64,000 nt of DNA from Chitinophagaceae bacterium (GTDB lineage: Bacteria; Bacteroidota; Bacteroidia; Chitinophagales; Chitinophagaceae), in assembly GCA_004028795.1 (NCBI GenBank), contig SAIW01000021.1, forward strand, positions 1 through 64,000. Reading direction: 5' to 3'. Positions within the stretch are counted from its first letter, which is position 1. Each line of letters starts with the position of its first letter. Shown here in pieces: positions 1-64,000 of this stretch. Below the pieces are notes generated by a model. It did no database searches and was not told the DNA's origin. It saw nothing but the letters and a program-made list of their open reading frames with translations. Made by a program: the position numbers and the translations under genes.

Positions 1-624
1 TTCAATCTGATTTATTTGATTTGAATTCATATTGCTTAAAAGGTTTGCCAATTCCGAACTACTTAAATAAGAAGGCTTACCGTCAACCATAACCAACACT
101 TCAGGCTTACCTTTCAAACTAATTTTTCCATCTTTATCAATAGAAACACCCGGCGATCTTTCCAATATTTCCAAAGCAGTTGAACCCACATTTGTAACTG
201 AAGCGTCAACATTTACTACCATGCGGTCAAGCTTTTGTTCTAATAACGGTTTTTTTGAAATCACCGTTACATTACTTAAACTCTTAGTTTGCTGTTGTAA
301 AACGATAGCATCAATATTTTTTACGGGCGATAAATTATTTATGTCAAACACGGTAGTGGTTTGTTTTACATAATTAATGGCAGAAACATTAACATAATAG
401 CTCCCCAAAGGAATGTTTTGAAATAAAAATTTTCCCTCTTTGTTAGTAACCGATAATTTAACTAATGAAGAATCTGATGCTTTCATCAATGAAATTGTTG
501 CAGCTTCCAAGGGTGTACTTTTATCATCCAGAACAATTCCTGTAATAGAAGTTGCTGTTGTTTGGGCAAAGATTTTAACTGAGATAACAGGTATCATCAG
601 TAAAAGAAAGATAGCTTTTTTCAT
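1..624 (-). CDS. TonB-dependent receptor-like outer membrane barrel, N-terminal part only
   Basis: Only the first 208 codons are present; the frame stays open through base 1, so the gene is cut by the window edge. It starts at an ATG at 622-624 with a lysine-containing, hydrophobic signal peptide ending FAQ near residue 21. Residues ~25-110 form a carboxypeptidase-regulatory-like beta-sandwich (SITGIVLDDKSTPLEAATIS). Residues ~125-205 resemble a TonB plug domain (LERSPGVSIDKDGKISLKG, then VMVDGKPSYL). This order is typical of Bacteroidota outer membrane beta-barrel family 3 proteins, paralogous to the barrel gene at 13.3-16 kb. The substrate cannot be told from this fragment. Family assignment is by recognition of the domain pattern; the barrel itself is not visible. 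Confidence 0.85.
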   Translation of the reverse strand, partial: MKKAIFLLLMIPVISVKIFAQTTATSITGIVLDDKSTPLEAATISLMKASDSSLVKLSVTNKEGKFLFQNIPLGSYYVNVSAINYVKQTTTVFDINNLSPVKNIDAIVLQQQTKSLSNVTVISKKPLLEQKLDRMVVNVDASVTNVGSTALEILERSPGVSIDKDGKISLKGKPEVLVMVDGKPSYLSSSELANLLSNMNSNQINQIE

Positions 625-644
625 ATACTTTTTGTTTGAAGACA

Positions 645-652
645 CAAACCTA
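645..652 (-). promoter_or_regulatory. Possible -7 promoter box of the TonB-type barrel gene
   Basis: The minus strand reads TAGGTTTG, matching the Bacteroidota -7 consensus TAnnTTTG, about 20 bases before the start codon. No good -33 TTTG is seen at the usual 19-20 bp spacing, so support is limited. Confidence 0.35.
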
Positions 653-940
653 TTGTGAAGAAAAAAGCAGATTTTTCAGATGATGCAAACAGGCAAAAAT
701 TTGCTGTGAACCCTAAAAGTTATTAATGATTACAAGCTGCAGATGCACCAAGACGAAAGGCAACACAACAATCGTATTGCAAAAGCGGGTTCCACATTGC
801 GTGTCTTTAACATTTTTTTCAATCAATAATCTTTCCTGTCTCGGTAACAAGATTCTAACTGGCAATAGAGGTTATCATCAACTGTAAGTTTTCATAAAAA
901 TTGATACAGTTAAAAGTATAAATGGTTTGCAGTACTATAA
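653..940. other. Intergenic stretch without a recognised gene
   Basis: Between the barrel gene and the tRNA terminator I see no open frame with family resemblance, no RNA fold I recognise, and no copy of the dispersed repeats found elsewhere in the window. Confidence 0.5.
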
Positions 941-972
941 ATAAAAAAGGTTTCAATTGCTTGAAACCTTTG
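941..972 (-). terminator. Intrinsic terminator after tRNA-Arg
   Basis: On the minus strand an 11-bp stem (AAAGGTTTCAA / TTGAAACCTTT) with a short GCAA loop is followed by a T-run. It lies 7 bases past the tRNA 3' end. Confidence 0.8.
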
Positions 973-979
973 ATTCTGC

Positions 980-1056
980 TGGTGACCGCGTTAGGATTCA
1001 AACCTAAAACCTTCTGATCCGTAGTCAGATGCTCTATTCAGTTGAGCTACGCAGCC
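980..1056 (-). tRNA. tRNA-Arg (anticodon ACG)
   Basis: Read on the minus strand, a 77-base cloverleaf can be folded. The acceptor GGCTGCG pairs with CGCGGTC (G-T and T-G wobbles), followed by discriminator A and an encoded CCA. The anticodon stem TCTGA/TCAGA encloses the loop CTACGGA with anticodon ACG, and the T-loop is the standard TTTGAATCC. ACG is read as inosine-CG after tadA editing, the usual bacterial tRNA-Arg2. The gene stands alone and is followed by an intrinsic terminator. Confidence 0.97.
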
Positions 1057-1116
1057 ATTTTTAAATCGGGCTGCAAATATAATTGCAAAACACTAAAGTG
1101 TAAAACGATTTTAATC

Positions 1117-1926
1117 TTATTTCAAACCATAAATACCTGCAGCAGATTTTTCTAAAACAGATTTCGGCAATAACCAGGCAAAAAATGCAGATAGTTTATT
1201 TACAAAACCTGTTATTACTTCAGGTTTCTTGGCAAACATTCCATTTAAAGCTATTACTGCAACTGTTTTCGCACTCATATTAAATTTCTCTGCTAATTTT
1301 TTTGCTTTTGCATTGGTAACATTGGCTCTGTTAGGAAAATCTGTATCTGTAGCCCCGGGGCAAACGGCTGTAACTGATACATTGCTGTTTTTTAATTCAT
1401 ACCGTAAGCCTCTGCTGAAGCTTAGTAAGAATGCTTTACTCGCAGCATAAATATTTAACCCCGGTACAGCTTGATAAGCAGCACCACTGCAAACATTCAA
1501 TATATATGAGGGGTGCTTTTTCAACTGTGGTAAAAACAGATAAGTTAATGCTACAGGCATATTGATATTAACCTGCATATTAGCTAAATGTTCTTCTAAA
1601 CTATATTCGTCTAAAAGCCCGTTTAAGCCATAACCGGCGTTGTTTACGAGTATATTGATTGAATAATTTTTTTCAACACACCAATTGTAAATAGCATAGC
1701 CAGCATCTGCATTTGCTAAATCTACTGCTAAATAATCAGCTATAATTCCAAACTCATCAGCTAAATCTTTTGCTAAAGCCTTTAATAAGTTTTCACTTCT
1801 TGCAATTAAAAGTAAATTATTTTTTTTTGCAGCCAGTTCTATGGCAATTGCTTTACCTATTCCTTTACTAGCTCCTGTAATTAATGCGTACAATGTAATT
1901 GGTTTTGAAATAAAAAAGCCAATCAT
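1117..1926 (-). CDS. SDR-family NAD(P)-dependent oxidoreductase
   Basis: This 269-residue classical short-chain dehydrogenase has a Rossmann fold. The cofactor motif TGASKGIG is at residues 17-24 and NNAG at 95-98. The catalytic set is Ser147, Tyr160 and Lys164 (YAASK). Arg43 after the second beta strand would suit NADP(H). The substrate is not predictable; the sequence resembles the broad DltE/YqjQ-like group of cytoplasmic SDRs. The ATG at 1924-1926 is the only sensible start, as the first beta strand follows directly. The next gene upstream is the PhyH protein, 33 bp away on the same strand, so the two may be co-transcribed. Confidence 0.9.
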   Translation of the reverse strand: MIGFFISKPITLYALITGASKGIGKAIAIELAAKKNNLLLIARSENLLKALAKDLADEFGIIADYLAVDLANADAGYAIYNWCVEKNYSINILVNNAGYGLNGLLDEYSLEEHLANMQVNINMPVALTYLFLPQLKKHPSYILNVCSGAAYQAVPGLNIYAASKAFLLSFSRGLRYELKNSNVSVTAVCPGATDTDFPNRANVTNAKAKKLAEKFNMSAKTVAVIALNGMFAKKPEVITGFVNKLSAFFAWLLPKSVLEKSAAGIYGLK

Positions 1927-1959
1927 TAAGATTGACTTTATAAAGTTAATTATTGATTT

Positions 1960-2772
1960 TTATCTGGGAACTTTTGTTGCTAAACGATGGTAAAAAGGGG
2001 TTTTACTATTTTCAGATTTTGGCTTGTACTTACCTGTAATAATCGGCACGTACATTACCCTTCTTCTGCTTGCTTCGCCTATTAAAGGGGATTGTTTTAC
2101 TCTATGCCAGGTTCTTCCGTCATGCACTGTTAAATCCCCTGAATAAATATCAAACCCTACTTCTTTATCATCATCAGAATTGTCAATAAAATATTTTTTT
2201 CCGAATAACAGTTTTATCATGCTTTGTTTATGCGTACCGGGTATTACTCTTAAGCCGCCATTTTCAAAAAGGCAGGTATCTAAGTGAATGCCTACATTCA
2301 GCATCGGCATTATTTTCTGACCTAAGAATAAATCTCTCGGGCTATCGGTATGCCAACCCATTTGGGTAAAAGCACTGTTGGCTGTATTGATGTAATTATT
2401 AAAAACCAGACCATCCTTTTCATCTTCGGCAATACGGCCTTCATAAGGATATAATAACTCTGTAAGTACCTGCAATCTCGGGTCTTCTAATAAGCCTTTA
2501 AATGCAGCACTGTATTGGTTCATAAAACAAAAACGTTGAATTGTTTTATTACCTGCTTCATCTTTTCCGAATTTCAGAGGAATACCGTTTACTTTTTCTC
2601 TGTTCTCAGCAATCCAATCCTTTTCAATGCGTTGCATTTCTGAGATAAAAGTTTTTACAGTTTCCTGATTGATGAAATTGCGAAAAACAATCACTCCATG
2701 CTCGTCAAAAAAAGCCTTTTGCTCGTAAGTAAGGGTTTCACCTAATTCAAAATTACTCGTCCATTTCTTCAT
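1960..2772 (-). CDS. Phytanoyl-CoA dioxygenase (PhyH) family protein
   Basis: Predicted Fe(II)/2-oxoglutarate-dependent oxygenase. The iron-binding facial triad is visible as HTD (in GWHTDSPRD) and a distal His in GRTWHRVKQSP; the later Arg (SRRR) could bind 2-oxoglutarate. I chose the ATG at 2770-2772 (product MKKWTSNF..., 270 residues). The frame can be extended by 12 codons only through a TTG. Substrate unknown: bacterial PhyH proteins hydroxylate lipids, amino acids or secondary metabolites. A second PhyH gene lies at 21.4 kb but is clearly different. It lies directly upstream of the SDR gene, which would fit a short oxidative pathway, but that is inference. Confidence 0.85.
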   Translation of the reverse strand: MKKWTSNFELGETLTYEQKAFFDEHGVIVFRNFINQETVKTFISEMQRIEKDWIAENREKVNGIPLKFGKDEAGNKTIQRFCFMNQYSAAFKGLLEDPRLQVLTELLYPYEGRIAEDEKDGLVFNNYINTANSAFTQMGWHTDSPRDLFLGQKIMPMLNVGIHLDTCLFENGGLRVIPGTHKQSMIKLLFGKKYFIDNSDDDKEVGFDIYSGDLTVHDGRTWHRVKQSPLIGEASRRRVMYVPIITGKYKPKSENSKTPFYHRLATKVPR

Positions 2773-2911
2773 GCAATTCTCAATTAAAGGGTATGTTCTT
2801 AATTGCAATGTTAATTAATTATTATAAAATTATGAACTGGTTGTAAAATAAACATTTAAAAATTTGTTTTATTAAGCCTGTTCAATTTTTTGAACTAATA
2901 CATTTGCAGCA

Positions 2912-4027
2912 ATGAAAAAATGCAGGGGTTTATTAATAATGGTTGCTTTTTGTAGTGTATTGGCAGTACATGGGCAGGTTTCAATGGATTCCACTAATAA
3001 AATTCCTGTTGAGCTGATAAACAAAAGAAACTTATTAGTGTTTCCGGTTATAGCAAGCTCAATTGAAACAAAATTAATGTTCGGAGCAGCAGGCTCTCTT
3101 ACTTTTCATCTTTCTAAAACAGATACCAATACCAGAACTTCTAATCTACAATCTTTGGTTGCGTACACACTTAACAAGCAGTTTATTGCAGCACTAAATG
3201 GAGCTGAATATTTTAATAAAGAAAAATACATTTTAAACCAGCAGTTATCTTACAGTGCCTTTCCAGATAAATTTTGGGGTTTGGGAAACAATACACCCGA
3301 TAGTAATGTTGAAAACTATAATTATCACCAATACTACATTTACCTGCATTTAATGAGGCATTTAGGAAACAATTTATACTTAGGAGCTTTGTATGAATTA
3401 CAAGGTGTTTACAATGTAGAATATGAATTGGGTGGAATTTTTGATAAAGAGAATATTACCGGAAGAGATGGCTACCTCGTTTCGGGGCTTGGTTTAAGTT
3501 TTACATACGATACAAGAAATGATGCTTTTGCACCTAATAAAGGTTGGTTTGCACAGGCTTATTTTAATCACTTCGATAAAGTTTTCGGTTCAAAATATAA
3601 CTACACCAATTTTGTTCTTGATGTAAGAACTTACATCCGGTTCTTTAAAAAGCAGGTCTTGGCTTTGCAGGCTTATGGCTTTACGAACAGTAGTGAAGAA
3701 GTACCTTTTAGAAGTTTAGCTACGTTTGGTGGTTACAACAGCATGCGTGGTTATTACGATGGAAGGTATAGGGAAAAAAATCAATATGTTTTACAGGCTG
3801 AATACCGTTTTCCGATTTATAAAAGATTTGGTGCAGCTGTATTTACAGATTGCGGCGATGTTGGCCATACTATTCATGACTTTTCTTGGAATACTATTAA
3901 ATATTCTTATGGCGGCGGACTTCGGTTTCAATTAACCAAAAAAGAAAAACTAAACCTTAGAATTGATTATGGTATCGGTGCAAATAATAACAATGGTTTT
4001 TATTTACAGTTGGCAGAAGCTTTTTAA
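2912..4027 (+). CDS. Omp85/BamA-like outer membrane beta-barrel protein
   Basis: A 371-residue protein with an N-terminal signal peptide (cleavage probably after VHGQ, residue ~22), followed directly by a 16-strand-type barrel without POTRA domains. The hallmark is the L6 loop motif SMRGYYDGRYREKN (the (V/M)RGY/F signature of Omp85 barrels), followed by alternating barrel strands to the C-terminus. It belongs to the short 'surface antigen D15-like' proteins found in Bacteroidota; these may insert or anchor outer membrane components, but the role is unproven. A TACATTTG box at 2899-2906 ends only 5 bp before the ATG, so the mRNA may be leaderless. Confidence 0.85.
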   Translation: MKKCRGLLIMVAFCSVLAVHGQVSMDSTNKIPVELINKRNLLVFPVIASSIETKLMFGAAGSLTFHLSKTDTNTRTSNLQSLVAYTLNKQFIAALNGAEYFNKEKYILNQQLSYSAFPDKFWGLGNNTPDSNVENYNYHQYYIYLHLMRHLGNNLYLGALYELQGVYNVEYELGGIFDKENITGRDGYLVSGLGLSFTYDTRNDAFAPNKGWFAQAYFNHFDKVFGSKYNYTNFVLDVRTYIRFFKKQVLALQAYGFTNSSEEVPFRSLATFGGYNSMRGYYDGRYREKNQYVLQAEYRFPIYKRFGAAVFTDCGDVGHTIHDFSWNTIKYSYGGGLRFQLTKKEKLNLRIDYGIGANNNNGFYLQLAEAF

Positions 4028-4029
4028 AA

Positions 4030-5004
4030 TTATTTCAACTCCCATACCAAAGCACTGGCACCTAAAATAGCAGCATCATCTTCTTTTAATTCGCTGAATA
4101 AAAGCTTCACTTTATTTTGAAATACAGGAAGCAGGTTGGCTTCCATATGTTCACGTGTCGGCTTTAGTAGTAATTCTCCTGCTTTGCATAAGCCACCAAA
4201 AAGAATAATCGCTTCAGGAGAGGAGAACATTATAAAATTCGCTAAAGCCATTCCTAAAATTTTTCCTGTAAAAGCATATACTTCATTAGCTAATTTATCT
4301 CCTGCAATAGCACAATCATAAACAACTTTGCTGTCAATTTCCTCAGTGTCGTATTTGGTTAAAAGAGATTTTGAATCAAATTTTTTCTCTAATAATTCAA
4401 GTGCTGTCAGCCTTACACCTGTTGCTGAGCAATATACTTCTACACTGCCTCTTGCACCGGTTCCTTTATGTAATCTTCCATCCGGAATAATAATAGTATG
4501 GCCTAATTCACCTGCAAAACCATCATGTCCGTAAATTAATTGCCCGTTAGCAACAATACCGCTTCCTACACCCGTTCCCAAAGTAATCATAATAAAATCC
4601 TTCATTCCTTTTGCTGCACCATACATCATTTCACCAACAGCTGCTGCATTAGCATCGTTGGTTAATGCACAAGGCAATTGAAATTTTCCGGTCATTAATT
4701 TCGTCATAGGAACAATGCCTTTCCATTTTAAATTAGGTGCATATTCAATGGTTCCTGTATAATAATTGCCGTTAGGTGCACCAATGCCAATACCTCTGAT
4801 ATATTCAATTCCGCCAACACTTTCAATAGATGGAAGAATGAGATTGTATAATTCCTCTATGTAAGGCTCAATAGTATCGTGGCCTCGGCTGCTCATAGCA
4901 CCTCTATATAAAATGCTGCCTCTGTGATCTACTATGCCAAAAACTGTATTGGTACCGCCGATATCAATACCTATAGCATATTGCTGAGAAACGGGAATAT
5001 TCAT
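4030..5004 (-). CDS. ROK-family sugar kinase (probable glucokinase)
   Basis: Cytoplasmic 324-residue ROK kinase, likely phosphorylating glucose or a related hexose with ATP. The phosphate-binding motif GIDIGGTNT is at 12-20, the catalytic Asp at 117 (LTNDANAAA), GTGVGSGI at 143-150, and the ROK signature Glu166 and His169 in AGELGHT. Oddly, the zinc site that normally reads CxCGxxGCxE is HKGTGARGSVE here, so all three cysteines are replaced (K180, T182, S187) while Glu189 remains. Located next to a hexose porter and the glycogen genes, which supports a glucokinase role; N-acetylated sugars remain possible. It converges with the Omp85-like gene with a 2-bp gap. Confidence 0.88.
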   Translation of the reverse strand: MNIPVSQQYAIGIDIGGTNTVFGIVDHRGSILYRGAMSSRGHDTIEPYIEELYNLILPSIESVGGIEYIRGIGIGAPNGNYYTGTIEYAPNLKWKGIVPMTKLMTGKFQLPCALTNDANAAAVGEMMYGAAKGMKDFIMITLGTGVGSGIVANGQLIYGHDGFAGELGHTIIIPDGRLHKGTGARGSVEVYCSATGVRLTALELLEKKFDSKSLLTKYDTEEIDSKVVYDCAIAGDKLANEVYAFTGKILGMALANFIMFSSPEAIILFGGLCKAGELLLKPTREHMEANLLPVFQNKVKLLFSELKEDDAAILGASALVWELK

Positions 5005-5088
5005 ATGGTAAATTTTGCCGTTAAATATAAAAGCAGTTTCTTGTACTGTTTAAAAAAACTTTATTAAGTTACGCCAAAATTACTTGCT

Positions 5089-6357
5089 ATGCTTGCAAAT
5101 GTATCTGTTGAAAAAAAGAATTATACTTTTCCGTTACTGATTATAGGAGCTTTCTTTTTTATTTTCGGATTTACTACTTGGGCAAACAGCCAACTGATAC
5201 CCTATTTTAAAATAGCATGTGAACTTTCAACATCTCAATCATTATTAGTAGCAACTGCTTTTTTTGCTGCATATTTTGTAATGGCTTTACCATCATCTTT
5301 TATATTAGATAAGTTGGGATATAAGAAGGGAATGATTTTGGGCTTATTAATAATGGCTACAGGTGCATTGCTTTTTATACCCGCTGCAAATGCACGCAGT
5401 TATTCAATGTTTCTGTTAGCATTGTTTGTAATAGGAACCGGACTGGCTTTATTACAAACTGCTTCTAACCCATACGTTACAATTCTTGGCCCTATAGAAT
5501 ATGCAGCACAAAGAATAAGTATAATGGGTATTTGCAATAAGCTGGCAGGAATTGTAGCTGTTGTAGTTATGGGTGGAATTGTATTAAAAGATGTGGATGC
5601 TTTTAAAGCAAAACTATTAACACTTTCAGTTGATGATAAAGCAAGAGAATTAAATACTTTAATTATAAGAGTTATTCACCCATACATAACCATTGCAGTT
5701 ATATTGGTTGTATTTGCTTTTATATTAATTTTCTTACAACTTCCTGAAGTAAAACAAGAAGAAAACAGCAGCGACAGTGCAGCTTCAAAAAACAAAACAA
5801 GTATTTTTCAATTTCCTCATTTATTGTTAGGGGCATTAGCTATTTTCTTTTATGTTGGAGTTGAAGTGATAAGCTACGATACTTTCGCAGGCTTTGGAGA
5901 ATCATTAGGCTATCCGCTTCAGAAAGCGTCGGGTTTTGCAAAATTTACAGGTTACGGTTTGTTGCTTGGCTATGTTTTGGGTATCATCTGTATTCCGAAA
6001 TTCATTACTCAAAGAAGAGCATTAATAGTAAGTTGTGTACTTAGTTTTTTGTTTGTATTACTTGCTATTCTAACTAAAGGCAGCATAGCTGTTTTTTGCT
6101 TCGCAGGATTAGGTTTATCTAACGCATTAATGTGGCCCGCTATCTGGCCTTTGGCAATAAATGGTTTAGGAAGGTTTACTAAAACGGGTGCCGCTTTATT
6201 AATTATGGGTATTGCAGGCGGTGCTATTTTACCGCCACTGTATGGTAAAGTTGCTGAAGCAATTGCATCTAAACAAATGGCTTACTGGACGCTTTTGCCT
6301 TGTTATATTTATTTATTTTATTATGCAGTTAAAGGGTATAAAACAGGTTTGAAATAA
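5089..6357 (+). CDS. FucP/GluP-like sugar:proton symporter (MFS)
   Basis: A 422-residue inner membrane protein with 12 predicted helices. The first region (FGFTTWANSQLIPYFK) carries the asparagine/glutamine-rich helix typical of FHS-family fucose, glucose and galactose porters, and the pattern ALLQTASNPYVTILGP is the best-conserved family motif (TxxNPYxxxLG). Probable job: proton-coupled uptake of glucose or a related hexose. It is divergent from the ROK kinase (84 bp apart) and 19 bp upstream of glgA, so uptake, phosphorylation and storage genes are grouped. Exact sugar not determined. Confidence 0.9.
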   Translation: MLANVSVEKKNYTFPLLIIGAFFFIFGFTTWANSQLIPYFKIACELSTSQSLLVATAFFAAYFVMALPSSFILDKLGYKKGMILGLLIMATGALLFIPAANARSYSMFLLALFVIGTGLALLQTASNPYVTILGPIEYAAQRISIMGICNKLAGIVAVVVMGGIVLKDVDAFKAKLLTLSVDDKARELNTLIIRVIHPYITIAVILVVFAFILIFLQLPEVKQEENSSDSAASKNKTSIFQFPHLLLGALAIFFYVGVEVISYDTFAGFGESLGYPLQKASGFAKFTGYGLLLGYVLGIICIPKFITQRRALIVSCVLSFLFVLLAILTKGSIAVFCFAGLGLSNALMWPAIWPLAINGLGRFTKTGAALLIMGIAGGAILPPLYGKVAEAIASKQMAYWTLLPCYIYLFYYAVKGYKTGLK

Positions 6358-6376
6358 CATAAACTTATTTAAAACT

Positions 6377-7795
6377 ATGGAAATAATTCATGTAAGTGCA
6401 GAGTGTTATCCCGTTGCAAAAGCGGGTGGATTGGGAGATGTAGTTGGTGCATTACCAAAATATCAATGTAAGGCCGGTCATTATGCAAAAGTGGTTATGC
6501 CGATGTACAGAACTAAGTTTCTCTTTGAGAATGATTGGACTGTAGATTTTAAAGGGAATACTAACATGGGAGATTATTTCTTTGAATACACCGTATTGAA
6601 AGAAACTACAGGTAAATTGGGCTTTGATTTATACTTAATTGAAATAGCAGGATTAACAGACCGTGAAAAAGTATATGGCTACAGTGATGACACAGAAAGA
6701 TTTGTAAGTTTTCAGATTGCTGTGGTTAATTGGCTAAGCCAATGGGAGCATGTACCGGACGTTGTGCATTGCCACGACCATCATGCAGGATTAATTCCTT
6801 TTATGATGAAACATTGTTTGGCTTACAGAAATAAGCTGCAAAACGTACCTTCTGTATTCACTATTCATAATGGCCAATATCAAGGGTGGATGGGTTGGGA
6901 TAAGAGTGTTTTATTACCTGAATGGGATGATTGGAAACATGGTGAATTAGAATGGGCCAATACCATTAACCCTTTAGCAAGTGCGGTAAAATGTGCATGG
7001 AAAGTAACTACAGTAAGCTGGAGTTATATGAATGAGTTAAGATATAACAGTAATGGATTGGAAGATTTGTTTGAATATGAAAAAGGAAAGTGCAGTGGAA
7101 TATTAAACGGTATTGATAATGAAGTTTGGGATCCTGCAACAGACCCATTAATTAAACATCATTACAAACCTTCCGGTGTTAAAACAGGAAAAAAGAAAAA
7201 CAAAAAAGTACTGTGCGAGCAATTCAGTTTAGATGAAAACGTACCGTTGATTGTTTTTATAGGAAGATTAGTGGGAGAGAAAGCTGCTGATGTTTTACCT
7301 GATGCCTTTCTTTCAGTTCTTTATTCAATGAAAAATGAAGTAAGCTTTTTGATATTAGGAAGCGGAGACCCGCATGTAGAATGGCAGCTATCAACTATCA
7401 ACGGGCAGTTTCCCGGCTATTACCATTGTGAAATTGGTTTTAAGGAAGCATTGTCTCATCAAATGTATGCAGGGGCAGATTTTTTATTAATGCCAAGCCG
7501 TGTTGAACCTTGCGGATTAAACCAAATGTATGCCATGCGTTATGGTACGGTGCCGATGGTTAGAAGCACAGGTGGTTTACAGGATACAGTTTTAGATATG
7601 GGCGATTGGCAGGGCTTTGGTATAAGGTTTAATAATCCTTCAGTTGAAGATATTCATTACTCTATCAGCCGTGCTGTAAGTGTTTATAAAGATAATACAC
7701 ATATGATGTGGATGCGGCAGCATATGATGCAGATAGACCATAGCTGGGAAAGCACCGTTGAGCAGTATATCAATCTCTACCAATCCTTAAAATAA
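6377..7795 (+). CDS. glgA: Glycogen synthase (ADP-glucose type, GT5)
   Basis: Adds glucose from ADP-glucose to the non-reducing ends of alpha-1,4-glucan in the cytoplasm. The 472-residue GT-B protein opens with the GT5 motif KAGGLGDVVGALPKY at 15-29 (KTGGLGDV in E. coli). It has HCHDHHAG near residue 130, FIGRLVGEKAAD in the second Rossmann domain, and the acceptor/donor motif SRVEPCGLNQMYAMRYG near 375-391 followed by STGGLQDTV. Length is normal for bacterial GlgA. It probably shares a transcript with the sugar porter 19 bp upstream and is followed 87 bp later by glgC, its substrate-supplying partner. Confidence 0.95.
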   Translation: MEIIHVSAECYPVAKAGGLGDVVGALPKYQCKAGHYAKVVMPMYRTKFLFENDWTVDFKGNTNMGDYFFEYTVLKETTGKLGFDLYLIEIAGLTDREKVYGYSDDTERFVSFQIAVVNWLSQWEHVPDVVHCHDHHAGLIPFMMKHCLAYRNKLQNVPSVFTIHNGQYQGWMGWDKSVLLPEWDDWKHGELEWANTINPLASAVKCAWKVTTVSWSYMNELRYNSNGLEDLFEYEKGKCSGILNGIDNEVWDPATDPLIKHHYKPSGVKTGKKKNKKVLCEQFSLDENVPLIVFIGRLVGEKAADVLPDAFLSVLYSMKNEVSFLILGSGDPHVEWQLSTINGQFPGYYHCEIGFKEALSHQMYAGADFLLMPSRVEPCGLNQMYAMRYGTVPMVRSTGGLQDTVLDMGDWQGFGIRFNNPSVEDIHYSISRAVSVYKDNTHMMWMRQHMMQIDHSWESTVEQYINLYQSLK

Positions 7796-7882
7796 ATTTT
7801 ATAACACTAATTATGTTTGTGTGTAATAAACCTTTAGCTTTAGTTTAAATTACAATATTAGTCCCTCATAAATTCTCCTGCT

Positions 7883-9166
7883 ATGATTTCAATGACGAAA
7901 AGTGTGGTATCAGTAATTCTTGGTGGTGGTGCAGGTACAAGGTTATATCCTTTAACAGCATCACGTTCTAAACCTGCTGTTCCTATTGCAGGTAAGTATC
8001 GCTTAGTTGATATTCCTATCAGCAATTGCATGAACAGTGCCATCAACAGAATGTTTGTATTAACACAATTCAATTCTGCATCTCTTAATAAACATATTAA
8101 AAATACCTATCATTTCAGTGCGTTTAGTACAGGATTTGTTGATATTCTGGCAGCGGAACAAACGCCTGACAATCCGGGTTGGTTTCAGGGTACTGCTGAT
8201 GCAGTAAGGCAATCATTAAGGCATATTTCAAACTTAGAGTTTGAATATATTTTAATATTAAGTGGCGACCAGCTATATCAAATGGATTTTGCTGAAATGA
8301 TTAATGAGCATAAAGCAAAAGGAGCAGATATATCAATAGCAACTATACCCGTAGGTGCAAGAGATGCTTCTGAATTTGGTATTCTGAAAACCAATGAAGA
8401 GAATAAGATTACTTCATTCATAGAAAAACCTAAAAATGATATATTAGGTGAATGGGTGAGTGATACAGGAGATAAAATGCGTAGTGAAGGAAGAGTATAT
8501 CTTGCATCAATGGGTATTTATGTTTTTAATAAACAGGTACTTTATAACTTGCTGAAAGAAGAATATCCAACGGCAACAGATTTCGGCAAAGAAATTATTC
8601 CAAATTCAATTGCTAAGTATAATGTTTCAAGCTATCAATACGATGGTTATTGGACAGATATAGGAAATATTTATTCTTTTTATGAAGCAAACCTTGCATT
8701 AACATACGAGTTACCTCCGTTTAATTTGTTTGATAATACAAAAACTGTTTACAGCCGTGCAAGAATGTTACCTCCTGCAAAAATCAGCGGAACAACATTA
8801 GAAAAAACTGTAATAGCTGAAGGCTCTATTATTAATGCCAGCAGATTAGAAAATTCGGTTGTTGGTATTCGTGCAAGAATCGGTCATGGTTCAACCGTAG
8901 TAAGCACTTACATAATGGGTAACGATTATTATGAAACTTTAGAGTTAATGCAGGAGAATATTAATAAAGGAGTTCCGCGAATTGGTATTGGCGACAGATG
9001 TTATATTAAAGACGCCATTATAGATAAGAATTGCAGAATAGGGAATGATGTTAGAATTAATGGCGGGAAACATTTAGAAAATACAGACCATCCTTTATAC
9101 ACGGTAAAAGATGGAATTATCGTTGTAAAGAAAGGAGCTATACTGCCTGATGGATTTGTAATTTAA
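7883..9166 (+). CDS. glgC: Glucose-1-phosphate adenylyltransferase
   Basis: Makes ADP-glucose from glucose-1-phosphate and ATP, the committed step of bacterial glycogen synthesis. The 427-residue protein has the nucleotidyltransferase signature GGGAGTRLYPLTASRSKPAV, the WFQGTADAVRQ segment, the glucose-1-phosphate loop (SFIEKPK), and a C-terminal left-handed beta-helix with hexapeptide-type repeats. Sequence style is plant/cyanobacteria-like, as usual in Bacteroidota. Start could be ATG 7883 or the in-frame ATG at 7892. An intrinsic terminator follows. Confidence 0.95.
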   Translation: MISMTKSVVSVILGGGAGTRLYPLTASRSKPAVPIAGKYRLVDIPISNCMNSAINRMFVLTQFNSASLNKHIKNTYHFSAFSTGFVDILAAEQTPDNPGWFQGTADAVRQSLRHISNLEFEYILILSGDQLYQMDFAEMINEHKAKGADISIATIPVGARDASEFGILKTNEENKITSFIEKPKNDILGEWVSDTGDKMRSEGRVYLASMGIYVFNKQVLYNLLKEEYPTATDFGKEIIPNSIAKYNVSSYQYDGYWTDIGNIYSFYEANLALTYELPPFNLFDNTKTVYSRARMLPPAKISGTTLEKTVIAEGSIINASRLENSVVGIRARIGHGSTVVSTYIMGNDYYETLELMQENINKGVPRIGIGDRCYIKDAIIDKNCRIGNDVRINGGKHLENTDHPLYTVKDGIIVVKKGAILPDGFVI

Positions 9167-9172
9167 AAAATT

Positions 9173-9203
9173 AAACATCCTTTTTGGTAAAGGATGTTTT
9201 TTT
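9173..9203 (+). terminator. Intrinsic terminator after glgC
   Basis: AACATCCTTT pairs with AAAGGATGTT around a TTGGT loop, followed by a run of Ts, starting 7 bases after the glgC stop codon. Confidence 0.85.
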
Positions 9204-9264
9204 ATACTACTTTCACAATTGTGTAAATAATACACATTAAAGATTTTTATTAAAAACGATTGCT

Positions 9265-10620
9265 ATGTCTACAGCTTATACGGGTACAAAGCCAACACTT
9301 TCTTTTTGGCAAATTTTAAATATGTGTTTTGGTTTCTTCGGAATACAATTCGGATGGAGTTTGCAAATGGGCAATATGAGTGCTATTTATGAATATTTGG
9401 GAGCCAAGCCCGAAGATATTCCCGGCCTTTGGTTAGCAGCACCCATGACAGGCTTATTTATTCAGCCAATCATCGGTTATTTGAGCGACAGAACATGGAA
9501 TAAATATTTAGGAAGAAGAAGACCCTATTTTTTAATCGGAGCTTTACTTAGCTCAGCAGCATTATTTGTTTTACCCAATTCATCTGCTGTTTGGATGGCT
9601 GCAGGAACGCTATGGATTTTAGATTCATGCATCAATGTAAGTATGGAACCTTTCAGAGCTTTTGTTGCAGACAATTTGAATGAAAAGCAACGTTCATTCG
9701 GCTTTGCTATGCAGAGCATGTTTATAGGTCTTGCTTCTTTTATTGCAGGTTACTTACCACAGAAATTAGTAGAGTGGTTTCATGTCTCCAGAGATAAAGT
9801 AAACGGTTCTATTCCTCATAACATCATGCTGTCATTTTATATTGGTGGTGCTGTGTTTTTTGTTGCAGTAATGTACACCATTATTACCAGTAAAGAATAC
9901 CCGCCAAGCGATTTAGATTGGAGAAGTAAAGTAAAAGAAAGCAACAAAGGTTTTGGTGGTGGTGTGAAAGAAATTTTTAAATCAATTGCAGAAATGCCTA
10001 AGCAAATGCAGCGTTTAGCATTGGTTAATTTTCTTACATGGCCGGGGTTGTTTTTAATGTGGTTTTATTACAGCACTGGCGTTGCTTCTGATATTTTTAA
10101 AGGCGATGCTGTAACAAGCAGTAATATTTATACACAAGGTTTAGAATATGCTAATACCACATCTGCCATATTAAACTTAGTTACTTTCATTTTTGCATTT
10201 ACATTACCATTCTGGGTTAAGCTATTAGGTAAAAAGTTTACACATACACTATGCCTGGTAGTTGGTGGTATCGGTTTAATAAGCGTTAAGTTTATTCACG
10301 AACCTTCGTTACTCTATGTTTCCATGAGCATGGTGGGTATAGCATGGGCTTCTATTTTATCAATGCCTTATTCAATGCTGGCGGGCTCTATACCCGAAAA
10401 TAAAATGGGTATTTATATGGGAATATTCAACTTTTTTATTGTGTTGCCCGAAATCATCGCATCATTATTCTTTGGAAAGATTATGAATAATGTTTTGCAT
10501 AATGACAGGTTAATGGCTGTTTTAATAGGTGGCTGTTTATTAATTATTGCAGCAATTGTTTGTGCATTAATTGTAAAGGAAAATAAAACTGAATTTACTA
10601 CGTCGAGTGCTGCTCATTGA
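9265..10620 (+). CDS. MFS sugar transporter, SLC45/GPH-like
   Basis: A 451-residue inner membrane protein with 12 predicted helices. Conserved features are FGIQFGWSLQMGNMSAIYEYLGA in helix 1 and the loop 2-3 motif GYLSDRTWNKYLGRRRPYF, which is the SLC45/sucrose-maltose porter form of the MFS signature. Homologues commonly move maltose or sucrose with protons. Position right before a secreted GH13 amylase suggests uptake of maltose or maltodextrins released by that enzyme; this is inference from context. It lies in its own unit between the glgC terminator and the amylase gene. Confidence 0.88.
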   Translation: MSTAYTGTKPTLSFWQILNMCFGFFGIQFGWSLQMGNMSAIYEYLGAKPEDIPGLWLAAPMTGLFIQPIIGYLSDRTWNKYLGRRRPYFLIGALLSSAALFVLPNSSAVWMAAGTLWILDSCINVSMEPFRAFVADNLNEKQRSFGFAMQSMFIGLASFIAGYLPQKLVEWFHVSRDKVNGSIPHNIMLSFYIGGAVFFVAVMYTIITSKEYPPSDLDWRSKVKESNKGFGGGVKEIFKSIAEMPKQMQRLALVNFLTWPGLFLMWFYYSTGVASDIFKGDAVTSSNIYTQGLEYANTTSAILNLVTFIFAFTLPFWVKLLGKKFTHTLCLVVGGIGLISVKFIHEPSLLYVSMSMVGIAWASILSMPYSMLAGSIPENKMGIYMGIFNFFIVLPEIIASLFFGKIMNNVLHNDRLMAVLIGGCLLIIAAIVCALIVKENKTEFTTSSAAH

Positions 10621-10624
10621 TATA

Positions 10625-10652
10625 AACGTACAAGTGTGCGACGCAATGAAAG
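10625..10652 (-). repeat. Partial copy of the dispersed 43-bp intergenic repeat
   Basis: The minus strand reads GCTTTCATTGCGTCGCACACTTGTACGT-like sequence, sharing the core GCGTCGCACACTTGTACG with the copies at 41.6, 47.5, 53.7, 55.2 and 57.4 kb. It fills the gap between the SLC45-like porter and the GH13 gene. Confidence 0.75.
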
Positions 10653-10692
10653 CTTAATTCTTATTCTATTGTTGGTTACTTAAAAGAAACAT

Positions 10693-12528
10693 ATGAGAAA
10701 AGTATTTTTATTTATTTCACTATTCACTTTTCATTTATCACTTTTTGCTCAATATGCTGAAGTATATCCAACCAATTGGTGGGTTGGAATGAAGCATCAT
10801 CAAATACAATTATTGTTAAAGGGTACGTATGATGGATTTAAAAATGAAAAAATCAATATCAATTATCCGGGCATTCTTGTAAAAAATATTCATGGTTTTG
10901 AAAATGGCAAATATGTTGCTGTTGATATTGATATTACCGCTGCTGCAAAACCCGGTAAAGTAACCATTGAGTTTGTTGCAGGAGTAAAAGCACATTCTGT
11001 GCAATGGGAATTGAAAGCAAGAAGAAAAGGCTTGGGAACGCAATTTGCACAAGGTGTAAACTCTACAGACTTTATTTATTTTATGATGCCCGACAGATTC
11101 AGCAACGGCGATGAAAGTAATGATAAAGTTGTCGGTTATAAAGATCAAAGTCTGAACAGAGATTCTATTTATTCACGTCATGGTGGAGATTTACAAGGTA
11201 TTATCAATCACCTCGATTATATTCAAAACCTTGGTGCAACTACAGTTTGGTTAACGCCGGTGATTGAAAACGATATGCCCAACAGAACAGAACATGGGTA
11301 TGCATTTACAAATCATTATATAATTGATAAACGATTAGGTGGTGAAGAAGCGTATTTGAAATTGAGTGATGAATTGCATAAACGTGGAATGAAATTAATG
11401 CAGGATGCTGTATACAATCATGTTGGTATTTGGCATTGGATGCAACAAGATCCGCCAAGTAAAGATTGGATTCATCAATGGCCAACATTCACTAATCCAA
11501 ATTATAAAGAGCAGGTATTTTTCGATCCGTATGCCTCTGAAAAAGATAAAAAACAAATGGCCGATGGTTGGTTCAGCAGAGAAATGCCTGATGTAAATCA
11601 ATCTAATCCCTATGTTGCAAAATTTTTAATTCAGCATGCTATCTGGTGCATAGAAAAATTTGGTGTTGATGGTTGGAGAATTGATACGTATAAATACGTT
11701 GATCTTGATTTTATGAATGCTTGCAATAAAGCATTGACTGATGAATATCCTAAAATGACAATGGTGGGAGAGAACTGGAATGAAGGGGTAGTAAACCAAG
11801 CTTATTTTGCTTCGAATAAACTCAACACAAAATTCAAAAGCAATTTAACAGGCGATATTGATTTTGAAGTTTTATTCAACGGCATTCAACCTGCATTAAC
11901 ACAACACAACGGCGTGAATAAATTATACAATACCATGAGTCAGGATTTTTTATATGAACATCCTTTTACCAATTTGGTTTTTTTAGATAATCATGATATG
12001 AACCGTTTCTTTTCTGTTGTAGATAGCAGTGTTGACAAACAAAAAATGGGATTGGCCTGGTTGTTTACAACACGTGGTATTCCGCAGTTATATTATGGAA
12101 CAGAAGTGTTGATGAGTGGAAAAAGTAATCCTCACGATGGTAATGTTCGTTTAGATTTTCCCGGCGGTTGGAAAGGAGATAAAAAGAATGCATTTACAGG
12201 AGAAGGCTTAACCGCTGATGAAAAAGATGTACAACAATACACTAAAATTTTAGCCAATTATCGTAAACATAATGCTGCTTTGCAAACGGGAAAGCTAATG
12301 CAGTATGTACCCCATGATGGCTTGTATGTTTATTTCAGATACAATGAAAAAAGCACGGTAATGTGTGTAATGAATACTTCTGATAAAGAAAAAAATATTG
12401 ATTTTAAAAACTATGAAGAAAGAACAAAAGGTTTTACCAAAGCAATTGATATTGTTTCAAATACAACCTTTAATAATTCTTTTACAGTTCCCGCAAAAAC
12501 TATGTGGGTATTAGAGTTAAAAAAATAA
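10693..12528 (+). CDS. Secreted GH13 alpha-amylase/cyclomaltodextrinase-like enzyme
   Basis: Hydrolyses alpha-1,4-glucans outside the cytoplasm (periplasm or cell surface). The 611-residue protein has a signal peptide ending LSLFAQ at residue ~20. An N-terminal cyclomaltodextrinase-type beta domain (~22-110) is followed by the GH13 barrel. Catalytic residues are visible: nucleophile Asp331 (GWRIDTYKYVD), acid/base Glu360 (MVGENWNE) and Asp435 (LDNHDMNRF). DAVYNHVG is conserved region I. Architecture matches SusA/neopullulanase-type enzymes of Bacteroidota. The product would feed the neighbouring MFS porter. The stop codon abuts the stop of the convergent GLPGLI gene. Confidence 0.93.
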   Translation: MRKVFLFISLFTFHLSLFAQYAEVYPTNWWVGMKHHQIQLLLKGTYDGFKNEKININYPGILVKNIHGFENGKYVAVDIDITAAAKPGKVTIEFVAGVKAHSVQWELKARRKGLGTQFAQGVNSTDFIYFMMPDRFSNGDESNDKVVGYKDQSLNRDSIYSRHGGDLQGIINHLDYIQNLGATTVWLTPVIENDMPNRTEHGYAFTNHYIIDKRLGGEEAYLKLSDELHKRGMKLMQDAVYNHVGIWHWMQQDPPSKDWIHQWPTFTNPNYKEQVFFDPYASEKDKKQMADGWFSREMPDVNQSNPYVAKFLIQHAIWCIEKFGVDGWRIDTYKYVDLDFMNACNKALTDEYPKMTMVGENWNEGVVNQAYFASNKLNTKFKSNLTGDIDFEVLFNGIQPALTQHNGVNKLYNTMSQDFLYEHPFTNLVFLDNHDMNRFFSVVDSSVDKQKMGLAWLFTTRGIPQLYYGTEVLMSGKSNPHDGNVRLDFPGGWKGDKKNAFTGEGLTADEKDVQQYTKILANYRKHNAALQTGKLMQYVPHDGLYVYFRYNEKSTVMCVMNTSDKEKNIDFKNYEERTKGFTKAIDIVSNTTFNNSFTVPAKTMWVLELKK

Positions 12529-13269
12529 TTATAGCATAAAATTAATTACTCTTTTTCTGCCCCAACTGCCCCAATCTTTTACTGAACTTTGTAATGTGCT
12601 TAATAAACTGGGGTAATCTGTTTTCTTCATTTTACCTTTTTGAGCAGGAGCTGAAAGCTTATCAGGCTTAGGTTCTATGAGTTCTACTTTCGTGGCAAAT
12701 ATTGTTAAGTTACATCTTGGTATGGCAATGCCTAACACCATACCGGGTAAATTACAATATGATAATGGTCCGCCGCTTGTAGTAATCTGGTCAGTATAAA
12801 AAGCAATAATATAAACGGAGTCTAAAATTTTACCAACTGCTTTATGGCATTCAAATCCTGCAATATCTCTGATGTCATTGGTAATTCTCCACTCAACTTT
12901 TCTTATACTATCACTTAGTAAAAAAGTCTGTTCAAATACAGATTGCTTTTTTACAAAAGTTTGTTGGGTAAGGTCTGTATAAATAATATCATCTTCACTG
13001 CCATCATCTCCAAAAAAAAGCACTTTCTTCTCACTATCCTTACCTTTCTCATATAATGTTTTACCATCTTTAAAATAGAGGTTAAAGTAAGATGTCATAA
13101 ATTGTGGCAATTTATCTTTCATGTTTTCTAACCAGGTATCGCCTTCAATTTCTTTGTAAATATTTATTTTCTTTTCGTACTCAATTTTACCATAGCTGAG
13201 AAATACTTGCTGAGCTTGTATTTTAACAAGACTTAATAAAAAGAATAATGTTATTATCAGTTGTTTCAT
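12529..13269 (-). CDS. GLPGLI family protein
   Basis: A 246-residue exported protein with a signal peptide (cleavage after IQAQ, residue ~19). The family motif appears as CNLPGMVLGIAIP near 170-182, a variant of the name-giving GLPGLI; the upstream region DIAGFECHKAVGK is also typical. Function is unknown. Family members are very often encoded next to a TonB-dependent barrel of the kind found directly upstream here (18 bp between genes, same strand), suggesting a joint role at the outer membrane. Start ATG is followed at once by the signal peptide. Confidence 0.9.
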   Translation of the reverse strand: MKQLIITLFFLLSLVKIQAQQVFLSYGKIEYEKKINIYKEIEGDTWLENMKDKLPQFMTSYFNLYFKDGKTLYEKGKDSEKKVLFFGDDGSEDDIIYTDLTQQTFVKKQSVFEQTFLLSDSIRKVEWRITNDIRDIAGFECHKAVGKILDSVYIIAFYTDQITTSGGPLSYCNLPGMVLGIAIPRCNLTIFATKVELIEPKPDKLSAPAQKGKMKKTDYPSLLSTLQSSVKDWGSWGRKRVINFML

Positions 13270-13287
13270 CAGTACATTTTTTAGTTG

Positions 13288-16053
13288 TTAGTTATCATCA
13301 TCTTCATTTACTTTTCTGTTTTTGGCAAACTTCCACCTGAAAGAAATTAAGAAGTAACGCTGAACAGTTGTATAAGTATTTTCTGAAATAAAGTTGCTGC
13401 TTATGTTTCTGTTAAAGCCGATATTTTGATTGAGGATATCATTTACAGAAATAATAAGTGCTATGTCTTTTTTCTTGAAAACTTTCTTTTCAAGAGATGC
13501 ATTCCAAACAATTGCATTATTGTTATTATCATTTGGATTGAGTTTCTGGCGGAAGTTAGCGTTGATATCAGAGTTAAGCGTAATGCCTTTAAGAAACTTG
13601 TAAGTTAAGTCTCCGCTTACGGTTTGTATCCAATATTCAGTAATAGCGTTTTTATTTACTGAAGAAGTTGAATGATTAAATGTCGGGCTATACGATACAG
13701 ATATATCATATTTCTTTTCTAATTCTTTACCGAGTCTGAAATTGATTCCTCCGTTATAGCTTTTGGTAACATTTTCTAAACCATTAATAAAGTTTGTATT
13801 CTTATTAATGTTCAGGTTGGGTCTAACGCCAAAATATAAGTCAATCGATTTTATTGTTTTACTGTAGCTAAAACCAAAATAGCCGCTATAATTACCATTT
13901 ATATTTACTGTTTGAGTAGTATTCCTTCCCGAGCTATCAAGAGTACTTTTAGTAGTAAAAGCATTTTGAGTTAGGTTAAATCCTCCATAGCCATATATAT
14001 TTCTTTTACTAATCACCTTAAAGTCTCCGAAGTTAAAATAAATGTTATGTGTGAAAGATGGTTTTAAATCAGGATTACCGATTATAATATGTAAAGGGTC
14101 TGTATTGTTAGCTATCGGTTGTAATTGATATAAAGAAGGCTGGTTGGTTCTTCCATCGTAATTAATAGAAATATTACCTGATGATGAAAACTTATAACGA
14201 AAATATCCGGTAGGGAAGAAGTTGGTAAAACTTCTTTGCTGTGAAGAGTCTTTATAAATATTAGTTTGTTTTAAAACTAAGTCTTGCACGGCTAATCCTA
14301 TTTTCCCATTAATTTTTTTACCATTATAGTTAATGGTAAAACCACCTCTGCTCGAAGTATTGGTGAATTTATAATGATTGCTGTACAAAAGATTTAATGA
14401 ATCGTATTTGCCGTTTCTTTTCTCATAGGAACGTGTATCTTGTTCACTTGTACTGCTGTTAATGGTATAATTAAGATTTAATATTACTTTCTTTGATAGT
14501 GGCTCTGTATAGCTTACCAAGCCTTGTAAGCTATTGCCTGAATTAGTGTTTGTTTTTCTTTGATCAACAATTTGAGTAGTATTAATACTGCCGCTTTTAT
14601 AAAAATCTGTTTGGCTGTATAAGAAGCCTTCGCCATTGCTGTTGTTATTGTTATAAGTTACGTTAAACGTTAATATCCTGGTTCCTGCATTATTGAATTT
14701 ATGACGGAAGAAAATATCAGCTTTTTGATTATTTCTATCGGTTGATGATGTATTGGTTCTCGATGAATTATTCACTTTCTGTAAAGTACTTGCTAAGTAT
14801 TCACTATTAAAAAGCGAATAGCTGTTATCGTGCCCCCAATTACCGGTTGCGTTAATAGTAATAGTGTTGGAAGAGTCTAAGTTTAATTCGTTTTTGGTAT
14901 TAAGGGCGTGCAACCATTTTGAATTGGTAAAATGACTTGCTTGATTGTTATAATATAAGGTATCCGGTAAAATATATTGAGAATTGGTAGTACTTTCACC
15001 CACAAGGTTTTGATGTTTGTAAGTATAATTATTGGCAGTATTGCTTTTATATTTTCCGAACTTTTTATTAAGCATTGCAGCAGCAACCAAGTTTTCAGGA
15101 ACACCTTGTTGGTTGTAACTATCAAAACCATCACTTTCCCAATTAATGCTTATGCCTCCACCATCCATAACAGTCGTCATAGAACCCCCGAAGTCCTGCA
15201 TTTCATTCCAACTCATATTGTTTCTTCCGGTTCTGTCTGTGGTTACATAAGCACCGGCTTTTAACGTACTTGTAAAACGGTTAGCTGTTGCTTTAGCCTG
15301 ATAGTATTTATCAAAATCGCTACCTGCTTCTACCTTACCGAAATAACCTTTCTTGGCATCTTCTTTTAAAATAAGGTTTAATGTTTTTTGTTTCTGCCCG
15401 TCGTCAATGCCGGTTAGTGTAGCCTGGTCACTTTTCTTATCAAATAATTGCACTTTGGCAACATCTTTCGCATTAATATTTTGTGTTGCCATGGTAGGGT
15501 CATCTCCAAAAAATTCATCACCATCTACTAATACTTTCTGAACCTGTTGCCCCTGTGCTGTTATTTCCCCTTTACTGTTTACGGTAAAGCCCGGGAATTT
15601 TTTTAATAAATCTTGCACGCTGGCACCTTCTTTTACTTTAAAACTATCTGCTAAAAATTCAAGTGTATCGCCTTTCATTCTTATAGGAGAAACTTTTTGC
15701 CTTACAATTACTTCTTCTAATAATCTGGCTTTGGTTATTAATGCCAATTGATTAAATGTAATTGTTGATGTATCAACTAAAACAATATCATCCATAAACA
15801 AGGTATAGTTCGGATATGATACACGAATGATATAATTACCTGCGGTAAGATTATTCAATTCAAATTTCCCGGCTTCATTTGTACGGGTAAATTTATAAAG
15901 CACAGAGTCTTTACTTTTTAATAAACTTACAACAGCGTTTTTAAGGTTTTGCTTATTTAAGGTATCTGTTACAGTTCCTTTTACTGTTGCCTTTTGTGCA
16001 GAAGCTAATAGGCATAGTATAATAAAGGTATTAAGCAGCAGTAGTTTTCTCAT
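13288..16053 (-). CDS. TonB-dependent receptor-like outer membrane beta-barrel protein
   Basis: A ~921-residue outer membrane protein. The ATG at 16051-16053 gives a proper signal peptide (MRKLLLLNTF...LLASAQ); the frame extends 17 codons further only via TTG. Mature protein: carboxypeptidase-regulatory-like domain (~22-100), a plug-like domain with KKFPGFTVNSKGEITAQGQ and VLVDGDEFFGDD, then a long barrel rich in Asn/Ser/Thr/Tyr strands (outer membrane beta-barrel family 3). Substrate unknown. The GLPGLI gene follows by 18 bp and is probably in the same transcript. The 16054-16267 gap to the divergent carboxypeptidase gene holds both promoters, which I cannot place with confidence. Confidence 0.92.
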   Translation of the reverse strand: MRKLLLLNTFIILCLLASAQKATVKGTVTDTLNKQNLKNAVVSLLKSKDSVLYKFTRTNEAGKFELNNLTAGNYIIRVSYPNYTLFMDDIVLVDTSTITFNQLALITKARLLEEVIVRQKVSPIRMKGDTLEFLADSFKVKEGASVQDLLKKFPGFTVNSKGEITAQGQQVQKVLVDGDEFFGDDPTMATQNINAKDVAKVQLFDKKSDQATLTGIDDGQKQKTLNLILKEDAKKGYFGKVEAGSDFDKYYQAKATANRFTSTLKAGAYVTTDRTGRNNMSWNEMQDFGGSMTTVMDGGGISINWESDGFDSYNQQGVPENLVAAAMLNKKFGKYKSNTANNYTYKHQNLVGESTTNSQYILPDTLYYNNQASHFTNSKWLHALNTKNELNLDSSNTITINATGNWGHDNSYSLFNSEYLASTLQKVNNSSRTNTSSTDRNNQKADIFFRHKFNNAGTRILTFNVTYNNNNSNGEGFLYSQTDFYKSGSINTTQIVDQRKTNTNSGNSLQGLVSYTEPLSKKVILNLNYTINSSTSEQDTRSYEKRNGKYDSLNLLYSNHYKFTNTSSRGGFTINYNGKKINGKIGLAVQDLVLKQTNIYKDSSQQRSFTNFFPTGYFRYKFSSSGNISINYDGRTNQPSLYQLQPIANNTDPLHIIIGNPDLKPSFTHNIYFNFGDFKVISKRNIYGYGGFNLTQNAFTTKSTLDSSGRNTTQTVNINGNYSGYFGFSYSKTIKSIDLYFGVRPNLNINKNTNFINGLENVTKSYNGGINFRLGKELEKKYDISVSYSPTFNHSTSSVNKNAITEYWIQTVSGDLTYKFLKGITLNSDINANFRQKLNPNDNNNNAIVWNASLEKKVFKKKDIALIISVNDILNQNIGFNRNISSNFISENTYTTVQRYFLISFRWKFAKNRKVNEDDDN

Positions 16054-16267
16054 GAATGGTGGCTGAGGTTTGTGTTTGGATGCAATTGACTGCAAAATCC
16101 ACAAACAAAATTTAATAAACTAATTATTTAGTTTAAAGTTCTGTTAAAGAAGGTTACGATTTATTATAATATTATGAGTGGTAAATAATGAACAAAAAAT
16201 AATCAGTTGAAATTTCTTCAATTGTATTAGTTTTAAAAAGTTTTCAATCTTTTAATACACACTGTTT

Positions 16268-17827
16268 ATGAAAAAAATTTATTGTTACGCATTGGTAAGC
16301 ATGATGCTTTGTTATGTTACTGCACAAAGACAAGGCGGTGGTTCAGGAAGACCGCAACAAGAAACGCCGGTAATGGCAACTTCAGGTACAACACCTGTTA
16401 ATCCTCCTGCAAGAATCAGTTTAAAAACAGACTCAACAGTTACGGTTAAAAATGAGGTTACCATTAAAGGAGAAAAAGTTTCTTATACTGCTATTGCGGG
16501 CACATCTCCTGTATTGGATGCAGATAACCAACCTGTAGCAAATGTTTTTTATACTTATTATGAAAGAAATGATATAAAAAATAAAGAAGCCAGGCCATTA
16601 GTTATTTCATTTAACGGTGGTCCCGGTACACCATCTGTTTGGATGGAAATTGGTTATACAGGCCCTCGTATTTTAAAAGTAGATGATGAAGGTTATCCCG
16701 TTCAACCTTATGGTATGAGAGATAATCCGCATTCCATTTTAGATATTGCTGATATTGTTTATATAGACCCGGTTAATACAGGCTTTTCAAGACCATTAAT
16801 TAAAGATGGTGTAGCACAAAAATTTTTCGGTACCAATGCGGATATAAAATATCTCGCAGCATGGATTAATTCTTTTGTAAGCAAGTACAAACGTTGGGCG
16901 TCTCCAAAATTTTTAATAGGAGAGAGCTACGGAACCACACGTGTATCAGGGCTTGCATTGGAATTACAGGAAGCTCAATGGATGTTTATTAATGGTGTTG
17001 TATTAGTATCGCCGACAGATTTAGGTATTGAAAGAAATGGGCCTGTTTCTTCAGCATTAATTGTTCCTTATTATGCTGCAACTGCTTGGTATCATAAAGC
17101 ATTGAGCAGCGATTTACAGAAGAAAGATTTGACAGACTATTTGCCTGAAGTTGAAAAGTTTGCTGTTGATGAATTAATACCTGCCATAACAAAAGGTGGT
17201 TCTTTATCTGCTGAAAAAAGAAAAGAAATAATTGCAAAATATGCTAAGTACACAGGCTTGTCAGAAAAAGTAGTAGCAGAACATAATATGGTTATTTCAA
17301 CTAATTTCTTCTGGAAAGAGTTATTAAGAGACAGAGGTTATACTGTAGGTAGATTAGACTCCCGTTATTTAGGTATTGATAGAGAAGATGCTGGCGAAAG
17401 ACCCGATTATAACGCAGAACTTACTTCCTGGGAGCATTCGTTTATGCCTGCAATGAATATTTATTTAAGAGATGAATTGGGTTTTAAAACAGATTTAAGC
17501 TACTATTTGTTTGGTCCCGTTAACCCTTGGGATAGAACAAACGACAGAACAGGTTATAACCTCGGTAAAGCAATGGCAGAAAATCCTTATATGCATCTAT
17601 TGGTTCAATCTGGTTATTATGATGGTGCCTGCGATTACTTTAATGCAAAATATAATATGTGGCAGATTGACCCGAGTGGCAAATTTAAAAACAGAATGAG
17701 TTGGGAAGGCTACCGAAGCGGCCACATGATGTATTTACGTAAAGAAGATTTAGCAAAAGCTAATGAAAACCTACGCAAGTTTATTATGAAGGCAACTCCT
17801 AAAGAAGGCGTTCCTGCTAAATATTAA
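16268..17827 (+). CDS. Secreted S10-family serine carboxypeptidase-like protein
   Basis: A 519-residue exported alpha/beta hydrolase. The signal peptide ends near residue 20 (CYVTAQ) and is followed by a Gly/Pro/Thr-rich linker. FNGGPGTPSVW (115-125) forms the oxyanion region, Ser220 in GESYG is the nucleophile, an Asp in YYDGACDYFNA (452 or 456) is the likely acid, and His486 in SGHMMYL completes the triad. Expected to trim C-terminal residues from peptides in the periplasm or outside. It stands alone between a divergent barrel gene and a strong terminator. Confidence 0.9.
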   Translation: MKKIYCYALVSMMLCYVTAQRQGGGSGRPQQETPVMATSGTTPVNPPARISLKTDSTVTVKNEVTIKGEKVSYTAIAGTSPVLDADNQPVANVFYTYYERNDIKNKEARPLVISFNGGPGTPSVWMEIGYTGPRILKVDDEGYPVQPYGMRDNPHSILDIADIVYIDPVNTGFSRPLIKDGVAQKFFGTNADIKYLAAWINSFVSKYKRWASPKFLIGESYGTTRVSGLALELQEAQWMFINGVVLVSPTDLGIERNGPVSSALIVPYYAATAWYHKALSSDLQKKDLTDYLPEVEKFAVDELIPAITKGGSLSAEKRKEIIAKYAKYTGLSEKVVAEHNMVISTNFFWKELLRDRGYTVGRLDSRYLGIDREDAGERPDYNAELTSWEHSFMPAMNIYLRDELGFKTDLSYYLFGPVNPWDRTNDRTGYNLGKAMAENPYMHLLVQSGYYDGACDYFNAKYNMWQIDPSGKFKNRMSWEGYRSGHMMYLRKEDLAKANENLRKFIMKATPKEGVPAKY

Positions 17828-17845
17828 TTTATAGTTCATGCTATT

Positions 17846-17879
17846 AAAAAAGGTCAGATTTTTTATCTGACCTTTTTTT
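17846..17879. terminator. Bidirectional intrinsic terminator
   Basis: AAAAAGGTCAGAT pairs perfectly with ATCTGACCTTTTT around a T-rich loop. A-run on one side and T-run on the other let it stop both the carboxypeptidase transcript and the convergent arsR-SRPBCC operon. Confidence 0.9.
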
Positions 17880-17892
17880 GTTTTTCATAAAA

Positions 17893-18378
17893 CTATTTTT
17901 TTGAAGCAAGATATTCATCAAGATTATCATGTGCCATTGCAAACCCTTCTTTAAAGCCCATTGCAATCATTTTCTCCATACGTTCAAGAGATTCGTTGAA
18001 AATAACGATGGTAACTTTTGTGGTTCCGCTTTCTTCTGTAAAATTCAAACTCCATTCAGAACCCGGCAATTGCGGATTTTCATTTTCGTCTGCAAAGGCA
18101 CTCAGTATTTTGAAATGGTCTTTTGGAGAAATTGAGATATATTTTTGTATTGACCACATTTCATTTCCTTCGGGGCTAACCATGGCATAAAATCTTCTTC
18201 CGCCCACTTTAAAATCCATTGCTTTTGTTCTTGATTTAAATGGTTTAGGTGCCCACCATTCGTCAAGTATTTCGGCAGTTGTAAAGGCATCCCAAACTAA
18301 ATCTTTGTCAGCAGCAAAAGTTCTTTCAACAGTTACTGTTTGCTGTTCTTTGTTTACATTGTACGTTGTTTTCATCAT
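17893..18378 (-). CDS. SRPBCC/AHSA1-family protein (second of pair)
   Basis: A 161-residue single-domain protein of the activator-of-Hsp90-ATPase-homologue 1 (AHSA1-like) START fold. Typical pattern: [21 protein letters not shown] near the N-terminus, then WWAPKPF, followed by beta strands with GGRRFYAM and WSLNFTEE, and the C-terminal helix ([18 protein letters not shown]). Such proteins have a hydrophobic cavity, but their ligand is generally unknown. It is the last gene of the arsR-SRPBCC-SRPBCC operon, with only 2 bp between its start and the preceding stop. A shared stress or ligand response with the repressor is inferred. Confidence 0.88.
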
Positions 18379-18380
18379 TT

Positions 18381-18839
18381 TTATTTTAAGTTGATTGATA
18401 AATATGTTTCAAGTTTTTCAACATTTTGTTGTAAGCCCTCATCTGCTTTATGAGCTTTTACAACAGCTTCAAATAATTCAACTGTTTCAAACAGCATTTG
18501 CCATTGTAAAACGGTTTTATTGATTTTATCTTCAAACTCAACGGTAGTAATAAAGTTGGGGTGAAAATGTTCCATTACAATCTTTTTTAATGGAATAATT
18601 TCTTTAAAAACACTTTTATTAGGATAATTAGTGCCATCAGGCCCGTGCATGGTTAAGTTCCATTCACCTCCTTCAATAAAATCCATTTTATGAATAGTGT
18701 TAGTAAAGCCATTAGGGCCCCACCAGTTCTTTATATGTTCAGCATCAGTCCATACTTCCCAAACTAATTCAACAGGAGCATTTAGTATTCTGGTAACGCT
18801 AAGTGTTCTCTTTGCTTCATCACTTTTTTTTAGTTGCAT
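18381..18839 (-). CDS. SRPBCC/AHSA1-family protein (first of pair)
   Basis: A 152-residue AHSA1-like START-fold protein, paralogous to the next gene. It begins with [20 protein letters not shown] and has the conserved WWGPNGF after the first helix; [14 protein letters not shown] is the beta-sheet turn. Its start codon lies 20 bp inside the end of arsR (18820-18839), a sign of translational coupling. ArsR-AHSA1 pairs are very common in Bacteria and normally co-regulated. Ligand unknown. Confidence 0.88.
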
Positions 18840-19158
18840 ATTTTTTTTGTTTTTGAAGTTTAGCTAGGTAATCATCCAATCTGTCAAATCGTTCTTCCCA
18901 CATCTTATAGAAGGGTGCTAACCAATCGGCTATTTCCTTAAGCTTCTTAGCTTCAACCTGATAGTAAATTTCTCTCCCTGTTTGTTCACTCTTTACCAAA
19001 CCACATTCCTGTAAAATTTTAATATGCTTAGAAATAGCTTGTCTGCTGCTGTTAAATTGTTCGGCAATAGTATTTGGAGTCATACTATTGGCAACAATTA
19101 AACTTATAATCGCTCTTCGGGTTGGGTCAGCAATTGCCTGAAAAATATCTCGTCTCAT
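18820..19158 (-). CDS. ArsR-family winged-helix transcriptional repressor
   Basis: A 112-residue DNA-binding protein with an ArsR-type HTH: IFQAIADPTRRAIISLI, then the recognition region SSRQAISKHIKILQECGLV and the wing REIYYQVE. No metal-binding Cys pair (ELCVCDL) is present, so it is probably not a metal sensor but the type linked to SRPBCC proteins. I chose the ATG at 19156-19158; the frame could extend to a GTG at 19206, but that would place the promoter and operator inside the gene. The first gene of a three-gene operon, very likely autoregulated through the twin palindromes just upstream. Confidence 0.92.
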   Translation of the reverse strand: MRRDIFQAIADPTRRAIISLIVANSMTPNTIAEQFNSSRQAISKHIKILQECGLVKSEQTGREIYYQVEAKKLKEIADWLAPFYKMWEERFDRLDDYLAKLQKQKKYATKKK

Positions 19159-19162
19159 ATTC

Positions 19163-19209
19163 GCAACTATTCGGTTGCAAATATATATGCAACTATTTGG
19201 TTGCACAAA
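19163..19209 (-). promoter_or_regulatory. arsR promoter with twin palindromic operators
   Basis: Two copies of the 16-bp inverted repeat GCAAC-N6-GTTGC (19163-19178 and 19189-19204; GCAACTATTYGGTTGC on the plus strand) lie 26 bp apart centre to centre. On the minus strand TTTG (19206-19209) and TATATTTG (19178-19185) are 20 bp apart, a textbook Bacteroidota promoter. One palindrome fills the spacer and the other covers the expected transcription start, so repressor bound there would block RNA polymerase. The binding protein is inferred to be the adjacent ArsR. Confidence 0.85.
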
Positions 19210-19255
19210 ATTTTTCTTTTAAAAAGTATAATTTTTTTGTTATCAACTATCTTTT

Positions 19256-19313
19256 TCATGGCATCGTACCTTGTACCAAAGGACTCCTTTGGAGCGTCGC
19301 ACTCTTGTGCAGT
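19256..19313 (+). repeat. Dispersed repeat copy with nested palindrome CCAAAGGACTCCTTTGG
   Basis: Begins TCATGGCATCGTACCTTGTA and resumes as GCGTCGCACTCTTGTGC after a 17-bp near-perfect palindrome (19276-19292). The same palindrome sits at a different point of the copy at 31.3 kb. Confidence 0.75.
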
Positions 19314-19413
19314 ATATTTTCATAGCGGCAAAACCAATTAATAATCATATTCAATCAATCATTTTTATTGTTGTACATTTAAAACATAAATTTTCAACAG
19401 AATAATTTTTACA

Positions 19414-21387
19414 ATGAAAAAAGCTTCTTCCAAAAACATTCAGCAGAATAAAAAATACGAGGAGATACATTTCATTGATGCTGCTCAGTCAGTATGGAAT
19501 TACAGTCTTTTTACAGATGAAGACATAAAAAATTTTCAAAACGGTACCCATTATTCGCTCTATAAATTATTCGGTAATAAACAGATTGAAGTATTAAACA
19601 CTTGGGGAACATATTTCGCTGTATGGGCTCCTAATGCAACACAGGTAAGCGTTAGAGGGTATTTTAATAACTGGAGCAAAACATCACATCAATTAAAAGT
19701 ACGCTTAGATAATTCAGGAATCTGGGAAGGTTTTATTCCGAATATTCATGGCGGCGAAGCTTACAAATATCACATTCATGGCTACGAAGGTTTAGCATTA
19801 GATAAAGGCGACCCTTATGCACATTACTGGGAGAAGCGGCCTTATACCGCATCTATAACGTGGCAAACAAATTATGATTGGAAGGATGCTGAATGGATGA
19901 AAAAAAGAAAAAAGCATAATTCATTATCTTCTCCGTTTTCTGTTTATGAAGTACATCTCCCAAGTTGGATGCGGCCTAATAAGCATGATGAAGAAACTTA
20001 TAATACTTACCAACAAATTGCAGAGCGTTTAGTGCCTTATGTAAAAGAAATGGGCTTTACGCATGTTGAGTTTATGCCTGTTATGGAATATCCTTTTGAT
20101 GGAAGTTGGGGTTATCAGGGTGTAGGGTATTTTGCACCTACATCACGTTTTGGTAATCCTCAGGAGTTTGCTGCATTGGTTGATTTATTTCATCAAAATG
20201 ATATAGGAGTTATTTTAGATTGGGTGCCTTCACACTTTCCTTACGATGCTCATGGTTTGTTTATGTTTGATGGTACACATACTTACGAATATGCAGATAT
20301 GCGTAAAGGGTATCATCCTGATTGGAACAGTTATATTTTCAATTATAAACGCGGCGAAGTAAAAAGTTTTTTAATAAGCAGTGCAAGATTCTGGTGTGAG
20401 CAATTTCATGCAGACGGGTTACGTGTTGATGCCGTAAGTTCTATGCTACGCTTAGATTACAGCCGCAATGAAGGGCAATGGGAACCCAATGAATTTGGCG
20501 GCAACGGTAACTTAGAAGCTATTGTTTTTATTAAAGATTTGAATGAAACATTGTACAGAGATTTTCCTGATATACAAACCATAGCAGAAGAAGCTACAGA
20601 TTGGCCCGGTATAAGTAAACCAACCTTTGAAGGTGGTTTAGGTTTCGGTATGAAATGGATGATGGGTTGGATGCATGACACATTAGATTTTTTTAAACTG
20701 GATCCTGTTTTCAGAAAAGCACATCAGGATAAATTTTCTTTCAGCATGATGTATTTCTATAATGAAAACTTCATGTTGCCTTTAAGTCATGATGAAGTAG
20801 TTCACGGCAAAAGCCCCATGATTTATAAGATGCCCGGAGATGAATGGCAAAAGTTTGCAAACCTTCGGATTTTGTACACATACATGTTTACACACCCCGG
20901 AGCAAAATTGTTGTTTATGGGAGATGAGTTTGCTGCAACTAACGAATGGAATTATAAATCAGAATTGCAGTGGGAATTATTAAATCATGTAAGTCATGGG
21001 GGAATGAAATACTGTGTACAAAAATTAAATGAACTATATAGAAATGAACCCGCTTTATATGAAAAACAATTTAAGCAAGGTGGCTTTGAGTGGGTTGATT
21101 TGAATAACAGAAATGAAAGTGTGGTTGTTTACAAAAGAATTGGTAATAAACCTAAAGATGATGTTCTGGTAGTATTGAATTTAACGCCTGTTGTACGAAC
21201 TAACTGGAAAGTACATGTGTATGGTAAAAGTAAATGGACTGAAATATTTAACAGTGATAGTAAAGTTTTTTGGGGAGTTGGAGATATTTATAACCCGCAA
21301 ATAGAAGCAGAAAGAGTAAATAAAAAAGATAAGTGGTATGTTTTAAACCTGCATTTGCCCGCCTTAAGTGCCGTGGTTTTGAAATAA
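19414..21387 (+). CDS. glgB: 1,4-alpha-glucan branching enzyme
   Basis: Introduces alpha-1,6 branches into glycogen (cytoplasmic GH13). The 657-residue protein has a CBM48-like N-terminal domain (~60-150; FAVWAPNATQVSVRGYFNNW), the barrel with conserved DWVPSHF, nucleophile Asp339 (ADGLRVDAVSSML), acid/base Glu in TIAEEATDWPG (392/393) and Asp460 (LPLSHDEVVHGK), then the C-terminal all-beta domain. The length fits the form lacking the extra N-terminal module of E. coli GlgB. It lies about 10 kb from glgC, in its own unit; a TACATTTA element ~40 bp upstream is the likely -7 box. Confidence 0.95.
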   Translation: MKKASSKNIQQNKKYEEIHFIDAAQSVWNYSLFTDEDIKNFQNGTHYSLYKLFGNKQIEVLNTWGTYFAVWAPNATQVSVRGYFNNWSKTSHQLKVRLDNSGIWEGFIPNIHGGEAYKYHIHGYEGLALDKGDPYAHYWEKRPYTASITWQTNYDWKDAEWMKKRKKHNSLSSPFSVYEVHLPSWMRPNKHDEETYNTYQQIAERLVPYVKEMGFTHVEFMPVMEYPFDGSWGYQGVGYFAPTSRFGNPQEFAALVDLFHQNDIGVILDWVPSHFPYDAHGLFMFDGTHTYEYADMRKGYHPDWNSYIFNYKRGEVKSFLISSARFWCEQFHADGLRVDAVSSMLRLDYSRNEGQWEPNEFGGNGNLEAIVFIKDLNETLYRDFPDIQTIAEEATDWPGISKPTFEGGLGFGMKWMMGWMHDTLDFFKLDPVFRKAHQDKFSFSMMYFYNENFMLPLSHDEVVHGKSPMIYKMPGDEWQKFANLRILYTYMFTHPGAKLLFMGDEFAATNEWNYKSELQWELLNHVSHGGMKYCVQKLNELYRNEPALYEKQFKQGGFEWVDLNNRNESVVVYKRIGNKPKDDVLVVLNLTPVVRTNWKVHVYGKSKWTEIFNSDSKVFWGVGDIYNPQIEAERVNKKDKWYVLNLHLPALSAVVLK

Positions 21388-21448
21388 ATCAGCAATACAA
21401 ATTTTTTAAATACGTTTTTGTAGCTTTATTTTATGATAAATTTTCAGG

Positions 21449-22459
21449 ATGAATAGTAATGTTTTATCTATACCTCAATCAACAGAATCAGGTACAAGCG
21501 GAGTTTATCACTTAAAAAGATTATGGTTTAAATTAATAAACGGAGAATCTAAAAACTTTCCGGAAGAAGCAGATATAGACTATGCCATCATTAATTTATT
21601 AGGCTTAGGTTTATTACCCACTTATCAATTTATTTATTCAAACAAACCAAGTTTCGATGAATTTGAAAATTGGGTTTTATCGCATCATAACAATCAGATT
21701 CCTTCAGCATTAATTAATCAATGTAATGAGTTGGTTATTGGTGATGTAACTGAAATAGAAGATGCAAGTGAAGAAGGTGTATTAACTGAAGAAGATATTA
21801 AACATTGGAATGAACATGGTTATGTTATTGTTCGAAACGGTATTTCAAAAGAAGATGCAGCAGCAACCTGCGAAGCTATTTGGCAACATCTTGAAATGGA
21901 TGCAACCAATCCTGAAACCTGGTATAAAGACAGTAACCATATTCAGGGAATAATGGTTACGTTATACAATCATCCTTCAATAATTAAAAACAGACAAAGT
22001 AAAAGAATAAGAAGGGCTTATGAACAACTATGGGGAACAAAGAATTTAATTGTTACAGCAGATAAGGTTGGTTTTAATCCGCCTATTACTACTTTGCATA
22101 AATACAGAGGGGCAGGTGTTCATTGGGATGTAAGCTTGGCTCAACCCATTCCTTTCGGTACACAAGGTATTTTGTATTTAACTGATACAGCAGAAAATCA
22201 AGGTGCCTTACGAATATTGCCCTGCTTTCACTTGCAGTTAATTGATTGGCTTAATTCATTACCAAAAGGTGCAAACCCGCGTCATACAAGTTTTGAACAA
22301 ATGGGAATGAAATGTATTGCAGCTAATGCAGGAGATTTTATTATATGGAATCATTATTTGCCTCATGATGCAAGCCCTAATACATCATCAAAACCAAGGC
22401 TGGTACAGTATTTCAACTGGTTTGATTCTACAGCTAAAACAAATCCTGTATGGCTGTAA
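21449..22459 (+). CDS. Phytanoyl-CoA dioxygenase (PhyH) family protein
   Basis: A 336-residue predicted Fe(II)/2-oxoglutarate oxygenase. The oxygenase part begins near residue 112 (LTEEDIKHWNEHGYVIVRNGIS). The metal site is seen as HWD in GAGVHWDVSLAQP and the distal His in WNHYLPHDASPN, with an Arg (SKPRLVQYF) for 2-oxoglutarate. The first ~110 residues are a separate extension without a recognised domain. Differs strongly from the PhyH gene at 2 kb. Substrate unknown. TAGCTTTA about 20 bp upstream of the ATG is the probable -7 box. Confidence 0.85.
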   Translation: MNSNVLSIPQSTESGTSGVYHLKRLWFKLINGESKNFPEEADIDYAIINLLGLGLLPTYQFIYSNKPSFDEFENWVLSHHNNQIPSALINQCNELVIGDVTEIEDASEEGVLTEEDIKHWNEHGYVIVRNGISKEDAAATCEAIWQHLEMDATNPETWYKDSNHIQGIMVTLYNHPSIIKNRQSKRIRRAYEQLWGTKNLIVTADKVGFNPPITTLHKYRGAGVHWDVSLAQPIPFGTQGILYLTDTAENQGALRILPCFHLQLIDWLNSLPKGANPRHTSFEQMGMKCIAANAGDFIIWNHYLPHDASPNTSSKPRLVQYFNWFDSTAKTNPVWL

Positions 22460-22601
22460 AGCATTCAATGATTTCCCCAAGTTATCCACTTATTTTATTG
22501 CTTAACATTTTCCTAATCAGCACTTAACAGCTTATTTGTGTCTGGTATCGTAATTGCTGTCGGTAAAAATTGAAGTTTATTCACTCATTAACATTTACCT
22601 T

Positions 22602-22904
22602 ATGCAAAACAATACCTACAACATGTTAGTTAATGCAGCCGGGCATTTAATGCAGGAGCATGCATTTGACCATTTACCTGATGAAAAATTAAACAGGTTA
22701 AGACAAAGCTATCGCAGATTAGCAAGCAGTAAAACTTCGTCAACAGAAAAACAAAAGCATGGCAGTGAACTGCTGAACATTTGCAGTGAAGCTGATTTGT
22801 TTACTGAAACAGCTACACAACAATCATTACAACAATGGTACACTGTTATGAATTGTTTAGGTGTTTCAAGTAATACTGCTGTTGTTGATGAAAGCGAGGC
22901 GTAG
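22602..22904 (+). CDS. Small hypothetical protein
   Basis: I do not recognise this family. From the ATG at 22602 the product has 100 residues, hydrophilic and probably all-helical, rich in Gln, Ser and Leu (HAFDHLPDEKLNRLRQSYRR, then LLNICSEADLFTETATQQS). No signal peptide or membrane segment. The frame opens 16 codons earlier only with a TTG. It ends 3 bp before the stop of the convergent histidine kinase. Coding potential is reasonable from length and ATG context, but the function is unknown. Confidence 0.65.
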   Translation: MQNNTYNMLVNAAGHLMQEHAFDHLPDEKLNRLRQSYRRLASSKTSSTEKQKHGSELLNICSEADLFTETATQQSLQQWYTVMNCLGVSSNTAVVDESEA

Positions 22905-22907
22905 CTA

Positions 22908-24059
22908 TTATTTCGGAAGTTGAATGGTAAAGGTTGTGCCTTTGCCTAATTCACTTTGTGCAATAAAAATTTTGCCTTTGTGATATTGTTCTATTATTCG
23001 CTTTGTTAATGTAAGCCCAAGACCCCAACCACGCTTTTTTGTTGTAAAGCCCGGTTTAAAAACTTTCTTCAAAATAGCCTGATGCATTCCTTTCCCGGTA
23101 TCAATAATATTTATTTGAACTTCATTCTTTTTATCTTCAATCGTAGCAGTAATACTTCCTTTCCCTTCCATTGCATCTAAAGCATTCTTCAACAAGTTTT
23201 CAATTACCCAATCAAATAAAGGTGGAGATATATTAGCATGAACAGTTTCTTTATTCGTATTAAAAATAAATTCAACATTACCACCGGCACGTTTCTTAAT
23301 GTAATCAATCATATATTTCATCTTCACTACAATATCTGTTTCTTCTAAAATCGGGTTACTGCCTATTTTACCAAAACGATTGGTTACTAATTGTAAACGT
23401 ATTACATCTTTTTCAATTTCATTTACAAAGTTTTCATCAGCATATTTTTCTTTTAAAATTTCAACCCAGCCTTCTAAACTGCTTACCGGAGTTCCTAATT
23501 GATGTGCCGTTTCTTTTGCCATGCCTGCCCATAAACGGTTTTGTGCATTTTGATAATTACTGCTTTGAGCAATAATTAAAACTGCAATAAATAAACTGAT
23601 AATAATTAGTTGAATGATAGGATAGTAGCGTATTTGCTGTTGCAACTTACTTTCGCCGTAGTAATATTTATTTGAGATTAGTGGAGATTGATTAACAACC
23701 ACTTCAATAGGTGCATTTTGTTTTTTAAATATGGATAATTTTTTTGTGATGTAATTCTTATCTGTTCTGATATCTGCAGTATCTAAGTTTTTATAATTAC
23801 CGGTGGGAATATCTTTTTCATCTGTTTCAATAATAGGAATATCAACATTATCAGTAGAAATTTTTGATGCAAGATTGAAGTTTATTTTATCCGTTGAATT
23901 AAGAATTGTTTTTTGTGCTTCTACCCATGCTTCCACTTTTTTGCGTTCTTCTGTTTTTAATTTTTGTGCCAAGCGTTGCGAATAAAAAATTGTTCCTGCT
24001 ACAATGCTTACAGCAGCAATAACTAACATCGTTTTCCAATTAAGCCAGTAATTAAACAT
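22908..24059 (-). CDS. Membrane sensor histidine kinase
   Basis: A 383-residue inner membrane protein: membrane helix 1 (~10-27), periplasmic domain (~28-147) of no known type, helix 2 (~148-166), then a HisKA-like region with phospho-acceptor His186 (AKETAHQLGTPVSSLEGW) and an HATPase_c domain (N-box NLLKNALDAMEG, G1 DTGKGM, G2 GWGLGLT). The HQLGTPVSSLEGW form of the H-box is typical of a Bacteroidota subgroup. No response regulator gene is adjacent, so it is an orphan kinase here; its signal and partner are unknown. Confidence 0.92.
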   Translation of the reverse strand: MFNYWLNWKTMLVIAAVSIVAGTIFYSQRLAQKLKTEERKKVEAWVEAQKTILNSTDKINFNLASKISTDNVDIPIIETDEKDIPTGNYKNLDTADIRTDKNYITKKLSIFKKQNAPIEVVVNQSPLISNKYYYGESKLQQQIRYYPIIQLIIISLFIAVLIIAQSSNYQNAQNRLWAGMAKETAHQLGTPVSSLEGWVEILKEKYADENFVNEIEKDVIRLQLVTNRFGKIGSNPILEETDIVVKMKYMIDYIKKRAGGNVEFIFNTNKETVHANISPPLFDWVIENLLKNALDAMEGKGSITATIEDKKNEVQINIIDTGKGMHQAILKKVFKPGFTTKKRGWGLGLTLTKRIIEQYHKGKIFIAQSELGKGTTFTIQLPK

Positions 24060-24081
24060 TAAATAAAGTTAAGGGCTGCAA

Positions 24082-24109
24082 AATAAAAACCCCGCACATA
24101 GCGGGGCTT
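24082..24109 (-). terminator. Intrinsic terminator after the coiled-coil protein gene
   Basis: On the minus strand AAGCCCCGC pairs with GCGGGGTTT around TATGT, followed by TTTATTTT. It separates the coiled-coil gene from the histidine kinase gene downstream. Confidence 0.85.
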
Positions 24110-24135
24110 AGTTTGGTACGGTTAAACTATGAAAA

Positions 24136-25101
24136 TTATAATCCTAAAAAGCCGCTTTTCTTTAATGTTTTTTTGCCTTCACCAATTTTAAAACCATTGT
24201 TGTAAATTTCTATTTTGTAATCTCCTGTTTGAAAATGTTCGCCCGGCTTCCAGTTAAAGCTTACCGGTGTTGCTTTGCCTTGCTCATAGTTTACTTCAAC
24301 TTTATTAGTATATGGTTTGGTATCTCCTTCACGTGTTGTAAAAGTGCCTTCAACACCTGATGGTGAGCCATCTGGATTGTATACACACACGTACAATAAT
24401 TTTGTACCACTCGGTGTAACACGGTTTTCATCTAACGTACATGCAATAACAAACATATCTGCTTTTTTTGCGTTAGAAGTTTCTTTTTCCTTACCATTTC
24501 TTTTTACCGTAACTGCTGCTACACCTATGTTTGAAGCATGTAAAGTAGAAGCAACATCAACTTTATCTGCTAATTTTTTATTTTCTGTTTGCGTATTATT
24601 AAGGTTAGTTTCAAGATTTTTCTTTTCAGTTGTTAGCTGAGTTTTATCTGTATTTAATTGTTGATTGGTTGCTGTTAATTCTGCATTTTCACTTTTCAGT
24701 TTAGTTACTTCAGCAAACAAGTCGTCAATTTTTCCATTTAATTCTTTAATCATCACCCTGGCTTGTTTCAATTCTTCATCGGTTGCATTCTTTTTATTAA
24801 GAATGGTTCTTACGTTACTTTTCAACTTTAGAATCTCACTGTTTCTATCAGCTAATGCACCCTGTAATTGTACGTTAGAACTTGTTATTGAATCAGATCT
24901 TAACTCGGCTTTATCTAATTCAGCTTTAATAGAATCTCTTGATGTAACGGCTACAGTTGTTTGTGTATTTGCCGTTGCCAATGCTTCTTTGGCTTTGCTT
25001 TTATCATAAATTATATAACCCCATGTTAGCACCAATGCAGCAATAAGAATTGCATAGATAGTTTTTCGGTTGTCTTTTTGTTGTGTTGAATTGTTATTCA
25101 T
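24136..25101 (-). CDS. Membrane-anchored coiled-coil protein of unknown function
   Basis: A 321-residue protein: short cytoplasmic N-terminus rich in Asn/Gln/Lys, one membrane helix (~15-31; TIYAILIAALVLTWGYIIY), a long coiled coil (~35-180) with leucine-heptad pattern and many Ala/Glu/Asn/Thr, then a compact C-terminal domain (~190-321) with alternating beta strands ending in KIEIYNNGFKIGEGKKTL. The C-terminal part resembles Ig-like or ligand-binding beta domains seen in Bacteroidota periplasmic proteins, but I do not recognise it. Probably anchored in the inner membrane with the coiled coil in the periplasm. Own terminator downstream; single-gene unit. Confidence 0.75.
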   Translation of the reverse strand: MNNNSTQQKDNRKTIYAILIAALVLTWGYIIYDKSKAKEALATANTQTTVAVTSRDSIKAELDKAELRSDSITSSNVQLQGALADRNSEILKLKSNVRTILNKKNATDEELKQARVMIKELNGKIDDLFAEVTKLKSENAELTATNQQLNTDKTQLTTEKKNLETNLNNTQTENKKLADKVDVASTLHASNIGVAAVTVKRNGKEKETSNAKKADMFVIACTLDENRVTPSGTKLLYVCVYNPDGSPSGVEGTFTTREGDTKPYTNKVEVNYEQGKATPVSFNWKPGEHFQTGDYKIEIYNNGFKIGEGKKTLKKSGFLGL

Positions 25102-25344
25102 TTTGTTGAGATTAAATTTAAATAAAAATACAGTGTTTACTTGTTAAATACTGATATAATTAGAGTATTGGAAAGTTATTATTTGAGGTAAGATAAGCCA
25201 AGTAATTAATAAATGCAATTAACAAAATGGTGTATCCGGTAATTTTCCATTTCAGTTTTCTATTGTCAAACTTGGTTATACAGTTCATATATTTATACAA
25301 AAAAGTTTTAAATTGTGTTTGAATATTGAAACCAAAACTTAGCT

Positions 25345-26058
25345 ATGTTAACTGAATTATTGTTGCTTGATATTGAGACAGTACCACAGTATGAACGTTA
25401 TGATTTAATGAACGATACCTGGCAAAATCTCTGGTGTGATAAAATTTCCAAAACTGTGCCAGAAAATTTTGATGAAGCTGAAACTTATCATAAAAAAGCA
25501 GGCATTTTGGCTGAATTTGGAAAAATTGTTTGCATTTCAACGGCTGTATTTGCGGAAGATGAAGAGCATAATTTAACGCTGAGAATAAAAAGCTTTTCAG
25601 GTAATGACGAAGCAGATGTTTTAAATACTTTTATTGAAGTTTGTAACAAATTGTATAAATACAATAAGCAATTTCAATTTGCAGGGCATAACATCAAAGA
25701 GTTTGATATTCCTTATATCTGCAGAAGAATGTTAATCAATCAAATTGCTTTACCCGAATACCTGCAATTGCATGATAAAAAACCTTGGGAAACTAAAATG
25801 TTCGATACCCTGAACTGGTGGAAGTTTGGCGATAATAAGAACTACACTTCATTAAATTTATTAGCGAATGTTTTAAATGTACCAACATCCAAAACAGATA
25901 TTGATGGAAGCATGGTGCAGGACGTTTATTACAAAGAAAAAAATCTTAAACGCATTGTTGAATATTGCCAAAGAGATGTTGTAACAACTGCTAACATTAT
26001 TCTTCGATTTCATAACAAAACATTACTAACTGAATCGAATATTGTAATTGTACCTTGA
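25345..26058 (+). CDS. PolB-like 3'-5' exonuclease domain protein
   Basis: A 237-residue stand-alone DEDD exonuclease resembling the proofreading domain of family B polymerases ('predicted PolB exonuclease-like 2'). Exo I is LLLDIETVPQ at ~6-15, Exo II GHNIKEFDIPYICRR near 113-127, and Exo III YCQRDVVTTANI near 207-218 (YxxxD form). Expected to remove 3' nucleotides from DNA or RNA in the cytoplasm. It precedes holA by 54 bp on the same strand, so the two may be expressed together; a direct repair role is inference. Confidence 0.88.
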   Translation: MLTELLLLDIETVPQYERYDLMNDTWQNLWCDKISKTVPENFDEAETYHKKAGILAEFGKIVCISTAVFAEDEEHNLTLRIKSFSGNDEADVLNTFIEVCNKLYKYNKQFQFAGHNIKEFDIPYICRRMLINQIALPEYLQLHDKKPWETKMFDTLNWWKFGDNKNYTSLNLLANVLNVPTSKTDIDGSMVQDVYYKEKNLKRIVEYCQRDVVTTANIILRFHNKTLLTESNIVIVP

Positions 26059-26112
26059 TAAGTTTTTAGTTGATTTTTTGAAAGCCTTGAAGCTTTCATT
26101 CACATTTGTAAA

Positions 26113-27114
26113 ATGAGTGCTGAAAAAATTATTAGCGATTGGAAGAAGGGAAACTTTAAGCCTGTTTATTGGCTGGAAGGAGAAGAGCCTTATTTTATTG
26201 ATGAAGTAATGCAATATGCTGAACATAAAATTCTTTCAGAAAGCGAAGCCGGTTTTAATCTTACTGTTTTTTATGGAAAAGATGCAGATTGGGCAACTGT
26301 AATTAACGCCTGCAGAAGGTATCCGATGTTTGCAGATAAACAAGTTGTGTTATTAAAAGAAGCACAGCAAATGCGTGATATAGAAAAGTTAGAAGGATAT
26401 GTTGAAAACCCTTTACCATCAACAGTTTTCGTCGTTTCATACAAAGAAAAAAAAGTTGATGCAAGAACAAAATTTGCTAAAATATTAAAGTCTAAAGCTG
26501 AGGTTTTAACTACTAAGAAACTATATGAAAATCAATTACCTGAATGGACAAATAATATTGTTCAATCAGCAGGATTAACTATTACGCAAAAAGCTTTGTT
26601 GTTATTAGTAGATCATATAGGAAACGACTTAAGTAGAATCCAGAATGAAATTGAGAAGTTATCAATTAACTTAAATGGCAGAAAAAGCATTAGTGAAGAC
26701 GATATAGAAAATTATATCGGAGTAAGCAAAGAGTTTAATGTATTTGAATTACAAGATGCTTTAGCAAAGAAAAACATAACAAAAGCAATTCGTATTATAC
26801 AATATTTTGCAGCTAATCCAAAAGCTGCACCCATTCAACTCGTTATACCTTCACTATATAATTTTTTCAGTAAAGCTTATATGGCACTGGGTGCCGGTAC
26901 TAATGATGAGAAGTCAATAGCTTCCGCAATTGGTGTAAATCCTTATTTCATAAAAGATTATGTTACTGCTATTAGTAGCTATAAATATGAGGGAATAGAA
27001 AAAATTTTGCTTTTACTTCATCAATATAATCTTCGTAGTATAGGTGTTAATGATGGCGGAACAGAAGATGCAGATTTATTAAAAGAATTAATTATGAAAA
27101 TGGCTATGCTGTAG
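26113..27114 (+). CDS. holA: DNA polymerase III subunit delta
   Basis: The delta subunit opens the sliding clamp as part of the clamp loader. The 333-residue protein starts MSAEKIISDWKKGNFKPVYW with the typical LxGEEPYFID segment, followed by QVVLLKEAQQM and a C-terminal helical collar domain (NPYFIKDYV). The length is normal. Located between the exonuclease gene and a DUF6089 outer membrane gene, all on the plus strand with short gaps. Confidence 0.93.
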   Translation: MSAEKIISDWKKGNFKPVYWLEGEEPYFIDEVMQYAEHKILSESEAGFNLTVFYGKDADWATVINACRRYPMFADKQVVLLKEAQQMRDIEKLEGYVENPLPSTVFVVSYKEKKVDARTKFAKILKSKAEVLTTKKLYENQLPEWTNNIVQSAGLTITQKALLLLVDHIGNDLSRIQNEIEKLSINLNGRKSISEDDIENYIGVSKEFNVFELQDALAKKNITKAIRIIQYFAANPKAAPIQLVIPSLYNFFSKAYMALGAGTNDEKSIASAIGVNPYFIKDYVTAISSYKYEGIEKILLLLHQYNLRSIGVNDGGTEDADLLKELIMKMAML

Positions 27115-27198
27115 CTAAAAGGCTCAAAATGACATTAATTCTTCAACAACTATGTCAATAGTAAGGAACTTTTCAAGTTTTTACCCTATTTTTACGTT

Positions 27199-28062
27199 AT
27201 GAAGCAATTACGCAAATACTTTATATTGGGTTTGTTTAGTGCTTTATGTATTTCCGTTAAAGCACAGGATGAACTTCGTTTTACAACCAGCTTAGGTGCC
27301 AGTGCCTATTTGGGAGACTTGATACAAGGATCGCCTGTTTTTAAACAATCTTCATTGGCATTTAGCTTTGGTGCTACTTACGACTTTCAATCTAAAATAC
27401 GCGGTAGATTAAATGTATCCTTATTATCAGTAAGGGGGGATGATAAGCTTTCTCCAAGAGCCGACTTACAAGCGAGAAATTTGAATTTTAAAAGTTTTAT
27501 TTGGGAGGTTTCTGCTTTAGGAGAGTATGATTTTTTAGATAGAGAAGCTGGGTTTAATATTATTCCTTACGCTTTTACAGGATTGAGTTTATACCATTTT
27601 AATCCAACAACTATTGATGACAATGGAAATAAAGTAAATCTTCACGATATTGGAACAGAAGGGCAGTATTTACCAGGTGGCGGTCACCCTGCACCTTATC
27701 ACAGGCTTGGAATAAATATTCCTATTGGTTTGGGGGTTAGATATGAAATATCTGAAAATGTAGCTTTGGGTTTTGAATTTAACTATCGCATTTTATTTAC
27801 AGACTATTTAGATGATGTGAGTAGTAGTAAATATGCTACTCAGGATTTATTAAACGCAGGGCAAACAGAAGCTGCAGCACTTTCTTACAGGGCTGATTTA
27901 ACAAAATTCCCTTCTTACAATATGGATTTGCCAAGAGGGAACCCAGGTAGTAAAGATGTTTTTTACAGTTTTCAAATGACAGTTTCTTTTAAAATTCCTG
28001 ATTTAACCATATTTGGAAGAGGTAATCCATTTGGTGGTAGAAGAACAAGAGGCTACTATTAA
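27199..28062 (+). CDS. DUF6089-like outer membrane beta-barrel protein
   Basis: A 287-residue exported protein with signal peptide ending CISVKAQ at ~22. The mature part is a small beta-barrel: FTTSLGASAYLGDLIQG, long alternating strands, and a central PYAFTGLSLYHFNP segment followed by a Gly/His/Pro-rich loop and LGVRYEISENVALGFEFNYR. This layout is that of the Bacteroidota DUF6089 family of unknown function. The C-terminus is Gly/Arg-rich (GRGNPFGGRRTRGYY). It converges with the GNAT gene with a 7-bp gap. Confidence 0.85.
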   Translation: MKQLRKYFILGLFSALCISVKAQDELRFTTSLGASAYLGDLIQGSPVFKQSSLAFSFGATYDFQSKIRGRLNVSLLSVRGDDKLSPRADLQARNLNFKSFIWEVSALGEYDFLDREAGFNIIPYAFTGLSLYHFNPTTIDDNGNKVNLHDIGTEGQYLPGGGHPAPYHRLGINIPIGLGVRYEISENVALGFEFNYRILFTDYLDDVSSSKYATQDLLNAGQTEAAALSYRADLTKFPSYNMDLPRGNPGSKDVFYSFQMTVSFKIPDLTIFGRGNPFGGRRTRGYY

Positions 28063-28069
28063 TCGGCAG

Positions 28070-28561
28070 CTAATTAATTTCTTTCAACATCCATAAGTCG
28101 CAACCACAATGGCCGCTATTGCCTAATGGCTTATCAAGATATTTAAATCCAAATTTCTCATAAACATTCAAAGCTTGTTTTAATTCAGGCATAGTCTCTA
28201 AATAAATTTTTTTAAAACCAAAGTCTTTTGCCACAGCAAGACATTTAGTAATCATCATTTTACCTAAACCGAAGCCACGAGCCTTTTTGGCTAAATACAT
28301 TTTTACAAATTCGCAAGTGTCATTATCTAATCCTTCCGTCGGATAAATCCCGCCACCACCAAGTATTTCATTATTTCGTTCAATGATAAAATACTTGCTT
28401 TTTGGTGTTGAATGAAATAACCCGAATAAATCATCTGTAGTTTTATCGAAATAAACAGTTCCCGGTTTATTAGCACCGAATTCTTCTAATGAATTGCGAA
28501 TGATTTTTGCAATAGCAATATTATCTGAAGGTTGAATTTCTCTTATTAAAACTTCTTGCAT
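28070..28561 (-). CDS. GNAT-family N-acetyltransferase
   Basis: A 163-residue acetyl-CoA-dependent acetyltransferase of the GNAT fold. The acetyl-CoA loop is RGFGLGKMMITKC (motif A, R/QxxGxG/A), with VYEKFGFKYLDKPLG as motif B. The opening REIQPSDNIAIAKIIRNSLEEFGANKPG resembles acetyltransferases that act on small molecules or amino acids. Substrate unknown. It is the last gene of the ltaE-pgi operon; its ATG overlaps the pgi stop by one base (TAATG), implying translational coupling. Confidence 0.88.
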   Translation of the reverse strand: MQEVLIREIQPSDNIAIAKIIRNSLEEFGANKPGTVYFDKTTDDLFGLFHSTPKSKYFIIERNNEILGGGGIYPTEGLDNDTCEFVKMYLAKKARGFGLGKMMITKCLAVAKDFGFKKIYLETMPELKQALNVYEKFGFKYLDKPLGNSGHCGCDLWMLKEIN

Positions 28562-30216
28562 TAAACCCGCATTTTCTTAAATGAATTAATTAAACCATTA
28601 GTTGATGAATCATGACTTTTTACAGTTTTTTCATCAATTAATTCTGGAAGTATTTTATTGGCTAATTGTTTTCCTAATTCAACACCCCATTGATCAAAAC
28701 TGAAAATATTCCAGATAACTCCCTGAACAAAAATTTTATGTTCATATAATGCAATTAAACTTCCTAAAGTAAAAGGAGTAATTTTTTTTATCAGGAATGA
28801 ATTGGTTGGTTTATTCCCTTCAAAAACTTTAAATGGCGTTAACTTTTTTATTTCATCTCCCTTTAAACCTGCTTTGCTTAATTCATCTTTTACCTCTTTT
28901 TCAGTTTTGCCATTCATTAATGCTTCAGTTTGGGCAAAAAAATTAGAAAGCAATTTAACATGATGGTCGGCAATAGGATTATGGCTTATTGCAGGAGCAA
29001 GAAAATCGCATGGAATTAAAACTTTTCCCTGATGTATCAGTTGGTAAAATGCATGTTGACCGTTAGTTCCCGGTTCGCCCCAAATAACCGGACCTGTTGT
29101 GTAATCTATATGGTTACCATTTCTATCCACTCCTTTGCCATTGCTTTCCATATTGCCTTGTTGAAAATAAGCTGAAAAGCGATGCATATATTGATCGTAA
29201 GGCAGTATTGCTTCTGATTGCACATTAAAAAAGTTGGTGTACCATAAACCAATTAATGCCATTAAAACAGGAATATTTTTATTGAATTTTTCTGATTTAA
29301 AATGTTCATCAATGGCGAAAGCCCCTTTTAAAAGTTCTTCGAAATTTTCGTAACCAATAGTTAAAGCAATTGATAAACCGATAGCACTCCAAAGAGAATA
29401 TCTTCCGCCAACCCAATCCCAAAACTCGAACATATTGGCTTTATCGATACCGAATTTGGTTACTTCTTTTTCATTGGTACTTAATGCTGCAAAGTGTTTG
29501 GCAATATGCTTTTCATCAACTGCTGTTTCTAAAAACCATGAACGTGCTGTGCGAGCATTCGTCATAGTTTCCTGTGTAGTAAAAGTTTTTGAAGCTACTA
29601 AAAACAGTGTTTCTTCTGGCTTAACTTTTTTTAAAGTTTCTGCTATATGTGTGCCATCAACATTGCTTACAAAAAAAGTTTCAATACCTTCTTTCCAATA
29701 TGGTTTTAAAGCTTCAGTAACCATTACAGGCCCTAAATCGCTACCGCCAATGCCAATATTTACTATGTATTTAATTTTTTTCCCTGTAAAGCCTTTCCAT
29801 TTACCACTGTGAATTTCTTCGCAGAATGCTTTCATATGAGCCTTTACTTTTTTAACCTGTGGCATTACATCTTTGCCATCAACTAAAATGGAAGTGTCTG
29901 AAAAATTTCTGAGAGCAGTATGCAAAACAGAACGGTGCTCTGTTTCATTAATTTTAATGCCTGCAAACATTGCATGAATAGCATCTTTTAGCTTACACTC
30001 ATCTGCCAATTGAAGTAATAGCTGCAAAGTTTTTTCTGTAATGATATTTTTTGAGTAATCAAAAAGAATATCACCGTAGTGCAGAGAAAATTTATTGAAT
30101 CTTTCATCATCTGCCGCAAACAAATCTTTCATATGCTTACGGCTCATTTCATCTTCGTAATGTTTTTTTAATAAAAACCAGGCTTGTGTTGTAGTTGGGT
30201 TTATTTTAGGAAACAT
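28561..30216 (-). CDS. pgi: Glucose-6-phosphate isomerase
   Basis: Interconverts glucose-6-phosphate and fructose-6-phosphate in glycolysis and gluconeogenesis. The 551-residue protein shows [16 protein letters not shown] near 153, the catalytic region [33 protein letters not shown] with His near 383 and the C-terminal PGI signature [20 protein letters not shown]. Typical length for the long bacterial form. It lies between ltaE (11 bp upstream) and a GNAT gene (1-bp overlap). It connects sugar uptake and the ROK kinase to glycolysis. Confidence 0.97.
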
Positions 30217-30227
30217 AATTTGTTTGT

Positions 30228-31250
30228 TTACAATTCTTTAATGGCTTGTATAGTTTTTTCAACCATTTCTTTTGTAATATCTAGATGTAAAACCATTCGT
30301 ATTTGTGTAGGAGAAATTGCAAAAAATAAGATTCCTTTCTCCTTCATTTTTTCTGAAAATTCTTTTGCAGAAAACCTGCCTTTTATTTCGCAGATAACGA
30401 TGTTTGTTTCAACGGGTAACATTTCACCAACAAAATCTTTGGTAAGTAAAGCATTGGCAATTGCTTGTGTATGTTGATGGTCAATAGCTAATCTATCAAT
30501 GTTGTTTTGTAAAGCATAAATGCCTGCTGCAGCAATAAAACCTGCTTGCCTCATACCGCCACCAAAAACTTTTCTTACTCTGCGAGCCTTTTTAATAAAG
30601 TCTTTTTTGCCCAATAAAACACTTCCCGCAGGTATACCTAAACCTTTACTTAAACAAATGGAAATAGAATCGAAAACTTCACCATATTGTTTTGGTGTTT
30701 CTTTTTTTGCAACAAGTGCATTAAAAAGCCTGGCACCATCTAAATGAAATTTTAAATTATTTTGAAGACATACTTCCTTAATCTTTTGAATTTCAGTAAA
30801 ATTATAGCAGCTTCCACCACCGCGATTAGCTGTATTTTCTAATGAAACCAAAGTACTTAACGGTTTATGAATATCATCGGGATTTATTGCTGCAAGCACC
30901 TGTTCTGCCTTAATTCTGCCTCTATCTCCGTCAATTAGTTTTGATGAACATAAGCTGTTAAATGCAATACCGCCACCTTCATATTGATAAATGTGACTCA
31001 TTTTGTCGCAAATAACTTCATCACCGGGTTGGGTATGAACTTTAATAGCAATTTGATTGGTCATGGTTCCGCTGGGGCAGAATAAACCTGATTCCATGCC
31101 AAACATCTCGGCTGCTAAAAGCTCTAATTCATTTACACTCGGATCTTCGCCAAAAACATCATCGCCAACTTTGGCTTTAAACATAGCTTCCTGCATGGCA
31201 GGAGAAGGTTTGGTAACGGTATCTGACCTGAAATCTATCAGTTGCTGCAT
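30228..31250 (-). CDS. ltaE: Low-specificity L-threonine aldolase
   Basis: Cleaves L-threonine or L-allo-threonine to glycine and acetaldehyde (PLP-dependent, fold type I). The 340-residue protein starts [15 protein letters not shown], the family hallmark, and has the PLP-binding Lys202 in [17 protein letters not shown], plus [13 protein letters not shown] and [10 protein letters not shown] (Asp171 for the pyridine ring). The first gene of the ltaE-pgi-GNAT operon. Substrate stereochemistry cannot be read from sequence. Confidence 0.92.
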
Positions 31251-31297
31251 ACTTGCGAAGATAATAGTTTGCTATAATCTTTTTAAAGATGCCCATA

Positions 31298-31379
31298 GAA
31301 CAAAGCGTACAAGTGTCCAAAGGACTCCTTTGGAGAGTGATACCTGCCTACCGGCAGGCAGGCAACAGATGATACCATA
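31298..31379 (-). repeat. Dispersed repeat copy carrying two nested palindromes
   Basis: The minus strand reads TATGGTATCATCTGTTGC, then a palindrome CCTGCC-TGCCGGTAGGCAGG (31343-31362), TATCACTCT, a second palindrome CCAAAGGAGTCCTTTGG (31317-31333), then ACACTTGTACGCTTTGTTC. Without the two inserts the pieces line up with the ~43-bp repeat. It occupies most of the ltaE-rpoD gap, the remainder of which (31380-31556) is the rpoD leader. Confidence 0.75.
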
Positions 31380-31449
31380 AAAAGATAGCTTATTACACGA
31401 AAAATTTCAATAAACACAAGAAAAAATCGTTTTCTATCTTTTTGTGGCG

Positions 31450-31457
31450 TACCTTTG
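31450..31457 (+). promoter_or_regulatory. Probable -7 box of rpoD
   Basis: TACCTTTG matches TAnnTTTG about 100 bp before the rpoD start codon. The -33 position is T-rich (TCGTTTTC) but not a clean TTTG. It would give an approximately 90-nt leader. Confidence 0.45.
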
Positions 31458-31556
31458 CACGCCTTAATAAAAAGGGGATAAGTTTTAACTAAATTGTCGC
31501 AACAAAAGTTAATCTTTAGCTGTCTAACAAGCGTATTCTAAAAGCAATCATACAGT

Positions 31557-32414
31557 ATGAGGCAACTCAAAATCGCAACCCAGATTACCAACAGAGATTC
31601 TCAAGCCGTAGAAAAGTATCTGCAGGAAATTTCTAAAATTCCGATGATCACTCCCGAAGAGGAAACAACATTGGCTCAGAAAATTAAAATGGGTAATCAA
31701 AGGGCATTGGACAAGTTGGTGCAAGCCAACCTGAGGTTTGTGGTATCTGTGGCAAAGCAGTACCAGCATCAGGGTTTGAGCTTGAGTGATTTAATTAATG
31801 AAGGAAATCTTGGTTTAATTAAGGCAGCACAACGTTTTGATGAAACAAAAGGTTTTAAATTTATTTCTTACGCTGTTTGGTGGATTCGTCAATCTATTTT
31901 ACAGGCTTTAGCTGAACAGGGTCGTTTAGTTCGCTTGCCTCAAAACAAAATTGGTACTTACAATAAAGCCAATAAAGCCTATATGGCATTTGAGCAGGAA
32001 CATGAGCGTGAACCGAGTACAGAAGAGTTGAGTGATATTTTGGAGATGAGCGAAACTGAAATCAACAACATTTTTCAAAGCAACACCCGCCATACATCAT
32101 TAGATGCACCGGTGCATGAAGCAGAAGATGTAGCAATGGGAGATTTATTGGAAGGAAGTGATGATACAGATGATGATGTAATGAAAGACAGTTTGCGTGA
32201 AGAAATTCGCCGTGTTTTAAAATCTTTAAGCCCGAGAGAAGCAGAAATTGTAAACGCTTATTTCGGATTGGATGGAGAAAACGGTGTAACTATCGAACAA
32301 ATTGGGCAGAAATACGATTTAACAAAAGAACGTATTCGCCAAATTAAAGAAAGAGCTATTAAGCGTTTGCAAAAAGCAAGATACAGCAACGCTTTAAAAG
32401 CATATTTGGGATAG
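31557..32414 (+). CDS. rpoD: Primary RNA polymerase sigma factor (sigma-70 type)
   Basis: Directs RNA polymerase to housekeeping promoters. The 285-residue protein begins directly with region 1.2 (VEKYLQEISKIPMITPEEE), lacking region 1.1 as is usual in Bacteroidota. Region 2 contains ANLRFVVSVAKQYQHQGLSL, LINEGNLGLIKAAQRFDETKGFKF and SYAVWWIRQSILQAL. Region 3 and region 4 end with the HTH KYDLTKERIRQIKERAIKRL. This factor recognises the TTTG/TAnnTTTG promoters seen elsewhere in the window. A strong terminator follows the gene. Confidence 0.97.
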   Translation: MRQLKIATQITNRDSQAVEKYLQEISKIPMITPEEETTLAQKIKMGNQRALDKLVQANLRFVVSVAKQYQHQGLSLSDLINEGNLGLIKAAQRFDETKGFKFISYAVWWIRQSILQALAEQGRLVRLPQNKIGTYNKANKAYMAFEQEHEREPSTEELSDILEMSETEINNIFQSNTRHTSLDAPVHEAEDVAMGDLLEGSDDTDDDVMKDSLREEIRRVLKSLSPREAEIVNAYFGLDGENGVTIEQIGQKYDLTKERIRQIKERAIKRLQKARYSNALKAYLG

Positions 32415-32438
32415 TAAAGAAATAAGAAAGGTTAAGTA

Positions 32439-32468
32439 AAGCCCTCTGTTTTGGCAGGGGGCTTTTTA
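32439..32468 (+). terminator. Intrinsic terminator after rpoD
   Basis: AAGCCCTCTG pairs with CAGGGGGCTT (one G-T wobble) around TTTTGG, followed by TTTATT, 25 bases past the rpoD stop. Confidence 0.9.
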
Positions 32469-32519
32469 TTAGGTGTAAGGAGATTATCCCCAATTTCGTT
32501 TTAACTGTGTAAAATATCA

Positions 32520-32550
32520 TTGAATAAACTTTTTAGTAATAATAATTTTG
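32520..32550 (+). promoter_or_regulatory. trxB promoter
   Basis: TTG at 32520-32522 and TAATTTTG at 32543-32550 are 20 bp apart, matching the Bacteroidota -33/-7 pattern. The expected leader before the trxB ATG is about 14 nt. Confidence 0.7.
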
Positions 32551-32569
32551 TAATCCAAAAAATGAGCGG

Positions 32570-33517
32570 ATGGAAAATAATTCAGCAGAAAAAGTACATG
32601 TATTAATTATAGGAAGCGGACCGGCTGGGTATACAGCAGCTATTTATGCAGCAAGAGCTAATATGAAACCTGTTTTATATCAGGGAATACAACCAGGTGG
32701 ACAGTTAACCATAACTACTGAAGTTGAAAATTATCCCGGTTATGCAGATGGTGTGCAAGGTCCGGAAATGATGATTCATTTTGAAAAACAAGCAGCCAGA
32801 ATGGGTGCAGATATTCGATATGGTTTAGCTACAAAAGTTGACTTTTCACAACAACCTTATAAAGTTTGGATTGATGATGAAAAACTAATTGAAGCAGATG
32901 CTGTAATTATATGTACCGGTGCAAGTGCCAAATGGTTAGGCTTGCCAAGTGAGCAACGTTTAAACGGTTTTGGTGTTAGTGCCTGTGCAGTTTGCGATGG
33001 TTTCTTTTTTAAAGGAAAGGAAGTGGCAATTGTTGGTGCGGGAGATACTGCTGCTGAAGAAGCATTATACTTATCAAAACTTTGTACAACAGTACATATG
33101 ATTGTAAGAAGGGATACAATGCGTGCAAGTAAAGTAATGCAGGAGCGGGTACTTAATACGGTTAATATAAAAATTTACTGGAACAGTGAAACCGATGAAA
33201 TTTTAGGTGAACATAAAACAGAAGCTGTAAGAATAAAAAATACTAAAACAGGAGAAAAAGTAGAAGTACCCATAAGTGGATTCTTTGTTGCTATCGGACA
33301 TCAACCCAACAGCGATATTTTTAAAGGTTGGATTGATATGGATGAAACAGGCTATATTAAAACTATTCCCGGTACAAGCAAAACTAATGTAGAAGGGGTT
33401 TTTGCTGCCGGCGATGTTCAGGATAAAAACTATCGCCAAGCAGTAACAGCTGCAGGTAGTGGTTGCATGGCTGCTTTAGATGCCGAAAGGTATTTAAGTG
33501 CCAAAGGTTTAGTATAA
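32570..33517 (+). CDS. trxB: Thioredoxin-disulfide reductase
   Basis: FAD- and NADPH-dependent enzyme that keeps thioredoxin reduced in the cytoplasm. The 315-residue protein has the FAD motif LIIGSGPAGYTAAIYAARA (12-30), the redox-active pair Cys139 and Cys142 (SACAVCDGF), NADPH motif VGAGDTAAEEALYLS and the C-terminal FAD motif GVFAAGDVQDKNYRQA. Length and layout match the low-molecular-weight bacterial type. It has its own promoter and is not in an evident operon. Confidence 0.96.
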   Translation: MENNSAEKVHVLIIGSGPAGYTAAIYAARANMKPVLYQGIQPGGQLTITTEVENYPGYADGVQGPEMMIHFEKQAARMGADIRYGLATKVDFSQQPYKVWIDDEKLIEADAVIICTGASAKWLGLPSEQRLNGFGVSACAVCDGFFFKGKEVAIVGAGDTAAEEALYLSKLCTTVHMIVRRDTMRASKVMQERVLNTVNIKIYWNSETDEILGEHKTEAVRIKNTKTGEKVEVPISGFFVAIGHQPNSDIFKGWIDMDETGYIKTIPGTSKTNVEGVFAAGDVQDKNYRQAVTAAGSGCMAALDAERYLSAKGLV

Positions 33518-33559
33518 TTTCCTTTTATACATGCTGAAAACCGTTAATACATTTCTTCT

Positions 33560-33591
33560 TTTGCCTAAGAAGTTCAATTGTTGTATATTTG
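33560..33591 (+). promoter_or_regulatory. Promoter of the 61-residue protein gene
   Basis: TTTG (33560-33563) and TATATTTG (33584-33591) are separated by 20 bp, one of the best promoter matches in the window. The start codon lies 125 bp further on, so the transcript has a leader of roughly 120 nt. Confidence 0.8.
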
Positions 33592-33716
33592 CATCGCAAA
33601 ACAGTTAAGAGAATATCCTTCAAGCAATAATTCCCTGCTAACTGCACATAACGAAGCTGATACCTTTCAGCACTTGCCGCTAAAATATTTTTAGACAAAA
33701 CAAAAAGGAGACAATT

Positions 33717-33902
33717 ATGAACAGTAATGTTAATGTTCATTCTGTTATCAGAATGAAGGAAGAACAATTAAAGAAGCTGACAAATGAAGTGAAAGAAACA
33801 GTAGCAAAAGAACAAAAAACATTTGCAGCAGTTGATTTATGGCAAATTCAACGTAAAATGAAAACAGCTACAACAGCTTTTAAAAGATGGAACCTTAATT
33901 AA
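33717..33902 (+). CDS. Small basic helical protein of unknown function
   Basis: A 61-residue protein that I do not recognise as a named family. It is hydrophilic and probably all-helical (MKEEQLKKLTNEVKETVAKE), with net positive charge towards the C-terminus (LWQIQRKMKTATTAFKRWNLN). No signal peptide. It has a strong promoter, a ~120-nt leader, an unusually clear ribosome binding site (AAGGAG, 6 bases before ATG; Bacteroidota rarely use one) and its own terminator. Together these argue strongly that it is a real, highly expressed gene. The basic C-terminus and short length would suit nucleic-acid binding, but that is speculation. Confidence 0.85.
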   Translation: MNSNVNVHSVIRMKEEQLKKLTNEVKETVAKEQKTFAAVDLWQIQRKMKTATTAFKRWNLN

Positions 33903-33913
33903 TAACCTCTTTC

Positions 33914-33945
33914 ATCCCGTTCAAAAATTTTGAACGGGATTTTTC
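33914..33945 (+). terminator. Intrinsic terminator after the 61-residue protein gene
   Basis: ATCCCGTTCAAAA pairs perfectly with TTTTGAACGGGAT, followed by TTTTC, 12 bases past the stop codon. Confidence 0.92.
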
Positions 33946-34030
33946 TTTACTAAGCTTTACAATTTAAACTTTCGCCGAAAAAACTTTTCATTATTTTAAC
34001 CACATGATATTTTTATTAAAATAAATACTC

Positions 34031-34438
34031 ATGTTTAAAAGAAACAGGAAAGCAACAGTTATAGTTATACTGTCTGCTATAATATTTGTCGGTAATATTT
34101 CTTTTACCAATCATTTACAGCCAAGGTTTAAAAATTTGAAAGTATTATCTGCTAATATTGCAGATGAGCAGTTAGATGATGTTATGGATGGTTTTAAAGC
34201 CTCTTTAGGGGTAAAATGCAATTTTTGTCATGCTCCCTCTAAAACACAACAGGGTAAGATGGATATGGCCAGTGATGATAATGCCAGAAAAGATATTACA
34301 CGAGAGATGATGAGAATGACAAATGAAATGAACCAGAAATACATAGCTAATATTCCTCATACGGATACTGCCAAAATTCAAATGGTTACCTGTACTACCT
34401 GCCACAGAGGTCAGGCAAAACCTGTTGTTGCTAAATAA
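34031..34438 (+). CDS. Diheme c-type cytochrome (reaction-centre cytochrome-like)
   Basis: A 135-residue periplasmic protein, exported or anchored by an N-terminal hydrophobic segment (~8-24). Two heme c sites: CNFCH (63-67) and CTTCH (121-125). The region before heme 1 (ADEQLDDVMDGFKASLGVKC) is the signature of the short cytochromes related to the photosynthetic reaction-centre cytochrome c subunit, widespread in non-photosynthetic Bacteroidota and Acidobacteriota. Probable role is periplasmic electron transfer; the partner is not encoded nearby. Met residues between the hemes (REMMRMTNEM) could act as axial ligands. Confidence 0.9.
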   Translation: MFKRNRKATVIVILSAIIFVGNISFTNHLQPRFKNLKVLSANIADEQLDDVMDGFKASLGVKCNFCHAPSKTQQGKMDMASDDNARKDITREMMRMTNEMNQKYIANIPHTDTAKIQMVTCTTCHRGQAKPVVAK

Positions 34439-34477
34439 CATTTTCTATTTGTTTGAAAACTATTAGTTTGCAATTGC

Positions 34478-35644
34478 ATGAGCAAACTAAGGTTAGGAAT
34501 CATTTCAGATTGTATTCATTTTCAAAACCCCAATGGAAAGTTTGGAACTGAAACACATATTCTGCTGAAACAAATTGAGGCATTGGCATTTCATTTTTCA
34601 GAAGTGGTGCTTTGTTGCCCTGTTGTATTATTCGATGATAAAAAAATTGCTACTTACTACTCAATCAAAAACATAACAATTGTTCCCGTACCCAATGTGG
34701 GGGGAGATAGTTTTTCTGCCAAGCTTCAATTATTATCTGTAATACCTAAATGGTTTGCTGCTTTTAAAAAAGTAAATAAGCAAACAGATATAGTATATCA
34801 ACGTTTTCCGAATAATCTAAATATCCCCGGCTTTTTTTATTTTAAATTAAAAGGAAAGAAAACATTTGCAACTTATACAGGCACCTGGAAATCTTACCGT
34901 AACGAACCTGTAACGTATAGTTTTCAACGTTGGTTGTTAAAGCATTTTTTTAAAGGGCCGGTTTGGGCTTATATAGATGATGTAAGCCAAAACCCAAGCA
35001 TTCATGCAGGTTTCAGCCCATCTTATAAAAAAAATGTTTGGGATGAAGAAACAGAACAAGTAAATAAACGCATTGAAAAATTACAAACAGAAAACTTATC
35101 TGTTTTAAAAATGATAACTGTAGGAGCGTTAGTTGCAAATAAAAATCAGCAGCTAATTTTAAATGCCTGTTTGCAACTTAAAAAAGCAGGGATCAATTTT
35201 ACTTTAACAATTGTTGGTGATGGAATCTTGAAAGAACAGTATCAAGCTTTCATTCAGCAATATCAATTTCAAAATCAGATATTTTTAGTCGGGAAAAAAA
35301 CTGCTGAAGAGTTACGTGTTTTATATCGTGAAAATGATTTTGTTGTACAAGCACCTATTCATGAAGGTTTTGGAAAAGTACCTATTGAAGGTTTTTTTCA
35401 TGGATTAATTCCGGTTCTCTCAAACCTTACAATGGCAAATGCCATGACTGCAAACGAATTGCGTGGTTTCACTTTTAAAGTGAGCGATGAGAACGATTTA
35501 GTTAGAGTGCTTTCCTCAATATTTCAGCAACAAAATAAATTGCCGGACATAATTATAGCAGGCAGAAACTATGCTGCTTCGCAAACATTAGAAGCTTGGG
35601 CAGAAGCGTATTATAAAACCGTTTGCACCTTTTATAATGTATAA
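34478..35644 (+). CDS. GT4-family glycosyltransferase
   Basis: A 388-residue GT-B protein. N-terminal acceptor domain begins LRLGIISDCIHFQNPNGKFGTE with the Gly-rich loop, and the C-terminal donor-binding domain has MITVGALVANKNQQLIL, TIVGDGILKEQYQ and the E-x7-E motif EGFGKVPIEGFFHG. It probably transfers a sugar from a nucleotide-sugar during polysaccharide or glycolipid synthesis in the cytoplasm; acceptor and donor are unknown. It lies alone between the cytochrome gene (39 bp) and malQ, so a glycogen role cannot be excluded but is not indicated. Confidence 0.85.
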   Translation: MSKLRLGIISDCIHFQNPNGKFGTETHILLKQIEALAFHFSEVVLCCPVVLFDDKKIATYYSIKNITIVPVPNVGGDSFSAKLQLLSVIPKWFAAFKKVNKQTDIVYQRFPNNLNIPGFFYFKLKGKKTFATYTGTWKSYRNEPVTYSFQRWLLKHFFKGPVWAYIDDVSQNPSIHAGFSPSYKKNVWDEETEQVNKRIEKLQTENLSVLKMITVGALVANKNQQLILNACLQLKKAGINFTLTIVGDGILKEQYQAFIQQYQFQNQIFLVGKKTAEELRVLYRENDFVVQAPIHEGFGKVPIEGFFHGLIPVLSNLTMANAMTANELRGFTFKVSDENDLVRVLSSIFQQQNKLPDIIIAGRNYAASQTLEAWAEAYYKTVCTFYNV

Positions 35645-35721
35645 TTTTCTCAAAAAAATAATCTAATGTGTGCTTTTTACACATTAATGAATTACCTTAG
35701 CATTCCAAAAATTTTAACGAC

Positions 35722-38661
35722 TTGTCATCTGAAAATTTAACCCCGCTGCATAAGGAGGTAGAAAAAGCTGTTGCTGTATCAAAAAAGCATGTTCTATTAC
35801 CTCAGAAAAAGAAAGAAAGTCTGGCTAAACTTAATAGCCATAAAACTCATAATGGTGTTTCTTCAGAAAAACCTATCATTGCCGAAATAAATTCTGAAAA
35901 TAATTTGGCTAAAAAATCTTCAGTAAAAACAACTGCAACAAAAAAAGCTGCACAGAAATCAGCAAAAGTTAATCTGGTAGTTTTTCAAATAAAATATCAT
36001 ACGGTATTCGGGCAGGAATTATTAATAACAGGCAACCACATATTATTTGGTAACAACGATATTTCCAAGGCTTTACCTATGAGTTATTTGAATAATGAAT
36101 GGTGGAGTGTTTCTGTTAATGTTGCTGATATTAATTTATCGGAACCAATTGTTTATAATTATGTATTAAGAAATGTAGACGGAAGCTACAGTTACGATTG
36201 GGGAAGTGATAAAACCTTTGATATAGCCGCATTTACAACAAAAGAAGTTTTAATAAAAGACTCATGGAATTTTGCAGGCTTTATTCATAATGCTTTTTAT
36301 ACTGAACCATTTAAAAAAGTATTATTAAAGCATAATGCAACAATTACAACCACTCAACCTAAAAAAACAACACATGTTTTTAAAATAAAGGCACCTGTTT
36401 TAAAACCAGATGAAGTGTTATGTATTTCAGGTGGAACTACTTCTTTTAAGAATTGGGATACAAAGAATCCTTTGCTCATGCAAAGAAAAAGTGGAGAAGA
36501 TTTTTTTAGTGTGCATGTTGATTTAAGTAAAGCCAGTTTTCCTGTGACTTATAAATATGCTGTTTACAATACCAGAGAAAACCGCATAACCAAATATGAA
36601 GATGGAGATAACAGATTGTTATACGATGAACCTAATACTAACAAAACAGTTGTTATCAATGATGGATTTATTGCCATACCATTAATACAATGGAAAGGTG
36701 CAGGGGTTGCCATTCCTGTGTTTAGTTTACGCACAGAAAAAAGCTTTGGTGTTGGTGAGTTTACTGATTTAAAATCTTTAGTTGACTGGAGTAAACATGT
36801 TGGTTTAAAACTTATTCAACTCTTGCCTGTTAACGATACCACAGCTACACATACCTGGTTAGATTCTTATCCCTATTCTGCTATTTCTGCATTTGCATTA
36901 CATCCTATGTTTTTAAATCTTCAGCAGTTGGCTGGAAAGAAACATGAATCATTATTAACTCAATTAGAAGAAGAAAGAAAAAGACTGAACAGCTTGCCCG
37001 ATGTGGATTATGAGGCTGTAATGAAAATTAAAACTGCTTTCATTCAACAAATATTTCCGTTACTTGCTAAAGCAACTTTTGCCTCAAAAGATTATAAAGA
37101 TTTTTATGAAAATAATAAGCAATGGTTAGTGCCATATGCAGCTTTTTGTTTTTTAAGAGATGAAAATAAAACTGCAGATTTCAGCTTATGGAAAAGCCAT
37201 CAAACCTTTAATGAAAAAGATGTTGAGGCATTGGTAGAAAAAGAAGGCGATGCAGTAAGCATTCATTTCTTCACACAATATCACTTACATCTTCAATTAA
37301 AAGAAGCAGCAGAATATGCACATGAAAACGGCATTATTGTAAAAGGAGATATACCTATTGGTGTTTACAGAAATGGTGCAGATGCCTGGCAGCATTATGA
37401 TTTATACAATATGGACATGCAGGCCGGTGCACCGCCTGATGATTTTGCTGTAAAGGGTCAGAACTGGGGCTTCCCAACCTATAACTGGAAGAAAATGAAA
37501 GAAGATGGTTATGCTTGGTGGAAGCAACGCTTTGAACAAATGAGTTATTATTTTGATGCGTTCAGAATAGATCATATACTTGGTTTCTTTAGAATATGGA
37601 GCATTCCTATGCATGCAGTTGAAGGTATCATGGGGCGTTTTGTTCCTGCCATTCCTGTAAGTATTGAAGAGTTCTCTTTCAGAAATATTTGGTTTGATTA
37701 CAACAGGTATACAAAGCCTTTTATTAATGAAGATATTTTGTGGCAATTGTTTGGCTATGATAATGAATTAGTGAAGCAGCAGTTTTTAAATTATGACGGT
37801 TTTGATAAATATGTGTTGAAGCCTGAATTCGCAACGCAACGTCAGGTTGAAAAGCATTTTACCACCCTTGAAGATAACGACTTCAATCAAAAACTGGAAT
37901 CAGGATTATATGATTTAATAAGCAATGTAATTCTGTTTGAAGAAGAAGGTTCAGATAAAAAGAAATTTCATTTTCGCTTTGCTGTAGATTCAACATTATC
38001 ATTTAAAAACTTAGATGAGCAAACACAAAAGCAGTTACACGAATTATATGTAAACTATTATTTTCAAAGGCAGGATGATTTCTGGAAGAAAGAAGCAATG
38101 AAGAAACTGCCGGCATTAAAACGTGTAACCAACATGTTGGTTTGCGGCGAAGATTTAGGTTTGGTTCCATCATGTGTACCCGATGTAATGAAACAATTAG
38201 GCTTGTTGAGTTTAGAAATTCAACGTATGCCTAAAGATAGCAGCAAAGAATTTTTTCACCCTAATGATGCTCCTTACTTAAGCGTTGTTACACCCTCAAC
38301 ACACGATATGAGTACGATTAGAGGTTGGTGGGAAGAAGACAGAACAAAAACGCAGCATTTTTATAATAATCAATTAGGCAGAAGTGGAGAAGCACCTTAC
38401 TATTGTGAGGCATGGGTTAATAAAATAATAGTATTGCAACACCTGTATTCACCTGCAATGTGGAGTATTTTTCAACTGCAGGATTTGATGGGTATTGATG
38501 AAAAAATCAGAAGAATAAACCCGGAAGATGAAAGAATAAATGTTCCTGCTAATCCAAAAAATTATTGGAGATACAGAATGCATGTAACATTAGAAGATTT
38601 AATGAATGAAGAAGTATTTAATACAGAATTAAAGCAGGCTATTGCCGATAGCGGCAGGTAG
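35722..38661 (+). CDS. malQ: 4-alpha-glucanotransferase with two CBM20-like domains
   Basis: Cytoplasmic GH77 enzyme that transfers glucan chains between maltodextrins, linking glycogen breakdown and maltose use. In the 979-residue protein a Lys/Ala/Ser-rich N-terminus (~1-80) precedes two CBM20-like starch-binding domains (~85-185 and ~215-315). The GH77 barrel follows, with nucleophile Asp617 (FDAFRIDHILGFFRIW), acid/base Glu810 (CGEDLGLVPSCVP) and Asp862 (TPSTHDMSTIRGWW). Start is TTG at 35722: no in-frame ATG occurs before residue 120 and an in-frame stop lies just upstream. TACCTTAG at 35693-35700 is the likely -7 box. Confidence 0.93.
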   Translation: MSSENLTPLHKEVEKAVAVSKKHVLLPQKKKESLAKLNSHKTHNGVSSEKPIIAEINSENNLAKKSSVKTTATKKAAQKSAKVNLVVFQIKYHTVFGQELLITGNHILFGNNDISKALPMSYLNNEWWSVSVNVADINLSEPIVYNYVLRNVDGSYSYDWGSDKTFDIAAFTTKEVLIKDSWNFAGFIHNAFYTEPFKKVLLKHNATITTTQPKKTTHVFKIKAPVLKPDEVLCISGGTTSFKNWDTKNPLLMQRKSGEDFFSVHVDLSKASFPVTYKYAVYNTRENRITKYEDGDNRLLYDEPNTNKTVVINDGFIAIPLIQWKGAGVAIPVFSLRTEKSFGVGEFTDLKSLVDWSKHVGLKLIQLLPVNDTTATHTWLDSYPYSAISAFALHPMFLNLQQLAGKKHESLLTQLEEERKRLNSLPDVDYEAVMKIKTAFIQQIFPLLAKATFASKDYKDFYENNKQWLVPYAAFCFLRDENKTADFSLWKSHQTFNEKDVEALVEKEGDAVSIHFFTQYHLHLQLKEAAEYAHENGIIVKGDIPIGVYRNGADAWQHYDLYNMDMQAGAPPDDFAVKGQNWGFPTYNWKKMKEDGYAWWKQRFEQMSYYFDAFRIDHILGFFRIWSIPMHAVEGIMGRFVPAIPVSIEEFSFRNIWFDYNRYTKPFINEDILWQLFGYDNELVKQQFLNYDGFDKYVLKPEFATQRQVEKHFTTLEDNDFNQKLESGLYDLISNVILFEEEGSDKKKFHFRFAVDSTLSFKNLDEQTQKQLHELYVNYYFQRQDDFWKKEAMKKLPALKRVTNMLVCGEDLGLVPSCVPDVMKQLGLLSLEIQRMPKDSSKEFFHPNDAPYLSVVTPSTHDMSTIRGWWEEDRTKTQHFYNNQLGRSGEAPYYCEAWVNKIIVLQHLYSPAMWSIFQLQDLMGIDEKIRRINPEDERINVPANPKNYWRYRMHVTLEDLMNEEVFNTELKQAIADSGR

Positions 38662-38680
38662 TATTAAGTATATACAGTTG

Positions 38681-38733
38681 ATAAAGTTTATAAAGTAATG
38701 AGCGGGGCTTTACCATTACGTTATAAACTTTAT
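38681..38733. repeat. 20-bp inverted repeat with GC-rich loop
   Basis: ATAAAGTTTATAAAGTAATG pairs with CATTACGTTATAAACTTTAT (one mismatch) around a 13-base loop AGCGGGGCTTTAC. It lies between malQ and the epimerase. No T-run, so not a standard terminator; it may be another interspersed palindrome. Confidence 0.6.
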
Positions 38734-38769
38734 TTACTTTACGGGCTTTAAATACTTTACGCAAATAAA

Positions 38770-39789
38770 ATGGCTTTAAAAATTCATTATAAACAAATCA
38801 ATCTTCCTTTTCAATATCCCTTTTCTATTTCAGGCGGAAGAACCAAAACGAATCAACCTGCTTTATTGGTGGCTTTGCAGTTAGGCAACTGGATTGGTTA
38901 CGGCGAAGCCCCTTCAATAATTTATTATAATATTTCTGTTGAGCAAATGATTGCAGATATTGAAAAGCATAAATCTGTCATAGAAAAATTTGCTTTTACA
39001 GACCCTGAACGTTGGTGGCATTTCCTGCATCATTTACTTCCTGACAACCCCTTTTTAGTTTGTGCATTAGATATTGCAGGATGGGATTTATTCGGGCAAA
39101 TGGAAAAGAAATTATTGTATGAATTATGGAACACTGAATGGAAAAATACACCTGCAACAGATTATACAATCGGCATTGATAGTATTGATAAAATGGTAGA
39201 AAAAATGAATGCCAAACCCTGGCCGATTTATAAAATAAAATTAGGAACCATTGAAGATATAGCAATAATGAAGGCTTTGCGAAAGCACACCACAGCTACA
39301 TTTCGTGTTGATGCCAATGCAGGGTGGACAGTTGAAGAAGCATTAGAAAAAATACCTCAATTAAAAGAATTAGGGGTAGAATTTATAGAGCAACCATTAG
39401 CAAAAAATGATTGGGATGGAATGAAAATTTTATTTGAAAAATCTTCATTGCCTTTATATGCCGATGAAAGCTGTGTGTTTGAATCTGATGTAGATAAATG
39501 CTTTAATCACTTTCATGGTATCAATATCAAATTGACCAAATGCAGTGGTATAACACCTGCATTAAGAATGATAAAAAAAGCAAGAGCATTAAATATGAAA
39601 GTAATGATGGGCAGTATGAACGAAAGCACCGTTGGTTCTGCTGCTATAGCTAATTTTTTGCCGCAGTTAGATGAAGTAGATGTTGATGGTCCGCTTTTAT
39701 TAAGCGAAGATGTTGCTAAAGGATTAAATTTTAATAACGGTGCAGTAACTATACAAGGAAATAAAGGTTTAGGAATTGAAATGATATAA
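38770..39789 (+). CDS. Dipeptide (L-Ala-D/L-Glu-type) epimerase
   Basis: A 339-residue member of the enolase superfamily, muconate-lactonising subgroup. Catalytic Lys pair KIK (155/157, YKIKLG), metal ligands Asp181 (RVDANAGWT), Glu207 (FIEQPL) and Asp232 (ADESC), and the opposite Lys254 (NIKLTKCSG). Such enzymes epimerise L-Ala-D-Glu from recycled cell-wall peptides or other dipeptides; the exact dipeptide cannot be read. The HAD phosphatase starts 3 bp after the stop, so the two are one operon. Confidence 0.9.
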   Translation: MALKIHYKQINLPFQYPFSISGGRTKTNQPALLVALQLGNWIGYGEAPSIIYYNISVEQMIADIEKHKSVIEKFAFTDPERWWHFLHHLLPDNPFLVCALDIAGWDLFGQMEKKLLYELWNTEWKNTPATDYTIGIDSIDKMVEKMNAKPWPIYKIKLGTIEDIAIMKALRKHTTATFRVDANAGWTVEEALEKIPQLKELGVEFIEQPLAKNDWDGMKILFEKSSLPLYADESCVFESDVDKCFNHFHGINIKLTKCSGITPALRMIKKARALNMKVMMGSMNESTVGSAAIANFLPQLDEVDVDGPLLLSEDVAKGLNFNNGAVTIQGNKGLGIEMI

Positions 39790-39792
39790 GCG

Positions 39793-40449
39793 ATGAAAAA
39801 ATACGAAGCATTTTTATTTGATTTAAACGGAACGTTGATTGATGATATGCAATACCACATTATTGCATGGCATAAAATATTAAACAGTTTAGGCGTACCT
39901 ATTTCTTTAAAAGAAACGAAAGAACAGTGCTACGGCAAAAACGAAGAATTATTAGAACGAGTATTGCCGGGAAAATTCTCTGCAGAACAAAAAAGAGAAT
40001 TGAGTGTTGAAAAGGAAAAGCAATATCAGCAAACGTATAAGCCTCACTTACAACTGATAAGCGGTGCAGATTTTTTTCTTGAAAAAGTCTTCGCACATAA
40101 TATTCAAATGGCTATCGGTACGGCAGCTATTATGTTTAATGTAGATTTTGTATTAGATGGTTTACAACTGCATAAATATTTCAGAACTATTATCAGTGCA
40201 GATGATGTGCAGTTAAGTAAACCCAATCCTGAAACTTATTTAAAATGTGCAGAACAGTTAAATGCTTATTCCTCTGATTGTTTGGTTTTTGAAGATAGCC
40301 CCAAAGGTGTTGAAGCTGCTGCCAATGCAGGAATGGATTGTGTTGTAATAACAACCATGCATACCAAAGAAGAGTTTGCTTATTTAAAAAATGTTGTTGC
40401 TGTTATTGAAGATTATAATGATAAACAATTGGAAAATTTATTTAATTAG
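39793..40449 (+). CDS. HAD-family phosphatase-like protein (beta-phosphoglucomutase type)
   Basis: A 218-residue HAD subfamily I protein with an alpha-helical cap (~18-85). Motif I is FLFDLNGTLID: the nucleophile Asp10 is present, but the usual second Asp (general acid/base, DxD) is Asn12. Motif II lies near GTAAIMF, motif III is SKPNPETYLKC and motif IV FEDSPKGVEAAANAG. The Asn could reduce or alter phosphatase activity, although related Bacteroidota proteins of this type appear to carry the same residue. Joined to the epimerase gene by a 3-bp gap. Substrate unknown. Confidence 0.88.
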   Translation: MKKYEAFLFDLNGTLIDDMQYHIIAWHKILNSLGVPISLKETKEQCYGKNEELLERVLPGKFSAEQKRELSVEKEKQYQQTYKPHLQLISGADFFLEKVFAHNIQMAIGTAAIMFNVDFVLDGLQLHKYFRTIISADDVQLSKPNPETYLKCAEQLNAYSSDCLVFEDSPKGVEAAANAGMDCVVITTMHTKEEFAYLKNVVAVIEDYNDKQLENLFN

Positions 40450-40505
40450 TATAAACTGCCACCAAAGCTAAAAACTGTCGTCGGGGTTGTTTAATTGTTT
40501 AAATC

Positions 40506-40531
40506 CCGTCAACGGCTTTAAGCCTTGACGG
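40506..40531. repeat. Palindromic element CCGTCAA...TTGACGG
   Basis: CCGTCAACGGCTTTAAGCCTTGACGG is a near-perfect 26-bp inverted repeat in the 40450-40683 gap. Resembles short palindromes scattered in Bacteroidota genomes; no clear T-run, so a terminator role is doubtful. Confidence 0.6.
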
Positions 40532-40683
40532 CGGTTGTTACTTATCTTCATCAAATATTCACCTTTCTCCTTTCACTTCTCACTATTATTAACCTTTCTT
40601 TACACAGCCACGTGCATAGTGTTTGCTTACTTTGTTAAGTTTTCAACAATCAAACTTTTCAACAGGCAATAAAATAAGTTTGT

Positions 40684-41562
40684 ATGAATAACTATGCAGC
40701 TATGCAGGCTACGTTTGAAACGCAAAAAAATATAAAGGCAATACTTTACACAACTGCAATTTGTGTAGTGCTTGCTTTAATACTCTTCTTTTTGCAGTGG
40801 ACTTTACCACAAATTCCTGCACCTGTTTTAGATACAGGTATAGAAGTTAATTTAGGCAATAGTGAAACAGGCAGCGGAGATGTTCCGCCCCAAATTCCTG
40901 GGCAACCTTCTGCAACGCAGGAAACCAATGTTCAGCCTCCTCCAACAACCGCAGCTGCCAATAATACTAATATTACAGCCGATGAAAATAATAACGATGA
41001 AGATGCACCTGCTGTCAATAAATCAACAAAATCAACCCCTAAAGCAAATCCTGCACCTGAAGTAAAACATAATAAAATTTCACCAACTGTTGCGGTAACT
41101 CCAAAACCCGCTAAGCCAAAAGCAGTGTATGCAGGTGGTACGAATAACAGCAATGGCGGTAATAATGCAGATAGTTACAATGGCGTAAGAAATCAAGGCA
41201 TAGCAGGTGGTAAAGGCGATCAGGGTAATCCCAACGGCAATCCCAATAGTGATAGTTATAAAGGCAATGCAGCAAGTGGTAATAGTGGCGTAAGTATTCG
41301 CAGTGGTTTAAATGGAAGAAGATTTACAAAGCTTCCAACATTTGAAGATGACTTTAATGAAAACGCCAAAGTAGCTGTTGATATAACGGTTAGTAAAGAT
41401 GGTAGTGTTACACAAGCCATCATCAATCCAAAAGGTACCACAACCACCAATCAAAATATACGTGGCATTGCATTGCGTAAAGCCCGTTCTTTAAAGCTTA
41501 ATGCCGGTAATGAGGATGAACAAACGGGAACCATTGTGTTTAACTTTAGAGTTACGAATTAG
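40684..41562 (+). CDS. TonB-like protein
   Basis: A 292-residue inner membrane-anchored periplasmic protein. One N-terminal membrane helix (~19-38, ILYTTAICVVLALILFFLQW), a long disordered Pro/Thr/Asn/Gly-rich spacer (~55-205), then a C-terminal domain (~225-292, AKVAVDITVSKDGSVTQAIIN ... IVFNFRVTN) shaped like the TonB C-terminus. In related genomes such genes commonly sit downstream of exbB/exbD and next to folC; here folC follows after a lipoprotein gene, but exbB/exbD are absent. A TAAGTTTG box ends 1 bp before this ATG; transcription may therefore start inside the annotated gene and the ATG at 40702 (MQATF) may be used. Confidence 0.75.
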   Translation: MNNYAAMQATFETQKNIKAILYTTAICVVLALILFFLQWTLPQIPAPVLDTGIEVNLGNSETGSGDVPPQIPGQPSATQETNVQPPPTTAAANNTNITADENNNDEDAPAVNKSTKSTPKANPAPEVKHNKISPTVAVTPKPAKPKAVYAGGTNNSNGGNNADSYNGVRNQGIAGGKGDQGNPNGNPNSDSYKGNAASGNSGVSIRSGLNGRRFTKLPTFEDDFNENAKVAVDITVSKDGSVTQAIINPKGTTTTNQNIRGIALRKARSLKLNAGNEDEQTGTIVFNFRVTN

Positions 41563-41586
41563 TTGTTGGTAGTCAGCATCAGTTTT

Positions 41587-41629
41587 TCATAGCATCGTTC
41601 CTTGCGTCGCACACTTGTGCTTTCTGTTA
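41587..41629 (+). repeat. Copy of the dispersed 43-bp repeat
   Basis: TCATAGCATCGTTCCTTGCG then TCGCACACTTGTGCTTTCTGTT. Near-complete copy without insert, between the TonB-like gene and the lipoprotein gene. Confidence 0.8.
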
Positions 41630-41715
41630 TTAATTAAACGTTTCCGTCGCAAATAGATGTTCGAAAATATATTTCACGTAATACTTATCTTGTGATAGTT
41701 CTTAATTAGTACGAA

Positions 41716-42501
41716 ATGAAAAGAGGCATTATTTTGTTATTGAGCATTATGCTGCTTTCAATCAATTGTAAAGTAGCGAAAAAGAGGTCCATGATTTTAA
41801 ATGGCGAGAGGGTTGAAGGCAATATCAATAACGATACTATTTACAACGGTTTAATTAAGTTTTACAATTTAGAAAATAACAGTCTTATCTCCGAATGTAA
41901 TTATGTGAATGGTATTTTGGAGGGTGAAAGAAAAGATTATTATAAAAACGGAGTTGTTTCTACAATATTGAATTACTCACAGGGGAAAAGTAATGGTTAT
42001 GTGAGTACATACGATTATAATGGAAATATCAAAACTAAAGCGTTCTATTATTATGGTATTCAAGTCGGAGGGATTACTGACTATCGTGAGAATAAAGTTC
42101 AGAATTATAAGTTCTACTCTTTAGATAGAGACTTATTAGTCAATATTAACTACGATTCTATAAAAACAAAAGAAATCACTGATCTACAGAAGGGTTACTT
42201 TTTTTATAGAAAATCAAAGGCATCTTCTGTTTTTTTAGAGGGAGAGATACCAATTGGAGATGAGTATTTTATTTATACCCCTAATCCTCCAAATTATAAT
42301 TTTCGGTACAGTATAGTCTTGTTAGATAAGAATTCAAAAATAACAGATACGCTTGAAGACTTTGATATGACCAAGCCTTGGAGCAGATTCCAAATGGATA
42401 ATGATTTAATTGCATCTGATAATAAAGTTGCAATTAAGTTAACAATGAATGATTTAGTTAGTCAAGAGAAAATTAACATGCTTAAATTTCTAAAACAATA
42501 G
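41716..42501 (+). CDS. Lipoprotein with MORN/YwqK-like repeats
   Basis: A 261-residue predicted lipoprotein: signal peptide with lipobox-like LLSINC (Cys at ~18). Residues ~40-135 hold YwqK/MORN-variant repeats (ISECNYVNGILEGERKDYYKNG, KSNGYVSTYDYNGNIKTKAF), a beta-rich repeat of unknown function. The C-terminal half is not recognised. More AT-rich and repeat-bounded than its neighbours (dispersed repeat before, twin hairpin repeats after), so it could be a local insertion between tonB-like and folC genes, which are usually neighbours; that is inference. Confidence 0.75.
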   Translation: MKRGIILLLSIMLLSINCKVAKKRSMILNGERVEGNINNDTIYNGLIKFYNLENNSLISECNYVNGILEGERKDYYKNGVVSTILNYSQGKSNGYVSTYDYNGNIKTKAFYYYGIQVGGITDYRENKVQNYKFYSLDRDLLVNINYDSIKTKEITDLQKGYFFYRKSKASSVFLEGEIPIGDEYFIYTPNPPNYNFRYSIVLLDKNSKITDTLEDFDMTKPWSRFQMDNDLIASDNKVAIKLTMNDLVSQEKINMLKFLKQ

Positions 42502-42504
42502 CTT

Positions 42505-42581
42505 GCCGAAGTTGGTGTTCTTCACCAACATCATTTCATTACATATGTGTTGTTGGTCAAAAGACGCAACAACGGCGAAGA
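42505..42581 (+). repeat. Twin-hairpin repeat, copy 1
   Basis: 77-bp unit with two hairpins, GTTGGTG/CACCAAC and GTTGTTG/CAACAAC. 70 of 77 positions match copy 2 at 42711-42787. Confidence 0.85.
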
Positions 42582-42596
42582 GTATCAATTGTATAT

Positions 42597-42640
42597 CGTC
42601 ATTTCGAGATTGGGTTCGAGCCCAAAGAGAAATCTCTTTG
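42597..42640 (+). repeat. CGTCATTTCGA-type palindromic repeat
   Basis: CGTCATTTCGAGATTGGGTT then CGAGCCCAAAGAGAAATCTC. This is a form of interspersed element common in Bacteroidota gaps. Lies between the two twin-hairpin copies; the 42502-42885 gap has no gene. Confidence 0.6.
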
Positions 42641-42710
42641 TTGTAAAATTGAGATTTACAAACATTTTTTATTGTGTTTGGTGTTTGTGTAGGTAGAACC
42701 AATCTTCTCC

Positions 42711-42787
42711 GCCGATGTTGGTGTTCTTCACCAATATCATTTCATTAAATATACGTTGTTGGTCAAAAGACGTAACAATGGCGAAGA
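42711..42787 (+). repeat. Twin-hairpin repeat, copy 2
   Basis: Direct copy of 42505-42581 with 7 substitutions, several of which are in loops or keep pairing. Confidence 0.85.
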
Positions 42788-42885
42788 TGAAATTCAAAAC
42801 TAATAAGACTATTAAAGTTACTGCATCCGAAGCTAACTTTTAATAAGCATCCATTCAATTACTTACATCAAACTACATTTGCTGC

Positions 42886-44175
42886 ATGAATTATCAGCAA
42901 ACCATTCAATACCTGTTTGAGAAATTACCCATGTTCAGCCGTATTGGTACTGCTGCCTATAAAAAAGATTTAACTAATACCATTGCATTATGTAATGTAT
43001 TAAATAATCCGCAACAGCATTTCAAGACTATTCATATTGCAGGAACCAATGGGAAAGGCTCTGTAAGTCATATGCTGGCTGCTGTGTTACAAACTGCCGG
43101 TTATAAAACAGGTTTATATACTTCGCCGCATTTAAAAGATTTCAGAGAAAGAATTAAGGTTAATGGTGCATTATGCAGTGAAGATTTTATTGTTCAGTTT
43201 ACGCAGAAAATACAACCGCAAATTGAAACTGTTGAGCCAAGCTTTTTTGAGATAACTGTTGCTATGGCATTTGAATACTTTGCAGAGCAACAGGTGGATG
43301 TAGCTGTTATTGAAACGGGTTTGGGTGGAAGATTAGATAGTACTAATATTATTACTCCGGAACTATCAATCATAACAAACATTGGTTATGACCATATGAA
43401 TTTGTTAGGTGATACGTTGGATAAAATTGCTTTTGAAAAAGCAGGTATCATAAAACCTGGCGTTCCGGTAGTTGTGGGAGAAACACATAAAGAAACTGCC
43501 AATGTTTTTCTGTCAAAAGCCAATGAAACCAACTCAACTATTGTGTTTGCAGATAAGCAAAGATGGATTGTTGATTGGCAATACGAGCATTATTTATTAA
43601 ATGTTTCCGTTGCTAATCATGTAAATGATGAACACGAGAAATATAGTCTGGACTTAAATGGATTGTATCAAGCTAAAAATTTATTAACTGTTTTAGAAGC
43701 AGTACATCAGTTACAATTACAAGGCTGGCAAATTGATAAAAGCCATGTGCATCAGGCATTGCAGCATACTAAAAAATTAACAGGCTTGCATGGAAGATGG
43801 GAAGTAATTCATCAACACCCAACTGTTGTTTTAGATGTGGCACATAATGAAGATGGCATGAAACAGTTGGTACAACAAGTAGAATTAGTAAACTATCATC
43901 ATCTGCATATTGTAATCGGTATGGTAAAAGATAAAGCTATTGACAATGTTTTGGCTTTATTACCCAAACAGGCAACTTATTATTTCACACAGGCACAAAT
44001 AGAAAGGGCGTTGGATGCTGAAAGCCTTAAAGAAAAAGCAAGGGCTTTTGAATTAAATGGTAATCATTACAAGAATGTAAATATTGCATTAAAAGAAGTT
44101 GTATCAAAAGCTGATAAAGAAGATTTAATTCTTGTTTGCGGTAGTGTATTTTTAATAGGAGAAGTAGAGTTGTGA
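42886..44175 (+). CDS. folC: Bifunctional folylpolyglutamate/dihydrofolate synthase
   Basis: Adds glutamate to dihydropteroate and folates (ATP-dependent, Mur-ligase fold). The 429-residue protein has the P-loop IHIAGTNGKGSVSHML near 49-64, SPHLKDFRERI, and GLGGRLDSTNII. LDVAHNEDGMKQL (DxAHN) marks the C-terminal domain. Start ATG follows a TACATTTG box by 4 bp, so the mRNA may be leaderless. Confidence 0.95.
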   Translation: MNYQQTIQYLFEKLPMFSRIGTAAYKKDLTNTIALCNVLNNPQQHFKTIHIAGTNGKGSVSHMLAAVLQTAGYKTGLYTSPHLKDFRERIKVNGALCSEDFIVQFTQKIQPQIETVEPSFFEITVAMAFEYFAEQQVDVAVIETGLGGRLDSTNIITPELSIITNIGYDHMNLLGDTLDKIAFEKAGIIKPGVPVVVGETHKETANVFLSKANETNSTIVFADKQRWIVDWQYEHYLLNVSVANHVNDEHEKYSLDLNGLYQAKNLLTVLEAVHQLQLQGWQIDKSHVHQALQHTKKLTGLHGRWEVIHQHPTVVLDVAHNEDGMKQLVQQVELVNYHHLHIVIGMVKDKAIDNVLALLPKQATYYFTQAQIERALDAESLKEKARAFELNGNHYKNVNIALKEVVSKADKEDLILVCGSVFLIGEVEL

Positions 44176-44179
44176 TTTT

Positions 44180-44254
44180 ACCGCAGAGGCACAAAGGCGG
44201 GGAGTTACGCAAAGAAATCTTAGCGATACTTGGCGTTCTCTGCGGCTTTGCGGT
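44180..44254 (+). repeat. CGCAAAG-type intergenic repeat
   Basis: ACCGCAGAGGCACAAAGGCG ... GGCTTTGCGGT: palindromic ends, internal CGCAAAG and CTCTGCG blocks. Similar sequences lie at 53669, 55061 and 57511. Fills the gap between folC and the convergent mgtE. Confidence 0.75.
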
Positions 44255-44261
44255 TAAGAAC

Positions 44262-45668
44262 CTACAACAACAATCCTTTTAAAAATAACAATGCCACAGA
44301 GAAGTAAATAATTAACCCTGTTACATCCACCAATGTTGCTACAAAGGGAGCAGAAGATACGGCAGGGTCGGCTCCAAATTTTTTTAACACAATGGGTAAC
44401 ATAGAGCCTGATAAAGTTCCCCATAAAACAACACCTATTAAGCTAAAGCCAACGGTGAAAGCTATCTCCAACCAATGAACACCATATAAATCCTGTATAA
44501 CGCCATGTTTCATCAATTCATGCCATACAGCTATTCTGAAGAAACCGATGATGCCGAGTATTGTTCCTAATGTTAAACCGCTGAAAATTTCTCTACGCAT
44601 CACTCTCCACCAATCTCTTAATGTAACATCTCCAACAGCCATTGCCTGAATAATTAAAGTACTTGCCTGAGAGCCGCTATTACCGCCGCTACTCATAATT
44701 AAAGGAACAAATATGGAGAGAACCACTGCCTTTGCAATTTCATCAGCAAAGTAACCCATTGCAGTAGCAGTAAGCATTTCACTTAAAAACAAAACAATTA
44801 ACCAACCAACACGTTTCTGTATTAATTTAAAGAAAGGCACATCTAAATAAGGTTCATCTAATGCTTCGGTACCACCAATTTTTTGTATGTCTTCACTAAA
44901 CTCTTCATTAGCTACCCATAACATATCATCAATGGTAACAATGCCCAATAAAATATTATTATCATCCACTACCGGCAATGCCACCCTGTTATTCATTTTA
45001 AAAATCTGATTAGCATGTTCCTGGTCATCGGTTACCTTTAAGGCAACAACTCTGCCGTCAATAATTTCATCAACAAGTTTATCAGGTGAGGCAAGAATGA
45101 TGGACTTAATTTTTATATCATCAATTAATTCTCCTTTTTCATTAATTACATAAATAACATCAACTGTTTCGCTGTTCTTGGCAAATTTTCTTATGGTATT
45201 AAAAACTTCTTCCACTGTGTTGTGTTCATACACATACACATAATCGGGTGTCATCAACCTACCTACACTATCTTCCGGGTAGCCTAATAAAGAAAGGGTA
45301 ATCTTTCTTTCTTCGGGGTCAAGTAGTTTAATTAAATCGCGAATAACACTTTTCGGAAGCTCTTCTAAGAAATCTGTTCTGTCATCTGCGGGTAATTCGT
45401 TTAAAAGCTCTGCAGTTTTGTTATTAGGAAGTTCTTTAATAATATCTTTTTGCTGAGCAATATCTAAAATTTTAAATACACTAACGGCTCTATGCAATGC
45501 CATGTTGCTTATAATCTGAGCTTCATAATCCGGGAATTGATTGATTAATTCAGCAACATCACTAATGTTTTGTTCATTCAGAAATTCACTGATAGCTAAT
45601 TTATCTTCAGTTTGAATAATATGTTCAAACTGTTCTGCTATGCTTAATTGTTCTAATTCCAAGCTCAT
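44262..45668 (-). CDS. mgtE: Magnesium transporter MgtE
   Basis: Inner membrane Mg2+ channel gated by cytoplasmic Mg2+. The 468-residue protein has the N-terminal superhelical domain (~20-135, repeats of ELPNNKTAELLNEL / LPADDRTDFLEEL), two CBS domains (~140-262, beginning RLMTPDYVYV), a plug helix, and five membrane helices (~290-468). The pore motif MSSGGNSGSQASTL is intact. Start ATG at 45666-45668. Confidence 0.95.
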   Translation of the reverse strand: MSLELEQLSIAEQFEHIIQTEDKLAISEFLNEQNISDVAELINQFPDYEAQIISNMALHRAVSVFKILDIAQQKDIIKELPNNKTAELLNELPADDRTDFLEELPKSVIRDLIKLLDPEERKITLSLLGYPEDSVGRLMTPDYVYVYEHNTVEEVFNTIRKFAKNSETVDVIYVINEKGELIDDIKIKSIILASPDKLVDEIIDGRVVALKVTDDQEHANQIFKMNNRVALPVVDDNNILLGIVTIDDMLWVANEEFSEDIQKIGGTEALDEPYLDVPFFKLIQKRVGWLIVLFLSEMLTATAMGYFADEIAKAVVLSIFVPLIMSSGGNSGSQASTLIIQAMAVGDVTLRDWWRVMRREIFSGLTLGTILGIIGFFRIAVWHELMKHGVIQDLYGVHWLEIAFTVGFSLIGVVLWGTLSGSMLPIVLKKFGADPAVSSAPFVATLVDVTGLIIYFSVALLFLKGLLL

Positions 45669-45739
45669 GGCTGCAATTTAAAGAAATGCATTTGTAGAAA
45701 GAAAATTTGAAATGATGTTTACATTATCTTCACGCAGTT

Positions 45740-46126
45740 ATGATATTACCTTATTTAGTTGTTGCACCATCGCCGAAAGGAGGGAGAGGTGTTTTTGCAT
45801 CACGAGATATTAAAGCAGGCAGTACTGTAGAAATTTCCCCGGTTTTGGTTTTCAACCAGAAAGATGCTTCTTTTATTGAGCAGAGCAGATTACGAAACTA
45901 TATTTTTGAATGGGGCGATAGTAAAAAGAAACGTGCTGTAGCATTGGGTTATATTTCTATGTATAACCACTCTTATGATGCCAACTGTATTTATGAAATG
46001 GACTTTGTTGAAGAAACCATGAGCATTATAACCATTAAGAAAATAAAAAAAGGAGAGGAGTTGTTTATTAATTACAACGCCACTCCTGATGACAAAACAA
46101 AAATATGGTGGTTTAATGCCAAATAA
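45740..46126 (+). CDS. SET-domain protein (putative protein-lysine methyltransferase)
   Basis: A 128-residue stand-alone SET domain. The opening segment GGRGVFASRDIKAGSTVE, the cofactor motif NHSYDANC (76-83) and the closing GEELFINYN with the catalytic Tyr112 are all present, so S-adenosylmethionine binding and methyl transfer look possible. No pre-SET or zinc-binding post-SET Cys cluster. Bacterial SET proteins of this size are widespread in Bacteroidota; targets are unknown. Divergent from mgtE. Confidence 0.9.
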   Translation: MILPYLVVAPSPKGGRGVFASRDIKAGSTVEISPVLVFNQKDASFIEQSRLRNYIFEWGDSKKKRAVALGYISMYNHSYDANCIYEMDFVEETMSIITIKKIKKGEELFINYNATPDDKTKIWWFNAK

Positions 46127-46207
46127 CTAATAATGAAAAATGAATAGTGAATAATTAAAAATGTATTCCTAATAATTATTCATTATTCATTATAAATTAT
46201 TCATTGT
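46127..46207. repeat. AT-rich inverted repeat between SET and tolC-like genes
   Basis: AATGAATAGTGAATAATTA is followed ~15 bases later by TAATTATTCATTATTCATT, its near-exact reverse complement. Could act as a two-way transcription stop for the convergent genes. Confidence 0.6.
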
Positions 46208-47491
46208 TTACTGCCAATAATTATAGCCCATTAATCTTGCTAATTCAATTTTAGCTAAGCACAGTTGAAACTGATAACGTAACTCTGTCAATTGAATTCT
46301 GGCAGTGGCTGTTGCAGTATTAGTTAATTCTGTATTGGTACTTACACCATTCTGAAAACGTGTAGCAGCAAGGCGTTGGGCATATTTGGCATCTTCAATC
46401 TGGCTCTTGGTGTATTTAATTCGTTCTAAATTACTGCTTACATCTTCCATTGCCTGCTGAATATCTTTTTTATAATTACTGTTTAATGTTTCAACTGCTA
46501 ACTGATTTTGTTTTACAATATTTTCAGCCAGCTTAACCTGTTGTTTTGTTTTACCTCCGTTATAAATAGGTATTGATAAGCCAATGCCTGCATTGTAGTT
46601 AAAACGCATTTCGCTAACATTAGGCACATAACCGTTTTTAACACCGGTAGCAGCTTTAATGGCTACAATAGGCTTATCGGTTGTTTTTGCAACGGTTACA
46701 TCACTTTCGGCTTGTTTAATTTTATCTTTAGCAATTAAAAAATCTACATTGTTTGTTTGTGCCGTACTTAAAGCTGTTGTAGCATCGGTAAGGTTTACAT
46801 CAAAATCAAAACTGTTGCCCGCTTCCTGTTTAATACCTGTTGTGTATTCTAATAAAATCAATTGCTTGTTTAAAGTATTCTGTAAATCAACTTTACGGTT
46901 TTGCTCTTCATTTAATTGTGTTTCAATATTTAAAACATCAATCTTTAAAGCATCACCATCTTTTAATTTGTTTTCAACAATTTTTTTATTGTCATTTAAA
47001 AAGGTAATAATACTATCCTGAATTATAATTGCTTTCTTAATATAAACTATGTTATAGTACACTTGTGCAATTTGGTAAGCTAACTGGCTTTTTGCATTCT
47101 CAACATTATGTTTTGAAATCTGTAACTCATCTTTCGATTTTTCTACATTAGCTTTAAACCTGCCAAAGTCAAACAGGGTATAGCTTCCGTCAATTAATGT
47201 ATTTACTGAATGTACCGGTGCAAACTGAAAATCTACACCATTAATAGGTATTACAATTTTGGGCTTGATAAATGCATACGATGCATTGCCGTTTACTTCA
47301 GGTAAGTTGTTAAGCTTGGTTAATGCTAACTTTTCTTCTGAAGTAATAACTGTATTTTCTATTTCTTTTATTTTAGGAAAATAACTGAACGATTGGTTAA
47401 TAAAACCTTTTAATTCTGCATTCGTTTTTACCTGAGCATTCAAAGTAATGGTAAATGCAAAAGTTGATGCGATGATTAAAATCTTTTTCAT
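46208..47491 (-). CDS. TolC-family outer membrane efflux protein
   Basis: A 427-residue outer membrane channel component with signal peptide (cleaved after TLNAQ, ~20) and two OEP repeats forming long helical hairpins (EKSKDELQISKHNVENAKSQL, AENIVKQNQLAVETLNSNYK). It is the last gene of the efflux operon; 158 bp containing a repeat separate it from the DHA2 pump gene. Together with HlyD- and DHA2-type partners it would make a tripartite exporter through both membranes. Confidence 0.9.
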   Translation of the reverse strand: MKKILIIASTFAFTITLNAQVKTNAELKGFINQSFSYFPKIKEIENTVITSEEKLALTKLNNLPEVNGNASYAFIKPKIVIPINGVDFQFAPVHSVNTLIDGSYTLFDFGRFKANVEKSKDELQISKHNVENAKSQLAYQIAQVYYNIVYIKKAIIIQDSIITFLNDNKKIVENKLKDGDALKIDVLNIETQLNEEQNRKVDLQNTLNKQLILLEYTTGIKQEAGNSFDFDVNLTDATTALSTAQTNNVDFLIAKDKIKQAESDVTVAKTTDKPIVAIKAATGVKNGYVPNVSEMRFNYNAGIGLSIPIYNGGKTKQQVKLAENIVKQNQLAVETLNSNYKKDIQQAMEDVSSNLERIKYTKSQIEDAKYAQRLAATRFQNGVSTNTELTNTATATARIQLTELRYQFQLCLAKIELARLMGYNYWQ

Positions 47492-47529
47492 TTGTTAATC
47501 TTTTCTTTTTTGTTGTCGGCTGTAATGCT

Positions 47530-47613
47530 TTTGGCATCGCCTGTTGTGTCACTCACTTGTACGTTCTGTTCAATATTGAACAAAGCGTTGAAGAGTGCGA
47601 CGTAACGAAAGCC
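47530..47613. repeat. Head-to-head pair of dispersed repeat copies
   Basis: A forward copy (47530-47571) and an inverted partial copy (47578-47613) flank GTTCAATATTGAAC, so the whole segment can form a long imperfect hairpin. It sits in the 158-bp gap between the DHA2 and tolC-like genes of one operon. Confidence 0.8.
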
Positions 47614-47649
47614 TTATTTATATTCAAAAGTCTGGAACACAATTTTCTT

Positions 47650-49221
47650 TTAATGCGATTCTGCTGCTGCTTTCATAGCTGCTGCCTGCTCTGCTGCACT
47701 TTTTTTCTTTACTCTTAAAAACATTACAAACGGAATAACTGCTATAAAAAATATAGCAATTAAACGGAATGTATCTAAGTACGATAAATAATATGATTGC
47801 CTTTCTACAGAAGCATTCATAACGGCTAATGCTTTATTGGCTGCAGTAACAGCATCGCCGGTTTTGGCTGCAATGCCTTGTGCAATGTTATTTGCCTGCT
47901 CTGCACCATTTTGCATAGTGCTTACAATATTAGTTCTGTGGTAAGCATAACGGTTTGCCACATAGTTATTAGCCATTGCAATACCGAATGCACCGCCTAA
48001 CTGGCGTATCATATTATTTAATGAAATACCTGCTGCATAGTCTTTTGGCTCCAAGCCTGCTACGGCCTGATTAATTAGCGGTAATTGACATAATGATATG
48101 CCGACAGCCCGTATAACCAATGGTATAAAGAAATCGTTCTTACCAACATCAGGACTAACACTGGCACTTAATACACTGTACACAGCAAATAAAATAAAAC
48201 CAATAAATACAAAGGGTACGGGTGTAACACCTTTACTCATGGTTTTACCAATTACAGGCATCATTACCACAGCAGCCATTGTAGGCAGTAATAATGAATA
48301 GCCTGTTTCGTAGGCGGTAAAACCTAACACCCTTTGTGCTAAAACAGGATAAACAAATACCGATGTAAATAAACCAAAACCAGCCACAAAGGTGAATACA
48401 GTTGTAAACGCCAGGTTTCTGTTACTCAGCACTCTAAGGTTTACTGCAGGAGATTTTATGTTTAACTCATAAATAATAAATGTAACTAAGCCAACTGCTG
48501 CAATAATTGAACAGATACGAATTGATTCGCTGTTAAACCAATCTTCACTTTCACCTCTTTCTAAAACATATTGTAAACAACCAATGCCTGCTGCCAGTAA
48601 GATAATACCGTTATAATCTATATGAATATTCTTCTTGTTCTTGCCTTCCTGTTCTTTCTGTTCAATAAAATAGAAAGAAAGTAATGTTGCAATGATGCCG
48701 ATTGGAATGTTAATCATGAATATTAAAGGCCATGAAGCATGGTCTATAATATAACCACCGAGTGTTGGCCCTAATGTGGGTCCTAACACCAAACCCATAC
48801 CAAATAAGCCTGAAGCCATTGGTCTGTCTTTGGGTTCAAATGCATCAAACAAAATTGCCTGCGAAGTTGAAAGCAATGCACCACCGCCCACACCTTGTAC
48901 AAAACGCCATATAATTATTTCGATAAGGCTGGTTGATTGTGCACACATGTATGATGCCAGCGTGAATATGATCATGGAAGTGATGTAATAATTTTTTCTT
49001 CCGAAATATTCAGCTAAAAAACCTGTAAGTGGTATAATAATTACATTGGCAATGGCATACGATGTAATAACCCAACTGATATCTTCAATGTTTACGCCGA
49101 GGCTTCCGCTCATATCATTCAACGCCACATTAACAATGGAAGTATCAATTAATTCCATTACTGCTGCGGTAACCGTTGTTAATACAATGATGGCTCTGGC
49201 AAATCCTTTAGGTGTAGCCAT
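47650..49221 (-). CDS. DHA2-family MFS drug efflux pump (EmrB-like)
   Basis: A 523-residue inner membrane protein with 14 predicted helices. Family signatures: MELIDTSIVNVALNDM in helix 1, LTGFLAEYFGRKNYYI, and motif C GLVLGPTLGPTLGGYII in helix 5. It exports drugs or other small molecules using the proton gradient. Same operon order (hlyD, then emrB-like, then tolC-like) as other tripartite DHA2 systems. Substrate unknown. Confidence 0.92.
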   Translation of the reverse strand: MATPKGFARAIIVLTTVTAAVMELIDTSIVNVALNDMSGSLGVNIEDISWVITSYAIANVIIIPLTGFLAEYFGRKNYYITSMIIFTLASYMCAQSTSLIEIIIWRFVQGVGGGALLSTSQAILFDAFEPKDRPMASGLFGMGLVLGPTLGPTLGGYIIDHASWPLIFMINIPIGIIATLLSFYFIEQKEQEGKNKKNIHIDYNGIILLAAGIGCLQYVLERGESEDWFNSESIRICSIIAAVGLVTFIIYELNIKSPAVNLRVLSNRNLAFTTVFTFVAGFGLFTSVFVYPVLAQRVLGFTAYETGYSLLLPTMAAVVMMPVIGKTMSKGVTPVPFVFIGFILFAVYSVLSASVSPDVGKNDFFIPLVIRAVGISLCQLPLINQAVAGLEPKDYAAGISLNNMIRQLGGAFGIAMANNYVANRYAYHRTNIVSTMQNGAEQANNIAQGIAAKTGDAVTAANKALAVMNASVERQSYYLSYLDTFRLIAIFFIAVIPFVMFLRVKKKSAAEQAAAMKAAAESH

Positions 49222-49255
49222 ACTTTAATTTTTTAAGATGATTGTAAACAAATAA

Positions 49256-50305
49256 CTATTTAGCTGTAGCAACTACATACACACTTAAACCTGCACGTAA
49301 CAGTTGTTTGTATTTGCTTAAATCATCAATCCATATTTTAACGGGAACACGTTGCGTAACTTTTACAAAGTTGCCGCTGCTGTTATCGGGAGGAAGCAAC
49401 GCAAACTTTGCACCTGTTGCTTCACTTAAGCTGGCCACTGTTCCTGTAATTTTCTCATCGGGGTAAGCATCAACTCTTAATTCAACTTTTTTACCGGGTG
49501 TTAAAGCATATAATTGATTTTCTTTAAAATTGGCAACCACCCAATAAGCGGTATCATTTACTATTGAAAAGAGGGGAGTTCCTGCTTGTATAAATTGCCC
49601 TTCATTTACAGCTTTCTTACCAATTTTTCCTGTAGCCGGAGCTACAATTTTAGTATAAGAAATTTTTAAAAGTTGCTGATCAATTTTAGCTTTTTTAATA
49701 GCAACAGCAGCTTCTGCTTTTTTTACACCGGCTTCTAAAACTGCAATTCTGCTGTTAGCAGTAGTTAAATCATTATTGCTGTTATCCAATTGTTTTTGTG
49801 CTGTTTCAACATTGTACTTGCTATCATCTAATTGTTTCTTGGTAATAGCTTCGCTGGTGTATAAATTTTTATCGCGTTGTAAATTTTCTTCTGCCTGTTG
49901 CAGCTTTACTTTATTAATATCAATATTGCCCTTATTAACTTTTAATGAAACTATTGCATTGTTTAAAGAAGCTTTTGCATTTTCAATATCAACTAATGTT
50001 TGGTTATAGTCTGCCTGCATTTCTGCCAATTGCGTTTGCAGTTCAGCATCATCAAGTATTACAACAGTATCGCCTGCTTTTACACTGTCATAATCTTTTA
50101 CGTTAATGGTTTTTACATAACCTGCAACTCTTGGTAATACAGGTGTAATTTGTGTTTCAATCTGTGCATTATCTGTTGTTTCATGTGTTAGCGAGAAGTT
50201 GATTTTTTTATAACCGAAATACCCGCCAACCAATAGCACCACAATAAGAATAATTAATCTTACGGGTGATTTTTTCTTTTCATTAGTTGCTTGTTCTTGT
50301 GCCAT
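49256..50305 (-). CDS. HlyD/EmrA-family periplasmic adaptor
   Basis: A 349-residue membrane fusion protein: cytoplasmic N-terminus, one membrane helix (~16-33), lipoyl-like half-motifs (VKTINVKDYDSVKAGDTVV and IVAPATGKIGKKAVNEGQFI), a long coiled-coil hairpin (~80-205) and a beta-barrel domain (~225-349). It joins the DHA2 pump to the TolC-like channel. It lies 11 bp after tetR and 34 bp before the pump gene. Confidence 0.93.
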   Translation of the reverse strand: MAQEQATNEKKKSPVRLIILIVVLLVGGYFGYKKINFSLTHETTDNAQIETQITPVLPRVAGYVKTINVKDYDSVKAGDTVVILDDAELQTQLAEMQADYNQTLVDIENAKASLNNAIVSLKVNKGNIDINKVKLQQAEENLQRDKNLYTSEAITKKQLDDSKYNVETAQKQLDNSNNDLTTANSRIAVLEAGVKKAEAAVAIKKAKIDQQLLKISYTKIVAPATGKIGKKAVNEGQFIQAGTPLFSIVNDTAYWVVANFKENQLYALTPGKKVELRVDAYPDEKITGTVASLSEATGAKFALLPPDNSSGNFVKVTQRVPVKIWIDDLSKYKQLLRAGLSVYVVATAK

Positions 50306-50316
50306 AATTGTTATTG

Positions 50317-50937
50317 TTAGTTATTCAATAAGTGAGAATGAATTACCTGTTTAATATGTGTTATTAATCTTTTCTTGAATTGCTCATCTTTATAAGCGTC
50401 ATAATCGGCTGCATGCCCCGTAAATACGTTGCATACTTTTTTCGATTTTAAAATCTGGTTTACTGTACCTATGATGGTTGCAAACACTAAAGGAGCATCT
50501 ACTTTTTTAAATACTTTTTTACGAATGCCTTTTTCTATAATGCTGTTGAAATTGTTGGTGTTCTGAATGAAAGTATTAATTACTTTTTCGTGCATAAATC
50601 CTCTCTTGGTAACCAGCATTTCCTGTTGTAACACTTTATGAAAATCAGGCTGGGCAAGAAATCTGTCAACATACAATTCAATAATTAAATCAACTTTTTC
50701 AATTTCAGAAAGTGTTTTATCGTGTGTAATTTCATCAATTCTGTTTCTGGTAACAGCTGTACTTTCTTCTACAATTTGTTGAAATAACCCTTCTTTAGTG
50801 CCGAAATAGTAATTTACCATTGCTACGTTTACCTCTGCCCGTGTAGCCAAATCCCGTATACTTGTTCCTTCAAAACCCTTTTCCGCAAAGAGTTCTATGG
50901 CTTTCTCAATAATATGCATCTTCTTTTCAGTAACCAT
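50317..50937 (-). CDS. TetR/AcrR-family repressor of the efflux operon
   Basis: A 206-residue regulator. The N-terminal HTH is seen in IEKAIELFAEKGFEGTSIRDLATRAEVNVAMVNYYFG; the C-terminal part resembles CecR/YbiH-type effector domains. First gene of the efflux operon, so it very probably represses itself and the pump through the two tandem 17-bp near-palindromes that overlap the promoter at 50957-50994. Effector unknown. Confidence 0.92.
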   Translation of the reverse strand: MVTEKKMHIIEKAIELFAEKGFEGTSIRDLATRAEVNVAMVNYYFGTKEGLFQQIVEESTAVTRNRIDEITHDKTLSEIEKVDLIIELYVDRFLAQPDFHKVLQQEMLVTKRGFMHEKVINTFIQNTNNFNSIIEKGIRKKVFKKVDAPLVFATIIGTVNQILKSKKVCNVFTGHAADYDAYKDEQFKKRLITHIKQVIHSHLLNN

Positions 50938-50956
50938 AAATTCTTTTTTGACGGGG

Positions 50957-50994
50957 CAAATTTAAACAACTGTTTGATTTAAACAAACGTTTAA
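50957..50994 (-). promoter_or_regulatory. Efflux operon promoter with tandem 17-bp operators
   Basis: On the minus strand TTTG (50984-50987) and TAAATTTG (50957-50964) are 19 bp apart, a good Bacteroidota promoter. Two adjacent 17-bp units, TTTAAACAACTGTTTGA (50961-50977) and TTTAAACAAACGTTTAA (50978-50994), are each imperfect palindromes and cover both boxes. Probable TetR binding sites. Confidence 0.82.
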
Positions 50995-51063
50995 TTAATT
51001 TTTTTTAAACTTAATATTCACATAACATTGTGTTCACATTTTTGTAAATTAAAATTTTGTTAG

Positions 51064-52404
51064 TTGAATCTTCACTCATCACATTTCGGCAAAAATTTTT
51101 TATGGGGCGTAGCCATGGCTGCTGCTCAAAATGAAGGTGCCTATAATATTGATGGCAGAGGATTGTCAATCTGGGATGTATTTGCAAGAAAACAGGGAAA
51201 GATTAAGGGTGGTGATAAACCTTATGAAGCATGTGATTTTTATTACCGATATAAAGACGATTTAATGCTGGTGAAAGCTTTAGGGTTTAAAGTATTTCGC
51301 TTTTCTATTTCATGGAGCAGGGTATTACCAGATGGCATCGGCAGAGTTAATAAAGAAGGTATAGCATTTTATCATAAACTGATTGATGAATGTTTACAGT
51401 TAGGTTTAATTCCTTTTGTAACATTATATCATTGGGATTTACCGCAAGCTTTAGAAAAAGAAGGAGGCTGGGCAAGCCATCAATTATTAAAATGGTTTAC
51501 CCGCTTTGTAACCCTTTGCACAGAAGAGTTTGGCAATAAAGTAAAACATTGGATTGTATTAAATGAACCGATGGGCTTTACATCATTAGGTTATATGTTG
51601 GGCAAACATGCACCCGGTAAAACTGGGCTTGATAATTTTTTTCCAGCTATTCATAATGCAGCAATGGCACAGGCAGAAGGCGGAAGAATTGTGAGAGATA
51701 TTGTAAATAAAGCTTATGTAGGTACCACTTTTTCGTGCAGTGAGGTATTGCCTTTCAGTGATAAGAAAGAAGATATACAGGCAGCTAACAGAATGGATAT
51801 TTTATTAAACAGATTATTTATAGAACCTACATTAGGAAGAAATTATCCTCACGATGGTTTTGTGTTGATGGATAAACTGCACCTGCATGTTAAAGCATGG
51901 AAATACACCGACCGATTGAAATTTAATTTTGATTTTATCGGTATGCAGAATTATTTCTGTTTAACGGTAAAACACAACCCTATTATACCTTATGTGCAGG
52001 CAAGCGAAGTAAAAGCTGCTACCAGAAAAGTTCCGCATACAGCTTTGGGTTGGGAAATTAATGCCAATAGTTTTTACAGAATGCTCAAACGCTATTGGTT
52101 ATATGGTGGCGTTAAAGAAATTATTGTTAGCGAAAATGGGGCTTGCTTTAAAGATGAATTAAAAAATGGTGTAGTAAATGATGAAGCACGTATTAATTAT
52201 TTTCAGCAATATCTCACAGCAATGCATAAAGCCCAACAGGAAGGTGTAAATGTAAAAGGTTATTTAGCGTGGACTTTAACCGACAACTTTGAATGGAACG
52301 AAGGGTATAAAGCCCGATTTGGTTTGGTGCATGTTGATTTTAAAACACAATTAAGAACCATTAAAAACTCTGGTTATTGGTGGAGAGATTTTTTAGCGAA
52401 ATAG
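51064..52404 (+). CDS. GH1 beta-glucosidase-like enzyme
   Basis: A 446-residue family 1 glycoside hydrolase, no signal peptide, so cytoplasmic. N-terminal FGKNFLWGVAMAAAQNEGAY, acid/base Glu168 (IVLNEPMGF) and nucleophile Glu357 (IIVSENGACF) are in place. Likely splits cellobiose or other beta-glucosides into glucose. The start must be TTG at 51064: an in-frame TAG directly precedes it and no in-frame ATG occurs before the conserved N-terminal strand. The FKBP-type pseudogene follows 14 bp later. Confidence 0.92.
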   Translation: MNLHSSHFGKNFLWGVAMAAAQNEGAYNIDGRGLSIWDVFARKQGKIKGGDKPYEACDFYYRYKDDLMLVKALGFKVFRFSISWSRVLPDGIGRVNKEGIAFYHKLIDECLQLGLIPFVTLYHWDLPQALEKEGGWASHQLLKWFTRFVTLCTEEFGNKVKHWIVLNEPMGFTSLGYMLGKHAPGKTGLDNFFPAIHNAAMAQAEGGRIVRDIVNKAYVGTTFSCSEVLPFSDKKEDIQAANRMDILLNRLFIEPTLGRNYPHDGFVLMDKLHLHVKAWKYTDRLKFNFDFIGMQNYFCLTVKHNPIIPYVQASEVKAATRKVPHTALGWEINANSFYRMLKRYWLYGGVKEIIVSENGACFKDELKNGVVNDEARINYFQQYLTAMHKAQQEGVNVKGYLAWTLTDNFEWNEGYKARFGLVHVDFKTQLRTIKNSGYWWRDFLAK

Positions 52405-52418
52405 TTTTATTTTGAGGG

Positions 52419-53609
52419 ATGAAAAAAATAATCTCTATTTTATTTATTAGCATTCTTACTTCTTGTACTGTGACCCGAACATTGAAAGAAGATAAATTGT
52501 ATTCAAACAATGCTTCCATTCAATACACAATTCCTGATACATTAAAAGCATCTCAGTACTTTACTTCAATCATTACTCCTGCAATTACAAGTGATAATGT
52601 ATATAAATTAGAAGTGTCAGCAGGTAGTGCAGCAGTTGGGTTTATTAATGGTAAAAAAGGCAGAATTATTCGTTTTTCTATTACCCAGAATAATGCGGAA
52701 AATATTTCTTCAGTCTCACAAGGGCTTTATACTAATAAGAATAACAATAATATCTATTTAAAATATGAATGGTTAAATAATGAAACCTATAAAACGCTTA
52801 TCACAGTTATTAAAGATTCATTAACGGCCACAACATTCTATACAGGTTATGTATTCTTGAATAAAGAGAATGCATGGAAATTGTTAGGAAGTTTTAAAGT
52901 TAAAAATGACATAAGTGTCAAGAGTGCTAATCAGGTTACTTTAGCAGCTAATTCAAAAAGTCAGTTTAAGGCATTATCCTCTGGAATTATTGAAAGTTGG
53001 GTGCAACGTGAAAACGGAAGTTGGAAAGAATTAACTGAAGCAACCTTTCACTCTAAGATAATAGCTGATATGCGTGTTGAGAAAGCAGGAGCACTGATTT
53101 TTGGAGGAAGTAATGGCAACACATTTACTCTAGATGGTTCTCCTTTTAACCGAACACCAACCAATCAACGCCCGAACATTGATGTTACCAAACACGTTGA
53201 TAGTGCTGAACAGTATTCAATTGATATGAAATTGATGGCTAAAGCAGTCGCAGATAAAAAGATAGATACAACAGCTTCTGTAAATGGTGTGTATTATAAA
53301 ATATTAAAAGAAGGAACGGGAGCATTTGTAAACGTTAGTGATACAGTTACCTGTTATTACAAGGGTTCTTTGTTAAGCGATGGTTCTCAATTTGATGCAA
53401 CCAAAGAAAATAAGCCTGCCACTTTTCCTTTAAAACGTTGAATTAAAGGTTGGCAAATCGGATTGCCTCTATGTAAAGTAGGTGGCACCATAAGATTGAT
53501 TATTCCATCTGCATTGGCATATTCTATCCGAAGCAGAAGTAAAGCCATTCCGCCTAATAGTATTTTAGTTTTTGATATTGAAGTGCTGGGAGTGAAGCAG
53601 GAGAAATAG
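52419..53609 (+). pseudogene. FKBP-type peptidyl-prolyl isomerase lipoprotein, interrupted by an in-frame TGA
   Basis: The open part (52419-53441, 340 codons) has a lipoprotein signal (ILTSC, Cys ~16), a long unrecognised periplasmic region, then the first half of an FKBP domain (YYKILKEGTGAFVNVSDTVTCYYKGSLLSDGSQFD). A TGA at 53439-53441 stops it after FPLKR. The same frame continues for 55 codons to TAG at 53607-53609 and encodes the missing half: IKGWQIGLPLCKVGG, then IPPNSILVFDIEVLGV. In intact FKBPs the stop position is normally a hydrophobic residue, so one base change (for example TTA to TGA) explains it. Real mutation, sequencing error or read-through cannot be separated here. Confidence 0.85.
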
Positions 53610-53610
53610 A

Positions 53611-53651
53611 AAATGGAAAATAGGTAGTGGGAATTTGTAATTAGGAATTGG
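53611..53651 (-). repeat. Composite repeat, segment C (inverted copy)
   Basis: Minus strand: CCAATTCCTAATTACAAATT followed by CCCACTACCTATTTTCCATTT-like sequence. Matches 57558-57597. Confidence 0.75.
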
Positions 53652-53668
53652 TTAGGTTATATAATACA

Positions 53669-53710
53669 TCTTTGCGAAACTCTGCGTTCTCTGCGACTTT
53701 GCGGTGAAGT
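53669..53710 (-). repeat. CGCAAAG-type repeat (composite segment B)
   Basis: Minus strand: CTTCACCGCAAAGTCGCAGA then GAACGCAGAGTTTCGCAAAG. Closest to 57511-57550. Confidence 0.75.
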
Positions 53711-53725
53711 AAATTGTTGCTTATT

Positions 53726-53768
53726 GAACAGTATGCACAAGAGTGCGACGCAACAGGTGATGCTATGA
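53726..53768 (-). repeat. Dispersed 43-bp repeat (composite segment A)
   Basis: Minus strand: TCATAGCATCACCTGTTGCG, TCGCACTCTTGTGCATACTGTTC. With the two preceding segments it forms a ~155-bp inverted duplicate of 57446-57597. The rest of the 53610-53956 gap holds the queA promoter and leader. Confidence 0.82.
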
Positions 53769-53828
53769 TAGTTCGACAAGCTCACTACTAAAAGCTTGTA
53801 ACATAATCAGCAACTTGTAACCCGTAAC

Positions 53829-53858
53829 TTGAAACTTTCTTACTTTCCCTTACATTTG
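53829..53858 (+). promoter_or_regulatory. queA promoter
   Basis: TTG (53829-53831) and TACATTTG (53851-53858) with a 19-bp spacer. Predicted start of transcription near 53863, giving a leader of about 90 nt. Confidence 0.7.
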
Positions 53859-53875
53859 CACTCTTTCAAAATTTT

Positions 53876-53958
53876 TTCATGCCGTAACATGAAGCTTGCT
53901 GCCCTGTAAGGCGGCGGCAAACTAAATGTGGCGTTATATTAAAACAAATAAACCACAT
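53876..53958 (+). promoter_or_regulatory. Structured queA leader, candidate cis-regulatory RNA
   Basis: Three hairpins follow each other. TTCATG-CCGTAA-CATGAA is at 53876-53893. TTGCTGCC/GGCGGCAA around CTGTAAGGC is at 53896-53920. ATGTGG/CCACAT is at 53926-53958, and its 3' arm includes the first two bases of the queA start codon. An AACTAA tract lies between hairpins 2 and 3. The layout would allow start-codon masking. It does not clearly match the preQ1-I consensus I know, so no riboswitch class is assigned. Confidence 0.45.
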
Positions 53959-55006
53959 GAAACTTTCTCAATTTCGTTATGATCTTCCGCTGAATTTAAT
54001 CGCTCAGCACCCAACCAAAAACCGTGAAGATGCCCGTATGTTGGTGGTTAACCGCAAAACAGGCAACATGGAAAACAAACATTTTAAAGATATTCTTGAG
54101 TATTTTAATGATAAGGATGTTTTTGTGGTGAATAATACCAAAGTGTTTCCTGCACGTATGTACGGGCGTAAAGAAAAAACAGGTGCTAAGATTGAAGTTT
54201 TTTTATTACGTGAATTAAACAAGCCTAACCGTTTATGGGATGTTATTGTTGATCCCGCAAGAAAAATTCGTGTTGGTAACAAATTATATTTTGGCGATAA
54301 TGAAGAATTGGTTGCAGAAGTAATTGATAATACAACAAGCCGTGGCCGTACGATTAAATTTTTATGGGATGATGATGATACCAGCTTTAAAGCTATGTTG
54401 GAACATTTAGGTGAAACACCGTTACCTAAATACATTAAGCGTAAACCGGATGAAGAAGATAAGAAGCGTTATCAAACCGTTTATGCAAAATATGAAGGTG
54501 CTGTTGCTGCACCTACTGCTGGTTTACATTTTAGTCAGGAGTTAATTAAACGTTGTGAGATACATGGTATTCGTTTCGCTGAATTGACTTTGCATACAGG
54601 TTTGGGAACTTTCAGGCCCATTGAAGTGGAAGATTTGAGTAAGCATAAAATGGATGCAGAATATTTCCGTATTCCTGAAGAAGCCTGTGCCACTGTAAAC
54701 AAAGCAAAAGATGCAGGCAGAAGAATCTGCTCAATCGGTACAACAACCATGCGTGCAATGGAAAGCAGCTTTACTGCACAAAAATTATTAAAACCTGCAG
54801 AAGGTTGGACAAACCATTTTATTCATCCGCCTTATGATTTTAATGTGGCTGATAGTTTGGTTACCAATTTCCATTTACCTAAAACCGGTTTATTAATTAT
54901 GACTTGTGCTTTTGCGGGTTATGATTTAACAATGGAAGCATATAAAAAAGCTATAAAAGATAAGTACCGTTTCTTTAGTTATGGAGATGCGTTATTAATT
55001 ATCTAA
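53957..55006 (+). CDS. queA: S-adenosylmethionine:tRNA ribosyltransferase-isomerase
   Basis: Transfers the ribosyl part of S-adenosylmethionine to preQ1 in tRNA to form epoxyqueuosine. The 349-residue protein starts [20 protein letters not shown] and contains the family motifs [56 protein letters not shown] and a C-terminal [18 protein letters not shown]. Single-gene unit with its own promoter, structured leader and terminator; no other queuosine genes are nearby. Confidence 0.96.
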
Positions 55007-55024
55007 AGAATGATTATAATTTAT

Positions 55025-55055
55025 AAGCCTCGCATTTTGCGGGGCTTTTGTTTTT
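55025..55055 (+). terminator. Intrinsic terminator after queA
   Basis: AAGCCTCGC pairs with GCGGGGCTT around ATTTT, followed by TTGTTTTT, 18 bases past the stop. Confidence 0.88.
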
Positions 55056-55060
55056 AATTG

Positions 55061-55140
55061 ACCACAGAGGCACAGAGCACACAAAGTTTCTGCAGTGATT
55101 TTCTTAGCGTAACGCTGCGTCTTTGCGACTTTGCAGTGAA
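55061..55140 (+). repeat. CGCAAAG-type intergenic repeat
   Basis: ACCACAGAGGCACAGAGCAC ... GCGTCTTTGCGACTTTGCAG; long form like 44180-44254. Confidence 0.75.
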
Positions 55141-55175
55141 ATTTTTTGTTACCGGCCGTAAAACCTTGTGCAGCT

Positions 55176-55208
55176 TGGGTTGCGTCGCACACTTATACGC
55201 TTCGTTCT
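55176..55208 (+). repeat. Partial copy of the dispersed 43-bp repeat
   Basis: GGGTTGCGTCGCACACTTAT followed by ACGCTTCGTTC, between the CGCAAAG-type repeat and the DUF4954 stop codon. Confidence 0.75.
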
Positions 55209-55216
55209 TTATGCAG

Positions 55217-57424
55217 CTATTTTAGCTTCTTCTTCAATACGGCAATTTCTTTAGTAAAAGCTTTCAATTCTTCTTTCTGTTGATTGATAAAACTATTGTC
55301 TGCTAAAGGGCCTACCACTTTATTCATTTCTTCATCAGAATTGTATAGCATTTTTCTGAATGGGTTGGTATAATCTTTCTCTCTTGAAGTAAAAATGTTT
55401 TCAGTAATCCATTGTTGCATTACCAATGCTTCGTCTAATAAACTGTTTAGTGTTGCTTTATCAATCTTCTTTATATTAACCTTACTTATTTCTATAAAAC
55501 TTGCTAAAGCATGTTTTAGTTTTTGTTCAGCATAATTGTTGCCTTCAATAGTATAATAATCATGTACTGCATCCCATGAAGAAAGCTTACCTGTTTTAAT
55601 TAGTTGCTTTAATTTATTTACTGAACTAACAGGTAATAACTGCCCGCCCACATTCAACCACTCTTCTCTTGAAACCCTTGCAGGTAAAGCGTTTTGCAAA
55701 GTATCAATAGAACTGATGTTCTTTGTTTTAATCAATTCAATTAATTGCTGAATGCCATACAATCTTATCATTTTTACAAACAAATTATAAGCTTGTCTAG
55801 CTTTTAATAACTGAACTTTTCTTTTACTATTTTCTATTCCTTCAATAAAAACGTCAACAGTATCAATAGCCCTATCATTTGTTTGCAATAAAACTTTTCC
55901 TTTCTTTATTGCCAGTTCTTTACTAATAACTGTTTCGTTTTGTAATTGTAAAAATGCTTTCCCTACTGCTTCCTCTATTAATGGCAATGAAGCAAACATT
56001 TCATTAATGGTATCTGGAGCTAAATAATTGTATTCAATTAACTGGGCTTTATTGGTTCTTTTATCTCTGTCAATATATTTCCAGCTGTTTCTTGCTAATG
56101 CATACATATTGTACATAAACCAATAGGCAGGCATAATATTTAATGCATTATCTTTTTCATTAATGCTTACTAACGAAAAAGGAATAGGTATCTTCAACTC
56201 AGCAGGGTAATCTCCTTTAGCTAAAATGGTAAAGCTTGCAAACTTGGAATTATGTTTAATACTAACACATAAGCCGGGCCAAAAGCCACGCCCCATAACA
56301 GCTTCACCGTCTGCACCTCTTGAATTATGGTTAGAACCTAATGTAGCTCCGGCTGCAATATTGCTTTGTCCCATTAACAACGCAGCACATAAAAAGGAGT
56401 TGTTATGATGTTGCTCGTGTGCCGGAAATATTAATGAATTCAACACTTCGCAACAGGAAATAGTTGCGTTATTGCCCAGATAAGAGTTAATTAATCTTGC
56501 ACCATATTTTAATTGTGAGTGAGAAGCCATAATAAAACGAACAGCTTTCACCCCATAAAAAATCTTACAGCCAAAATCTATAATACCGTTCACTAATTCG
56601 CAGCCTTCACCAATTTGTGTTTTGCCTTCTTCGCCTGAATTGATGGTAAGATTTTTCATCTTACTTGCACCTTTTATATAAGCATCTTTTCCAATCCAAA
56701 CATCTTTTATAATAGAGCAATTTTTTATAACCGTTCTGTCGCCAATCTTTCCGTAATAACCACGTTTATGATTAAATTTCTTTTCAGTTAATTGTTTAAA
56801 CTTCTCTAACAAGGTATCATCATCTCTGAACTTGCTCCATAAATAAGCATCGCCCGGCAACATGCCATTAAAGGGAATTACTTTTCTGCCTGCGTTTTCA
56901 TTGCATAACTCTAACCAAATTCTTACTTCTTCCTTTTCACCTTCTTTCACAATACCATTACCAAACTTTGCATGGTTGGTAGTAACCAATTCATTCACAT
57001 TGGTTATAATAACTTCATTCCCTACAATATAATGGCTCATGTAGTTTACATTATCAATCACTACATTATCACCAAAATCACAACTGATAATGGTTGAGTT
57101 GTATAAACCAACAGGCACTTTTAAATCACTGAATGTTAAACAATACGGTTCTAATTTCCCGATGCGTACCAAGCCATAAAACTTACAGTTCTTAACTAAT
57201 TCAGGGTTGAAAGCATCTGATACCAAAATCATGTTCCAATCATCACTCGTGTTTCTGTTTCTAACCAATGCTTCAATTTCATAAGCCGTAAGCTTACGGT
57301 AGTCAATCCCGCTTCTGTCCTGCATTTCCCGCAAATAATATTCATCTTCACCTTTCGGTAAATAATCGCCGCTTATAAAATCGTAACCCAAATTGGCAAT
57401 GGAACTTTTTTTAATATTATTCAT
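55217..57424 (-). CDS. DUF4954 family protein with left-handed beta-helix
   Basis: A 735-residue cytoplasmic protein of a Bacteroidota family of unknown function. Opening region ~1-90 (YRKLTAYEIEALVRNRNTSDDWN) is typical. The middle (~95-420) has hexapeptide-type repeats of a left-handed beta-helix (VWIGKDAYIKGASKM, TQIGEGCELVNGIIDFG) and the highly conserved SNIAAGATLGSNHNSRGADGE loop, which looks like a ligand or catalytic site. The rest is helical. Beta-helix folds of this kind are found in sugar-nucleotide acyl- and nucleotidyltransferases. It lies next to glmS (171 bp), so a link to amino sugar metabolism is possible but unproven. Confidence 0.88.
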   Translation of the reverse strand: MNNIKKSSIANLGYDFISGDYLPKGEDEYYLREMQDRSGIDYRKLTAYEIEALVRNRNTSDDWNMILVSDAFNPELVKNCKFYGLVRIGKLEPYCLTFSDLKVPVGLYNSTIISCDFGDNVVIDNVNYMSHYIVGNEVIITNVNELVTTNHAKFGNGIVKEGEKEEVRIWLELCNENAGRKVIPFNGMLPGDAYLWSKFRDDDTLLEKFKQLTEKKFNHKRGYYGKIGDRTVIKNCSIIKDVWIGKDAYIKGASKMKNLTINSGEEGKTQIGEGCELVNGIIDFGCKIFYGVKAVRFIMASHSQLKYGARLINSYLGNNATISCCEVLNSLIFPAHEQHHNNSFLCAALLMGQSNIAAGATLGSNHNSRGADGEAVMGRGFWPGLCVSIKHNSKFASFTILAKGDYPAELKIPIPFSLVSINEKDNALNIMPAYWFMYNMYALARNSWKYIDRDKRTNKAQLIEYNYLAPDTINEMFASLPLIEEAVGKAFLQLQNETVISKELAIKKGKVLLQTNDRAIDTVDVFIEGIENSKRKVQLLKARQAYNLFVKMIRLYGIQQLIELIKTKNISSIDTLQNALPARVSREEWLNVGGQLLPVSSVNKLKQLIKTGKLSSWDAVHDYYTIEGNNYAEQKLKHALASFIEISKVNIKKIDKATLNSLLDEALVMQQWITENIFTSREKDYTNPFRKMLYNSDEEMNKVVGPLADNSFINQQKEELKAFTKEIAVLKKKLK

Positions 57425-57445
57425 TTGGTAACAAGCTTTTGTATT

Positions 57446-57488
57446 TCATAGCATCACCTTTTGTGTCACTCACTTGTACGTTCTGTTC
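57446..57488 (+). repeat. Dispersed 43-bp repeat (composite segment A)
   Basis: TCATAGCATCACCTTTTGTG, TCACTCACTTGTACGTTCTGTTC. Complete copy without insert, between glmS and DUF4954. Confidence 0.82.
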
Positions 57489-57510
57489 TTTGAGCAACAC
57501 ATTTCATTAA

Positions 57511-57550
57511 TCGCAAAGCCACAGAAGACGCAAAGTTTCGCTAAGATTTA
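57511..57550 (+). repeat. CGCAAAG-type repeat (composite segment B)
   Basis: TCGCAAAGCCACAGAAGACG then CAAAGTTTCGCTAAGATTTA. Inverted relative to 53669-53710. Confidence 0.75.
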
Positions 57551-57557
57551 TTATAAA

Positions 57558-57597
57558 CACCAATTCCTAATTACAAATTCCTATTTTCCATTTCCTA
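57558..57597 (+). repeat. Composite repeat, segment C
   Basis: CACCAATTCCTAATTACAAA followed by TTCCTATTTTCCATTTCC. Runs into the glmS stop codon (CTA at 57595-57597 on the plus strand). Confidence 0.75.
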
Positions 57598-59433
57598 CTC
57601 CACCGTTACACTCTTAGCTAAGTTTCTCGGTTTATCTACATTGTATCCTTTGGCAACACCTACATAATAACTTAACAATTGTAAAGGAATAACACTTAAT
57701 AATGGAGCAATTAATTCATCTGCATCTGGTACAAACATGGTATCGTCAGCCATATCAGGAATAACAGCATCACTTTCTGTTGCTACTGCAATTACTTTAC
57801 CCTTTCTTGCTTTAATTTCCTGTACATTGCTTACAATTTTTTCGTAATACGAGTCTTTGGTGGCAACAAATAATACAGGCAATTTTTCTTCTACTAAAGC
57901 AATAGGACCATGTTTCATTTCTGCGGCAGGGTAGCCTTCTGCATGTATGTAAGAAATTTCTTTCAACTTTAGTGCACCTTCTAATGCAATAGGAAAATTA
58001 TAACCTCTTCCTAAGAAAAGAAAATCACTTGCGTCTTTATGTTTTTCTGCTATACGTTGAATGTTGGTAGTATCAGCTAAAATGGTTTTTACTTTTTCCG
58101 GAACAGCTTCAAGGTCCTTCATTAATTGCAAATAGCGTTCATGAGTAATAGTTCCTTTGGCATAACCAATCTTTAGTGCCATCATCATTAATACAGCTAA
58201 TTGTCCGGTAAATGCTTTGGTACTTGCTACGCCAATCTCCGGACCGGCATGCGTATACGCACCTGCGTGACTTAAACGTGCAATGCTGCTGCCTACTGCA
58301 TTTACCACACCAAAAATAAAAGCACCTTTTTCTTTGGCACTTTCTAAAGCCACTAAAGTATCTGCTGTTTCACCGCTTTGAGAAATGGCAATAATTACAT
58401 CTCCTTTATGTATTACAGGATTTCTATATCTGAACTCGCTTGCGTATTCTACTTCAACGGGTATTCTACACAATTCTTCAAAAACATATTCTGCCACCAA
58501 ACCCGCGTGCCAGCTTGTTCCGCAGGCAACAATAATTATACGCGGAGCATTTTTTAAAGCCTCAATATGCTGTTCAATGCCACCCATAACAATTTTACCT
58601 TCATGAGATAGTAGTCTTCCTCTTAAGCAATCATGAATACTTTCAGGCTGCTCATGAATTTCTTTCAGCATAAAATGCTCATAACCTCCTTTTTCAATTT
58701 CAGCCAAATCCATATCTAATTTGGTGATGTAAGGCGTTTGCTTTTCATTGCCTAAATTTTTTAAGATTAATTCATCGTTTCTTACAATCGCAATTTCATA
58801 ATCATTTATATACACTACTTCTTTAGTGTATTCAATAATAGGGCTTGCATCGCTTGCTAAAAAATGTTCGTCTTTACCAATACCGATTACTAAAGGACTT
58901 CCTTTTCGGGCAGCAATAATGGTAGTAGGGGCATTAACATCAATCAATAAAATACAATAAGCACCAACAATACGTTTTAATGCAACTCGTAAAGCTTCTT
59001 CTAAAGTGCAATTGTTATTTTTCTTAATGTCTTCAATAAAATTCAGCAACACTTCAGAATCTGTATCACTTTTAAAAGTGTAACCCTTTTTTAAAAGCTC
59101 CTGTTTAATTAAAACATAATTTTCAATAATACCGTTATGTATTAAAGCTAATTCACCACTGTTTGAAACATGGGGGTGAGCGTTTCTGTCACTCGGTTCA
59201 CCATGTGTTGCCCAACGGGTGTGGCCAATACCGATATTGGCATGAGCATCTTTGCCAACTACTTCATCTTCCAGTTCACTAACCATTCCCTTTTTCTTAT
59301 ACACTTTAAGTGTTTCATTACCAATTAAGGCTACGCCGGCACTATCGTAGCCACGATATTCCAAACGTTTCAATCCTTTTAAAATAACGGGGTAAGCTTC
59401 TCTGTGTCCAATATATCCAACAATACCACACAT
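57595..59433 (-). CDS. glmS: Glutamine--fructose-6-phosphate aminotransferase (isomerising)
   Basis: Makes glucosamine-6-phosphate from fructose-6-phosphate and glutamine, the first step to UDP-GlcNAc for cell wall and lipopolysaccharide. The 612-residue protein has catalytic Cys2 of the glutaminase domain (MCGIVGYIGHREAYPVILKG), GIGHTRWATHGEPSDRNAHP, two SIS domains (AISQSGETADTLVALESAK; LKEISYIHAEGYPAAEMKHG) and the C-terminal LAKSVTVE. No glmS ribozyme-like sequence is seen in its leader. The C-terminal codons border the composite repeat. Confidence 0.97.
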   Translation of the reverse strand: MCGIVGYIGHREAYPVILKGLKRLEYRGYDSAGVALIGNETLKVYKKKGMVSELEDEVVGKDAHANIGIGHTRWATHGEPSDRNAHPHVSNSGELALIHNGIIENYVLIKQELLKKGYTFKSDTDSEVLLNFIEDIKKNNNCTLEEALRVALKRIVGAYCILLIDVNAPTTIIAARKGSPLVIGIGKDEHFLASDASPIIEYTKEVVYINDYEIAIVRNDELILKNLGNEKQTPYITKLDMDLAEIEKGGYEHFMLKEIHEQPESIHDCLRGRLLSHEGKIVMGGIEQHIEALKNAPRIIIVACGTSWHAGLVAEYVFEELCRIPVEVEYASEFRYRNPVIHKGDVIIAISQSGETADTLVALESAKEKGAFIFGVVNAVGSSIARLSHAGAYTHAGPEIGVASTKAFTGQLAVLMMMALKIGYAKGTITHERYLQLMKDLEAVPEKVKTILADTTNIQRIAEKHKDASDFLFLGRGYNFPIALEGALKLKEISYIHAEGYPAAEMKHGPIALVEEKLPVLFVATKDSYYEKIVSNVQEIKARKGKVIAVATESDAVIPDMADDTMFVPDADELIAPLLSVIPLQLLSYYVGVAKGYNVDKPRNLAKSVTVE

Positions 59434-59504
59434 ATAATTTCTGTTTTAATTCAAATGCAATATCAATTTTTTTAATCAATTTACACAGCTAATAAACTTG
59501 ATTT

Positions 59505-60110
59505 ATGAGTGATATGCTGTTTGATTTTGAAAAAGACTATCTATTGGAAGATGATTGCGTATTGTTGCGACCTTTAACCATTGATGATTGCGATAATTTG
59601 CTTGAATATAGTTTGAATGAGTCTGATACCTGGCAATATGGTTTAGTAACTGCTGCTGGAAAAGAAAACCTTGTTAAATATATTCAGCAGGCTATTGATG
59701 GAAGAAAGCAAGGAAAAATGTATCCCTTCATTGTATTTGATAAGAGAACCAATGAATACGCAGGCAGTACGAGATTTTATGATATCAACCTTTCTTTTCA
59801 AACATTACAACTGGGTTATACCTGGTATGGTAAAAGATTCAGAGGAACTGGCTTAAATGCCCATTGCAAATATTTATTACTGCAATTTGCTTTTGAAGAA
59901 ATGAATATGTTGCGTGTAGAGTTCAGGGCTGATAATATGAATGAAAGAAGTATTGCTGCCATGAAGAAAATAGGCTGTACGGTTGAAGGAACACTTAGAG
60001 AAGATGTGCCGAAAGTAAGCGGTGGAAGAAGAAACAGTGTTATTCTAAGCATTTTAAAAAGTGAATGGGAGAGTGGTGTGAAAAAAGATTTAAAACATCA
60101 ACTTAAATAA
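59505..60110 (+). CDS. GNAT-family N-acetyltransferase (RimJ/RimL-like)
   Basis: A 201-residue acetyltransferase: LLRPLTIDDCDNLLEYSL at the N-terminus, acetyl-CoA motif near GYTWYGKRFRGTGLNAHCKY, EMNMLRVEFRADNMNERSIAAMKKIGCTVEGTLRE (the N-x-x-S motif B typical of the RimJ/RimL subgroup). May acetylate ribosomal protein N-termini, an aminoglycoside or another amine; target unknown. Divergent from glmS. Confidence 0.9.
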   Translation: MSDMLFDFEKDYLLEDDCVLLRPLTIDDCDNLLEYSLNESDTWQYGLVTAAGKENLVKYIQQAIDGRKQGKMYPFIVFDKRTNEYAGSTRFYDINLSFQTLQLGYTWYGKRFRGTGLNAHCKYLLLQFAFEEMNMLRVEFRADNMNERSIAAMKKIGCTVEGTLREDVPKVSGGRRNSVILSILKSEWESGVKKDLKHQLK

Positions 60111-60132
60111 TGGTATTGTGAGATTTGGTTGA

Positions 60133-60636
60133 CTATAGCATGCCTAATATAAAAAACAGTAAGCCAATTATTGAATTTAATATACTTACATACCAAAGAA
60201 CTTTTTTTCTTGTTAATACTGCTATCGCAGCAATAGCAATAGCAATTTGAAAGAGTGTTACAGATTTAGCAATGGTCTGGTGCTTTACCAAATGGCTTTT
60301 AGATGCTTCTTCTGCTTCTTTAGCCTCTTTTTTAATTGCTTCCTGTTCCTTCTTATATGTTTCAACAGTTGAAGTTGCATTTTCATTTTTCAGAGCTGCT
60401 ATTTCGGCTTTAATGCCTTTTGCCTGGTAGTAAGCCCATTGGTCAGAAGCATGTATTTGCTCAATTAAAGCCTCATTAGAATGATGACCTGCAAATAAGC
60501 TTCCCAATGCAGCAAAAACAGCCATTAATGCTGTAGAAATAGCAACACCCATTAACCAGTTGCCTTCGCCCAAAGCTTCGGCTTTTTCTTTAATAGTTTC
60601 ATGTAAATGTTCTGTTGGAACTTCAATTTCTTCCAT
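60133..60636 (-). CDS. DUF4337-like membrane protein
   Basis: A 167-residue inner membrane protein with one helix near 28-50 (LMGVAISTALMAVFAALGSLF), a helical coiled region (~60-120, KNENATSTVETYKKEQEAIKKEAKEAEEASK) and two further helices near 125-165. This is the layout of the DUF4337 family of unknown function. Probably oligomeric through the coiled coil. It lies 78 bp downstream of the sterol-desaturase-like gene on the same strand. Confidence 0.82.
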   Translation of the reverse strand: MEEIEVPTEHLHETIKEKAEALGEGNWLMGVAISTALMAVFAALGSLFAGHHSNEALIEQIHASDQWAYYQAKGIKAEIAALKNENATSTVETYKKEQEAIKKEAKEAEEASKSHLVKHQTIAKSVTLFQIAIAIAAIAVLTRKKVLWYVSILNSIIGLLFFILGML

Positions 60637-60714
60637 AATTTTTTTTAATAAATTATTGTATACTTTAATTGCAAAGAATATAGTTACATTACCTTGTTAA
60701 TGCTGTACATGATT

Positions 60715-61614
60715 TTAAGTATGTTGATCTTCTTCTGCAACAGCGGAAGCATTTTCTCTAAGCTGCCTTGTTGTTTTAGAACTGCCGTCATGGCTCCAGC
60801 CTGGAGGATTAAATAAATATTGAAAAAAGTGCTTAACACCATTGGGTTTGCGTAAATCTTTGGCAAGATTTATCCACTCATAAAAAGCAACTTTTACGGG
60901 ATTGAATGTTTTTACATTCCTTGTTAATCCATACTTAGGAGTAAATATTTCGGGTTGAAATGTGCCGAACATTCTATCCCATATAATTAAAATACCTGCA
61001 TGGTTTTTATCGAGGTATAATAAATCACTTCCGTGATGCACTCTGTGATGCGATGGTGTATTAAAGAAAAATTCAAACCATTTAGGCATTTTATCAATAG
61101 CTTCTGTATGTATCCAGAATTGATATAGCAGGCTTACAGACTGCATTAGCATTATCATAGCCGGATGAAAACCTATTAATGGCATCCAACTCCAGAATAA
61201 AAATGCTCCGGTTAAATTACCTGTCCATGTTTGTCTTAAAGCAGCAGCCAGATTATATTTTTCAGAAGAATGATGTACAACATGGCTTGCCCAAAACCAT
61301 CTTATATTATGTGCGGTTCTGTGAAAACAGTAATAACTGAAATCGTCAGCAAAAAAACATAAAACCCAGCCCCACCAGGCATTGTATGGTATGGTAAAAA
61401 ATCTGAAAGTATAAATCCAGGAAAAAAATACAAGTATAAATCCCTTAGTAAGAATGCCGATAAATAAATTGCCCAAACCTAAGCTGATACTTGTTGCTGC
61501 ATCTTTTACTTCATACAATTCACGCTGAAGTTTTATTGCGTAAATAACTTCAACAACAATTAAAATAATGAAACCCGGAACAGCATGAACCAATATATTG
61601 GGAAATTCAGGCAT
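60715..61614 (-). CDS. Sterol desaturase/fatty acid hydroxylase superfamily protein
   Basis: A 299-residue integral membrane di-iron oxygenase. The eight-histidine pattern is visible: CFHRTAH, SHVVHHSSE, HTEA and HHRVHHGSD. Four to six membrane helices. Family members hydroxylate or desaturate membrane lipids (sterols, fatty acids, carotenoids); which lipid is unknown. Start ATG at 61612-61614. Confidence 0.9.
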   Translation of the reverse strand: MPEFPNILVHAVPGFIILIVVEVIYAIKLQRELYEVKDAATSISLGLGNLFIGILTKGFILVFFSWIYTFRFFTIPYNAWWGWVLCFFADDFSYYCFHRTAHNIRWFWASHVVHHSSEKYNLAAALRQTWTGNLTGAFLFWSWMPLIGFHPAMIMLMQSVSLLYQFWIHTEAIDKMPKWFEFFFNTPSHHRVHHGSDLLYLDKNHAGILIIWDRMFGTFQPEIFTPKYGLTRNVKTFNPVKVAFYEWINLAKDLRKPNGVKHFFQYLFNPPGWSHDGSSKTTRQLRENASAVAEEDQHT

Positions 61615-61691
61615 AGCAAAACATTTGCCTTAAAAATACGAATAGTTTTCTAAGGCAATGCTTATATATCTCAGGTTAACAAAAAGACTTT

Positions 61692-61952
61692 TTATTCAGC
61701 ACATTGAAGGTTGCAGCCGTCTGTAGAACCTGCAATAGCTTCAGTTTCATAGCCGCTGCCCATTTCAGCAAAGAAAAATTGTTTAGTGTAGAAGTGATGA
61801 ATGTACAACTGGTTACCCTTACAGCATGTATAATCCATACCGGGTTTAAAACTTTTACCAAACATTTTAAAATTGGGAACTAAGGTTGTAGCAGTAATAA
61901 CAGTTATTGATACAAAAACAATAACTAAATTTAATTTAACTCGGTTAAACAT
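61692..61952 (-). CDS. Small four-cysteine membrane protein, paralog 1
   Basis: An 86-residue protein of no family known to me: N-terminal membrane helix or signal anchor (~8-27), then a short domain with MFGKSFK, MDYTCCKGNQLYIHHFYT, FFF and C-terminal GCNLQC. It shares a clear pattern with the next gene upstream: MFGKS-aromatic-K, DYTCCK, QLY, H-aromatic-YT, FFF, GCN-x-x-C. Four Cys in the same places suggest two disulfides in the periplasm or a metal site. It has its own promoter (61988-62017). Confidence 0.82.
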   Translation of the reverse strand: MFNRVKLNLVIVFVSITVITATTLVPNFKMFGKSFKPGMDYTCCKGNQLYIHHFYTKQFFFAEMGSGYETEAIAGSTDGCNLQCAE

Positions 61953-61987
61953 AGAACTTTTGGATTTAGGATTTTAAATTTTCGGTG

Positions 61988-62017
61988 CAAAAGTAGTTTT
62001 TTTACTACAGCATGCAA
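61988..62017 (-). promoter_or_regulatory. Promoter of small four-cysteine gene (paralog 1)
   Basis: Minus strand TTG (62015-62017) and TACTTTTG (61988-61995) with a 19-bp spacer, 36 bp before the start codon. Confidence 0.65.
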
Positions 62018-62042
62018 GTTTTTTTGCAGTTTTTTTTAAAAA

Positions 62043-62339
62043 TTAATTCGTATCGGGGCAATTTATGTTACAACCACCGGCAGAAGGTTTGCCTATTAAT
62101 TCTTTTTTAAAGCCTGTTTTAATCTTAATCCAGAAAAAAAACTCTGTGTAATAATGGTAGGTATATAACTGTCCGTCTTTACAGCAGGTATAATCGTTAT
62201 AAGATTTATAAGATTTGCCAAACATATTGGTGTAAGGAGAAGCTACAATAGCAATAACCAGAAACGAAGCAATAACTATAATAAGTTTATTGTTCTTAGC
62301 GGTATGTTTGGGTTGATACGCCACAAACAAATGTAACAT
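62043..62339 (-). CDS. Small four-cysteine membrane protein, paralog 2
   Basis: A 98-residue paralog of the downstream gene. One membrane helix (~17-36, NKLIIVIASFLVIAIVAS), then MFGKSYK, NDYTCCKDGQLYTYHYYT, FFF and GGCNINC. The ATG at 62337-62339 is the first possible start, but a TACATTTG box lies inside codons 2-4, so translation may begin at the in-frame TTG or GTG just after it. Function unknown. Confidence 0.8.
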   Translation of the reverse strand: MLHLFVAYQPKHTAKNNKLIIVIASFLVIAIVASPYTNMFGKSYKSYNDYTCCKDGQLYTYHYYTEFFFWIKIKTGFKKELIGKPSAGGCNINCPDTN

Positions 62340-62352
62340 AAAACTCTGCTTA

Positions 62353-62391
62353 ATAAAAAATCCCTTCTCTTTGGAAGGGATTTTTTATTTT
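62353..62391 (-). terminator. Intrinsic terminator after the pyrophosphatase gene
   Basis: AAAAAATCCCTTC pairs with GAAGGGATTTTTT around a 5-base loop. Works for the leftward pyrophosphatase transcript and isolates the small cysteine genes downstream. Confidence 0.88.
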
Positions 62392-62422
62392 ATGAAGTCA
62401 GCTTAAGAATAAGTAGCAACAA

Positions 62423-62463
62423 TTGTTACTTCGCATCCCGATGTTTCGGGATACGTTCTTTTC
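62423..62463 (+). repeat. Dispersed repeat copy with nested palindrome ATCCCGATGTTTCGGGAT
   Basis: ATTGTTACTTCGC then an 18-bp palindrome (62435-62452) and ACGTTCTTTTC. The outer parts match the TTGCGTCGCA...TACGTTCTGTTC halves of the other copies. Confidence 0.65.
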
Positions 62464-62473
62464 ACTAAGCAGC

Positions 62474-64000
62474 TTATTTAAGTGTTACGATATTTGGCTT
62501 AGTATTAATATTAGCTTTTGTAATTGTAATTTCAACTTTCTTTTCAACTTTAGCTGCTGCAGTACAGTCTTTATGCAGTTGAGCCAAAGTAGGAGCCACT
62601 ACCAAAGAAACAATCGACATTAATTTAATTAAAATATTCATTGAGGGACCGGATGTATCTTTAAAAGGATCTCCAACTGTATCGCCCGTTACAGAAGCTT
62701 TATGAGGGTCGGATTTTTTATAGTGAATCTCACCATTTATTTCAACTCCTTTTTCAAAAGATTTTTTAGCATTATCCCATGCACCTCCTGCATTGTTTTG
62801 AAACATTCCCATTAATACACCGCTTACAGTTGCACCTGCTAAAAATCCACCTAAGGCCTCAGGGCCTAACAAAAAGCCGATAATTAATGGAGAAATAATT
62901 GCAATGGCACCGGGCAGCATCATTTTTTTAATAGAAGCATCAGTAGAAATGGCAACGCATTTATCATATTCAGGTTTGCCTGTACCTTCCATAATACCCG
63001 GTATATTTTTAAATTGGCGACGAACTTCTTCCACCATTGCCATTGCAGCTTGACCAACTGCACGTATTGCCAATGAAGAAAATATAAACGGAACCATTGC
63101 ACCAACAAATAAACACGCCAATACTTTCGCTTTATAAATGTCAATACCTGCCATCGCATAACCATTGTTATTAACTACACCAACATAAGCTGCAAATAAA
63201 GCCAACGCCGTTAATGCAGCAGAAGCAATAGCAAAACCTTTACCGGTTGCAGCAGTTGTGTTTCCTACAGCATCTAATACATCAGTTTTTTCACGCACTT
63301 CTCCGGGCAATTCACTCATTTCGGCAATACCACCTGCATTATCTGCAATCGGTCCGAAAGCATCAATAGCCAATTGCATAGCTGTTGTAGCCATCATACC
63401 TGCAGCAGCAATTGCCACACCATATAAACCAGCACATGCAAAACTTCCCCAAATACCTCCTGCTAAAACAATAATCGGTAATAATGTACTTTCCATACCA
63501 ACAGCTAAACCACCAATTACATTGGTTGCGTGGCCAGTACCGGATTGACGGATAATTGAAAGCACGGGGCGTTTACCCATTGCAGTATAATATTCGGTAA
63601 TAATACTCATTAATGTTCCTACTATTAAACCAACGGCAATTGCACCTAACACTCCATTATTGGTGAATGTTTGACCACGTAATTCCATCGTTTCAGGAAG
63701 AATATATTTCACTAAACCAACACAAGCCAAAGCAGTTAAAACAATTGAACCCCAGTTACCCATGTTCAATGCTTTCTGAACATTACCTGTATTAATTCCG
63801 GCAGCATCACTTACACGAACAAACAATGTTCCTATAATAGAGAAGATAATACCCACACCGGCAATTAGCATTGGTAAAAGAATAGGGGCGTATCCACCGA
63901 AATTGTCAATTGATTTTGTTTCTTGTCCTAACACCATAGTAGCTAAAACAGTTGCTACATAAGAACCGAAAAGGTCTGCACCCATACCTGCCACATCACC
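62474..64000 (-). CDS. hppA: Membrane-bound cation-pumping pyrophosphatase, C-terminal part
   Basis: Splits pyrophosphate and pumps Na+ and/or H+ across the inner membrane. The 508 visible residues continue to the right edge ([14 protein letters not shown]... is the conserved helix start), so the N-terminus is missing. Conserved pieces: [20 protein letters not shown] (pyrophosphate site), [41 protein letters not shown] and [20 protein letters not shown]. Ala in GNTTAAT, where K+-independent enzymes have Lys, points to the K+-dependent type. Ion specificity (Na+ or H+) needs the missing part and is left open. The tail beyond the last helix (~30 residues, Lys/Thr/Val-rich) is unusual. Confidence 0.95.

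Follow-up and report, generated by a model that had tools for sequence, protein, structure and literature searches.

Two adjacent genes near the end of the window (the 64,000-nucleotide stretch of a Chitinophagaceae contig analysed here) encode members of a family of small proteins built around four conserved cysteines. On the sequence evidence we are highly confident that this is an exported four-cysteine family. Small exported cysteine proteins specific to one lineage are a known kind; this family is a new one of that kind, with a new regulatory link, in that many of its copies outside the window carry a promoter dyad that co-occurs with a LuxR/NarL-type regulator. The reading that we prefer, tentatively and at somewhat under an even chance, is that these are small surface or envelope proteins, stapled by disulphides and either anchored or secreted, which would serve the surface or adhesion layer.

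Both window genes are encoded on the minus strand. The first of the tandem encodes a protein of 98 residues (62043..62339) and the second, recognised as an ORF and by its paralogy and cysteine alignment, a protein of 86 residues (61692..61952). In a BLASTP alignment 36 of 79 residues are identical (46%, E 3e-22), so that the paralogy of the two proteins is not due to chance. The first-pass annotation had described them as tandem paralogues at this place, which is confirmed, and the sequence blocks that it named as common to both proteins are all there. A genome-wide search of the window's own genome (G000; 3.43 Mb, 26 contigs) found four family copies arranged as two tandem pairs, the second pair being at G000:C7:412072-412599. 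The 98-residue ORF as drawn probably starts too early. A -7-like element, TACATTTG (62328..62335, minus strand), overlaps codons 2-4 of the ORF and is aligned with TATTTTTG in the orthologues from genomes G001 and G003, and in both of these a GTG is aligned with codon 6 (the G001 orthologue has an additional ATG two codons beyond it). Because the GTG is aligned in both orthologues and TACATTTG falls inside the drawn ORF, the true start is probably the GTG at 62324, giving a product of 93 residues.

The family does not correspond to any described one in the databases searched, as the annotation had supposed. Neither window protein matches a Pfam or NCBIfam family at E<=10, and a profile search of the PDB found no chain at E<=10. 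For 21 members the Pfam/NCBIfam matches are scattered, with best E values of 0.01 and 0.016 and none above the curated cut-off; these look like chance. None of the 21 matches a PADLOC model of anti-phage defence at E<=0.1, and a title-level literature search gave no title on a four-cysteine family of this kind or on the dyad. Fold searches with a model of moderate confidence gave nothing at E<=0.001 in Foldseek and Z below 5 in VIA, and exclude no family. The top structural row, the archaeal type IV pilus subunit 6w8u, likewise has an N-terminal helix followed by a β domain; its score is weak (Z 4.3, rmsd 5.2 over 84 residues), and there is no sequence support for a relationship.

The species distribution is narrow. 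Of 394 genomes from the same bacterial family, 24 were matched by a profile built from 21 rows. They belong to 7 of 101 genera and have 1 to 5 matches each, the match in G186 being weak (E 4.4e-7). Sampling across the order gave matches in 5 of 396 genomes, all from this same family, and sampling across the phylum in 2 of 395, namely the window's own genome and G926; all three sets are samples rather than full surveys. The G926 match was discarded, being 28 residues long and containing a stop. An initial single-protein search had matched 10 of 99 genomes, the own genome included; the matches in G031, G044 and G048 (E about 4e-4) were dropped as spurious, the first lying within a 714-residue frame and the others having internal stops. 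The 86-residue protein, the only query used for plasmids and phages, found no match there, and three pattern matches in viral contigs included no relative. A scan of genome contigs with the 98-residue protein found one relative, L005, from an uncultured Chitinophagaceae bacterium. A tree was drawn from 50 rows, with L091, L093, L095, L100, one truncated L099 row and repeated sequences left out and rows of more than 100 residues trimmed to their last 88; 11 of its 47 inner branches are drawn open.

The conserved core of the protein is the cysteine domain. The 21-member alignment has nine invariant columns, which include the four cysteines, the D and K of DxxCCK and the N of GCN. Of 77 rows, drawn from 24 genomes, 73 retain every one of the four cysteines; the set of 77 includes contig-end fragments, near-duplicate contigs from G050 and G422, and, from G277, a gene that contains a stop. 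Two of the remaining four rows are cut by contig ends, one is from G401, and one is the distant row from G186, which has no alignment in the region of the missing cysteines. The expectation that the four cysteines are kept in homologues thus holds. The G401 member (L104:8516-8791) keeps C1 and C4 and is without C2 and C3; neither an orthologue of the regulator described below nor an upstream dyad was found in G401. As C2 and C3 were lost together, in a single event, the sequences suggest that the bonded pairs are C2-C3 and C1-C4. The G186 member (L095:443-661) has two cysteines only and a signal peptide that by eye looks cleavable, and is possibly a link to a wider, older family.

Each window protein has one hydrophobic segment, at the N-terminus, with best 19-residue Kyte-Doolittle means of 2.28 and 2.41; after residue 40 the corresponding values are only 0.22 and 0.15. 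Among the 21 members a nearly invariant lysine precedes the hydrophobic stretch, and by eye a proline follows it in many. The stretch and its preceding lysine place the cysteine domain probably outside the cytoplasm, and the conservation of the cysteines, the one double loss and the hydropathy together suggest oxidised cysteine pairs there. AlphaFold2 models, built on three-row alignments and of moderate confidence, have for the 86-residue protein a helix at 2-29 and strands at 31-35, 41-45, 48-59 and 62-73 (mean pLDDT 72.5), and for the 98-residue protein a helix at 14-33 and strands at 40-54, 57-68 and 71-83 (mean pLDDT 68.0). The hydropathy and these models support the N-terminal helix and the probably exported cysteine domain proposed in the annotation. 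No cysteine lies ahead of DYTCC in either window protein, and the lipobox cysteine of Bacteroidota lipoproteins is thus absent. Nor does any of the 21 members have a C-terminal sorting domain such as Por_Secre_tail at E<=10, as would be expected of T9SS cargo.

Four cysteines and a nearly invariant histidine, with a CC pair and GCNxxC, could also bind a metal or heme, or take part in thiol exchange in the periplasm. Next to the copies at the second locus there is, in G000, G001 and G003, a CutC gene (assigned by clustering, with Pfam run on G000 only), which would fit such a role. However, this gene is on the opposite strand and the arrangement is seen only in the window's genus, the window proteins contain no CXXC, the G401 member has kept C1 and C4 only, and no known metal family was matched. 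Nothing specific to copper or heme was found to bear out the binder suggested in the annotation, and we regard a metal or redox function as improbable.

We think it similarly unlikely that the proteins are secreted, antagonistic peptides resembling bacteriocins. Small size, the cysteines, the tandem arrangement, as many as 5 matches in one genome and uneven divergence between copies would all suit such peptides, and a GG occurs inside the hydrophobic segment in 2 of 21 members. Against this, neither window protein has a GG ahead of the cysteine domain, the core residues are strongly conserved rather than hypervariable, and the Pfam-scanned neighbours, from few loci, include no dedicated exporter, immunity or maturation gene. 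The one ABC ATPase noted near a copy, at G000:C7, is three genes off and encoded on the other strand, and it has no peptidase match. The bacteriocin- or immunity-like product suggested in the annotation accordingly finds no bacteriocin cassette among the scanned neighbours.

The evidence that points to a surface role comes from the promoters of the sister copies. Upstream of many copies outside the window, directly ahead of a promoter-like stretch, there is a dyad, CCCYNNNTNRAGGGRTT. In its strict form it is found upstream of 15 of 55 family genes and in none of 200 mononucleotide shuffles, and in a relaxed form upstream of 19 of 55, against a shuffle mean of 0.065; the pattern was derived from the same family genes on which it is scored here, and L091, which duplicates L005, is omitted from the upstream table. 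Across whole genomes the dyad is rare, with 3 or 4 sites each in G000, G001, G003, G239, G176 and G113 and no match to the reversed control; G286 has one site against two control matches. Two other forms of the pattern were tried and rejected. A strict dyad with a fixed -7 element gave one match in six genomes and was too narrow, and allowing two mismatches gave mostly noise (sites against control matches: G000 16/2, G001 10/7, G003 7/5, G002 9/13). In G020, G156, G182 and G208 a palindrome, CCCTCAATTGAGGG, is matched on both strands, and these genomes therefore count twice for one site.

The dyad is also found ahead of a regulator. At G000:C11:115274-118283 (in locus L129) an operon encodes a response regulator (Response_reg and GerE domains) and a PAS histidine kinase. 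The dyad is present twice ahead of it, at a spacing of 104 bp, and the regulator is likewise preceded by two sites in G001, G002, G003, G113 and G194. The dyad precedes the regulator gene in G000, G001, G002, G003, G113, G186, G050 and G422 and, by coordinates, in G107 and G194. By genus, it was found upstream of the regulator at all six loci examined from g1, g104 and g98, and at only 2 of 14 loci in g48. NarL-type regulators bind inverted sites of the CCC/GGG type. The regulator is no relative of the four-cysteine family; it is rather the putative controller of the dyad-bearing copies, which would bind the dyad and whose own promoter has the dyad in many genomes. The idea that the family is an extracellular ligand of the kinase was dropped, as the only domains that Pfam shows in the kinase above the cut-off are PAS and kinase domains.

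A regulator orthologue (E<=1e-30) is present in 14 of the 24 family-bearing genomes. Seventeen of these 24 were scanned genome-wide for the dyad: all 10 that have the regulator also have the dyad, and none of the 7 that lack the regulator does. Over 195 genomes of the bacterial family, the dyad occurs in 16 of 18 genomes with the regulator (E<=1e-40) and in 60 of 177 without it (Fisher P 7e-6, with no correction for kinship, so that the P value overstates the independence of the genomes). By manual count the reversed control matches in 3 of the 18 and in 47 of the 177, which means that most single dyad matches in genomes without the regulator are near background. When 20 more loci are included, giving 72 rows with at least 125 upstream bases, the dyad is on 19 of 46 family genes in regulator-bearing genomes and on 0 of 26 in the others. 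The strict dyad is missing from 27 of the 46, and G002 has the regulator and three dyads, yet its sole family gene has none upstream. In genus g25, where no regulator orthologue was found, three genes, in G162, G277 and G316, have a related site, CCCCCGAAATAGGGAT, and another regulator may therefore read such sites. Taken together, these observations make it likely that the LuxR/NarL regulator controls part of the family.

Other genes behind the dyad encode PKD proteins and large adhesin-like proteins. Of the four sites in G000, one is before the C7 family pair, two are before the regulator/kinase operon, and one, which falls within the 3' end of the ORF ahead of it, is before a gene for a PKD protein, itself followed by a gene for a DUF4397 protein (Pfam-scanned). 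The set is repeated in G001 and G003, where one family gene stands in place of the pair and the PKD-DUF4397 order was assigned by eye. In G286, G176 and G239 dyad sites precede proteins of the pAdhesive_15 family (PF20597), with a small lipoprotein-like gene in between in G239. The genes concerned (L136:6349-10086, L138:2932-7476 and L140:6566-8857) encode proteins of 763 to 1514 residues and have the dyad before the gene itself or the next one upstream; L139 is adhesin-like by eye. These adhesin-like proteins have the dyad in common with many family copies in g48. They differ in being large and multidomain, with no sequence relation to the family, and in the T9SS tail, which family proteins do not have: among three pAdhesive_15 proteins scanned, Por_Secre_tail was found in two, above the cut-off in one. 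It is possible that an adhesin regulon is under the dyad in g48. A further site, in G176:C48, faces an OmpA-family gene 344 bp away, which could not be linked to this gene set. The assignment of dyads to genes leaves out one dyad in G002 and several in G050.

The window pair itself has neither the strict nor the relaxed dyad within about 200 upstream bases, and co-regulation with adhesin-like genes is thus evidence on the sister copies only. The first-pass annotation gave each window gene its own promoter, and this is plausible. Ahead of the 86-residue gene (61988..62017, minus strand) a TTG (62017-62015) is separated by N19 from TACTTTTG (61995-61988), which fits the Bacteroidota promoter pattern, TTG-N19-TANNTTTG; the 98-residue gene has the -7-like TACATTTG. 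The form TTG-N18..21-TANNTTTG is found upstream of 4 of 55 family genes (shuffle mean 0.31, maximum 3). Within the promoter of the 86-residue gene is a near-palindrome, GTAGTAAAAAAACTAC (61993..62008, minus strand), a similar one being present in the G001 orthologue and absent from that of G003; the looser GTAG-N3..8-CTAC occurs upstream of 5 of 55 family genes (shuffle mean 0.37, maximum 2).

The pair lies between two other minus-strand genes. Upstream is hppA, for a membrane H+-pyrophosphatase (62474..64000, running past the window; PF03030, E 1e-265), and downstream a gene of the fatty acid hydroxylase superfamily (60715..61614; PF04116, E 4.3e-27), which is also found in several relatives. 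The neighbourhood layout covers 42 of 43 loci, L093 having fallen out by its length. A family gene is directly downstream of hppA in 10 genomes from 4 genera, and BlaI-BlaR1 genes (PF03965, PF05569) are next in 8 genomes from 5 genera, sometimes after the fatty acid hydroxylase; both assignments are by sequence clusters, with one Pfam scan each. In relatives the BlaI-BlaR1 genes are thus conserved on the downstream side of hppA-linked copies; no member of the BlaI or BlaR1 clusters is found within the 19 kb that surround the window pair (L007). At L005:6324-8610 and in relatives, a TACGA-N6-TCGTA dyad precedes the start of BlaI (c2), by eye in 9 of 9 loci, two of them of the same sequence, and is likely to be an autoregulatory operator. 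These half-sites differ, again by eye, from the GTAGT type in the window promoter, and a BlaI operator there was rejected.

This conserved position would suit an accessory of the pyrophosphatase, or a protein acting as ligand or partner for the BlaR1-like sensor whose gene is nearby. However, a hairpin and T-run (62355..62387, minus strand), recognised by eye, is a probable hppA terminator and separates hppA from the pair, and many family copies elsewhere have neither neighbour. The flanking genes c4-c6 are syntenic as well, so that the position beside hppA may simply be inherited. We therefore give little credence to a role with either partner.

We return to the preferred reading, a small disulphide-stapled protein of the surface or envelope. 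The N-terminal hydrophobic helix would direct export via Sec, and would then either remain as an inner-membrane anchor or be cleaved. This would leave outside the cytoplasm an antiparallel β domain of about 55 residues and three or four strands, clipped by two disulphides that probably join the second cysteine with the third and the first with the fourth. The family, multiplied partly through tandem duplication, would have an accessory role at the cell surface or in the adhesion layer. Some of the copies, as a group, would be switched on together with large adhesin-like (pAdhesive_15) proteins and PKD proteins by the LuxR/NarL regulator and its PAS histidine kinase. The window pair would belong to another group, beside hppA and under its own promoters, and the surface role that we propose for it is based on the company kept by the sister copies and not by the pair itself.

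A bolder version of this proposal, to which we would attach only a small probability, is that these proteins form a new class of Chitinophagaceae surface coat: disulphide-clipped β modules in interchangeable copies, part of them brought into use alongside giant adhesin-like proteins under a single autoregulated two-component system, with the outer layer remodelled as paralogues are swapped. What the analysis provides is a change of status for two orphan ORFs, which become members of a defined family that offers a regulatory handle. In environmental Bacteroidota, a group with little-known surface biology, the dyad connects these small proteins with one particular two-component system and with genes of the adhesin-like type.
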